Notes under the pieces: model-generated
What the model was told of the DNA's origin: nothing
Database searches by the model: none
The model's input: the letters and a program-made list of their open reading frames with translations, nothing else
Program-made: the position numbers and the translations under genes
Shown here: positions 1-44,109 of the stretch, piece by piece
Layout of the letters: every line of letters begins with the position of its first letter
Numbering within the stretch: position 1 is the stretch's first letter
Assembly: GCA_020057505.1 (NCBI GenBank)
Contig: JAGVFQ010000019.1
Span: 1 to 44,109, forward strand
Origin: Patescibacteria group bacterium
Lineage (GTDB): Bacteria; Patescibacteriota; Patescibacteriia; JAGVFQ01
DNA: 44,109 nucleotides
Direction: 5' to 3'

Positions 1-128
1 ACTTCGCCAATTTTATGTTTTTTACCGGTATAAAAAAGAATCCGCTCTGAAACGGTGGTTTTGCCGGCATCAATATGGGCGATAATTCCAATATTGCGAG
101 TTTGTTCTTGGCTGTATTCTCGAGGCAT
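1..128 (-). CDS. fusA: Elongation factor G, N-terminal fragment (truncated by window edge)
   Basis: Reverse complement from ATG at 126-128 reads [43 protein letters not shown], the EF-G G1 region; followed by rpsG/rpsL in str-operon order. Confidence 0.93.
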
Positions 129-134
129 AATATT

Positions 135-166
135 CTACGAAAATTACGAAATAGTACGAAAAATAC
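135..166. repeat. Left arm of ~31-bp inverted repeat flanking the GxxExxY gene
   Basis: CTACGAAAATTACGAAATAGTACGAAAAATAC is the near-exact reverse complement of 608-638 (one extra A). Confidence 0.85.
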
Positions 167-180
167 TAAATCATTAATAA

Positions 181-588
181 TTATTTCAAGTTAATAATTC
201 GCTTTATTTTAACGCCATGAGACGTAAAATTTGCGATTAAACCTAATTTTATTTTTTTAGCTTTTAAATAAGCAACTACTTGATCAATGTTTTGTTTATT
301 ATAATAATCACCTTTTTTGATTTCTAAAACGACCGTATTCTCAATAAGAAAATCTAAGAAATATTTTCCAATAACCTTATCTTCAAACAACAAGGGAACC
401 ATCAATTGTTCTTCTACTTTTAAACCAACTTCTCGCAAAGCTATGCCGATTGCTTTTTGGTAATGTTTTTCCAAAAATCCAGGTCCCACTTTTCTAAAAA
501 CATCAAACAAGACACCGTAAACTTTATAACTTAATTCTGGATAAACCAAATCATTCCGTTTTAATTGATATTTATTTTTCTCCTCCAT
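181..588 (-). CDS. GxxExxY family protein
   Basis: 135 aa; GPGFLEKHYQKAIGIALREVGLKVEEQ...VVLEIKK matches the GxxExxY family pattern. Confidence 0.85.
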   Translation of the reverse strand: MEEKNKYQLKRNDLVYPELSYKVYGVLFDVFRKVGPGFLEKHYQKAIGIALREVGLKVEEQLMVPLLFEDKVIGKYFLDFLIENTVVLEIKKGDYYNKQNIDQVVAYLKAKKIKLGLIANFTSHGVKIKRIINLK

Positions 589-607
589 TAATTTATCTTA
601 TATTTTC

Positions 608-638
608 GTATTTTTCGTACTATTTCGTAATTTCGTAG
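608..638. repeat. Right arm of ~31-bp inverted repeat flanking the GxxExxY gene
   Basis: GTATTTTTCGTACTATTTCGTAATTTCGTAG; see 135-166. Confidence 0.85.
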
Positions 639-660
639 GAGTATCGTACTTTCGTAGCCC

Positions 661-1137
661 TTATCGGCTGAACCGGGCGAAATGAGCAAAAGCTCTATTA
701 GCCTCAGCCATGCGATGAACGTCTTCGCGTTTCTTGATGGCCGCACCCTGTTTGCCATAAGCATCAATTAATTCCATAGCCAATCTTTCGCTCATCGGCT
801 TACCTTTTTTCGATTTGGCCGCTTCAATAATCCAACGGAAAGCAAGAGTCAGCCGGCGTTCAGCCCTCACTTGGATAGGCACCTGATAGTTCGCGCCGCC
901 GATTCTCCGGCTTTTTACTTCGAGCAAAGGTGAAACATTTTTTATAACCTGATCAAAAACATCCAAAGGATCTTTTTTTACTTTTTCTTCCACTAATTCA
1001 AGCGCCTTATAAACCACTTTTTGCGCGACAGTTTTTTTGCCGCTGCGCATAATATAGTTTATAAACTTGGCGATAACCAAACTGTTATATCTCGGATCAG
1101 CTTCAATTTTTCTTTTTTTTGCTTGTTTGCCTCTCAT
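661..1137 (-). CDS. rpsG: 30S ribosomal protein S7
   Basis: 158 aa; MRGKQAKKRKIEADPRYNS..., S7 signature; str-operon context. Confidence 0.97.
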   Translation of the reverse strand: MRGKQAKKRKIEADPRYNSLVIAKFINYIMRSGKKTVAQKVVYKALELVEEKVKKDPLDVFDQVIKNVSPLLEVKSRRIGGANYQVPIQVRAERRLTLAFRWIIEAAKSKKGKPMSERLAMELIDAYGKQGAAIKKREDVHRMAEANRAFAHFARFSR

Positions 1138-1167
1138 AATAAATAAAATGCTAATTATGCTAATTTA

Positions 1168-1226
1168 GTGCGAATTTGTGCGAATACTTATTAGCATAAA
1201 TTCGCAAAAATTCGCATTATTCGAAT
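1168..1226. repeat. Inverted TTCG-type repeat between rpsG and rpsL
   Basis: GTGCGAATTTGTGCGAAT pairs imperfectly with ATTCGCAAAAATTCGCAT. Confidence 0.5.
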
Positions 1227-1229
1227 CTT

Positions 1230-1646
1230 TTACTTAGGAGTTTTGACGCCATAAAGTGAACGTCCTTTTCTTCGACCTTCCACGCCCTGCGTATCATAAA
1301 TGCCTCTCACAATATGATAGCGGACGCCCGGCAAATCTTTTACCCTGCCACCGCGAACCATCACGATCGAGTGCTCTTGCAGATTGTGCCCGACTCCGGG
1401 AATATATGCTGTCACTTCCATGCCATTCGAAAGGCGGACACGAGCGATTTTTCGGAGAGCCGAGTTTGGTTTTTTCGGCGTAGTGGTCGTAACTTTCAGA
1501 CAAACGCCACGCTTAAAAGAGCAACCTTTATCAAGTTTGGTTTTGCGGCGGTGAAGCGTATCTAAAACCGTTTCCAAAGCAGGAGTCTTGGACTTGCGAG
1601 CCGCCGTTTTTCTTCCTCGTTTAACTAATTGATTGATTGTTGGCAT
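1230..1646 (-). CDS. rpsL: 30S ribosomal protein S12
   Basis: 138 aa; [13 protein letters not shown]...[22 protein letters not shown]... Confidence 0.97.
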
Positions 1647-1733
1647 AAATTACTCTGTATTCTATTTTAAAATAAAAAAATTCGACAAAATCGACTTAAT
1701 ATCAGAGTATCACAATGCTAAAATCTCGTCAAC

Positions 1734-1773
1734 ATTTGTAGGGAACGCACATGTGCATTCCCTACAAATGTCT
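1734..1773. repeat. Palindromic repeat (GTAGGGAACGCACATGTGCATTCCCTAC)
   Basis: ACATTTGTAGGGAA...TTCCCTACAAATGT, 14-bp perfect arms around CACATGTG. Confidence 0.8.
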
Positions 1774-1782
1774 AATGTCTGG

Positions 1783-2439
1783 CTAAAAAAACCTATACAC
1801 CAAATTAATCGCCCAAGTAAAGATGGCGCTAAGTATGGAAACACTGGAAAAACTGTCCAAGATTATAAGTAAAATTAAAATTATCGGTCCGCGAGTTTCA
1901 AGAAAGTATTTGAAATTATCGTATTTGGGCGAAGGCAATAAGGCAAATAACACTTTGGAGCCATCCAAAGGCGGAATGGGAATTAAATTGAAAACTATCA
2001 AAAAAACATTAAGCATGATTAAAATATCCAAAAATTGAACCAATAAATTTTCAGGGCCTAAGGCGGTAAAAACAACCAGAATTTTTAACAAAATTCCGAA
2101 AAAGATAATTAAAATAATATTGGCTAATGGACCTGCTATAGATATGATGGCTGGACCCCACTTTGGATATTTATTCAAATTAAAAGGATTAAAAGGCACT
2201 GGCTTCCCCCAGCCGAAACCGATAAAGATGAGCATGAGAAAACCCAAGAGATCAATATGGGCTAAAGGATTGAGCGTCAATCTGCCTTCACGTTTGGCCG
2301 TAGAATCACCGAGCGCATAGCCAGCCAAAGCATGCGCAAATTCATGGAAAGACAGCGCAATCAAAATTGCGATGAGCCACGCGACAAATAAAATCGGATT
2401 TTGAAATAATAGGCTAAGAATCATGTAAATCTTTTGCAA
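1783..2439 (-). CDS. Site-2 protease (M50) family membrane protein
   Basis: 218 aa, multiple TM segments, HExxH as SFHEFAHALAG, late NLIPIPPLDGSKV motif. Confidence 0.9.
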   Translation of the reverse strand: MQKIYMILSLLFQNPILFVAWLIAILIALSFHEFAHALAGYALGDSTAKREGRLTLNPLAHIDLLGFLMLIFIGFGWGKPVPFNPFNLNKYPKWGPAIISIAGPLANIILIIFFGILLKILVVFTALGPENLLVQFLDILIMLNVFLIVFNLIPIPPLDGSKVLFALLPSPKYDNFKYFLETRGPIILILLIILDSFSSVSILSAIFTWAINLVYRFF

Positions 2440-2510
2440 TTATTCCAAGCTTATGTTAGAATAATTTTACAACTTAATTAAAATTTTTTATTTTTTAAAT
2501 TTTTATCTGT

Positions 2511-2684
2511 ATGGCTAAAAAATGTGATATTTGCGGCCGAAAATCCAAAAAAAGTATTTCCCGAAGCCACTCGAATATTGCCACAATAAGAAGGCAATTT
2601 GTAAATTTACAAGCCAGAACGATTGATGGGAAAAGGGCGAAAGTCTGCACCAAATGCTTAAAGACTCAAACTAAATCCAAATAA
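2511..2684 (+). CDS. rpmB: 50S ribosomal protein L28
   Basis: 57 aa not in the ORF track: MAKKCDICGRKSKKSISRSHSNIATIRRQFVNLQARTIDGKRAKVCTKCLKTQTKSK; CxxC...CxxC. Confidence 0.92.
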   Translation: MAKKCDICGRKSKKSISRSHSNIATIRRQFVNLQARTIDGKRAKVCTKCLKTQTKSK

Positions 2685-2766
2685 AAACTAATTAATTATG
2701 TTTTTAATAATTCCTGAACCATGTAGGGGATTATTTTTTGTTTAAGAATATTATATATCTGACTAT

Positions 2767-2836
2767 CGGGGTGCGGAGAATTGAACTCCGGTTATACCCA
2801 CCCCAAGGGTACGTACTACCGTTATACTACACCCCG
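2767..2836 (-). tRNA. tRNA-Pro (anticodon GGG)
   Basis: Minus strand CGGGGTGTAGTATAACGGTAGTACGTACCCTTGGGGTGGGTATAACCGGAGTTCAATTCTCCGCACCCCG; 7-bp acceptor stem, anticodon loop TTGGGGT, T loop TTCAATT. Confidence 0.9.
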
Positions 2837-2866
2837 TCTTAATAAAGACGAAATACGCTGAGCCAA

Positions 2867-2889
2867 GAAAAGGGGCTCAAACCCCTTTC
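2867..2889 (-). terminator. Intrinsic terminator of the structured RNA
   Basis: Minus strand AAAGGGG-TTTGAG-CCCCTTTT followed by CTT. Confidence 0.75.
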
Positions 2890-2916
2890 CCAAATTTCAT
2901 TTAAAATTACTACAAA

Positions 2917-3073
2917 GCTCCACTATCGGACTAGCTAAGTTCTGACTTCACATCAATGTCTTATAAATTAATATAAGACTGAATCCTCACATTACCGCCA
3001 AAGCGGTAATAAATATTGGATTCCTATGAAATCAAGTTGTCCCAGAACAAAAGCTAATATTGGATAGTGAAGC
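2917..3073 (-). ncRNA. 6S RNA-like regulatory RNA (candidate ssrS)
   Basis: 157-nt self-complementary rod: GCTTCACTATC/GATAGTGGAGC closing stem, TTAGCT...GTTCTG/CAGAAC..AGCTAG, bubble, GAATCC/GGATTC, apical ATTACCGC-GCGGTAAT hairpin, 3'-side GTCTTATA-TATAAGAC hairpin; promoter and terminator present. Confidence 0.65.
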
Positions 3074-3079
3074 ACTTAT

Positions 3080-3107
3080 ATTATAGCATAAATAAAAGGC
3101 AAGTAAA
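3080..3107 (-). promoter_or_regulatory. Sigma70-type promoter of the structured RNA
   Basis: Minus strand TTTACT, 16-nt spacer, TATAAT; predicted start falls at the 5' end of the closing stem (~3073). Confidence 0.7.
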
Positions 3108-3118
3108 GCGATATAATT

Positions 3119-4225
3119 TTATTTAATATTTATAAGTTGAGCAAATTCTTTCGGATAAATAAACATCAGAAAGTCCTTTATTTTAAAAGTATTACCGTGC
3201 TTTAATAATCCTAGATAAGACTGCAGCGTTTCCAGCGTTGGATTATTTTTTATTCGCGCCAGCATGCGATGGCGAGTGGTTTTCCGTAAAAGGCGATAAT
3301 CAGAGAAATTCAACCAACCGAGAAAATCAACGCCCGAGGCGATAATTTTTAAAAATATTTTATCCGGGTGCAGGTCAAGTTTTAATTCTTGATTCAAAAA
3401 ACGCCGGATGAAAGGAATAATATCCTCGAGTTCTTTTTTGTCGGGAGAAAGAAAAACAAAATCATCAGAATAGCGGATATAATATTTGATTCTTAACCAA
3501 TGCTTCACCCATTGATCGAATTTGTTCATATAGATGTTGGCAAAAAGCTGGGAAGTCAAGTTGCCGAGCGGGAGGCCAACGCACACCCCCTCTGTCTCCC
3601 CCTCCGAGAGGGGGAGAACTATAAATCCCCTCCTCTCAGAGGAGGGGTAGGGGTGGTGTGCAATTGGTTTATCCGACAAGGTATAAAAGCTCCCAATGAT
3701 ATTTTCCAAAAGCCGAATAATATCTTCATCCGGAATATATTCTTTTAGAATATTTAATAAAATCTCATGATCAATGCTTGCGAAAAATTTTCTGATGTCG
3801 CATTTTAAAACCCAGCAGGTTTTGGTATTATTCTTGCTGACTTCATAAGCGAATTGACGGAATCTATTGATCGCCCGATGCGTGCCTTTATCCAAACGGC
3901 AGGAAAAGGAATCAGAGATAAAGGTTTTTTCAAAGAAGGGATAGAGCAGACGGTAAACGGCATGATGAAGCAGGCGATCGCGGACACTGGCTTTGTGGAT
4001 ATGCCGGCGTTTGGGATCGTTGATAAAAAAACTTTCGTAATCGCCATGCCGATAGGTCTTATTGGCCAAACTCTCGTGAAGAGCTATAATATTATCCATA
4101 AGCTCACGGCTAAAAAGCTCCACGTCCGGCTTTGATTTTTTGCCGCGACTAAACTCCTGCCAAGCCAAAAGTAAATTTTCTAATGAAATAATATCTTCAA
4201 AAGTATGAGTGAATTGAATTTTCAT
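3119..4225 (-). CDS. DGR-type reverse transcriptase
   Basis: 368 aa; RT motifs, YSDDF catalytic box and GLPLGNLTSQLFANIY (SQ form typical of DGR RTs); TR/VR pair nearby; SD-like AAAAGGAA upstream of ATG. Confidence 0.93.
   Translation of the reverse strand: MKIQFTHTFEDIISLENLLLAWQEFSRGKKSKPDVELFSRELMDNIIALHESLANKTYRHGDYESFFINDPKRRHIHKASVRDRLLHHAVYRLLYPFFEKTFISDSFSCRLDKGTHRAINRFRQFAYEVSKNNTKTCWVLKCDIRKFFASIDHEILLNILKEYIPDEDIIRLLENIIGSFYTLSDKPIAHHPYPSSERRGFIVLPLSEGETEGVCVGLPLGNLTSQLFANIYMNKFDQWVKHWLRIKYYIRYSDDFVFLSPDKKELEDIIPFIRRFLNQELKLDLHPDKIFLKIIASGVDFLGWLNFSDYRLLRKTTRHRMLARIKNNPTLETLQSYLGLLKHGNTFKIKDFLMFIYPKEFAQLINIK
3581..3661. repeat. 81-bp double-hairpin palindromic repeat inside the RT ORF
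   Basis: Ends GCACACC...GGTGTGC; internal CCCCCTC-CGAG-AGGGGG and CCCCTCCTCTCAGAGGAGGGG hairpins; exactly 27 codons, no stop. Confidence 0.85.
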
Positions 4226-4619
4226 AAAAATATTCCTTTTAAGTCACCCCCCCCCCCAACGGGTCGGCAATGATTTATCACTTCTGACTAAATTCGGTGA
4301 AGCGTACAAGTTGTGGCATAGCTATTTTGAAAATCTGCCTCGACCCACTCGCAACACACTCGGCGCGAAGATTGACAATCTTTTCACCGATTGCTTGGAA
4401 CTCTGCTCTTTGGCCAGCTTCACGCCGCGAGAGGATAAACTAAAATTAATTCAAAAACTAAGCGCAAGATTAGATATTTTAAAATTCTTTTTAAAGCTTC
4501 TTTGGGAATTAAAGAAAATAGAAGACAAAAAATACATCTCTCTTTCCTCGCCTCTAGCCGAAGCCGGCAAAATGATCGGCGGATGGTTAAAATTTTTCCC
4601 AAAAAATTCTATTAAATAA
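4205..4619 (+). CDS. avd: Accessory variability determinant (Avd)-like four-helix protein; open part at least 4311-4619, probable N-terminus out of frame across C11
   Basis: LLTKFGEAYKLWHSYFENLPRPTRNTLGAKIDNLF...AGKMIGGWLK; adjacent to DGR RT and TR. The ATG at 4205 opens MSELNFHKNIPFKSPPP and is one base out of frame with the Avd body. Confidence 0.8.
4247..4257. repeat. Homopolymer tract C11 at the RT/avd junction
   Basis: Direct read: aagtcaCCCCCCCCCCCaacggg. Confidence 0.9.
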
Positions 4620-4623
4620 TTTT

Positions 4624-4657
4624 ATAGAAGCAGGCGAAAATTTCCGCCTGCTTCTAT
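4624..4657. terminator. Bidirectional terminator hairpin between avd (+) and TR RNA (-)
   Basis: ATAGAAGCAGGCG / CGCCTGCTTCTAT 13-bp perfect stem with T-rich flanks on both sides. Confidence 0.8.
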
Positions 4658-4672
4658 CTTTCTACACACCAT

Positions 4673-4787
4673 CAGGGGGAAGCAACCGAGATTGCTATTC
4701 CTGTCGTCGTCCTGATTCCAGTTGTCGCAGTTGAGACCGTTCGAGTCGAAATCGCCGAGGTTCAGCCGGTTGCCGTCGACGTGAAGA
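4673..4787 (-). other. DGR template repeat (TR)
   Basis: 115 bp aligned without gaps to 5102-5216; 17 differences, all at adenines of the minus-strand TR; AAC/AAT/GAC-rich. Confidence 0.97.
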
Positions 4788-4910
4788 ACCATCAAATATG
4801 CCGCAAACCATCCGAGAACACTGCTCTTCGAATACTCTTGGAGCTGTATCTTATGCGGGGTCATCTAAACCCTCTAGTTTGCGGCACGGGGTGGATAGAA
4901 TTCATTTCTA

Positions 4911-4927
4911 GGACAATTTTCTTGTCC
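4911..4927 (-). other. Small hairpin upstream of TR
   Basis: GGACAA-(GAAAA)-TTGTCC on minus strand. Confidence 0.5.
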
Positions 4928-5015
4928 CGAGCTACCGGCCGGAATTCGTTATTAGCAAACACCAGCATCTGGCGACATAGCGTTATTATTTTAATCCTTT
5001 TTGGGAAAAAGAAAA

Positions 5016-5051
5016 AGACCTTTAATTCGCTTTTTTGCGAACCAAAGGTCT
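5016..5051 (-). terminator. Terminator/cruciform-type hairpin downstream of VR
   Basis: Minus strand AGACCTTTGGTTCGC-AAAAAA-GCGAATTAAAGGTCT followed by TTTTTC; 15-bp stem including two G-T pairs. Confidence 0.8.
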
Positions 5052-5077
5052 GAATGGTTGACCAAGGACCAGAGGCC

Positions 5078-5881
5078 CTAGATTCCAAGTTCCTCCACCC
5101 CCAGGGGGAAGCAACCGAGACGGCTAATCCTGCCGTCGCCCTGAATCCAGTAGCCGCAGAAGAGACCGCGCGAGTCGAAATCGCCGAGGCGCAGCCGGTA
5201 GCCGCCGACGAGAAGAGTGTCGGTCCGGGTCAACAACTCGTTGAGCGGAGTCCGTTCGCCCGCGCGCTTGAAATGGGCAAAAATCAGACCGGCAAGAAGC
5301 GCGGCGGAACCGAAATTCTTCAGATGATGAGCCGGCAGACCGACTTGCTCGCGGAAAGAAGCGAGAAGGGCGAGTTTCTCCTGGACGTTTTTGCCGAGGC
5401 TCTCCGGAATGAGGCGGGGAATCCAGAAGACGATCGAATTTTTAGTCGGTTCGTCATTCTGCAGGTTCCAGCCCTGAAGGTATTCGAAATTCTCATAGCA
5501 GCAGCCGGCCTTGGGCGCGTGCTGCTTCAGGGTGAAGCCCTGATTTACTCGCCAGGCAACGGGACCGGTGTAGCCGAGAAGAGCAGCGAGCTTGCGCCAT
5601 TTGGGCACGAGGTGTTGAAGCTGCTCCGGAACTTCGGAGTCGGCGAGCGGGGTGAAAAAGATCGTTGTCGTGAGCTCCCTCGTCTTGGCGATGACAACCT
5701 CGGCGATGGCTAATTTCAGTTTATCGCCCTGCGCGAAAAGTTGTTGGAGACCTTCCTTGTCGGGATTCACCTTTCCGAGTGCGAGCTCGGCCGCGCGGTC
5801 GGCCACGTCCTTGATGAGCCGTATGAATTGTTTTTCCTGTCCGGGTGTCCTTTGTTCGGATGTGATCAATGTTTTTTTCAT
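5078..5881 (-). CDS. DGR target (variable) protein
   Basis: VR at C-terminus (GGYRLRLGDFDSRGLFCGYWIQGDGRISRLGCFPLGVEELGI); AAAGGAGG SD upstream; start chosen at the third ATG (5881) for spacing, ORF track start is 5890. Confidence 0.92.
   Translation of the reverse strand: MKKTLITSEQRTPGQEKQFIRLIKDVADRAAELALGKVNPDKEGLQQLFAQGDKLKLAIAEVVIAKTRELTTTIFFTPLADSEVPEQLQHLVPKWRKLAALLGYTGPVAWRVNQGFTLKQHAPKAGCCYENFEYLQGWNLQNDEPTKNSIVFWIPRLIPESLGKNVQEKLALLASFREQVGLPAHHLKNFGSAALLAGLIFAHFKRAGERTPLNELLTRTDTLLVGGYRLRLGDFDSRGLFCGYWIQGDGRISRLGCFPLGVEELGI
5102..5216 (-). other. DGR variable repeat (VR)
   Basis: Aligned to TR 4673-4787; invariant 3' end CTCGGTTGCTTCCCCCTG is the IMH-like segment. Confidence 0.97.
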
Positions 5882-5946
5882 TGTCATCATCCTCCTTTCT
5901 TGGAAAGAATTGATTTTCTTGCCAATATGGCAAAAGGCCAGGAACT

Positions 5947-6063
5947 ATTCCCAGCTTTGTTCTGATTAACCTCCCCCTGCCCCCCTCCTTCGCAAGGAGG
6001 GAAAACTGGATTTCATCCCCTCAGCAAGAGGGGGGGGTCGCTAACCAAAACAAAGCCGGGAAT
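5947..6063. repeat. Nested palindrome: C-rich double-hairpin repeat inside a GC stem
   Basis: Outer ATTCCCAGCTTTGTT / AACAAAGCCGGGAAT; inner CCCTCCTTCGCAAGGAGGG and CCCCTCAGCAAGAGGGG. Confidence 0.75.
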
Positions 6064-6111
6064 TTTTATTAAAGAACTAATATTTAAGGATAACATATCT
6101 TTAAATTTTTG

Positions 6112-7173
6112 TCAAGCGTTTGTACAAGATGAGTACATAGGTAACACTTTTGAAAATTCCATAGGCGTTTTGTACCCTAAGGTTTCATGAGGTCGTCTAA
6201 AGTTGTATTCAATCAGCCATTCAGTCAGTCGTTGGTTGAAAATATTGGGATCAGGGTTGAAGTTGCCAAGTTCAATGAATTCCTTTTCTAAGGTTTGGTT
6301 GAATCGTTCGCAATTAGGATTATCCTTGGGTGTCCTTACTCGAGAATAGTATTGCTCGATTCCCAATCTAAGACAAGCTATCTTAAAATACTTTTCAAAT
6401 TCAGTGCCATTATCATGGCCTACCCGCGGCACTTGGCCGTCTAAAAGATAGTGGAGACGGTAAAGGAAATCCTCGCCGTTCTTTGAGCTTTTGGTTTGAT
6501 ACATTCTCGCGAAAGCCATCTTCCCGTATTTATCGATCGCCGTAAAGATATATCGCTTGAGGCCATTCCAATGGATGACAATGGTATCAAGACAAACGAT
6601 GTAGCCGGCTTGTTTTTGATGCCAAGCCAGTTTATTCAATTCTAACTCGGTGATGCGTTTTTTCTTTTGGCTCCTTTGCCTTTTCCTTTGTATTTTAGCT
6701 GTTTTTATGGGATTGAAGTAGAGCTTCCTTTTCTCGATCACTTTTTGGATTTTCCATGAGGAAATCTTCTCGCCGTATTCTCGTTCGTAGATCTTCGCCA
6801 GTTTGTTCTTGCCGTAGCGAATATATCTTTTTCTTAAAGCAACGATTCTTTGTTCTTGGGTTGGAGTGATTTCCCTTTGTCGCGTTCTTTTAGGCGCTCT
6901 GGGTCTATCTTCAAGCTTGCGGAGGCTGTAAAGATTATCCTCGTCAAATTCACGAAACCACTTGTAGAAGGTTTTTCTCGTAATGCCAAAGTGTCTTGCG
7001 GTATCTGTGGCGCTTGAGCCTTCATAGTAATGGATAATCCATTCAAGCCTTAATTGAGCTTGCTTCGTGATTTTGAGGATTTTAGCCACCCGGCGCCAAC
7101 GTTCGTGCTTATCGAGGAGCTTGATTTGGGGGACGAGATAATAGCCGATTTGTTTAATCTTATCGTTTAGCAT
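6112..7173 (-). CDS. IS481-like DDE transposase
   Basis: 353 aa; HTH domain, catalytic D (CLDTIV), D (GHDNGTEFEKYF), E (NPNCERFNQTLEKEF). Confidence 0.9.
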   Translation of the reverse strand: MLNDKIKQIGYYLVPQIKLLDKHERWRRVAKILKITKQAQLRLEWIIHYYEGSSATDTARHFGITRKTFYKWFREFDEDNLYSLRKLEDRPRAPKRTRQREITPTQEQRIVALRKRYIRYGKNKLAKIYEREYGEKISSWKIQKVIEKRKLYFNPIKTAKIQRKRQRSQKKKRITELELNKLAWHQKQAGYIVCLDTIVIHWNGLKRYIFTAIDKYGKMAFARMYQTKSSKNGEDFLYRLHYLLDGQVPRVGHDNGTEFEKYFKIACLRLGIEQYYSRVRTPKDNPNCERFNQTLEKEFIELGNFNPDPNIFNQRLTEWLIEYNFRRPHETLGYKTPMEFSKVLPMYSSCTNA

Positions 7174-7270
7174 AAAGATGAGATTAGAGGTGATAAGTAA
7201 CTGTCTATTTTGCCTTTTTTCTTTGATTTAGGCAATTTAGAAGTGTTACCTATGTATCTCATCTTATGCA
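6121..7270 (-). mobile_element. IS481-like insertion sequence
   Basis: Ends TG..AAGATGAGTACATAGGTAACACTT and inverted TGCATAAGATGAGATACATAGGTAACACTT flank a DDE transposase. Confidence 0.85.
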
Positions 7271-7324
7271 TGATTTTAACATAATTAATAAAATTTTAGC
7301 TAAAATTAGAGATAAATCCGTCGA

Positions 7325-7384
7325 GGAGTCAACGCGGAGCCCCTACTTTAGTCGGGACAATCTCCTGACTGAAGTCAGGACTCC
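7325..7384. repeat. Palindromic repeat with CCTGACTGAAGTCAGG hairpin
   Basis: GGAGTC...GACTCC arms enclosing CCTGACT-GA-AGTCAGG. Confidence 0.6.
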
Positions 7385-7396
7385 ATTGAACTAAAA

Positions 7397-7424
7397 ACTA
7401 GTCACTTATAGTGGCTAGTTTTAT
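7397..7424 (-). terminator. Intrinsic terminator downstream of ndk
   Basis: AACTAGTCACTTATAGTGGCTAGTTTT hairpin with A/T flanks. Confidence 0.7.
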
Positions 7425-7448
7425 ATATTACCAAGAAATCAAAAAACT

Positions 7449-8054
7449 TTATTCCCTCAAAGAATCCAGATTAACATCATAAATAATTTTCTCTTGCACG
7501 AGATTATACTGTAATATTTCATTTTCTTTGAACCAAATTTTGATTTCTTTCTCAGCTTCCTCAACACTGCCCGAAGCATGAATTAGATTTCTGATTGCTC
7601 GATTATCAAGATCGCTCATATCATAGGAATCAATCGTAAAATCACCGCGAATCGTGCCCACGTCAGAGGTTAAAGGCTCGGTCCCGCCGGTAATTTTTCT
7701 CACAATGCCAATCGCCTTATTCCCCTGCCAGATCATAGCGATCACCGGGCTCACAATCATATAATTTTTCAATCTTTCGATCACGGCATTGCCGCACTCT
7801 TCTGGAGTTTTGAACGGTGGTTCCTCGCCGTTTGCAATATACGATTTCATGGATTTCTCGCCGACTTTTCGTTTCCATTCCGGGTCAACGGTATAATGCC
7901 TTTCAATCATGTCTTTGTCCGGAACTAACATTTTTAAAGCGATCATTTTCAAACCGGTCCGCTCGTAGCGATTGATAATTTCACCGATCAGGCCGCGCTG
8001 AACGCCGTCCGGTTTGATTAAGACTAAGGTTCTTTCTTCTTTGGGATGAGCCAT
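7449..8054 (-). CDS. ndk: Nucleoside diphosphate kinase (extended form)
   Basis: 201 aa; TLVLIKPDGVQRGLIGEII, NLIHASGSVEEAEKEI; insertion between core segments. Confidence 0.93.
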   Translation of the reverse strand: MAHPKEERTLVLIKPDGVQRGLIGEIINRYERTGLKMIALKMLVPDKDMIERHYTVDPEWKRKVGEKSMKSYIANGEEPPFKTPEECGNAVIERLKNYMIVSPVIAMIWQGNKAIGIVRKITGGTEPLTSDVGTIRGDFTIDSYDMSDLDNRAIRNLIHASGSVEEAEKEIKIWFKENEILQYNLVQEKIIYDVNLDSLRE

Positions 8055-8145
8055 ATTAGTTTGTGATGCGAATTAAGAATTTATTAAATAATTATAGATG
8101 AAAAAACAAGAAAAAGCAAATCTTTTAATTCCCTCTTAGCAAAGG

Positions 8146-8241
8146 GAATTCATAATCTCACCCCCAGCCCCCTCCTTCGTAAGGAGAGGGGGTCTCGTTC
8201 CCCTCCTTTATAAGGAGGGGCCAGGGGAGGTGGGAGAATTC
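8146..8241. repeat. C-rich double-hairpin palindromic repeat
   Basis: GAATTC...CTCACCCCCAGCCCCCTCCTTCGTAAGGAGAGGGGG...CCCCTCCTTTATAAGGAGGGG...GGTGGGAGAATTC. Confidence 0.75.
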
Positions 8242-8261
8242 TCGCTCCCTCTCTTAAATCA

Positions 8262-8351
8262 CCGCTAGCCATAAATGGACTAGGCTGGTTTATCGAAACC
8301 CTTTTAAAAGGGTTTTCGTGCTATAGACCGGCCGTTCACGGCTGGGCTATT
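8262..8351. repeat. Compound palindrome
   Basis: CGAAACCCTTTTAAAAGGGTTTTCG flanked by imperfect GCTAGCC... / ...GGCTGGGCTA arms. Confidence 0.55.
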
Positions 8352-8459
8352 AAATTGCTATAATAAATTTCCACAAAAATTAGGAAATGCAAATCTTAAC
8401 CTTGCAAAACCCCCTCTTAATCTCCCCCTTGGCGAGGAGGAAAACTAAAAAACCACCAC

Positions 8460-9359
8460 TTATTCCCCCACCTCCACCTTAAATCCATCGCTAAAAACTT
8501 TCACTTCGCCGTCGATATCAGTGCGATAGATATGCGCGCCTTTGTCTTGGATTCTTTTCACTATCCGATAATCCGGCAGATTAAATTGATTGTCCTTGCC
8601 GGCTTCGATGACCGCGATCCAAGGCATAACGGCCTTGATAAAATCTACCGTGGATGAACTATCGCTGCCATGATGCGCTACTTTCAGAACATCAGCCTTT
8701 AAATCAACATTTTGTTTTAACAGCTCTTGCTCCACTTCTTCCTCAATATCGCCGGTGAAAAGAAAAGAAGTTTTATTATAAACCAATTTGGCAACAATTG
8801 AGGTATTATTGAGTTTTTTGCCCAAGGCCATGGGCGCGTTACCGTTCGCGACATTTTGATTAACTAAATCACTAAGCGGATACAAAATTTTCAAATTAAG
8901 ATTATCGCCCAAATTGATTTCCAGCGGACCGGTGATAGCCTCAAAGGGAATATTCTTTTTTTGAATTTCTTCAAGCCAAGCGATATATTCTGACGTATTA
9001 TAAGAAACTCCGGTAGCTAAAATCTTTTTCACGTTATATCGCTTCAGAACCTCAACTAAACCGGTCACGTGATCCGCGTGGGGATGGGTAAGAATCATTA
9101 GATCAATATCCCGATCAAAAAAAGACAAATTGCCGCCGATTTCTTTTACCACTTTATTATCCGGACCGCCATCAATTAAAATTTTCTGGCCATAAGGCGT
9201 CTTGATTAATGTCGCATCGCCTTGGCCAACGTCCAAAAAATCAACTTCCAATTTGCCATTTGCCGAACTTGGCCAAAGCAAAACTCCAAGCAATATCAAA
9301 ACCGCGGTCAAAAGTCCGGCAACAATAATGGTTAATTTTTTATTGATTAAATTATTCAT
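8460..9359 (-). CDS. MBL-fold hydrolase, ComEC C-terminal domain type
   Basis: LEVDFLDVGQGDATLIKTPYGQKILIDGGPD...LTHPHADHVTGL...HHGSDSS. Confidence 0.9.
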   Translation of the reverse strand: MNNLINKKLTIIVAGLLTAVLILLGVLLWPSSANGKLEVDFLDVGQGDATLIKTPYGQKILIDGGPDNKVVKEIGGNLSFFDRDIDLMILTHPHADHVTGLVEVLKRYNVKKILATGVSYNTSEYIAWLEEIQKKNIPFEAITGPLEINLGDNLNLKILYPLSDLVNQNVANGNAPMALGKKLNNTSIVAKLVYNKTSFLFTGDIEEEVEQELLKQNVDLKADVLKVAHHGSDSSSTVDFIKAVMPWIAVIEAGKDNQFNLPDYRIVKRIQDKGAHIYRTDIDGEVKVFSDGFKVEVGE

Positions 9360-9366
9360 AGAAATC

Positions 9367-9419
9367 TAATTCGTGTATTCGCATTAATTCGTTTTTAATT
9401 CGTGTTTATTCGTGTGTTC
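9367..9419. repeat. TTCGTGT-type repeat overlapping the comEC 3' end
   Basis: attcgtgtattcgcattaattcgtttttaattcgtgtttattcgtgtg. Confidence 0.7.
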
Positions 9420-10880
9420 CCTCCAAATCCACAAACTAATCAAAATATAACCGATTAACATTGTCCACCAAGGCAAACCTTTAATTTCGATTGAAGACCA
9501 AGGCAAATTGCCAAAAAATCTAACAATCAAAATTATATAAGACAAGGCCAGCCAGACAAACCACCCCATGACCCAACCCAAAGGCCACAAGATCATTCCC
9601 ACGGCCGCAACCGCAAACCCAAGAGCCATAGCCCAGGGAATTACCGGCAATACTAGAATATTCACTAAGGGCGCCACAATCGACAAACGGCCGAATTGAT
9701 AGAGAATCAACGGCGTCGTAAAAATTATAGCCGAAACGGTAGTGAGTAGCGAATTTTTCAGACCATGAAATTCCGGCCAGTTACTAAAATATTTCTCGAG
9801 AATCGGCGAGAGATAAACCAAACCCATGGTCGCGAGAAATGATAATTGAAAACCCGCGTCAAAAGCCAAAATTTTTGGATTAACTAATAACATCAGAACC
9901 GCGGCCAAAATGAGCGCGTTCGTAATGCGGCTGACCCGGCCGATTTGACTCACGAGTAAAACCAAAACTCCCATCACGGCGGCGCGCACCACGGAAGCCG
10001 ATGCACCGGTAATTATAACAAAAAATAATATTCCAGCAACTATGAACCAAAAAGATTTTTTTCTCGATATGCCTATGCCTTTGGCCATACTAAGGAGTAT
10101 GGCCGCAATAATCGTGATATTATAGCCGGAAATGGCGATAATATGGGTCGTGCCGGTGCGATTGAACGCTTGAATCAAATCATCGGCGATGGATCTTTTG
10201 GCGCCCACGAGGAGGCCGGCCAAAAAAGATGCTTGTGGTTCGGGCAAAATTTTATTTATTGTTCCGATAAAATAATTTTTTAATACTAATAAATTTTTAA
10301 CCAACCAATTGCCTTGATTTTCTCCAATCAATTTAATTTGAGGATTAAAACACAAAGAATAAATATTATAACGTGAAAGATATTGGTCATAATCAAAATC
10401 TTCAATTTTTTCTGGTTGGACCAGCCGACAACTTATTTCAAGCTCATCTCCATATTGATATTCGGGATATAAACTGGTTTTCACCAAAACTTGACCGCTT
10501 ATTTTTTTGCTTCCACCGGCAGAAATCAAAAGATTACTTGCGACAATCAATTTGGTATAACTATCTCTTACGTCCGGCTCCGCCACAACGGTACCGATAA
10601 ATTTTTGTTCGGTATTATTATAAAAAGCGATAAAATTTTCGTTGATATTGGGCAAACTGAAATTATAGCGAATTATGGCTAAACAAATAATTATTCCGCC
10701 GAAACCTAATAGCCTAAAAAGCGTCTTTCGCCAGCCAAAAATTAAAATTATAACAGCAACAATCAAAATAATATAGACTGTAAAAAAAGACAGAGAAAAA
10801 TAAGAGCGCAAACCTACGCCAAGAATAAAAAATAAGCAGGAAAATAGAAAAATTTTTGATCTAGTTAATTTATATTCCAT
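9384..10880 (-). CDS. comEC: ComEC/Rec2-type competence membrane protein (channel domain)
   Basis: 498 aa; DUF4131-like N-terminus, FLAGLLVGAKRSIADDLIQAFNRTGTTHIIAISGYNI, multi-TM. Confidence 0.92.
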   Translation of the reverse strand: MEYKLTRSKIFLFSCLFFILGVGLRSYFSLSFFTVYIILIVAVIILIFGWRKTLFRLLGFGGIIICLAIIRYNFSLPNINENFIAFYNNTEQKFIGTVVAEPDVRDSYTKLIVASNLLISAGGSKKISGQVLVKTSLYPEYQYGDELEISCRLVQPEKIEDFDYDQYLSRYNIYSLCFNPQIKLIGENQGNWLVKNLLVLKNYFIGTINKILPEPQASFLAGLLVGAKRSIADDLIQAFNRTGTTHIIAISGYNITIIAAILLSMAKGIGISRKKSFWFIVAGILFFVIITGASASVVRAAVMGVLVLLVSQIGRVSRITNALILAAVLMLLVNPKILAFDAGFQLSFLATMGLVYLSPILEKYFSNWPEFHGLKNSLLTTVSAIIFTTPLILYQFGRLSIVAPLVNILVLPVIPWAMALGFAVAAVGMILWPLGWVMGWFVWLALSYIILIVRFFGNLPWSSIEIKGLPWWTMLIGYILISLWIWREHTNKHELKTN

Positions 10881-10901
10881 GCCTATATTTTAACATAAAA
10901 A

Positions 10902-10928
10902 AACAGGAGCGGATAAACCGCTCCTGTA
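10902..10928 (-). terminator. Intrinsic terminator
   Basis: ACAGGAGCGG-ATAAA-CCGCTCCTGT with T/A tracts, downstream of 10947-12035. Confidence 0.8.
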
Positions 10929-10946
10929 AATTTTAGATTATATATT

Positions 10947-12035
10947 TTATTGTAATATATAGCCCCAAGCCCTTACTGTTGACCAGCCCAAAGGAGTAGT
11001 AGGATTGACACCAAATGCCGCCTTGAACTTCAAAATACCTACTCTTTCCTTAGCCAAATCCCTAGTAAAGCGAATACGATACATCATAGTATTCCAAGCC
11101 AAATCTTCATCAGCGTCTTTGAAATTTGGAGCATGACCAACTAAAGTTTTGAAAGTAGTAAGAACTTTACCGACCTGAGCTTGCTCTTTCACTAAATTAC
11201 GATTTACCACCTTCAAACCTGTAGCCATTCTCTCAATATCGCTCCAAATAAAATCGGATCGGCCGACAGTTTCAAAATAATCTCTCGCTAAAGCGCGGCG
11301 TTCGCCAGCTCCTAATTTGACAGTAGCGCTGGAAATGCCATAAGTAACAAAATTTGTTATAGCTGTTACCTGAGCTTCTGTTAAACTGACTTTAAAGGCA
11401 ATAGCATCAGATCTAACAAGCGGCATATATTTTGCTTCTTCGGATTGATTGCGCACTAAAGATAAACCAGAAAGAAGTTCGTCAAGCTTTGTTGGGTCTT
11501 GTATAAGAACTGCAACTGGAGCAGCTGCTGGCGTTGTGGTCGTGGTTGTCTCTGGAGCGGCTGTCGGTGTCGTAGTTGTGGTCGTTGTTGGCGCTGGTGC
11601 CGGAGTCGCGCCGCCTCCGCCCCCCGCAGTACCGCTTGTCGAACCTGGAGTCGCCAAAGTAATTGAATCGCCAAGTATTGGCGTCTGATCAAATGTTGCG
11701 TTTCGGAACATTACATAAACATTTTTAGCGCCATCACCTGAAGTCAATGTCCATGTTTTGCTTGTGGCGTATGCTTCCCAACTGCACGCGGCAAAACTAG
11801 AATCATTACATAAAACCATCTGCGTCGCGCCAGTGGCGGCTAAGGTTAAGCTAACGGACGTAGAAGAAGTTGTTGCATCGTCATTATTAATAACAATGGA
11901 GGCATTAGATGGCGGCGTAGATGAAACATAACCGAACGCGGTTTTAAATAAAAATCCGCCTACCGGAGTCAAGGCCAATAAAAATGCGAAAATGAAAATT
12001 AGACCTTTGACCAATGAAACGCTGTGCTTTTTCAT
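10947..12035 (-). CDS. Predicted exported surface protein with Thr/Pro/Ala-rich linker
   Basis: N-terminal signal/TM, Ig/FN3-like segment, ATPAPAPTTTTTTTPTAAPETTTTTTPAAAP linker, helical C-terminus. Confidence 0.75.
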   Translation of the reverse strand: MKKHSVSLVKGLIFIFAFLLALTPVGGFLFKTAFGYVSSTPPSNASIVINNDDATTSSTSVSLTLAATGATQMVLCNDSSFAACSWEAYATSKTWTLTSGDGAKNVYVMFRNATFDQTPILGDSITLATPGSTSGTAGGGGGATPAPAPTTTTTTTPTAAPETTTTTTPAAAPVAVLIQDPTKLDELLSGLSLVRNQSEEAKYMPLVRSDAIAFKVSLTEAQVTAITNFVTYGISSATVKLGAGERRALARDYFETVGRSDFIWSDIERMATGLKVVNRNLVKEQAQVGKVLTTFKTLVGHAPNFKDADEDLAWNTMMYRIRFTRDLAKERVGILKFKAAFGVNPTTPLGWSTVRAWGYILQ

Positions 12036-12149
12036 AGAGTTTGTTCTTAAAAAAATATTAAAAGTTAGCTAAAATTTTCATCTATTGTGGATTAAAAGAA
12101 TAGTTATCCACAACCCATGTACTTAAATTATACCATAAATAGAAAAAAA

Positions 12150-13808
12150 TTACCATACCAAATTCAAATAAAGCCTTAACCTATCCTTATTATAAATCAT
12201 TTTCAAATCTTCTTGTTTCTCTAAAAATTTATAATCCTCATAGTCCACCTCTTCCGCTAAAATAATATATTTAATACCATAAGGTTTAATCAGCCTTCCC
12301 AAATCGCTTATCTGATTACGCTTGGTTAAAATCTGCTCTTGAATAAATACGGAAGAAGGATCAATAATCAAGGAACCAACGCCTGAAACTTCTATGTCAT
12401 TGCTCACGATAATAAGTTTGTCAAAAAAACAATTGGTAGGGCATTGCGCTGGATTAGTAATTAATTTATTTTTAACAAAATTAAACGACATATAGGAGTG
12501 CCAAGGGAAAAATAAAGTCTTAAAATCATCTTTATCCCGATTTAAAATTTCATTTATTTCATTCCAGCTTGCCGGATATTCGACGGAAAAAAATTGCCCC
12601 TTCAGTCCGCTAAAGAGAATAAACGAATTGAATAACGGCAAGGCTAAAAATATTATAACAATAAGATTGACGTAAAATGACTTTTTTATTTTCAACAGAA
12701 AATAATCAAGTGCCCAGGCTCCAAAAAAAGCGTAAGCCAAAGCCAAGAAACTCACAAATTTTTGAGGGTCGCGAAAAATTCTGAAAAATATATTCTGGAA
12801 AAACGGATGAAGAAACTTGAAATTCGTCGATATGGAAATAAAAAAAGACAAAATACAAAGCGCGACTAATGCAATGCCCAGATCCCGATTTTCTCTTTTT
12901 TTAAAATAAACCGCAGTTCCAATAACAGCAACGGCAAAAATAATCATGGATATTTCAAACCAAAACGGCTGGATTGCTTTTAGATCCATATAGCTGCCTC
13001 TGCCTTCGCCCCAAAATCCATACAAAGCCGCAATATTCAATGCCAGACCGAACTTCGGATCGGCCTGGCTCTTGAAAATTTCCAAATCGCCATCGCCGAT
13101 AATCGAATTCGCCTGATTAAAATAAGTATTTTTTTGTAAAAAAAACGGCGCCAACCAAAAAGAATTGACCAGAAGCGCGATAAAAATTATCAACAAAAAA
13201 AATTTGGCCAAATAAAAATTCGCTTTGGGATTTTTTATTATAACTGCCAAAAAATAAATCAGAAGAAACAGCCCGAAGAAAAAAATGGTATGAAAATTAA
13301 CGAGAGCTAATAATCCAAGCCAAAGTCCAACTTTTAAAGATTGTTTAAAATTTGGCGAAGAAAAAAATATTATCGCCGTTTTCATCGCCCAAGGGAAAAG
13401 CGCGTAGCCCAAAAGTAAGAAAATCTGGCCATTAACCAACCGTTCATAAAAGAACGGATTAAAAATATAAAAAATCCCAGCAAAATATTTCGGCCATTCG
13501 CTTTTAGTCTGAACCAGCTTATACATGCCGACTCCACTTAAAATAACAATACTGAATAACAATAATTTCTCTATTACCGAAGAGGGCAATATAATATTTA
13601 ACAAAGAAAAAAATGACCTTATCACGAAGTCATTCGCAAACCAAGCCGGCATCTTTAAATTGGGCGCAAAAACCAAATCAAGAGCGAACACAAAACCGGG
13701 TTTTAGAATCGGAGAAAAAATAAGCAAGGCGAGGGCAAAAAATTCCAAATAAACTTTTCTATCATCTTTTAAAAGCCAGCCTGATATACTCTTAAGAATT
13801 TTTTTCAT
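12150..13808 (-). CDS. Multi-pass membrane protein, GT-C-like
   Basis: 552 aa, many TM segments, glycan-cluster context. Confidence 0.6.
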   Translation of the reverse strand: MKKILKSISGWLLKDDRKVYLEFFALALLIFSPILKPGFVFALDLVFAPNLKMPAWFANDFVIRSFFSLLNIILPSSVIEKLLLFSIVILSGVGMYKLVQTKSEWPKYFAGIFYIFNPFFYERLVNGQIFLLLGYALFPWAMKTAIIFFSSPNFKQSLKVGLWLGLLALVNFHTIFFFGLFLLIYFLAVIIKNPKANFYLAKFFLLIIFIALLVNSFWLAPFFLQKNTYFNQANSIIGDGDLEIFKSQADPKFGLALNIAALYGFWGEGRGSYMDLKAIQPFWFEISMIIFAVAVIGTAVYFKKRENRDLGIALVALCILSFFISISTNFKFLHPFFQNIFFRIFRDPQKFVSFLALAYAFFGAWALDYFLLKIKKSFYVNLIVIIFLALPLFNSFILFSGLKGQFFSVEYPASWNEINEILNRDKDDFKTLFFPWHSYMSFNFVKNKLITNPAQCPTNCFFDKLIIVSNDIEVSGVGSLIIDPSSVFIQEQILTKRNQISDLGRLIKPYGIKYIILAEEVDYEDYKFLEKQEDLKMIYNKDRLRLYLNLVW

Positions 13809-14190
13809 AGCGCTGATTCCTTATTTTCCAAAAATTGACTAGTTTTTCCCTCATATAAGCGATTAGCTGCAGGAAAACAGCCATAAACAAAAAATAATAA
13901 GCATAGTCGGAAAACCTCTGCACGGCGAGGGGCTGCTTGAAAATCGAATAAAAAGGCGCAAGAAAAAGGAAAAGCAAACCGTAAAAAATCAAAATTCTGT
14001 TATCCAAGTTCAAAATTAAGAACAAAAAAAACAAACTCCAGAAAAAAGCCGCTTGGTAGGTCCAAACATTATTGAACAAAACGTAGATCAAAATTACTAA
14101 AGCCACGAGGACGGGACGTCTTCTAATCTTCTCGGCTAATAGAAAAAAAACTTGTTTTAATTTACTGAAGATTTGTTGAATTTTTTGCAT
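13792..14190 (-). CDS. Small membrane protein
   Basis: 132 aa with TM segments; overlaps next gene by 17 nt; local similarity to 18537-19139 (YQAAFFWSLFFL vs FKAAFFVTLFLI). Confidence 0.65.
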   Translation of the reverse strand: MQKIQQIFSKLKQVFFLLAEKIRRRPVLVALVILIYVLFNNVWTYQAAFFWSLFFLFLILNLDNRILIFYGLLFLFLAPFYSIFKQPLAVQRFSDYAYYFLFMAVFLQLIAYMREKLVNFWKIRNQRYEKNS

Positions 14191-14251
14191 GAAAGCAGCT
14201 GAATATATAAGCTTTTAAGAACGCAAAAGACTAGCCTCTTGCGCGATGGAA

Positions 14252-15469
14252 TTATTTGCTCTCATAATTGAATTCATCGAATAAGCCATAGCCCTTGTCC
14301 CATATCACGGCTCCAATGCCGCCTTTCAGATATTCGTCGTCTTTGAAATTGTAAAGAGGCTCGTATTTTTTGCCATCAAGAGACAAAAATAGCGTAATAT
14401 CATCTTTATTGGCATCAACCTTTAACCAATAAAATTTATCATTTTTAAATGTGTTATTGGCGATTTCTCCTTTAGCTATATCAATCCAGTTCGCTTTTTC
14501 TTGGCTCATTTTTTTTAATTGCCAGCTATTAGTATCCTTGCCGTCAAGCAAAAAGTAATAGCCTGCTCCGGTTTTAAAATCACCGCGGAAAAATAATCCC
14601 ATCCTGCTTACGGTTTGAGGCGATAATTTAAGACTATAAGTAAAATCTTTAACACCAGGCAGACTGGACAGCGTTACGATATCATTGGCAGTTAAAGATC
14701 GGAGCATTAGATGAGTTTGATCATTCCTTTTATCCAAGCTTAATTGCTCGGATTTAACAGTATTCCAGTCATTCAAAAAACTGGAATCATTCTCAATAAT
14801 TAGCTGATCAATATTAACCAAAGCAACATTATTAGGTCGAGAAATTATTTTAAAACCAAGCCGGCTCACTGCGGATAAATTAAACGCGGAATTATCGCCT
14901 TGACGCGAAAATTGTTCAACCGGTATTCTGAGAAAATTCCACTCTTTCTGCGTATTTGTTACGTCATAGTAATAAAAATCATCCGCGTTTTTCCCGCTCA
15001 ATCTGATCTGAAAATTTTCCAGGGCAGATAAGTCGCTTATTTTTAAGTAAAAATCAATAAATTTAACCTTGGCAAAATCAATTTTATCATTAAAATCATA
15101 AAAAGCCAGGGAGGTATCATGCGCCCGACTAATAATGCCGAGACTGGTCGCCCCTTCATAATTAGTACCGCGATCCCAAAAACCGCTGCCCTGCCAATTT
15201 TCACCCGGTTCCATGAAAAACCTTGCGGCCACCCCATTTTTGCGGCTTTTGCTGTAATCAATTTGCACCTTATTGCCGCCGAACAAAATACTGGTTAAAA
15301 TATTTTTTTTATTTAACTCCGTAAAAACTTCTTCTCCATTAACATTCTTGTTTTTCTTGCCGTCTTCCGTTTTAACAATAAAAAAATAGATACCGACGAC
15401 CAACCCGCCGATTAATATGCCGCCGATTAGAAGAATAAAATTTTTACTCGAAAATAGTTTACCGAACAT
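14252..15469 (-). CDS. Membrane-anchored protein with carbohydrate-binding/LamG-like regions
   Basis: 405 aa, N-terminal TM, beta-rich repeats. Confidence 0.6.
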   Translation of the reverse strand: MFGKLFSSKNFILLIGGILIGGLVVGIYFFIVKTEDGKKNKNVNGEEVFTELNKKNILTSILFGGNKVQIDYSKSRKNGVAARFFMEPGENWQGSGFWDRGTNYEGATSLGIISRAHDTSLAFYDFNDKIDFAKVKFIDFYLKISDLSALENFQIRLSGKNADDFYYYDVTNTQKEWNFLRIPVEQFSRQGDNSAFNLSAVSRLGFKIISRPNNVALVNIDQLIIENDSSFLNDWNTVKSEQLSLDKRNDQTHLMLRSLTANDIVTLSSLPGVKDFTYSLKLSPQTVSRMGLFFRGDFKTGAGYYFLLDGKDTNSWQLKKMSQEKANWIDIAKGEIANNTFKNDKFYWLKVDANKDDITLFLSLDGKKYEPLYNFKDDEYLKGGIGAVIWDKGYGLFDEFNYESK

Positions 15470-15600
15470 AATTTTTATTAATTTATTAGTTTAATTTAAT
15501 ATAAATAATCCTTACATATTAGTATAACAAAATACATTTCTATAGACAAATCAAAACTTCTTATCTAAAATAAATCATTGACTTACAGACTTAATAACAA

Positions 15601-18540
15601 TTATTTACTGCGGCGATGCCTGCCGGCATAAATTAGATAAAAAATGCAAAATAATAACGTCAACCCCGATATGCCGGCGGAAACATAGAACACCCGCTGA
15701 GGCGTAAATTCTATCACAAGATCAAAATCAATACTACCATCGGAATTTTCTTTATAGCTTTTTATATTCTGAGGATCAATCCACCAAACGTTGCTGTAAA
15801 GATTAACCAAAAAATGCTTATCTTCCGCAATTGGCCGGCGGGAAAAATTTTCGTAGAAAGTCCCGCTGCTTAACCCTTGATTTTGGATCGAACCGGCGAT
15901 TTCACCGTCTCGATAATCTTCTGCATCGGATCTTTCACTGTCGCGGGCATAGACTTTCCAACCATCATGGAATGATTCGTTAAAAACTAAGGGGAAAGAT
16001 TTTTTTGCTCCCTTAATTCTCACGGCGTATTTAACCGCGTTTATTTTTTTAAATTCGATCCGCGGAGAATCAATTTGTTTTTCGTTATTCTCGTGAAGAA
16101 AAATTAAATCCCCGGCGGCTAAAATATTGCTTTTTTCTTGCTCATTCTTAACGCCTAATTTGTGGCCACCGGCCGAAAAAGATATATTCCCGATTAAAGC
16201 ATATTGATTAGAGATTTTAACCTTGTCCGGATCGGATATGCCGAAACATTGATTATCAACGCATAGCTTCAAACCTTGGTTTATATTATTCTTCACAATG
16301 CTATTTTTTCTTATATAAATATCATATGAACCAGATTGAGGAATATTCAACACATATTCATTCAAATCAAGCGCTTTTTTGTAAACTCCCAATTCGCCCA
16401 AATAATATCCCAAGGTTCCCGGATCATACACCCATTGCATTTTTCTATAAATATCTATTAACTCTTTAGGATTATTATAAGGCATAATCCAAATATTTGA
16501 TGAACCGTCCAAAAAGAATTTTTTGGTTGATTCGGCCGGCGTTAAACTGTTATAAAACAAAACATTGCTTTGGGTGTATTGAGGAAAAGACAAAATATCA
16601 GCCAGACGATCAATATCGCCGTCAAAAAAAGAAACGTTTTGCGGAGCATAGATATGCGGAATAAAAGCCTTATCATTAAGTTTATAAACCTGAAAGCCGT
16701 CAAAATCTTTTACTTTAGTGCCCACTCCTTCCAGCATGGCCTTATATTTTTCTTCATAGCCCTTAACCTTCCAAAACCATAAAAAACTGTCTTTGACGCC
16801 TTCGTAATCCGATTCTGTTTTACCCAACAAACCATAATTATAAATTATATAGCGTGTATTCAAAATTCCCAACGCTTTTTTGAATACTTCATAATCTTCA
16901 TTAATAATGGAATTATAGATGGTTCCGGAAAAAGACGGATTAAAAGGATTTAAAAAACTCAAAAGAGAATTAAACTCATTTTTATCAGCTAATGCCTTTA
17001 GAGGGCTGTTGCCGATATAAACTCCTCCCGGATCGGCGCTTTGCACCATAGTCCATGATCCAACGACCAGGGGAAAAGTTATAGCTCTATTATCCTCCCG
17101 CAAATCTTTCATATAACTAATAAGATCCAAATATGATTTTGGGAATTCGACGTTCCAATTTAATTTAGTGTAAATGGGCGAATTATAAGTATAACCGACA
17201 ATAAATGGCAAGGCTTGAATTATCACTATCAAAAAAATAACTATTATAATTGGCGCTGAAATAATTTTCCTTTTTATATTTTTTAACAATATATAAAAAG
17301 CCAACCCAATTCCGACAGAATAAAATAAAACAAAAGTCGGCGGCGTTTTTACAAAAAACCAACGAAGCGATAGGAACCCGGGCACGTGTAAAACCAACCA
17401 ACCGAACAAGACCTCACCCCATTCTCCAATATTGACCGTCTGAAAAAAAGTTAAAATTAGAATCAAAAAAGAAATAATATACAGCCACTTTTTTTCAAAT
17501 TCCAAATTTTTTGATTTCAGGAAAAGGGCCCCAAAAACCATAAAAATCAGAATTAAATTCAAATATGCCGTAAAAAAAATATAGTCAAAATACTTGTTAA
17601 AAGGTCCGCTGATCCAATTAAAAATATTAGCGCTTGGATTACCGCTCAAATGATTGATTAAGTGCTGGCTCAAAGCTATCACCTTAAGAACGCCACCTTT
17701 AACATAATCCTCTTTAACATCGCCGCTAAAAGCGCTGCCGGCGAAGCTATTGCCGCTCAAAATTGAATGGGCATAAGGTATGATAAAAAAAGAATTGAGT
17801 AAAAAAATAAGCAACCCGTAAATAATCAAGTATTTCAAAAATCGGAACTTGTTTGTTTCAATTAACAAAAAATAGAAAAATAACAACAAACCAAATCCTA
17901 TGATAAGGGGTATAAGGAGGGGCGGGTTGAAAAAGGACATGCTCAAAATAAACGAAGCAATCGCTCCATATATCAAAGGAACGACTCTTTTTTGGCTTAA
18001 TGCTCTAAGAAAAAATAGCACTAAGAGTGGATAAAGAATTATAACAAAAAAATAACTGGGCGGGTTAATCCAATAATTATTGGCGATAAGAGGACAAAAT
18101 ACGTAGGCCATACCACCTAAAATCTTGCCTAAAAAACTTTGCCAGCTTTTTTTGTCTTGAATAAATTCTTCAACGATGAAATAAATCGAGGTAAAAGAGA
18201 TGACTAATACCAAACCATAAATAACTCTTTCATGATTCAAAAACGGCAAAATACTTTTAATTAATCCCGCGGCAAAATTGAAAGGCAGATAAAAAAATTG
18301 CGGATTATAAGTTCCAAAACCGCCGGGAAAACCGGAATACCAACTATAGAGAGCAATATTCTTTATCCATTCCCATGGTGCATAAAGATACAACCGCGAA
18401 TCATCGCCGCCGATTTTATAAACGTTTTGCCCAGCCCACAAAAAAGGGAGAATAAACAAAAAAATATTAATCGACGCGAAAACAACCACTTTCCATTGAT
18501 TAATCAAAAAAGTTTTAATCCGAGAGAAAAAAATATTCAT
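15601..18540 (-). CDS. Large multi-pass membrane protein, GT-C-like (paralogue of 22039-24975)
   Basis: 979 aa; FLFILPFLWAGQNVYKIGGDDSRLYLYAPWEW; shared C-terminal extracytoplasmic region. Confidence 0.7.
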   Translation of the reverse strand: MNIFFSRIKTFLINQWKVVVFASINIFLFILPFLWAGQNVYKIGGDDSRLYLYAPWEWIKNIALYSWYSGFPGGFGTYNPQFFYLPFNFAAGLIKSILPFLNHERVIYGLVLVISFTSIYFIVEEFIQDKKSWQSFLGKILGGMAYVFCPLIANNYWINPPSYFFVIILYPLLVLFFLRALSQKRVVPLIYGAIASFILSMSFFNPPLLIPLIIGFGLLLFFYFLLIETNKFRFLKYLIIYGLLIFLLNSFFIIPYAHSILSGNSFAGSAFSGDVKEDYVKGGVLKVIALSQHLINHLSGNPSANIFNWISGPFNKYFDYIFFTAYLNLILIFMVFGALFLKSKNLEFEKKWLYIISFLILILTFFQTVNIGEWGEVLFGWLVLHVPGFLSLRWFFVKTPPTFVLFYSVGIGLAFYILLKNIKRKIISAPIIIVIFLIVIIQALPFIVGYTYNSPIYTKLNWNVEFPKSYLDLISYMKDLREDNRAITFPLVVGSWTMVQSADPGGVYIGNSPLKALADKNEFNSLLSFLNPFNPSFSGTIYNSIINEDYEVFKKALGILNTRYIIYNYGLLGKTESDYEGVKDSFLWFWKVKGYEEKYKAMLEGVGTKVKDFDGFQVYKLNDKAFIPHIYAPQNVSFFDGDIDRLADILSFPQYTQSNVLFYNSLTPAESTKKFFLDGSSNIWIMPYNNPKELIDIYRKMQWVYDPGTLGYYLGELGVYKKALDLNEYVLNIPQSGSYDIYIRKNSIVKNNINQGLKLCVDNQCFGISDPDKVKISNQYALIGNISFSAGGHKLGVKNEQEKSNILAAGDLIFLHENNEKQIDSPRIEFKKINAVKYAVRIKGAKKSFPLVFNESFHDGWKVYARDSERSDAEDYRDGEIAGSIQNQGLSSGTFYENFSRRPIAEDKHFLVNLYSNVWWIDPQNIKSYKENSDGSIDFDLVIEFTPQRVFYVSAGISGLTLLFCIFYLIYAGRHRRSK

Positions 18541-19139
18541 TTGGTCCTATTTAACCTTTTAAATTGAATTTTATCTCGCGAATAATAGACGATCTGAAGA
18601 AGAGTGCCTAAAAATAAAAAATAATAGCCGTAAGTCGCGTAAATATCAACTTCGGAAATTTTTAATTTCAAAAGTAAAATAGGAGAAATAAAAATAAAAA
18701 TCAGCCCAAAGCCCAAAAATATTTTACTGCTCCATCTGAAAAATGCGCAAATTAAAAATAAAGTTACGAAAAATGCCGCTTTAAATTGCCAAAAATAATC
18801 TATAAAATAAAAAATAAAAATCAAGAACAAAACTAGAAAGGGGTGGTCGGCCAAATCGTTAACGGGTTTAATTAAAAAATTATAAAAAGACTTTATCGCG
18901 CTAAAAATTTTATTAGAATCTATTTTAATCAAAGAAAATAAATTAGAAATATATCCAAAGATTAGTAATAATTGCTTTTGGCCAAAAAACAAAATCGCCA
19001 GAATCAAAATCACAAAAAATGCCGCTTTAAATTGCCAAAAATAATCTATAAAATAAAAAACTAAAACCAACACCAAAATTTTAAACGGATGATCAACTAA
19101 AACATCAATAATCTTTCTTATATTAAATGGCATAATCAA
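18537..19139 (-). CDS. Membrane protein with internal duplication
   Basis: 200 aa; FYFIDYFWQFKAAFFV occurs twice. Confidence 0.7.
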   Translation of the reverse strand: MIMPFNIRKIIDVLVDHPFKILVLVLVFYFIDYFWQFKAAFFVILILAILFFGQKQLLLIFGYISNLFSLIKIDSNKIFSAIKSFYNFLIKPVNDLADHPFLVLFLIFIFYFIDYFWQFKAAFFVTLFLICAFFRWSSKIFLGFGLIFIFISPILLLKLKISEVDIYATYGYYFLFLGTLLQIVYYSRDKIQFKRLNRTK

Positions 19140-19156
19140 TTGGATTTAAATTTGAA

Positions 19157-19714
19157 TTATTTTTTAATAATACTATTTTTCAAATCAACGAATGTTTTTT
19201 TAATTTTAAGCAATCCTAATTTAAATTGGCCTATATCATTGCCCAGCTTAACTTCAAAAATCGCCAAAATCGGCGGAGCATAGCTGGAAGCTATTTCCAA
19301 TTTATAATCGCTGAAATAGTTTTGATTGTTAAACTTGAATGTTTGCCAATTACTCATTGCATCTTGATTCTCGCCTTCATAAAGAAGCCGCCAATCTTTG
19401 CCGTCGTTGCTCGCCAATAATTTGAAATTTTTAGGAGCATATGCCACATAACCCTTGGATGAAAGATAATCGACTAATCTAGGCTGGCTATAGTGAATCT
19501 GGAGCCACTCCCCGTCTGAAGATTGACTTGAACTCTGCCAATAAGTAGTTTCATCTCCATCAAAAGCTTTTTCACCGACGAAATCAGCGCTCCAGTTGGA
19601 AGAGGCGGTAACAAAGTCCGCGCCCATAGGCCTGGATTTGGCTAAATAAATACGGAAAGCTATGGCCGTGACAATGATTACAAAAATTAAAAAATTAATG
19701 ATTTTTTTGGGCAT
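19157..19714 (-). CDS. Membrane-anchored F5/8 type C (discoidin)-like protein
   Basis: ASSNWSADFVGEKAFDGDETTYWQSS...GEWLQIHYSQPRLV...NFKLLASNDGKDWRLLYEGENQ. Confidence 0.8.
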   Translation of the reverse strand: MPKKIINFLIFVIIVTAIAFRIYLAKSRPMGADFVTASSNWSADFVGEKAFDGDETTYWQSSSQSSDGEWLQIHYSQPRLVDYLSSKGYVAYAPKNFKLLASNDGKDWRLLYEGENQDAMSNWQTFKFNNQNYFSDYKLEIASSYAPPILAIFEVKLGNDIGQFKLGLLKIKKTFVDLKNSIIKK

Positions 19715-19742
19715 AGTTTTTGTAATTTATTGAATTATATCA

Positions 19743-22064
19743 TTAATCTCTTAATTTGCTAAAAATCAATTCAAGGCTCTCTTTATTGCTAAAATTTTTC
19801 ACTCGGTACGTGCCACCTAAAGTTTTCGGCGCTTCATACCAATTATCATCCAATACCGCCCAGCCAAAATCTAATAAATAAATATGGCCGTCGGCGCCGA
19901 TAAATAAATTATCCGGCCTGATGTCTCGATGAAAAATTTTATTTTTTTGCAATGACTTCAAAATTTTTTTAAATTCTTCTCTATATTTTTGCCGAGAACA
20001 AAACAAATCAAATGGCTTCCCTTGAAGCTTCGTCATAATCAGATAATCTTTTGCTAATTCAATAGGAATGGGAGTAATCCCCTCTCTTTCAATTTTCTTT
20101 AAAGCCAAAAATTCTCTTTGGGGATCATAACCATAAATATTGCCTCGAGATTTTTTAATGAACCGATCAGATGCTTCTATTCGCGATTGGAATCCTGCAT
20201 TAATTTTTTTAAAATCGCCGAAAATTTTCAAACATCGCCAAATAGTCCTATTTCCCCAGCCTTGGCTCTGCCCGATAGGATGAACAATAGGACTAAATTT
20301 TTCCAATAATAATTTGACTTCCTTGTTATTTCTTACATTTTCCAGGCCTGCCAAACCGTCGCCTCGAGACATTAATTCTACATAAACAGCTGGATTTTCA
20401 AAAATCTTCTGCCAAATTAAAAGAGCGTCCGAACTATCCTTATTTATCCAGGGTAAAATTGCTAGAGCCAAAACTACATCAAATTTTCCCAATCTGTCCA
20501 AAAGCTCTGGAGTAATTTTATCACAAATAAAATCCACGTTTTTTATTTTATATTTTTTGGCCAATTCTCTGGCTTTATTAATTGCTATTTGATCGTGATC
20601 AATTCCTACAACTTCCTTGGCGTACAGGGCGATATTCAAAGAAAAGAAACCGACATTGCAACCCAGATCCAAAATTCTTTTCCCGCGGAAATCCTCATTT
20701 AATAAAAGTAAATCCAGTCTTTCTTTTGAGCCTTCACGACAAGAACGAAATTGGTTGCCCTCATCAAAGGGTAGCTCATGATAAAAAAATGACTTTCTGG
20801 TGCTCGAACCGGGATAAAATTTTTCTTGATATATAGCTTTTTTATTCTTTAAAAAATCGTTATATATTTTTTTAAACCGCCAAATCAAAAGTGATGGGTT
20901 TTTAAAATAAAAAACAAAAACTCTCGACACAAACAACAATCTTATTTTAAAATTCAAAACATTATTTAAATCGTTGAATAAACAATTTTCTGAAATGGCG
21001 GAAAATTTCTTTTTACCCAAAATAAAATAATCAAAAACTATGCTTCGTCTATAAAGAGACGGATATGACGAATTCCCGCCATCTTTAATCTTCCGTGAAT
21101 TTATTTCCTGACGTTTTTTATAAATCGCAGGTAAGCAAATCAGAACACTCGCATCCGCCCTCACTACAGCCAACCAATTTAAATTGAAAGGGTGCTGAAT
21201 TAAATAATAGAAAAAAGCCACAAAATCCAAAAGCAATCTAACGGGCAGATATCTAATTAAATCTTTAATGCAATAATTTTTAATAATAACAATAAGCCCA
21301 TTGCGGTGCAGATAAAATGTTTTTTTATAGCTCTGGCTCATTTTCATCGTTCCCATGCCATGGTGATAGACGATTGAATCGGGGATGGAGACCAAACGAT
21401 AACCGGCTCGCTTTAAGCGCCAACACAAATCCACCTCCTCGCTATACATAAAAAAAGCTTCATCAAAATAACCCACTTTATCCAACGCTTCCTTTTTAGT
21501 AACCATAGCCGTTCCGGAACACCAGGTTAAATCAATTATATTATCATATTGCCCATCATCTTTCTCGAGAGTATAAAAAATTCTGCCGCGAGTAAAAGGA
21601 TAGCCATAGACATCCATAAATCCGCCGGCCGCTCCAGCGTATTCAAAATAATCTTTTCTCATAATATCTTTAATTTTGGGCTGGCAGGCACCCACGTCCG
21701 GGTGCTTTTCCATGAAATCAATAATCGGCTGCAACCAATATTTTCCCACCTCAGTATCATTATTTAAAAATACGACATAACCCTCCTTTATTTTACCCAA
21801 TGCCAAATTGCATCCCGCGCCAAAACCCAAATTTTTTTCCGATCTCGTAAATTCTATCTTGGGATTGTCTTGGTGCCGATTAAAAAAATATTCATAAACA
21901 TCCGCGCGCGAACCGTTATCCACCAAAAAAAATTTTATACTATCATAACCGCCGGCAAGCAAAGACGCCAGGCATTTTTCCGTAAAATCATAACGGTTAA
22001 GGGTAACAATTATAATATTTACCAGTGGCTGATTGATATTAAGATTTATTTTTCCTAATAACAT
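19743..22064 (-). CDS. GT2 glycosyltransferase - SAM methyltransferase - protein-kinase-fold fusion (WbdD-like C-terminal half)
   Basis: 773 aa; GT2 (VNIIIVTLNRYDFTEKCLASL), MTase (ILDLGCNVGFFSLNIA), kinase (FHRDIRPDNLFIGADGHIYLLDFGWAV). Confidence 0.88.
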   Translation of the reverse strand: MLLGKINLNINQPLVNIIIVTLNRYDFTEKCLASLLAGGYDSIKFFLVDNGSRADVYEYFFNRHQDNPKIEFTRSEKNLGFGAGCNLALGKIKEGYVVFLNNDTEVGKYWLQPIIDFMEKHPDVGACQPKIKDIMRKDYFEYAGAAGGFMDVYGYPFTRGRIFYTLEKDDGQYDNIIDLTWCSGTAMVTKKEALDKVGYFDEAFFMYSEEVDLCWRLKRAGYRLVSIPDSIVYHHGMGTMKMSQSYKKTFYLHRNGLIVIIKNYCIKDLIRYLPVRLLLDFVAFFYYLIQHPFNLNWLAVVRADASVLICLPAIYKKRQEINSRKIKDGGNSSYPSLYRRSIVFDYFILGKKKFSAISENCLFNDLNNVLNFKIRLLFVSRVFVFYFKNPSLLIWRFKKIYNDFLKNKKAIYQEKFYPGSSTRKSFFYHELPFDEGNQFRSCREGSKERLDLLLLNEDFRGKRILDLGCNVGFFSLNIALYAKEVVGIDHDQIAINKARELAKKYKIKNVDFICDKITPELLDRLGKFDVVLALAILPWINKDSSDALLIWQKIFENPAVYVELMSRGDGLAGLENVRNNKEVKLLLEKFSPIVHPIGQSQGWGNRTIWRCLKIFGDFKKINAGFQSRIEASDRFIKKSRGNIYGYDPQREFLALKKIEREGITPIPIELAKDYLIMTKLQGKPFDLFCSRQKYREEFKKILKSLQKNKIFHRDIRPDNLFIGADGHIYLLDFGWAVLDDNWYEAPKTLGGTYRVKNFSNKESLELIFSKLRD

Positions 22065-24975
22065 AATGCATCAAGTAGATTAAACAGCCGATCAAACCAA
22101 AAATAGAAATAGCGAAAGCCGGAATGGCTATTCTCTGGGGATAAAATTCAATGATTAAATCCAAATTATAATCGCTATCTGAATTTTTGTTTCCCAATTT
22201 GGAGGGGTCAATGCGCCAAGCGTTGGAAAAAGTATTTACCAAATAATGTTCATTCTCGGCGACGGGATTCTTGAGATATATTTCGTAGAACTTTCCGCTG
22301 GCCAACCCCTGATTCTGGATGGAATTTTGAATTTCAATATCTTTATAATCTTTGCTTGATTCATCAACTAGTTGTTCCAAATTCTTATATAGCTTCCATT
22401 GTTGATTGAAAAGTTCATTGAATACTAAGAGAAAAGGCTCTTGAGTATTTTTAGCGAGTACCCTGTATTTCACCGGACTGATTTTTTTAAATTCAATTTG
22501 AGGAGTATTTTCAATTTTTTCTTTTCCCGCCATTTCCAAAATAATATCCCCATTTTCCAACGTATTTATTTCTTCCTTGCCCGAAATGATGTTAATTTTA
22601 TAAGCTCGCTCTTCAAGAGATAAACTTCCGGCATAAAAATAATTATTTCCCGCTTCTGATCGTTCCTTTTTCAGACATATTGCGCTGAAACATAATTTTA
22701 AATTTTTACTATAATAATCCGCCAAAGAACTGTCCTTTTTGATTAAAATTTTATAGCTGCCTTTTTGGGGAATATTTAATTCAAAATCAGGCAAAGATAA
22801 TTGCTTCTTTAATTTCCGCGCCTCATCTAATAACAATCCGTGATTAACAGGATCATTGAAAAAATATAGTTGCTTATAAATTTCATCAATTTCTTTTAAG
22901 GAATTATAGGGAATAATAAAAATTTTATCAGCTAAAGAAGAAATAATTTTCCGCTTGTCTTCGCTGTCTATTTGCCGATCGTAGAATAGAATATCTGATT
23001 TTTTATAATCTTTGAGATTCATAATCCGACCAATTAAATCCAGATCACCGGAAAAATAGACAATATCGTTTGAAGGATAAATATGGGGCAAATAATTTTC
23101 GTCTTTAATTTTGTAAATATGAAAGTCGCCGAAGCTTTTATCTTCCTCGGCAATGGAATCCAATATCTTTTTAAATTTAGCCTGATCTTCTGGCGTACTG
23201 CCGAACCAAATAAAACTTTGCTTGATTTGATCCATGTCTTCATAATTTGCTTTAATTAAACCCTCATTGTAGTGAATATAACGGATATTCAAAAGGCCGA
23301 GCATCTTTTTCAAAAAAACCATGTCATTATTCTTAATGGCATCCATTAAAATATTCGGAAAAGGAGTGAAATAGGGCTGGAGCAAGCCCATAAAAGAAGA
23401 AAATTCCGTCTTACCCGCGAGAGCCGGCATGATTGGCCCGCCGATATAAACGCCCTTTTCGTCGGCGCTTGGCACCATCGACCAAGAACCAAAAATCAGA
23501 GGAAATGATAAAACTTTATTATCTTGATTCAAACCCTTCAAATAATTGAGCATCTCAAGATAAGCCGGAGGCAACTGGACATTATAAGCCGCTAAACCCG
23601 AACGAGAATTAATCGGCAGATTATAATGTCGGCCCAAAACAAAAGGCGCGGCGAAACCGCCGATGACAAAAATAATCGATAAAATAACAATGATTTTCAA
23701 AAATCTATTTTTAAAATTATTTAAAAATAAATAAAAAGCTAAACCGAACCCCAAGGAAAAATATATGGCATATACCAAAATAGCTTTATAATAAAAATTT
23801 CTTATGAGCGTAAAACCGGGAATATTAGTCATCAGCCAGATCATCAATCTCGTTCCCCAATCGTCGATATTTACAGTTAACAAAAACAAAGAGAACAAAA
23901 TCACTGGGGCAATCACTACTAATGCCCTATATTCTTTTGTTAAAGTTTTTTTAGTAAAAAAAAGCACTGAAGCAATGAAAACAAAAAGAAAAAGAGTAAA
24001 ATGGCTTTTATAAAATATAAAATCATACCAACCAGCTGTTTGGCTATTTCCCAAATTAATAAAAATATCATGGGAAATTGATGACATATTAGTTAGTAAG
24101 CTTTCTTGACCAGCCAAAATGGAAATAACAGTTTTCAAACCAGAACTCGATGATAAGTTGGACGCCAATTCCGACATGACATTACCAAAAAACATTGAAT
24201 GTATATAGGGAATGAGATAAAAAGAACTTAAAACTAAAATCAAAAATAAATAAAACAACAAATATTTTATGAATCGCCACTTGTCTTCTTCGATAACCAA
24301 TAAATACAATCCGAAAAAAATACTGCTGCAAATTACAAATGTAAAAATCAGCGGCGGATGAAAAATAGAAATGCTGAAGATAACAGCCACAAAGGCGCCA
24401 AGAATCAAGGGATAAATTTTTTTAATATTCAAAGCCTTGAAAAAAAGATAAAGAAGCAAAGGAAGGGCCGCGATATCGTAAAAATAACTGACTGGATTGG
24501 GCCAAAAATTAGTATAAAGTGCAGGAAGGAAAACATACAAAAGTCCGCCAATTATGCCGGCATAAAAACAGTATTTATTTTTTTTCTCTTCTATAAGCTC
24601 GGTAATCAATAAATACATTCCGCTGAAAGTAATTGCTGAAATCAGACCATAAACAATCCTTTCATGATTTAAAAAGAAAAAAACATCTTTGATAACTCCC
24701 ACGATTATATTAAAAGGAATATTATAAAAATGGGGATAATAATTGCCAAAATTATACATCTCCGTAAACCAAGTATATTTGGCGACATTCTCGAGCCATT
24801 GCCAGGGAGCGAAGAGGTAAAGGCGCGTGTCATCGCCGCCGATTTTATAAACGTTTTGACCGGCCCAAAAAAATGGCAGAATAAACAAAAAAATATTTAT
24901 CGCCCAAAATAATATCTTCTCTGTTTTGAGAAAATTAATTAGCTTAATAAATTTCTTGAACCAAGCAAATCGCAT
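22039..24975 (-). CDS. Large multi-pass membrane protein, GT-C-like (paralogue of 15601-18540)
   Basis: 978 aa; FLFILPFFWAGQNVYKIGGDDTRLYLFAPWQWLENVAKYTWF. Confidence 0.7.
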   Translation of the reverse strand: MRFAWFKKFIKLINFLKTEKILFWAINIFLFILPFFWAGQNVYKIGGDDTRLYLFAPWQWLENVAKYTWFTEMYNFGNYYPHFYNIPFNIIVGVIKDVFFFLNHERIVYGLISAITFSGMYLLITELIEEKKNKYCFYAGIIGGLLYVFLPALYTNFWPNPVSYFYDIAALPLLLYLFFKALNIKKIYPLILGAFVAVIFSISIFHPPLIFTFVICSSIFFGLYLLVIEEDKWRFIKYLLFYLFLILVLSSFYLIPYIHSMFFGNVMSELASNLSSSSGLKTVISILAGQESLLTNMSSISHDIFINLGNSQTAGWYDFIFYKSHFTLFLFVFIASVLFFTKKTLTKEYRALVVIAPVILFSLFLLTVNIDDWGTRLMIWLMTNIPGFTLIRNFYYKAILVYAIYFSLGFGLAFYLFLNNFKNRFLKIIVILSIIFVIGGFAAPFVLGRHYNLPINSRSGLAAYNVQLPPAYLEMLNYLKGLNQDNKVLSFPLIFGSWSMVPSADEKGVYIGGPIMPALAGKTEFSSFMGLLQPYFTPFPNILMDAIKNNDMVFLKKMLGLLNIRYIHYNEGLIKANYEDMDQIKQSFIWFGSTPEDQAKFKKILDSIAEEDKSFGDFHIYKIKDENYLPHIYPSNDIVYFSGDLDLIGRIMNLKDYKKSDILFYDRQIDSEDKRKIISSLADKIFIIPYNSLKEIDEIYKQLYFFNDPVNHGLLLDEARKLKKQLSLPDFELNIPQKGSYKILIKKDSSLADYYSKNLKLCFSAICLKKERSEAGNNYFYAGSLSLEERAYKINIISGKEEINTLENGDIILEMAGKEKIENTPQIEFKKISPVKYRVLAKNTQEPFLLVFNELFNQQWKLYKNLEQLVDESSKDYKDIEIQNSIQNQGLASGKFYEIYLKNPVAENEHYLVNTFSNAWRIDPSKLGNKNSDSDYNLDLIIEFYPQRIAIPAFAISIFGLIGCLIYLMHYVIRKNKS

Positions 24976-24982
24976 ATTAAAA

Positions 24983-25879
24983 TTATTTCGAACCGATGAT
25001 TATAAATGAATCGCCGAGATGAATTATATTTAACATTTTATCGATCACTAAAAATAATGGAGTAAATATCTTTTTTTGGAAAAAAGGCGGTAATCCTGAC
25101 TGTATTATACCGACGGAATAAGAGTTCATCTCAATATCTTTGAAGCCGCATCGAAGCAAATATTGCTTAAGAGTTTTCGGCGAAAAATGGAATAAATGTT
25201 TGGGCACATCTAGTTTATTCCTAAATAGTCTCAATGCCAAGCCCGAAAAATTAGGCACGCTGATTATTATCGATCCGCCTGGCTTTAAAACTCGATAGGC
25301 TTCTAAAATTGTTCCTCCCGGATTATAAGTATGCTCCAGACTATGTGATAATCTAACCATGCCGAAATAGTTTGAATCGTATTTCGCTTCTTCAATAGTT
25401 CCCGCAAAAACATTGAGTCCGAGACTTGTGGCAAATTTAGCAGCCACTGCGTCCGGCTCGACGCCCGCCACTTCCCAGCCCAGAGATTTGGCACTGGAAA
25501 GAAAAAAACCGTCGCCCGATCCCACGTCTAAAATTTTCCCGATATTAAATATTTTTTTAAACGGCCCAAAACGATCTTGAAAGAAAAAAAGCAATAATTT
25601 TTCTTTGAAACTTATTTTTTTATCCCGGCCGTAATAATATTTGAAAAATATCCGCCTAACAAATTGCTGGAAAGATAAAATTACATCTTGAGGAGGCGCG
25701 GCAAGCTCCTTAAAAGAATAATAATCGCGGGAATAATATTTTTTTAATTCTTCGGGATTGGGCTCGGGCGAGGTGAATACCAAACCGCAATTTTTACATT
25801 CGAGCAATTTAAAATCACCGCCCTTAATTTGAAATAACGGTTGAAAATGATTCTCGCCGCAAAAAACACATTTATCCAT
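24983..25879 (-). CDS. Class I SAM methyltransferase with N-terminal Cys motif
   Basis: CVFCGENHFQPLFQI...CKNCGLVFTSPEP; ILDVGSGDGFFLSSAKSLGW. Confidence 0.85.
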   Translation of the reverse strand: MDKCVFCGENHFQPLFQIKGGDFKLLECKNCGLVFTSPEPNPEELKKYYSRDYYSFKELAAPPQDVILSFQQFVRRIFFKYYYGRDKKISFKEKLLLFFFQDRFGPFKKIFNIGKILDVGSGDGFFLSSAKSLGWEVAGVEPDAVAAKFATSLGLNVFAGTIEEAKYDSNYFGMVRLSHSLEHTYNPGGTILEAYRVLKPGGSIIISVPNFSGLALRLFRNKLDVPKHLFHFSPKTLKQYLLRCGFKDIEMNSYSVGIIQSGLPPFFQKKIFTPLFLVIDKMLNIIHLGDSFIIIGSK

Positions 25880-25885
25880 ACAAAA

Positions 25886-26929
25886 TCAATTTATTTCTTC
25901 ATCAATATAATTTTCAAACCCCTTGAGCCGGAAAAATAAATAATAATACATCAGCTTGGGATTTTTTTTGATAAGAGGAAAAAAATCACGATCGCGAATT
26001 TTTCTGATCTCTTTTTGAACAATCTTCCTTTTCTTCAAGGTAGAGCTGAGATTCGCCATGTTCCAACCTATGGCTCTTACAATACCCTTGGTATAAGCTG
26101 GCCGGCCTCTAACCAAGAAACCGAAAGCGACGATTAGACAGCAAAAGATATGAAAGGGGAAAATTTTAATAAATTCCCATGGGCCAAGATTTTTTATCAA
26201 AGTGCAAATTCTATTTCTAAAAGAATAATAGCTAATGAAGATGACGAATTTTTTATCAACCTTGAGAGCAGTGCCGCCGGCCTTGTGATATACTACGGAA
26301 GACGGAACATATGTAATTTCATAACCGGCGAGCCACGTGCGCCAGCAGAGATCAGTTTCTTCAAAATAATTGAAAAAATCTCGGTCAAATACGCCGACTT
26401 TTTCAAGAACTTCTCTTCGGAAAAGCATCGCCGCTCCCTTGGCTGAGAAAATCTTCCTAGGCTTGCTATAAAACTGGTTCGTGGCTGGTTTCAAAAAACC
26501 ATAGTGATATAAAATGCCGGTATTTGTAAGATATGAACCGGCAGAATCCATAGTAATTCTGTCAAATTTAACCAACTTCGGCTGAACCGCTCCAACGCTA
26601 AGATTTTTTTCCAAATAATCAACTAAGATGCTCAGAAAATTATTTTCAGTCAGAGTATCATTATTCAAAAACAAAATATATTCACCCTTAGTCGCACCAT
26701 AGCCGATGTTATTGCCTTCCGCAAAGCCTAAATTTGTTTTTGCTTCAATCAATTTTACTTCTGGAAATTTTTTCCGGACAAATTTCACCGAATTATCGGT
26801 GGAACCATTATCGACTAAAATAATTTCATAATTACGGTAATCATTTGACCGAATCGATGACAAACAGCCATCCAAAAACTCAAAGCCATTCCAATTGACA
26901 ATAATAATAGAAACCAGGGGTTTAGCCAT
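25886..26929 (-). CDS. GT2 family glycosyltransferase
   Basis: VSIIIVNWNGFEFLDGCLSSI...FLNNDTLTE...EETDLCWRTWLAGY. Confidence 0.92.
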   Translation of the reverse strand: MAKPLVSIIIVNWNGFEFLDGCLSSIRSNDYRNYEIILVDNGSTDNSVKFVRKKFPEVKLIEAKTNLGFAEGNNIGYGATKGEYILFLNNDTLTENNFLSILVDYLEKNLSVGAVQPKLVKFDRITMDSAGSYLTNTGILYHYGFLKPATNQFYSKPRKIFSAKGAAMLFRREVLEKVGVFDRDFFNYFEETDLCWRTWLAGYEITYVPSSVVYHKAGGTALKVDKKFVIFISYYSFRNRICTLIKNLGPWEFIKIFPFHIFCCLIVAFGFLVRGRPAYTKGIVRAIGWNMANLSSTLKKRKIVQKEIRKIRDRDFFPLIKKNPKLMYYYLFFRLKGFENYIDEEIN

Positions 26930-26932
26930 AAA

Positions 26933-27709
26933 TTATTTTTTCGAAGCAATGATTAAAAATCCATTAGCCATAAATCTAGGCATTATCTTGGCTAAAGCCA
27001 TATCAATCCTTTCAAGCCAATATAATTTTTTTCTATCGATACCTAGCAGACCGGAAAAAAATCCATTGATGTAGGGCAACAAAAATTCATCGTTATATAT
27101 GGTTATAATTTCAAAATTATTACGAACAAGCATTTTTTTTAATTTCCCCTCGCTAAATTGTTGCAGATGCGGTCCTCCAATATCGGCATCATCCGCAGTA
27201 AAATTAACGCCGCATTTTTTAAATTCCGCCGAGAGCCGGCTTTCATAGCTTCTTTCTGAATTCAAAAACTTTAAAATAATGCCATCCATTAGAATCCCAT
27301 AAGTCCGGCCATTTGGCACAGATAGTGCGAGTATTCCCCCTGCCTTTAAAACTCTATAAATTTCTTTCAAGGCTAATTCCGGATCAGGCAAATGTTCTAA
27401 AACTTCGGTCATAATTACAGAATCAAATAATTGATCAGGGAAAGGAATCTTTGTGGCCGATCCTTGAATAATATCATATTCGATATTACTGGTTTTTTGA
27501 TAAAAAATATTTTCTTCTATGACTTTCCGTGAAATATCCATGGCCGTGATAATGAAACCGCGATCAATGGCAAGCCGCGCGATCCAGCCGCTGCCGCAAC
27601 CAATATCCAGAACTTTTTTTCCTTGCAAGCTAGTCAAAATATTATCCGCCTTTTCTTTCAAAGACGGACTATATAAATTGGGATTAAAATAAAAATCGAT
27701 TAAATCCAT
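26933..27709 (-). CDS. Class I SAM methyltransferase
   Basis: VLDIGCGSGWIARLAIDRGF...MTEVLEHLPDPELALKEIYRVLKAGG. Confidence 0.9.
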   Translation of the reverse strand: MDLIDFYFNPNLYSPSLKEKADNILTSLQGKKVLDIGCGSGWIARLAIDRGFIITAMDISRKVIEENIFYQKTSNIEYDIIQGSATKIPFPDQLFDSVIMTEVLEHLPDPELALKEIYRVLKAGGILALSVPNGRTYGILMDGIILKFLNSERSYESRLSAEFKKCGVNFTADDADIGGPHLQQFSEGKLKKMLVRNNFEIITIYNDEFLLPYINGFFSGLLGIDRKKLYWLERIDMALAKIMPRFMANGFLIIASKK

Positions 27710-27713
27710 AAAG

Positions 27714-28631
27714 CTATTTTATTTTTCTTATCCAGAAACTCACCGGACCTATTTTTTTTCTATCATAAGAATTAAATGCTGTTTCTAATTTTTCTGGATA
27801 TTTTGAATGTAGATAGCGCCCGGCCCATAAAATTTCAAATGAGTTATTAAAAGCTAAAAAAGCATGGAGCAAATATTGTTCTGTCCAAAATCTAAAATTT
27901 TTCAAAATCCAATCTTTGGGATATTCTGCCGGCAAAAATATGTCATGAATATGAATAATAACGCCCTTTTTAAGCCGCGGGATTATTTTAAGATATTCAC
28001 ATTGGACATCACCGCCAATTCTTAGAGCATGGCTAGAATCAATAAATAAAATATCATTCTCTTCCAATTTTTCAAATTCAGCCAAATCAATATCTTCAAT
28101 CTTTTTTATAATTAAATTATTCAAACCGGGAAATCCTTTTTTAAGAACTTCGTTGGGAAACGGTTCAATAGCAACCAAATTACAAGGAGAACCTTCCTCT
28201 TGGTTTTTTAATGCCGCTTTCGCCGACAAACAAGTAGAATAACCGGATCCGATTTCAAAAATATTTTTGGGCTTAAAGTGGCGAATCATGCAATAAAGAA
28301 TTTCTGCATCAACCGAGCCGTACATGTCATTATTTAAATAATATTCATAAGGAACGCTAGTTGGAAAACTGTTAAAATTATCATACTCGCTTTTAAAATT
28401 CTTTTGAAAATCGGCCAATAATTCTAATTGGCTTTTTTCATTTATATTTATACCTTTCAATTCAGATTGACTATTCCATAATTCATCTTTTAATGTCCTA
28501 GTATCTGGAATGCACTGATAATAACTATTAGGAATAATATGGAAACCAAATCTCTCCCAAAAAGTAAAGGTTCCCTTCCAACCTCTCCAAAATATCCCAA
28601 TAAAAAATTGTTTAATTTTTTGTTTTATCAT
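27714..28631 (-). CDS. Class I SAM methyltransferase-like protein (Methyltransf_24 type)
   Basis: IFEIGSGYSTCLSAKAAL...ILFIDSSHALRIGGDVQCEYLKIIPRLKKGVIIHIHDIF; ORF-track start 28733 replaced by ATG 28631 to reduce overlap. Confidence 0.75.
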   Translation of the reverse strand: MIKQKIKQFFIGIFWRGWKGTFTFWERFGFHIIPNSYYQCIPDTRTLKDELWNSQSELKGININEKSQLELLADFQKNFKSEYDNFNSFPTSVPYEYYLNNDMYGSVDAEILYCMIRHFKPKNIFEIGSGYSTCLSAKAALKNQEEGSPCNLVAIEPFPNEVLKKGFPGLNNLIIKKIEDIDLAEFEKLEENDILFIDSSHALRIGGDVQCEYLKIIPRLKKGVIIHIHDIFLPAEYPKDWILKNFRFWTEQYLLHAFLAFNNSFEILWAGRYLHSKYPEKLETAFNSYDRKKIGPVSFWIRKIK

Positions 28632-29808
28632 TTTGATGATTATATTGTTCTTTAAGTTTTTCAAATAATTTACCATAAACAATTTCCGAAGAATAATCTT
28701 TTGATTTTTCATAACAGGAATTTGAATATTCATCTAATTTTACCCTATCACTGAAGAAAAAGTCTATATTTTGCATAAAAGAATCTTTCGCCGGCGCCAT
28801 TACCCTACCGACCTTCCATTTTTCAAACAAATTAACATTATCATGCAAGGCGGTAGTCAAAAATGGCGTGCCATTGGCAATATACTCGATCATCTTGGTA
28901 GTAAAGAGAGAGCAATAAGTGGTGTGCCAGCCTTGTATTTCTAAACCCACAGTATATGGGCATAAACCAATCCAATATCTACCAAGATCTCTAAATAATT
29001 CATCATGAGGTCTAATGCCTAAAAATAAAACATTATTAGCAATATCTAGCTTGGCAACATAGCTCTTGTATTCAGGGACTAAATTACCATCACCAAAAAT
29101 ATATAATTTTATTTCAGGATACTTTATTTTCTTTAAATCAGCTATTCCGTCAAAAATGTATTTTAAATCGACGCTTGGGCTTTTTATATTGCCAATAAAT
29201 ACCATTGAAAATGGTATTCTTTCTTTTATCTTCCTAACAATTACATTTTGAGAATCAAAAGAATGCGGGACTAAGTATAATTGTTCTTTATTTTTCCTCT
29301 GTTTTTCGCGGATTTGTAAAATTACTTCAGAGGGGGCGACATATAAATCGCAGTCGCGGAGCGATAAGCGATCGATAAATTTATATAAAAAATTATTAAA
29401 TCTATTATTGAATCTTTTATCCGCGTAATCGCTGCTATAAAATATTTTTTTTGAAATTTTTATGAAAAAACGATAAAAAAATAAATAAAAATATTGCAAT
29501 GGATCGAAAGCGAAACAATAATTAAAATGGTTAATTCTATATTTTGTTTTAACTTTCTTTAGGTAATATAAATTTAAAATCCAAATCGTAAAAAATTGGA
29601 AATAAGATAATGAAAAAAAATTAATCTCGTCAATTTTCTTTGATTTTTTATAAACAATAATTTGACTTTTTAATTTATCATTTTTAGATAAAGGATTTCT
29701 AAGTAAAACAATAGTTTCTAATTCTTCATTTGATAAACAATAATTCAAAAAAATATCAGTTAGACCCTGAATTTTATTATAATGAGTACAAATAAGAATG
29801 TTTTTCAT
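28612..29808 (-). CDS. GT4-like glycosyltransferase
   Basis: 398 aa; MVFIGNIKSPSVDLKYIFDGIADL...KMIEYIANGTPFLTTALHDN. Confidence 0.8.
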   Translation of the reverse strand: MKNILICTHYNKIQGLTDIFLNYCLSNEELETIVLLRNPLSKNDKLKSQIIVYKKSKKIDEINFFSLSYFQFFTIWILNLYYLKKVKTKYRINHFNYCFAFDPLQYFYLFFYRFFIKISKKIFYSSDYADKRFNNRFNNFLYKFIDRLSLRDCDLYVAPSEVILQIREKQRKNKEQLYLVPHSFDSQNVIVRKIKERIPFSMVFIGNIKSPSVDLKYIFDGIADLKKIKYPEIKLYIFGDGNLVPEYKSYVAKLDIANNVLFLGIRPHDELFRDLGRYWIGLCPYTVGLEIQGWHTTYCSLFTTKMIEYIANGTPFLTTALHDNVNLFEKWKVGRVMAPAKDSFMQNIDFFFSDRVKLDEYSNSCYEKSKDYSSEIVYGKLFEKLKEQYNHQNDKTKN

Positions 29809-29810
29809 TT

Positions 29811-30329
29811 TTATAAATCCGCTGTTTTATTGCCCGCCTTATCAACCCGACCATACATTCTAGCGGGATTGCCATAAACCAAGGCGTAATCAGGGACGTC
29901 TTTTGTGACCACCGAACCCGCCCCGATCATTGCGTACTCGCCAATGGTTATATTAGGCAAAATTACGGAGCCAGCACCAATTGAAGCGCCCTTCTTAACC
30001 AATATCTTTCCTATCGACCAGTCATTAGTCGATTTTAAATTCCCCTCCTCGTCAATCGCTCGCGGAACTTTGTCATTTGTAAAACAAACATGGGGACCGA
30101 TAAAAACGCCATCTTCTATTATCACTCCATGATAAATAGAAACTCTATTCTGAATTTTAACATTATCGCCAATTCTAACGTCAAAATCCACATAAACTTC
30201 TTTGCCCAAGATACAATCAGCGCCTACTTGCGCGCCCTCTCTAATCTGAACGTAATGCCAAATTTTTGTTCCTTTTCCTATCTTGGCTTTTTCAGAAACT
30301 TCAGATGTAGAATGTCTAAAATAATCCAT
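29811..30329 (-). CDS. Left-handed beta-helix acyltransferase (WbpD/WlbB-like)
   Basis: Hexapeptide repeats; KIGKGTKIWHYVQIREGAQVGADCILGKEVYVDFDVRIGDNVKIQNRVSIYHGV. Confidence 0.85.
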   Translation of the reverse strand: MDYFRHSTSEVSEKAKIGKGTKIWHYVQIREGAQVGADCILGKEVYVDFDVRIGDNVKIQNRVSIYHGVIIEDGVFIGPHVCFTNDKVPRAIDEEGNLKSTNDWSIGKILVKKGASIGAGSVILPNITIGEYAMIGAGSVVTKDVPDYALVYGNPARMYGRVDKAGNKTADL

Positions 30330-30338
30330 AAATAAAAA

Positions 30339-31307
30339 TTATATTTTAAAAGCTATCTCCAGAGCCTTGTAAGCTTCTTCGTTATCCATTAATGGCTCTC
30401 GTTTATGAATAATGGCGTTAATAAATTCTTCAAATTCGCATTTTAATGGTTCTGCTTTCTTAACGCTAATTTCAATCTTGTCGGGTAGACTGAATTTTGA
30501 AATAAATTCATTAAAACTTCCATATTTATTATTCTTTATTAGAGAATCATTTTTAAATAAGGTTATTGTCTGATTAATATAATCTAATCTAGCAAAGGCC
30601 TTAGTGCCGGTAATGTCCATAGTCCTGATTTTCACCGGAGTAATCCAATTAACTTCAATAAAAGATGACGCCTTGGAATACTTTAATAGTATTACCGCGC
30701 TATCTTCCTGATCATCTATCAAATTCTTTGATTTGAATCCATAAACTTCTTTTGGATATTCTCCCAAAAGATAATTTGAAATATCAATATCGTGAATTCC
30801 TAAATCTAATATTACGTTTGCGTTTTTAGTTTGAGGAGGAAGCCCGCCAACTCGTTTAATGTTTATTGAAATTATATCGCCCAACTGGTCATCTTGAATA
30901 AAATTTTTTAATTTTTGAACTGCTGGATTAAATCTTTCTATGTGCCCGACCATTAATTTAACATTTTTTTCTTTTGCTTTATTGATTATTATTCTTGCTT
31001 CATTTAAATTTGTAGCTATGGGTTTTTCCAATAAAATATTAATTCCTTCGCTAATAACGTCGCAGGCGATTTTTTGATGCAAGAATGTTGGCACCGCCAC
31101 AGATACAGCGTCAATTTTTTTTTCATCAAACATTCGTTGATAATTATTATAAAACAAACAATTATATTTTTTTGCTATTTCCTCGCTCTTTTTAATATCA
31201 GTATCGCAAACAGCAACTAAATTTACTTCCGGCATTTCAGAATAAACCCTAGCATGATGCTGCCCCATATTTCCAACCCCTATAACCGCTACGTTTAATT
31301 TTGGCAT
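30339..31307 (-). CDS. Gfo/Idh/MocA oxidoreductase (WbpB/WlbA-like)
   Basis: NVAVIGVGNMGQHHARVYSEMPEVNLVAVCDTD; EKPIATN. Confidence 0.87.
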   Translation of the reverse strand: MPKLNVAVIGVGNMGQHHARVYSEMPEVNLVAVCDTDIKKSEEIAKKYNCLFYNNYQRMFDEKKIDAVSVAVPTFLHQKIACDVISEGINILLEKPIATNLNEARIIINKAKEKNVKLMVGHIERFNPAVQKLKNFIQDDQLGDIISINIKRVGGLPPQTKNANVILDLGIHDIDISNYLLGEYPKEVYGFKSKNLIDDQEDSAVILLKYSKASSFIEVNWITPVKIRTMDITGTKAFARLDYINQTITLFKNDSLIKNNKYGSFNEFISKFSLPDKIEISVKKAEPLKCEFEEFINAIIHKREPLMDNEEAYKALEIAFKI

Positions 31308-31315
31308 AATTTAAA

Positions 31316-32425
31316 TTAAATTTTTCTTATTGTTTCAACAATATATTCTATATTTTTCTCTGAAACTAAGGGATTAACAGGCAGAGATAAAACTTCCTCA
31401 CTGATTTTTTCAGCGATTGGAAAATCGCCCGCCTTATAGCCCATTTTAACAAAATACGAGTGTAAATGCAATGGTTTGGGATAAAAAATCGCGCTCCCGA
31501 TACCTTGCCCTTTTAAATACTGGATCAGATCATCTCTTTTCATTTTAAAGTCTTCAGTTACTCTAATAGTATATTGATGAAAAACGTGTTTATAATTTTC
31601 CTCTACTGTCGGAGTTATTATACCCTTAATATTTTTTAACCCCTCGGACAACATTATTGCGTTTTTAATTCTTTTTCTATTAAAATCTTCTATTTTTTTA
31701 AGCTGTTCCAGCCCAATAGCCGCGGCAATATTGGTCAAACGGTAATTATAACCTAAATCAAAATATTCATAACGCGCTTTCCCCGACTGGCCATGATGCC
31801 GGAACATTTTTATCGCCCCGGCGATATTTTCATCATTAGTAGTAACCATGCCGCCCTCGCCGGTAGCCATGTTTTTAGTGGCATAAAAAGAAAAACATCC
31901 CGCATTGGCGAAAGATCCGGCTTTTCTGCCATTAAATTCCGCGCCATGGGCTTGACAAGCGTCTTCAATGATTTTTAAATTATGTTTTTTGGCAAGCGCA
32001 TTAATCTTTTCTGCATCGTAAACCTGGCCATACAAATCAACAGGTAAAATTGCTTTGGTTTTTGGCGTAATTTTTTTTTCAATCTCGGCCGCGTTAATCT
32101 GAAAAGTTAAAGGGTTAATATCCGCGAAAACCGGCTTAGCTCCTTGCATTAAAATAGAATTGGCCGTAGCCACAAAAGTAAACGGCGAAGTGATCACCTC
32201 ATCGCCCTCTTTAATACCGCAAGCGTAAAGAGCGCTATGCAATGCCGCCGTGCCATTACTTACCGCCACGGCATATTTGGTCCCGCAAAATTGAGCAAAG
32301 TTTTGTTCAAACTCGGCGACTTTTTCTCCCTGCGCGATCATTCCTGATTTTAAAACATTAACTACTGCTTTAATCTCTTCCTTTCCGATAATCGGCTGGG
32401 AAATGTTTATTATTTTTTTGATCAT
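31316..32425 (-). CDS. DegT/DnrJ/EryC1 aminotransferase (WbpE/WlbC-like)
   Basis: GTKYAVAVSNGTAALHSALYACGIKEGDEVITSPFTFVATANSI...EDACQAHGAEFNGRKAGSFANAGCFSFYATKNM. Confidence 0.92.
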   Translation of the reverse strand: MIKKIINISQPIIGKEEIKAVVNVLKSGMIAQGEKVAEFEQNFAQFCGTKYAVAVSNGTAALHSALYACGIKEGDEVITSPFTFVATANSILMQGAKPVFADINPLTFQINAAEIEKKITPKTKAILPVDLYGQVYDAEKINALAKKHNLKIIEDACQAHGAEFNGRKAGSFANAGCFSFYATKNMATGEGGMVTTNDENIAGAIKMFRHHGQSGKARYEYFDLGYNYRLTNIAAAIGLEQLKKIEDFNRKRIKNAIMLSEGLKNIKGIITPTVEENYKHVFHQYTIRVTEDFKMKRDDLIQYLKGQGIGSAIFYPKPLHLHSYFVKMGYKAGDFPIAEKISEEVLSLPVNPLVSEKNIEYIVETIRKI

Positions 32426-32432
32426 AAAAATT

Positions 32433-33971
32433 TTATAACTTCTGGCATTTGATTAACATTGATACAAATCCTTTTTGAGAAGAAAAAAACTCTTCATGTT
32501 TTTTCTTTTCAACAAAATTCTTGAAAGGTATCTCTCGACCAATCAGCCGGAACGGATAAAAAATCCACTGGCTAAAAGCTTCATATAACCCCCCTCCAAT
32601 TTCGGCTGATTCGATTTGAAAATTATTTTTTTCGAAGAGCTTAATAATAAAATCAAGCTTATAATGACGATGCCCAAAAATAATCCAAAGCGGATCCAGT
32701 AATTGACTTAGAAAAAAATTCTTATAATTCTGGGTGGAAAAAATCAATTCTCCGCCGGGTTTTAGAACTCTTCGGATTTCTTGCAGCGCTTGCTCTTCGC
32801 TGCCGCGCGGCAAATGCTCAAGTACTTCAAACATAATCACCTTGTCGAATGAAGCATCTGGCTCTAGAATATCCAACGCAGAACCGTTCTTAAAGACCAC
32901 TCGGGGTAAATCGGGTAATTGCTTTTGACCTATAGTCGGGTCAATGCCGATAATTTCTTTATAGTCCTTTTCTTTGGTATAGATCAACTCCTCCATTAAA
33001 CCGTTTGAACAACCAATATCTAAAATTCTTTTTTCTCTCATATCGCCGCACCACAAAATTGATTTTTCCAGTCGCGCCGTCAGCCGCTCGTCTAATTGAT
33101 CGGAATATGGTGGAAAAATTTTTACTATATACCCAGCTGTAAGACCATAAACACTAACAATATAAATAATCGACTTCAAAAAAATAAAACCCAAAGCATG
33201 GACTGGATCGCCCGCGAGTAATTTTAAATTTCTTTTGGTAAAAAGATAGGAAGGGAAAAATTGTTTGGCAAAATCAGACTTATTATTTTTCTTCAGCCAA
33301 GAAGGAAAAGTTTTGCCATAGCGATAATATTTTCGCAAGGTAATAATAAAAGAAGTCGGCTCATGGTGAAAAATAACCGAACCAATCCGGCCGATTTTAT
33401 AATCACTCTTTTTAATTCGGAGAGACAAGTCAGAATCCTCACCGCCCCATAAGTTCTCATCCATTCCACCCATTGCTTCAAAAACCTCTCTCTTCATAAA
33501 GCGATTGGCTCGTTCTTGAAATTTATCGCCGTGAAACATTCTTCGTTCAAGAGCGCGGCATTTGGCCCAAAAAGTTTCACCAACAGAAACTTCCGGAACG
33601 ATTAAAACGTCATAATTGCCTTCCTCGGCCGTAAGAACAGCTTTCTCAATCAAATCAGGACTTAATTCCATATCAGAATCAATATGAAAGACATAAAATC
33701 CTTGAGCTAATTTGTTGCCGGCATTGCGCGCCTGAGCTACGCCGCGATTATCAAAAATTAATTTTATGCCCGCGAATTCCTTAATTATTTCCATCGTGCC
33801 GTCGGTGCTTGGGCCGTTTTTGTTGCCATCGTTCACGATGATTTCAATATTCAAATAAGTCTGGCAAACGCAAGACTGGAGACATTTTCTAATTGTCCCG
33901 GCCACATTGAGCGTCGGAATAATAATAGAAACTAACGGTTTGTCAGACATATTATTTTTTATAAATACCAA
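32433..33971 (-). CDS. GT2 glycosyltransferase - SAM methyltransferase fusion
   Basis: VSIIIPTLNVAGTIRKCLQSCV then ILDIGCSNGLMEELIYTKE...MFEVLEHLPRGSEEQALQEIRRVLKPGG. Confidence 0.88.
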   Translation of the reverse strand: MVFIKNNMSDKPLVSIIIPTLNVAGTIRKCLQSCVCQTYLNIEIIVNDGNKNGPSTDGTMEIIKEFAGIKLIFDNRGVAQARNAGNKLAQGFYVFHIDSDMELSPDLIEKAVLTAEEGNYDVLIVPEVSVGETFWAKCRALERRMFHGDKFQERANRFMKREVFEAMGGMDENLWGGEDSDLSLRIKKSDYKIGRIGSVIFHHEPTSFIITLRKYYRYGKTFPSWLKKNNKSDFAKQFFPSYLFTKRNLKLLAGDPVHALGFIFLKSIIYIVSVYGLTAGYIVKIFPPYSDQLDERLTARLEKSILWCGDMREKRILDIGCSNGLMEELIYTKEKDYKEIIGIDPTIGQKQLPDLPRVVFKNGSALDILEPDASFDKVIMFEVLEHLPRGSEEQALQEIRRVLKPGGELIFSTQNYKNFFLSQLLDPLWIIFGHRHYKLDFIIKLFEKNNFQIESAEIGGGLYEAFSQWIFYPFRLIGREIPFKNFVEKKKHEEFFSSQKGFVSMLIKCQKL

Positions 33972-34770
33972 TTAAATCGCCGGCCAAGGCTGGTAAATAC
34001 CAAAAAATTTTATCATACAAATTCCAAAATTTTGGCCAAGGAAATCTCTGTCTTGAAGTCCAGCCAATGCAGCCATAAACTTTAAAACTGAATTTTTTCA
34101 AATCTCGCACGGTAAATATTCGATAATGATCTTCTTCAGTATGGACTATGCTCGCTTTAGCTTCTCTCATCGCCCGGCCATAGGCTAAATTTCTCATCAA
34201 AGCAACTAATTGATTGCTATCATTCGGCACTTCAATAATAATATTCCGGGGCGATAAATTATTAATAAAAAAATTAATTACCGCGTCCGATTCTTCCTTG
34301 GGCAAATGCTCTAACATGGAGGCGCATAAAATCAAACTCAAAACATTTTTCTTGAGAGGAATATCGCGGGCATCAGCAACAAAAAAATATCGTCCCGGCA
34401 GCTCATATTTTTTTCGAGTCTCCTTAACATAGAAAGGAGAAATATCAAAAGAGATTAAATCGCCCAAGAAGTAATTATTATAAGCGCCTAGGCCGCAACC
34501 GGCGTCGAGCGCCATAGTCCCATGCGCAGTATATTTTTTAATCAAATCTCCAACTCTTGGAGTGCTTTCATTATAAATGTCACGATAATCAGTCAAATCC
34601 CACTGATTCAAAATTTCCGCCTGACGTTCGGGCCTGACCAAAATTGGTATTCCATCTTTTATCGGATAGCTTGCCCCGCAACCGTTGCAAGCAATTTTAT
34701 CATTACCCATTTCCAAACTTTCTCCTCCGCAAACAAGACATTTTAGATATGTTAAAATTTGTTTTTCCAT
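33952..34770 (-). CDS. SAM methyltransferase with Trm112-like N-terminus
   Basis: LKCLVCGGESLEMGNDKIACNGCGASYPIKDGIPILV...MALDAGCGLGAYNNYFLG. Confidence 0.87.
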   Translation of the reverse strand: MEKQILTYLKCLVCGGESLEMGNDKIACNGCGASYPIKDGIPILVRPERQAEILNQWDLTDYRDIYNESTPRVGDLIKKYTAHGTMALDAGCGLGAYNNYFLGDLISFDISPFYVKETRKKYELPGRYFFVADARDIPLKKNVLSLILCASMLEHLPKEESDAVINFFINNLSPRNIIIEVPNDSNQLVALMRNLAYGRAMREAKASIVHTEEDHYRIFTVRDLKKFSFKVYGCIGWTSRQRFPWPKFWNLYDKIFWYLPALAGDLIGIYKK

Positions 34771-34772
34771 AA

Positions 34773-35885
34773 TTAATAATTTTTTAGTATTTTAAAAAAT
34801 CCATCCGCGGTCTTGTCCCAGCTTAATTCTTTCGTCCGTTCCCAGCCATTTCTCTGTATTTTATCATATAACTCTTTATCAACCAATAATTTATAGAAAT
34901 TGCGCGCCAATTCGCGAGGAATATTCTTTTGGCAAACAAAGCCTGTTTCTTCGTTTATTGTCGAATCCCGAAGTCCCGGTATATTATAAACCACTGCCGG
35001 CGTGCCGCAGGCGTTCGCTTCGGTCACCACCAATCCCCAGCCTTCGCGGATTGATGTCATCGAAACCAGATGCGCTTTTTTAAGCAAATTAATTTTTTGT
35101 TCCGCCGTAGTCCTGCCCCAAAACTTTACTTTATCTTCAAAATTATTTGCTTTAATATAATTTTTTATTTTTTGAACATAATCAGGGTAACCATCACCCG
35201 CGAGCCATAGCTTAGCGCTCGGAATTTTTTTCTGCAATTCGTAAAAACCTTTCACCACTTCTTCCACTCTTTTCATCGGCCGCATAAAGCCAAAGTATAA
35301 TATAGTGGGGTCTTTCTCCTTCTCTTGATTAACCTCCGTGAGACTTTCCACTGGCGCGAAATTGATCGCCATGGGAATAATAAAAATATTTTTTTCTTTA
35401 AAACCATATTTAATTAAACCTCTCCTAGTTGATTCTGATTCAGTGATAATAACCTTGTTGCGATATAATAGCCAAAGCCAAATCGGCTCCAAAATATAAC
35501 CAATTATATTTAAAGGAAAAAATAATTCATAAAACCAAATCTCCCGCGTTAATTGGAAAATCAAAACCGAAACTTTCTCTTTGGCATAGAGCGGCGTAAA
35601 AAACGGCACAGCGTTTATTTCGTCAATTATCAAATCAAACTTACCCGCTAAATTCTTTCTATAATATTGATAAGCTTGCCAATAGACTGTCCAGCGATTG
35701 CCAACTCTGATTATTTCTACGCCTTCAACTGTTTCTTTCGGCAGTGAGCCGGGAAATTGCGGGACAACAAGAGTCACTTCATGTCCGGCCTTGACCCAGC
35801 ACCTAGTGCATTCTTCGGTCACCCGCTCCGCGCCACCGGCGTAAGAATTCTTTAAATCTTTAAAATTAAAAATCAGTATCTTCAT
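34773..35885 (-). CDS. GT4 family glycosyltransferase
   Basis: NSYAGGAERVTEECTRCWVKAGHEVTLVVPQFPG...TSIREGWGLVVTEANACGTPAVVYNIPGLRDS. Confidence 0.92.
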   Translation of the reverse strand: MKILIFNFKDLKNSYAGGAERVTEECTRCWVKAGHEVTLVVPQFPGSLPKETVEGVEIIRVGNRWTVYWQAYQYYRKNLAGKFDLIIDEINAVPFFTPLYAKEKVSVLIFQLTREIWFYELFFPLNIIGYILEPIWLWLLYRNKVIITESESTRRGLIKYGFKEKNIFIIPMAINFAPVESLTEVNQEKEKDPTILYFGFMRPMKRVEEVVKGFYELQKKIPSAKLWLAGDGYPDYVQKIKNYIKANNFEDKVKFWGRTTAEQKINLLKKAHLVSMTSIREGWGLVVTEANACGTPAVVYNIPGLRDSTINEETGFVCQKNIPRELARNFYKLLVDKELYDKIQRNGWERTKELSWDKTADGFFKILKNY

Positions 35886-35897
35886 ATTTTCCTGCTA

Positions 35898-35957
35898 AAA
35901 TACGAAAAATATTTTTAATTAGTTTCGGATTTTTCGTAACGTTTCGTAATTTCGTAG
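35898..35957. repeat. TTCGTA-type repeat upstream of the GT4 gene
   Basis: TTTTTCGTAACGTTTCGTAATTTCGTAG, close to 608-638. Confidence 0.65.
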
Positions 35958-35966
35958 AGTTATCTG

Positions 35967-36935
35967 TTATTTCTTTAAATTCTCTAATATTTTTATGTCG
36001 GCATCCACCATCATCTTCGCCAGCTCCTCAAAAGAAACTTTCGCCTGCCAGCCGAGAACCTGCTTGGCTTTGCTCGCGTCGGCAATGAGCGAATCAACAT
36101 CCGCCGGACGAATAAAATTCGGATCAGTCTCAATATAATCCTCAAAATTCAAACCGACATGGAGAAAAGCCGCGCGGCAAAAATCACGGACCGAATGCGA
36201 GACACCCGTGCCGATAACAAAATCATCGGCCCTATCCTGCTGCAGCATCATCCAAGCCGCTTCCACGTAATCGCCGGCAAAGCCCCAATCACGCTTGGCT
36301 TCCAAATTTCCCAATTTTAATTTTTGCGCCAACCCAAGCTTGATTTTGGCCACGCCGTGAGAAATTTTTCTTGTGACAAATTCTAATCCGCGCCTAGGTG
36401 ATTCATGATTAAATAATATTCCGGAACAATTAAACATATTATAACTCTCGCGATAATTGACCGTAATATAATGGCCATAAACCTTGGCCACGCCATAAGG
36501 GCTCCGCGGATAAAAAGGCGTTAACTCGTTTTGCGGCGTTGCCCGTACTTTGCCGAACATTTCCGATGATGAAGCTTGATAAAATCTCGCTGGTGTATCC
36601 AAACGCCGGATAGCTTCAAGAACCCTGGTTACGCCCAAGGCGGTAAATTCTCCCGTCAAGACAGGCTGATTCCAGGAAGTAGGCACAAAAGACTGCGCGG
36701 CCAGATTGTAAACCTCATCCGGCTTGGCTTTTTCCAAAGCTTCATTCAATGAGCTTTGATCCAGCAAATCGCCCTGCAAAAACTCTATCTCATCTTTAAC
36801 GTGGTTTATCCTTTCCAAATTTTCTTGGCTTGACCGACGAATTAGCCCATAAACTTTGTAATCTTTTTTTAATAAAAATTCGGCCAGATAAGAGCCGTCT
36901 TGGCCGGTAATGCCGGTAATTAACGCTTTTTTCAT
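35967..36935 (-). CDS. gmd: GDP-mannose 4,6-dehydratase
   Basis: [34 protein letters not shown]...[12 protein letters not shown]...[25 protein letters not shown]...FNHESPRRG. Confidence 0.95.
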
Positions 36936-36953
36936 ATAAATATTATGGATTAA

Positions 36954-37757
36954 TTATTTTTGAGCTTCTATAAGTAAACCGTTTCCTCTGTCTTTATTAT
37001 ATATATCAACAAGAGAAATAAACAACAACAAAGGAAAAAATAAAGCGGCAATAGGATAAAAACTCAATAATATTTGATTGATCTCCCAGCACCAAGAAGC
37101 CACCCGGCCAAAAGTTTCCTGCACGCTGATATTTTTAAAATTGTTTTTTTCAAGCATCTGGCTGATTTCTTCTTTAGTATATCCTTCGCGCACGTGCGTC
37201 TCATAGGTCCATTGCTTTAAATTTTTAAAATGGCGCAGTTGATTTTTCTGTGGCAGATGCAGAACGAGATATCCGCATGGCTTAAGCGCGAGAAAAAAAT
37301 TATTTATCGCCGATCGATCGTCTTCCACGTGTTCCAAAACATCCTGCGAACAGATTAAATCATATTTATTTTCGCCCAAATTTTTCGTAATATCACCCGC
37401 GAAAAAATTAATATTTTTTATATCCAAACCTTTCTTTACTTTTTCGGAAGATTGGATATTCTTCTCATCAATATCGCAAGCGTCAATCGTCGCTAGCGGG
37501 TATCTTCGCGCGAGCCAAATTGTCGTTGTGCCAATACCCGAGCCGGCTTCAAGAATATTTTTAAAATCTTTATCCCGAAGCGCGCGCCTCAAATGCGCGG
37601 CGCGGATTCTCAAACCTAATTCGGGCAAACCGAATATTCTCACGTAAATTTTAATCAACGGCTCTAATATTTTTTTGATCTTGCTTTTTTTATGAAAATT
37701 CTCTTCGGCAATCGCGAGAGGTATTTCCAAAAAATCAGCATATTCGCTCCCAAACAT
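36954..37757 (-). CDS. Class I SAM methyltransferase
   Basis: NILEAGSGIGTTTIWLARRYP...LICSQDVLEHVEDDRSAINNFFLALKPCG. Confidence 0.88.
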   Translation of the reverse strand: MFGSEYADFLEIPLAIAEENFHKKSKIKKILEPLIKIYVRIFGLPELGLRIRAAHLRRALRDKDFKNILEAGSGIGTTTIWLARRYPLATIDACDIDEKNIQSSEKVKKGLDIKNINFFAGDITKNLGENKYDLICSQDVLEHVEDDRSAINNFFLALKPCGYLVLHLPQKNQLRHFKNLKQWTYETHVREGYTKEEISQMLEKNNFKNISVQETFGRVASWCWEINQILLSFYPIAALFFPLLLFISLVDIYNKDRGNGLLIEAQK

Positions 37758-37762
37758 AAATT

Positions 37763-38503
37763 TTATTTCTTTAAAGAATTTCTGAGTCTTCTGAATTCTT
37801 TTAAATAATTAAAAGTCATTTCGATAATCGAGCCGCGGCTTTTGCGGCCGCCAAAATTATGTTCCTTCCAAATTACGGCTAACTCTTTTATTTTATAACC
37901 GCCCTTTTCTGCGAGAAGAACGAGCTCTGTATCAAATGTCCAGCTCATATTCTTTATTAATGGCACTATTTCGTTTAAGACTCTTCGATTAATACCCTTG
38001 AATCCGCAAGCGGTGTCATGAGCCATAACCCTAAAATATATTCTCAAAATAAACGCCAAAATTCGGGAAATAATCTTTCTTACAAACGGCCGACTGACCT
38101 TTGATTCGAGCAAATGCCGCGAGCCGATTGTCACATCATTACCTCCTTCAATCGATTCAACTAACTTAGTAAAAGCACTCAAGTCGGTGGCCAAATCCGC
38201 ATCCATAAAGATATTAATATCAGCCGGAAAAGCCTGCCATGCCTTGATTACTCCCAAACCTTTACCCTTTTGATTTAAAAAATAATATTTTATTTTATCA
38301 GAGCTCGCCGCCAGTTCTTTGGCGATAACCGCGGTCTGATCATTGGAGTTATTATCAGAAATAATTATTGACCAATCATAATTATCAAAATTATTTTTCA
38401 AATATTCCAAAATCTCCAGTATATTTTTTCTTAATACTTTTTCTTCATTATAAACCGGCACGACAACGGAAATTATTTTAGATTTTATTTCCTCTCCTGG
38501 CAT
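37763..38503 (-). CDS. GT2 glycosyltransferase, polyprenyl-phosphate-sugar synthase type
   Basis: ISVVVPVYNEEKVLRKNILEILEYL...FMDADLATDLSAF...TACGFKGINRRV. Confidence 0.88.
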   Translation of the reverse strand: MPGEEIKSKIISVVVPVYNEEKVLRKNILEILEYLKNNFDNYDWSIIISDNNSNDQTAVIAKELAASSDKIKYYFLNQKGKGLGVIKAWQAFPADINIFMDADLATDLSAFTKLVESIEGGNDVTIGSRHLLESKVSRPFVRKIISRILAFILRIYFRVMAHDTACGFKGINRRVLNEIVPLIKNMSWTFDTELVLLAEKGGYKIKELAVIWKEHNFGGRKSRGSIIEMTFNYLKEFRRLRNSLKK

Positions 38504-39749
38504 AAAAAATATAATATAAAATATATGCTAACAAAAGATAAAGCATCACGCCATTCATTATATAAATAATCTGATTGATGTTTTGATGAAAAAAATAAAT
38601 TAGAATGATTTGCAGCAAGATACCCGAACCCAATAAATAAATATGCTTAAGTTTGTGTATCGAAAGCATATATTGGGCTAATAGATTTACGAGAGAAAAA
38701 AGAAACATTGCAAGCCCGAACCAGCTGAGATAAGGCGCTATAGCCAAATACTTTGATCCTATTAATATTTTGACAATCTGCTCCGGCAAAACACTATAAA
38801 AAAATAATAGGGAGACGGAAATTAAACTGACTAAAATTAGAGAATCTCTTAAAATCAAATTATGATTGCCGTTTTTTTTGTGCGCTTCCGCCGCCATAGG
38901 AAACATTACGGCAATGATAATACCCGTAGCAAAAATAATTACTCGGCCCAGGATAGATAGAGCGCCGTATTGGCCAGCCACGTCAGGCGATAAAAAGTGC
39001 TTCACCATTATTACGTCTATACTATAATACAACGTGATAAATAGCAAAAGAAAAAAAGAAGGCACAAAAAAATTAAAAACCTCTTTAATTTCCGGCCTTT
39101 CAAAAATAAAATCTTTTTCTTTATATTCAAAAATGTCTTTTAAAAAAAATAACACCAGAGAATAACCAGCAAATAAAGACAAGAATATCGCCGCCATGGC
39201 GCCATTGAGACCGAGCCCAATTTTCACGAGCGCGATAACGATCAGTAATTTGGCGATAACCTCGACAATTCCGCTGATAGATATCTCTTTAAAAGCCTGC
39301 AGGCCCTGCAGTATCCCTTTATTCAAAGTATAAGACAGGGTAAAAACCAACGTCAGACCCAAAATCATCACCGCGAGTGTTGATTCTATTTTAAGGAAGT
39401 TGGCGACCTCGCCGCTAAAGAGAATAAAAAATAAAAATAAAATAAACCCCAAGAAAAATAATCCGCGATTAGCCGACTTTAATAAAGCGTGAATTTTGCC
39501 AAAATTATTTTCCGCTTTATAACCGGCGACGAATTTAACAACCACAAGCATGAGCGCGCTTGATGGTATGGAAATCAAATAAAAAACGGAGATCAATGAT
39601 TCAAAAGAACCGAAAGAAGCGACATCAAGCATTCTCCCCAGAATCAGATGAAAAAAATAATTACCGAAACTAATGAGTATTGTTCCGATGGAAAAAATAA
39701 AACTGTTTTTTACCATCTGATTAGAACTGATTTTTGATAAAATAGTCAT
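38478..39749 (-). CDS. MOP-family polysaccharide flippase (Wzx-like)
   Basis: 423 aa, multi-TM, LILGRMLDVASFGSFESLISVFYL. Confidence 0.88.
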   Translation of the reverse strand: MTILSKISSNQMVKNSFIFSIGTILISFGNYFFHLILGRMLDVASFGSFESLISVFYLISIPSSALMLVVVKFVAGYKAENNFGKIHALLKSANRGLFFLGFILFLFFILFSGEVANFLKIESTLAVMILGLTLVFTLSYTLNKGILQGLQAFKEISISGIVEVIAKLLIVIALVKIGLGLNGAMAAIFLSLFAGYSLVLFFLKDIFEYKEKDFIFERPEIKEVFNFFVPSFFLLLFITLYYSIDVIMVKHFLSPDVAGQYGALSILGRVIIFATGIIIAVMFPMAAEAHKKNGNHNLILRDSLILVSLISVSLLFFYSVLPEQIVKILIGSKYLAIAPYLSWFGLAMFLFSLVNLLAQYMLSIHKLKHIYLLGSGILLQIILIYFFHQNINQIIYIMNGVMLYLLLAYILYYIFYARRGNKI

Positions 39750-39828
39750 CAGAAAAACAATAATATAAAATTCTTAGAAGATAACTAGATATGCGTTTTA
39801 GTTATAATAAAATCAAATTTAATATCAA

Positions 39829-39861
39829 CTAGTCCGCTGAAGCCGTAGCGAAGGCGGATTA
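39829..39861. repeat. Palindromic repeat (TCCGCTGAAGCCGTAGCGAAGGCGGA)
   Basis: CCGC...GCGG arms; immediately downstream of the PfkB gene. Confidence 0.6.
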
Positions 39862-39862
39862 A

Positions 39863-40810
39863 TTAAATCTTTACCTCGGCACCAAAGTTAGTGCGATAAC
39901 GCTCTCGGAATTCTTTTAAGCTATAGCTATGCTCCTGCGTGCCATAATATTCCACCGGGTAAACCGCCGCGAGCGAACCAAGGTTGCCGCATTCTTCAAG
40001 AGATAAATTATTAATCAAGCCTTTGATAAAACCGGCGCGATAAGCGTCGCCCGCCCCAGTCGGATCAACAATTTTTTTCGCTTTGACCGGCCTAATCTTT
40101 ATAGTTTCAGTTTTGATTTTAATCAATGAACCCTGGCTACCAAGAGTGATAATGAAAATTCCCGCGCTTTTTACTAGTTGATTAAGAGCCAAATTAGTTG
40201 TTTTAAAAATTAATTCTTGCTCATAATCATTGCCGATCACCACCTTGGCGTATTTTATCGCTTTCATTAATTCACTTTTGGAAAAAGTCGGCAGTTGCTG
40301 CCCCGGATCAAAAATATATTCAATGCCAAACTTTATGTAATCGCTGATTTTTCTCATCATACCCTCTTTGTTTTCCGGCGAAATAATGGCAAGCACCTTT
40401 CCTTTGTATTTATTCAATTCGGCCGCATTCAACAAATTAAAATCAATCATCGAACCGGGGTGAAAACCGGTTATTTGATTATCATCTTTATCGGTCATGA
40501 TATAGGCGCTCGCGGTTTTTTCTTTTTTTACAATTTTAATTTTTGAATAATTTATTTTATTTTTTTTCCACCAAGCAAAATAATTCTTTTTATCCTCGCC
40601 GATGGTGGCGATAACTAAAGGATCTTCGCCGAGCAATTTCAAACTATAAGCGATGTTGCCAGCCGTACCGCCAAAATTTTCCCTGATGCCGTTGATTAGA
40701 AAACTAACGCTCAGTTTGTGAATTTTATCCGGCAAAATATGGTCTTTAAAAAATCCCGGAAAATCCATAATCCGGTCATAAGAAATTGATCCTGAAACGA
40801 GTATCTTCAT
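39863..40810 (-). CDS. PfkB-family carbohydrate/nucleoside kinase
   Basis: NFGGTAGNIAYSLKLLGEDPLVIATIGED...VDPTGAGDAYRAGFIKGL. Confidence 0.93.
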   Translation of the reverse strand: MKILVSGSISYDRIMDFPGFFKDHILPDKIHKLSVSFLINGIRENFGGTAGNIAYSLKLLGEDPLVIATIGEDKKNYFAWWKKNKINYSKIKIVKKEKTASAYIMTDKDDNQITGFHPGSMIDFNLLNAAELNKYKGKVLAIISPENKEGMMRKISDYIKFGIEYIFDPGQQLPTFSKSELMKAIKYAKVVIGNDYEQELIFKTTNLALNQLVKSAGIFIITLGSQGSLIKIKTETIKIRPVKAKKIVDPTGAGDAYRAGFIKGLINNLSLEECGNLGSLAAVYPVEYYGTQEHSYSLKEFRERYRTNFGAEVKI

Positions 40811-40875
40811 ATAGTTTAGATGCTAATAATGCGAATTAATATAATCCGAATTTCAAATCCATCTTAATGACGCTT

Positions 40876-41021
40876 TTTGTCATTGCGAGGAGTGACCCGC
40901 GGGAGCGAGCCTACTCCGCCGAAGCTGCTTCGGCTACGAAGGCTGGACGTGGCAATCTTCGGCATTTAGCTAGAGGAACGAGATTGCTTCACTCCGCTGC
41001 GGCTACGTTCGCAATGGCAGA
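40876..41021. repeat. CATTGCGAGG-type dispersed repeat
   Basis: GTCATTGCGAGGAGTGACCCGCGGGAGCGA...GTGGCAATCTTCGG...GAGATTGCTTCACTCCGCTGCGGCTACGTTCGCAATGGCAG. Confidence 0.8.
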
Positions 41022-41056
41022 TCACCTTGATTCGTACATTCGTGTTAATTCGTGTG

Positions 41057-43486
41057 TCATATCACGATGCTCACTAATTTCCCCTTCACATAAATAATTT
41101 TCTTCGGCTCCTTGCCACCCGTCCACTGCTTCACTTTTTCACTGGCCAAAATAATTTTTTTAATTTCCTCTTCGCTCGCCTCGGCCGCAACAATAATCCT
41201 GTCGCGCAATTTGCCATTGATCTGCACGACGATTTCTATTTCTTTGTCTTTAATTAAATTTGAATCAAACTTCGGCCAACTTTCCAAATGAATACTTTTT
41301 TTGTTACCGATATTAGCCCAAAGTTCCTCAGCAATAAAGGGCGCGAAAGGAGCGAGAATTACTAAAAATTTCTCCCAAATATTTTGCGGTATTTCCTGTA
41401 ATTTATAACATTCATTGGCAAAAATCATCAAACTCGAAACCGCCGTGTTAAAAGACATAGTCTCAATATCTTCGCCAACTTTCTTGATGGTCTTATGCAG
41501 CAAATGAGTTAATTCAGTATTCGTGCTTTTATTCGTGTTCAATCCGCGTTTTATTCGCGTGCTCACCTCCCACATACGAATTAAAAACCGATAACACCCG
41601 TTCAACCCTTTTTCATCCCAAGGAATCGCCTGATCAAATGGCCCCATAAACATTTCATAAAGCCGAAGGGTGTCGGCCCCAAAATTTGCCACTACCGCAT
41701 CGGGATTTACCACATTGCCTTTTGACTTGGACATTTTCACTCCGCCCGTGCCCAAGACCATGCCCTGCGACGTGCGCTTTTGATATGGCTCACTATTAGG
41801 AATGACGCCAATATCATAAAAAAATTTATTCCAAAAACGAGAATACAAAAGATGCAAAGTAGTATGCTCCATGCCGCCGTTATACCAATCCACCGGCGCC
41901 CAATAATCTAATTTTTCCCGGCTGGCAAATTCTTTGTCATTTTTCGGATCAATATAACGCAAGAAATACCAAGACGACCCGGCCCAATTCGGCATGGTGT
42001 CAGTCTCTCTTCTAGCTGGCCCGCCGCACTTTGGGCATTTGGTCTTCACCCATTTTTCGATTCCCGCCAAAGGCGACTCGCCCGTATCCGTTGGCTCGTA
42101 ATTTTTAACATCGGGCAGTTTCACCGGCAAATCTTTTTCGGACACCGGCACTTCGCCGCATTTCTCGCAAAAAATAATCGGGATCGGCTCGCCCCAATAA
42201 TGCTGGCGGGAAAAAATCCAATCGCGGAGATGAAAATTGACTACATATTTTCCCATGCCTTGAGCAACAATAAAATCAGCAACTGCTTTGCGCGCCTGAA
42301 GAGTATCCATACCAGTGAATTGGCCAGCATTTATCATAATGCCTTCACCAATATAAGCTTCCTTCATATCTTCCACTTTAATTTCTGAATCTTGGGGTTG
42401 GATTACCAGCTTTAAAGGCAAATTATATTTTTTGGCAAATTCAAAATCGCGTTCATCATGAGTGGGTGTACATTTAACAATACCAGTACCATAATCCATA
42501 ATGGCGAAATTGGCGATATAAAGTGGCATTTTCCAACCAGTCAGATTATTAATCACATATCTGCCGATAAAATATCCTTCTTTTTTCTTTTCCACATTCA
42601 AACGATCTTTAATTTTATCCTGAATACAATTTTTGATAAATTCATTAGCTCCTTTTTCATATTCTGTTCCTTTGACTAATTGCTCAATAATCGGATGCTC
42701 TGGAGCAATGACCATAAAAGTTGCACCCCAAGTAGTGTGAGGCCAGGTAGTAAAAGTTGCCAGCTTAATATCCATACTATCGACCTGCCAATATTCTTCA
42801 AGACCTTCCGATCGCCCGATCCAATTCGCCTGCTGAATTTTTATTTTTTCCAAATAATCAACTGTTTTCAAATCTTCAAGCAGCTTGTCAGCATATTTGG
42901 TAATCGCTAAGAGCCATTGCTCTTTGTCTCTTTTTTCCGTGGTACCGCCACAGCGTTCGCATTTGCCGTCCACCACTTCCTCATTCGCCAATCCAACTTT
43001 ACAAGACAAACACCAATTGATCGGCATTTTCTTTTTGTAGGCTAAACCATGCTTGTAGAGCTGCAAAAAAATCCACTGCGTCCATTTGTAATATTTTGGA
43101 TCAGTCGTATTGATTTCCCGCTCCCAATCAAAAGAAAAGCCGAGCGACTTCAGTTGGCGCCGGAAAGTATCAGTGTTTCTCTTGGTAACAATTTTCGGAT
43201 GAAGACCGTTCTTAATGGCATAATTTTCTGTCGGCAAACCAAAAGCGTCCCAACCAATGGGATAGAGCACATTGTATCCGTCCATGCGGCGCTTGCGGGC
43301 GACAATATCCATGGCCGTATAGCTCCGCACATGCCCGGCATGGAGTCCGTCGCCGGAAGGATAAGGGAATTCGACTAAGGCATAATATTTGGGCTTTTCG
43401 CCAAAATCAAGAGCTTGATATATTTTCTCTTTCTCCCATTTTTTCTGCCATTTTGGCTCAATTTTTTTATGGTTATATTTTTTCAT
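41057..43486 (-). CDS. leuS: Leucyl-tRNA synthetase
   Basis: 809 aa; FPYPSGDGLHAGHVRSYTAMDI, KMSKSKGNVVNPD. Confidence 0.97.
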   Translation of the reverse strand: MKKYNHKKIEPKWQKKWEKEKIYQALDFGEKPKYYALVEFPYPSGDGLHAGHVRSYTAMDIVARKRRMDGYNVLYPIGWDAFGLPTENYAIKNGLHPKIVTKRNTDTFRRQLKSLGFSFDWEREINTTDPKYYKWTQWIFLQLYKHGLAYKKKMPINWCLSCKVGLANEEVVDGKCERCGGTTEKRDKEQWLLAITKYADKLLEDLKTVDYLEKIKIQQANWIGRSEGLEEYWQVDSMDIKLATFTTWPHTTWGATFMVIAPEHPIIEQLVKGTEYEKGANEFIKNCIQDKIKDRLNVEKKKEGYFIGRYVINNLTGWKMPLYIANFAIMDYGTGIVKCTPTHDERDFEFAKKYNLPLKLVIQPQDSEIKVEDMKEAYIGEGIMINAGQFTGMDTLQARKAVADFIVAQGMGKYVVNFHLRDWIFSRQHYWGEPIPIIFCEKCGEVPVSEKDLPVKLPDVKNYEPTDTGESPLAGIEKWVKTKCPKCGGPARRETDTMPNWAGSSWYFLRYIDPKNDKEFASREKLDYWAPVDWYNGGMEHTTLHLLYSRFWNKFFYDIGVIPNSEPYQKRTSQGMVLGTGGVKMSKSKGNVVNPDAVVANFGADTLRLYEMFMGPFDQAIPWDEKGLNGCYRFLIRMWEVSTRIKRGLNTNKSTNTELTHLLHKTIKKVGEDIETMSFNTAVSSLMIFANECYKLQEIPQNIWEKFLVILAPFAPFIAEELWANIGNKKSIHLESWPKFDSNLIKDKEIEIVVQINGKLRDRIIVAAEASEEEIKKIILASEKVKQWTGGKEPKKIIYVKGKLVSIVI
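41518..41563. repeat. TTCGTG-type repeat inside leuS
   Basis: tattcgtgcttttattcgtgttcaatccgcgttttattcgcgtgctc encodes STRIKRGLNTNKSTNTE. Confidence 0.6.
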
Positions 43487-43498
43487 AATAAAAATGTC

Positions 43499-43521
43499 AT
43501 CCTGAGGTTCTCGAAGGATGT
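43499..43521. repeat. CATCCTGAGG...AAGGATG palindromic repeat fragment
   Basis: catcctgaggttctcgaaggatg between leuS and the RT remnant. Confidence 0.55.
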
Positions 43522-43549
43522 TCTTTTATTTACAATAATTTTACTCTTT

Positions 43550-43744
43550 TTAACTGTTTTTCGCAAGAATAAAATTAAGGTTGGCCAAATTTTCGTGAAG
43601 CGATATAATATTATCCATAAGCCACAGACTAAAAAACTCCACGTCTAGTTTTGATCTTTTGCCGCAGACAAATTCTTTCCACGCCAAAAGCAAATTTTCT
43701 AATGAAATAATTTCTTCAAATTTATGAGTGAATTGAATTTTCAT
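43550..43744 (-). pseudogene. Truncated DGR reverse transcriptase (N-terminal remnant)
   Basis: MKIQFTHKFEEIISLENLLLAWKEFVCGKRSKLDVEFFSLWLMDNIISLHENLAN aligns with RT 3119-4225 residues 1-55, then diverges to LNFILAKNS-stop. Confidence 0.88.
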
Positions 43745-44109
43745 AAAAATATTCCCTTTAAGTCGCCCCCCCCAACGGCCTGCCAACAGTGATTGAGAAA
43801 GAAAAGGAGGCATATCAATATTGGTTGAAATTATATCAAAACTTCCCTAAAATCGAGCGCTTCGGCATCGGGCAAAAAATATCGCAACTATTCATCAACG
43901 TTCTTGAATTAAGCTTCACCGCTGCCTATCTGCCACCCGATCAAAAAATAATTTTACTGGCAAAAACTATATCGCGGCTCGATGTCTTAAAATTTTTCGT
44001 CCAATTAGCCTGGGAGAACAAATTGATTCCGAATGAAAAATATATAGAGCTTTCCCAAAAACTGGAAGCAATCGGCCGTATGCTTGGCGGCTGGAAAAAA
44101 GGATTGCAA
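43724..44109 (+). CDS. avd: Second Avd-like gene, continues past window; open part at least 43789-44109 (GTG start), ATG leader out of frame across C8
   Basis: VIEKEKEAYQYWLKLYQNFPKIERFGIGQKISQLFINVLELSFTAAYLPPDQKIILLAKTISRLDVLKFFVQLAWENKLIPNEKYIELSQKLEAIGRMLGGWKKGLQ; not in ORF track. Confidence 0.8.
43766..43773. repeat. Homopolymer tract C8 at the second RT/avd junction
   Basis: Direct read: aagtcgCCCCCCCCaacggc. Confidence 0.9.

Follow-up and report, generated by a model that had tools for sequence, protein, structure and literature searches.

A simple repeat at the start of avd as a putative phase-variation switch of DGRs in Patescibacteria

Why would an accessory gene of a diversity-generating retroelement (DGR), a retroelement for targeted mutagenesis, carry a C tract at its start that leaves it one base out of frame with the ATG upstream? 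The question is raised by the window, by which we mean the whole stretch of 44,109 nucleotides that was analysed; it corresponds to one contig (G000:C14) of a 1.01 Mb Patescibacteria genome assembled in 66 contigs (G000). At about 3.1-5.9 kb of the window a DGR was found, consisting of a reverse transcriptase (RT), a template repeat (TR), a variable repeat (VR), avd and a target gene. The DGR-type RT (3119-4225, minus strand) matched RVT_1 (E 1.5e-22) and carries the LGNLTSQ and YSDD motifs. The TR (4667-4787, minus strand) pairs with the VR (5096-5216, minus strand), which is located at the 3' end of the target gene (5078-5890, minus strand), an ORF of 270 amino acids for which Pfam and NCBIfam gave no match. 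Over 121 positions, TR and VR have 19 mismatches, and 18 of these are at TR adenines. With this adenine pattern, an RT and an Avd all detected, the DGR is genuine; with regard to mutagenic retrohoming it is a DGR predicted from its sequence features. The avd gene lies on the plus strand between the TR and the RT, and is divergent from the RT.

Some other features were observed around the DGR. A GC-rich palindromic element (3588-3660) is found in frame within the RT gene, just before GLPLGNLTSQ, and the RT on another contig of the genome (G000:C3) has a longer insertion at the matching site; this appears to be a hotspot at which small palindromic repeats insert. A transposase-like gene (6112-7173; rve_3, HTH) adjoins the DGR target gene. 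Between the convergent avd and TR there is a hairpin with flanking T runs (4620-4665), possibly a bidirectional terminator.

The avd start in the window and its copies

The avd leader, MSELNFHKNIPFKS, opens with ATG 4205 and spans 14 codons (4205-4246, plus strand). It is followed by the C11 tract (4247-4257, plus strand) and the avd body (4257-4619, plus strand), which encodes a four-helix Avd protein; its frame is open from 4218 and ends with the stop codon at 4617-4619. The frame from ATG 4205 reads MSELNFHKNIPFKSPPPPTGRQ and ends at TGA 4271. The tract is one base off the length that joins leader to body: with one C fewer, both are in one frame. The first start-type codon in the avd frame is TTG 4311, within the first helix, and no ATG or GTG precedes it.

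The window Avd matched the NCBI Avd family NF033474 with an E value of 5e-18 and 65 bits, which is below the curated cut-off of 80. Its predicted model (pLDDT 87.8) matched the Avd of Bordetella phage BPP-1 (4dwl) at a TM of 0.84-0.85 in a fold search, which also returned the DGR ribonucleoprotein structures 8ub7, 8ub8 and 8ube, whereas a PDB sequence search with the Avd profile gave no match.

A second avd copy is located at the end of the window. Its leader (43724-43765, plus strand; ATG 43724) is followed by a C8 tract (43766-43773, plus strand) and a body (43774-44109, plus strand) that reaches the contig end, and a truncated RT remnant of 64 residues (43550-43744, minus strand) is divergent from it. 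This copy is out of frame in the direction opposite to the C11 copy, and a tract change of one unit joins its leader to avd. A third copy on G000:C3 has a C10 tract, is in frame and reads MSELNFHKNIPFKSPPPHGLPTVIEK, and a long RT frame adjoins it. Over 452 nt, the DNA of the second and third copies is 94% identical; their tracts are different, and the dN/dS of their bodies is 0.04. As the C11, C8 and C10 copies are in different frames, the three avd copies of this genome occupy all three phases. The in-frame third copy might supply Avd in trans to the out-of-frame copies. Contigs C14 and C3 (L002) each end within near-identical avd copies, probably due to an assembly break at the duplicated gene.

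The frame arrangement of the two window copies had been proposed in a first-pass annotation. Its coordinates for the out-of-frame leader and C11 tract, the stop at TGA 4271, the lack of an ATG or GTG at the avd N-terminus and the second copy that a one-base change restores were all re-derived, and the two differences between the window leaders are indeed synonymous in the leader frame. The in-frame versions of the leader that it predicted for related loci are present in the C10 copy and in many relatives. However, the leader overlaps antisense the first codons and the 5' flank of the RT (RT ATG 4225, minus strand), so that leader conservation between copies is not independent evidence, and the case must therefore rest on relatives. 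Leader conservation of the two window copies was dropped as stand-alone evidence because of this overlap.

Repeats at avd starts in related loci

Related loci came from whole genomes within the class and phylum of G000, from named GTDB contigs and from viral contigs; a close set of six Avd sequences served as query. Duplicates were removed, and each locus is a single assembly consensus. At the avd start, a simple repeat was present in 197 of 264 distinct Avd loci and absent from 59, the other 8 being incomplete; this prevalence is biased upward, since the alignments used as query came from repeat-bearing loci. C tracts of 6 to 14 bases, with a mode of 9-10, made up 175 of the 197 repeats. The remaining 22 had longer units (CT/TC, GA, CA, CAAT, CAAC, ACGA, CAGC, AGGAC and GCCAGCC), in 16 dinucleotide and 4 tetranucleotide arrays, one pentamer and one heptamer. 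Thus units of 1, 2, 4, 5 and 7 bases were seen, and none of 3 or 6 bases among the 197 repeat-bearing loci. The leaders were alike across loci (MSQLNF...STPPP). A plain in-frame ATG was found in 56 of the 59 repeat-less loci, and several repeat-less relatives (L006-L008, L055, L159 and L203) retain a similar leader fused in frame. The named hosts were almost all Patescibacteria, with one record titled Planctomycetota, and included Nomura-, Azam-, Buchanan-, Uhr-, Komeili-, Moran-, Kaiser-, Lipton-, Vogel-, Kerfeld-, Wolfe-, Harrison- and Yanofskybacteria, Kazan and others.

The frame logic was determined by altering each repeat by -1, 0 or +1 unit and scoring whether an upstream ATG opened into avd. 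The ATG was joined to avd in exactly one phase at 164 loci, in two phases at 30 and in none at 3. At least one joining phase was found in 153 of the 154 loci of an earlier locus set as compared to 49% for shuffled upstream sequence, a null that ignores the overlap with the RT; yet in 45 loci the ATG is outside the RT gene, often right beside the RT start. Of the single-phase loci 47 were ON (about 29%), 73 needed one unit fewer and 44 one unit more, so that both ON and OFF alleles (47 and 117) occur in nature. The three phases were not equally frequent (47/73/44, p = 0.01), which would not be expected at a simple slippage equilibrium and may stem from leaky expression in the -1 phase, from phylogenetic clumping or from selection. 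At these loci a non-triplet repeat is placed between start codon and body and the number of units sets the frame, as in simple-sequence-repeat (SSR) phase variation.

The position of the tracts was compared with the rest of the DNA. The whole genome G000 has seven separate C or G runs of at least 8 bases, one at the start of each of its three avd copies and four elsewhere. In 559 kb around SSR-bearing avd loci, with the window copies excluded, 129 such runs were at avd starts and 2 elsewhere. Chance placement of the tracts is excluded by these genome-wide and local counts. Phage-type Avd loci (n = 80) had no comparable repeat, with a 6-base G or C run in 4 of the 80, and 78 of them had an ordinary start.

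Two of the other runs in G000 are of note. A G10 tract (G000:C10:4441-4450; L077, about 1501) belongs to a leader frame that immediately precedes a ParB-family gene (ParB_N, HTH_ParB) and, in the assembly, is not in frame with it; the tract is a candidate for a further phase-variable locus. A G9 tract (G000:C41:18493-18501; L087, about 1501) is located between two adjacent ORFs that are alike by eye and are possibly one gene split by phase.

In a tree of 256 Avds the phase of the C-tract loci changed 67 times, and 67.3 +/- 3.1 times with shuffled labels, so phase is without phylogenetic signal. Repeat presence changed 28 times in comparison to 53.7 +/- 2.3 with shuffled labels, and these fewer changes indicate inheritance of the repeat itself. 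Within one group of similar Avd bodies, in which most pairs were 81-89% identical, members carried C9, C12, CAAT, ACGA, CAAC and CAGC. Tract length also differed between close pairs of avd loci; no pairs of avd bodies at least 95% identical with different tracts were found, the closest pairs being about 94-95% identical. The dN/dS was about 0.02-0.15 in close avd pairs, including pairs with both members OFF, which argues that OFF alleles are not dead genes.

Mismatch repair genes were searched as well. MutS_V and MutL had no match in G000, and each was absent from 35 of the 38 genomes searched. Among genomes of the class with a scorable avd, a repeat-bearing avd was found in none of the 7 with a full MutS1 and in 85 of the 112 without it (Fisher p about 1e-4), an association that is suggestive and phylogenetically confounded, as the MutS1 positives come from few families. 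The seven genomes with full MutS1 and repeat-less avd were G008, G080, G135, G152, G171, G187 and G241; in G080 and G152 the leader was kept fused in frame to avd.

Alternative explanations for the repeat

The recurrence of the repeat at the avd start, the frequent occurrence of all three phases and the absence of phylogenetic signal in phase support the phase-variable reading of the first-pass annotation. From these comparisons we strongly infer simple-repeat phase variation of avd, and estimate at roughly 0.88 the probability that the tract is a phase-variation switch of avd giving stochastic control of targeted hypermutation.

Transcriptional slippage or ribosomal frameshifting on the tract is an unlikely explanation, and the one that survives best. 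Here all phases would yield some Avd, and the role of the tract would be to keep expression low, not to turn it ON or OFF. Slippage in transcription is possible on long C tracts, and CCC-C is a known +1 frameshift site. Leaky expression in the -1 phase could explain the over-representation of this state, and the purifying selection on avd bodies in OFF loci is also in line with some expression. However, CAAC x11, AGGAC x7 and GCCAGCC x6 are found at the same site and are no slippage signals for polymerase or ribosome. The occurrence of all three phases also speaks against this explanation, and rules out a fixed programmed frameshift.

A repeat that tunes the spacing for the promoter or the translation start of the divergent RT on the opposite strand, without bearing on the avd frame, appears very improbable. 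In the window, the C11 tract precedes the RT start by about 20 bp, and a divergent RT was found at 153 of 155 repeat loci, as such a role would have it. Yet spacing would not predict the absence of 3- and 6-base units, the existence at almost every locus of a phase in which an upstream ATG opens into avd, or the in-frame fused leaders of repeat-less relatives. A side effect of the tract on RT expression may still accompany phase variation of avd.

Hardly credible is the remaining alternative, which the first-pass annotation had itself named, that the avd genes are ordinary and in frame, with a proline run of fixed length, and only appear shifted through homopolymer sequencing or assembly error: homopolymers of at least 11 bases are prone to error and contigs C3 and C14 both end within avd copies, but di- to heptanucleotide arrays and C6-C8 tracts have the same ON/OFF mix, units of 1, 2, 4, 5 and 7 bases occupy one site, just about 29% of single-phase loci are ON with all phases common, repeat presence follows the tree but phase does not, and error would not restrict long tracts to avd starts (129 versus 2).

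A proposed switch of targeted hypermutation

Slipped-strand mispairing at homopolymers is an established mechanism of phase variation, and SSR translational phase variation is known in Campylobacter, Neisseria, Helicobacter and Haemophilus. In the phase variation that we propose for avd, slipped-strand mispairing at replication would change the number of units that separate the avd start codon from the body. In one phase of three the short leader, ending in prolines if the unit is C, would continue into Avd (ON). In either of the other phases the leader frame would stop soon past the tract, and Avd would not be made (OFF). Without MutS and MutL the slippage would be left uncorrected. Switching of avd between ON and OFF would then toggle hypermutation of the DGR target stochastically and reversibly.

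Nonsense mutations in avd abolished retrohoming of BPP-1 reconstituted in E. coli, with a frequency of about 1e-9 that was the lowest among the component knock-outs (PMC12875486). As Avd is required for BPP-1 mutagenic retrohoming, switching of avd would switch the hypermutation of the DGR target, and OFF should mean no hypermutation from the cassette, unless another Avd acts in trans. We infer that slippage takes place in living populations and that OFF cells lose Avd and have a silenced DGR.

The avd loci resemble the SSR phase variation of the four genera above in having a non-triplet homopolymer or short repeat near the 5' end of the ORF, with both ON and OFF phases. The C tracts are likewise mostly 9-11 bases, and mismatch repair genes are absent from the host here too. 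They differ in that avd encodes an accessory factor of a targeted mutagenesis retroelement and is not a surface, modification or restriction gene, and in that the putative avd switch is spread across Patescibacteria, with the unit type turning over at one conserved site. The DGR in turn shares with BPP-1 the RT, Avd, TR, VR and adenine-specific changes, and its predicted Avd model matches 4dwl. In BPP-1, avd is 5' of the TR and the TR 5' of brt, in one operon (PMC12875486), whereas in the window avd is flanked by TR and RT, is encoded on the opposite strand in divergent orientation to the RT and has a repeat at its start.

The present loci probably belong to the Patescibacteria DGRs in DGR clade 2 of Roux et al., 2021 (PMC8144416), the main text of which makes no mention of Avd or frameshifts. 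The lower activity and turnover of cellular DGRs was attributed there to stronger RT control or to selection, a choice that was left open (PMC8144416), and DGR regulation in nature has been called a frontier (PMC12875486). No earlier report of a phase-variable DGR component was found in the open-access literature, judged mostly by title and abstract, and none of simple-repeat phase variation in CPR bacteria (Patescibacteria) in the open-access literature. Simple-repeat phase variation and DGRs are each well known; phase variation of a DGR component would be a known mechanism with a new kind of target.

It is plausible, with somewhat better than even odds, that a two-tier diversification is common in Patescibacteria. 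Slippage at avd would gate hypermutation, so that only a random fraction of cells diversify their DGR targets at any one time, and several cassettes per genome would switch independently; the switch would be kept where mismatch repair is lost and absent where MutS1 is present. If phase variation of avd is true, a slippery switch on a factor required for retrohoming would give a concrete answer to the question of DGR regulation for a bacterial group that is among the richest in DGRs. One hypermutable locus would control another, and simple-repeat phase variation would be extended to CPR bacteria.
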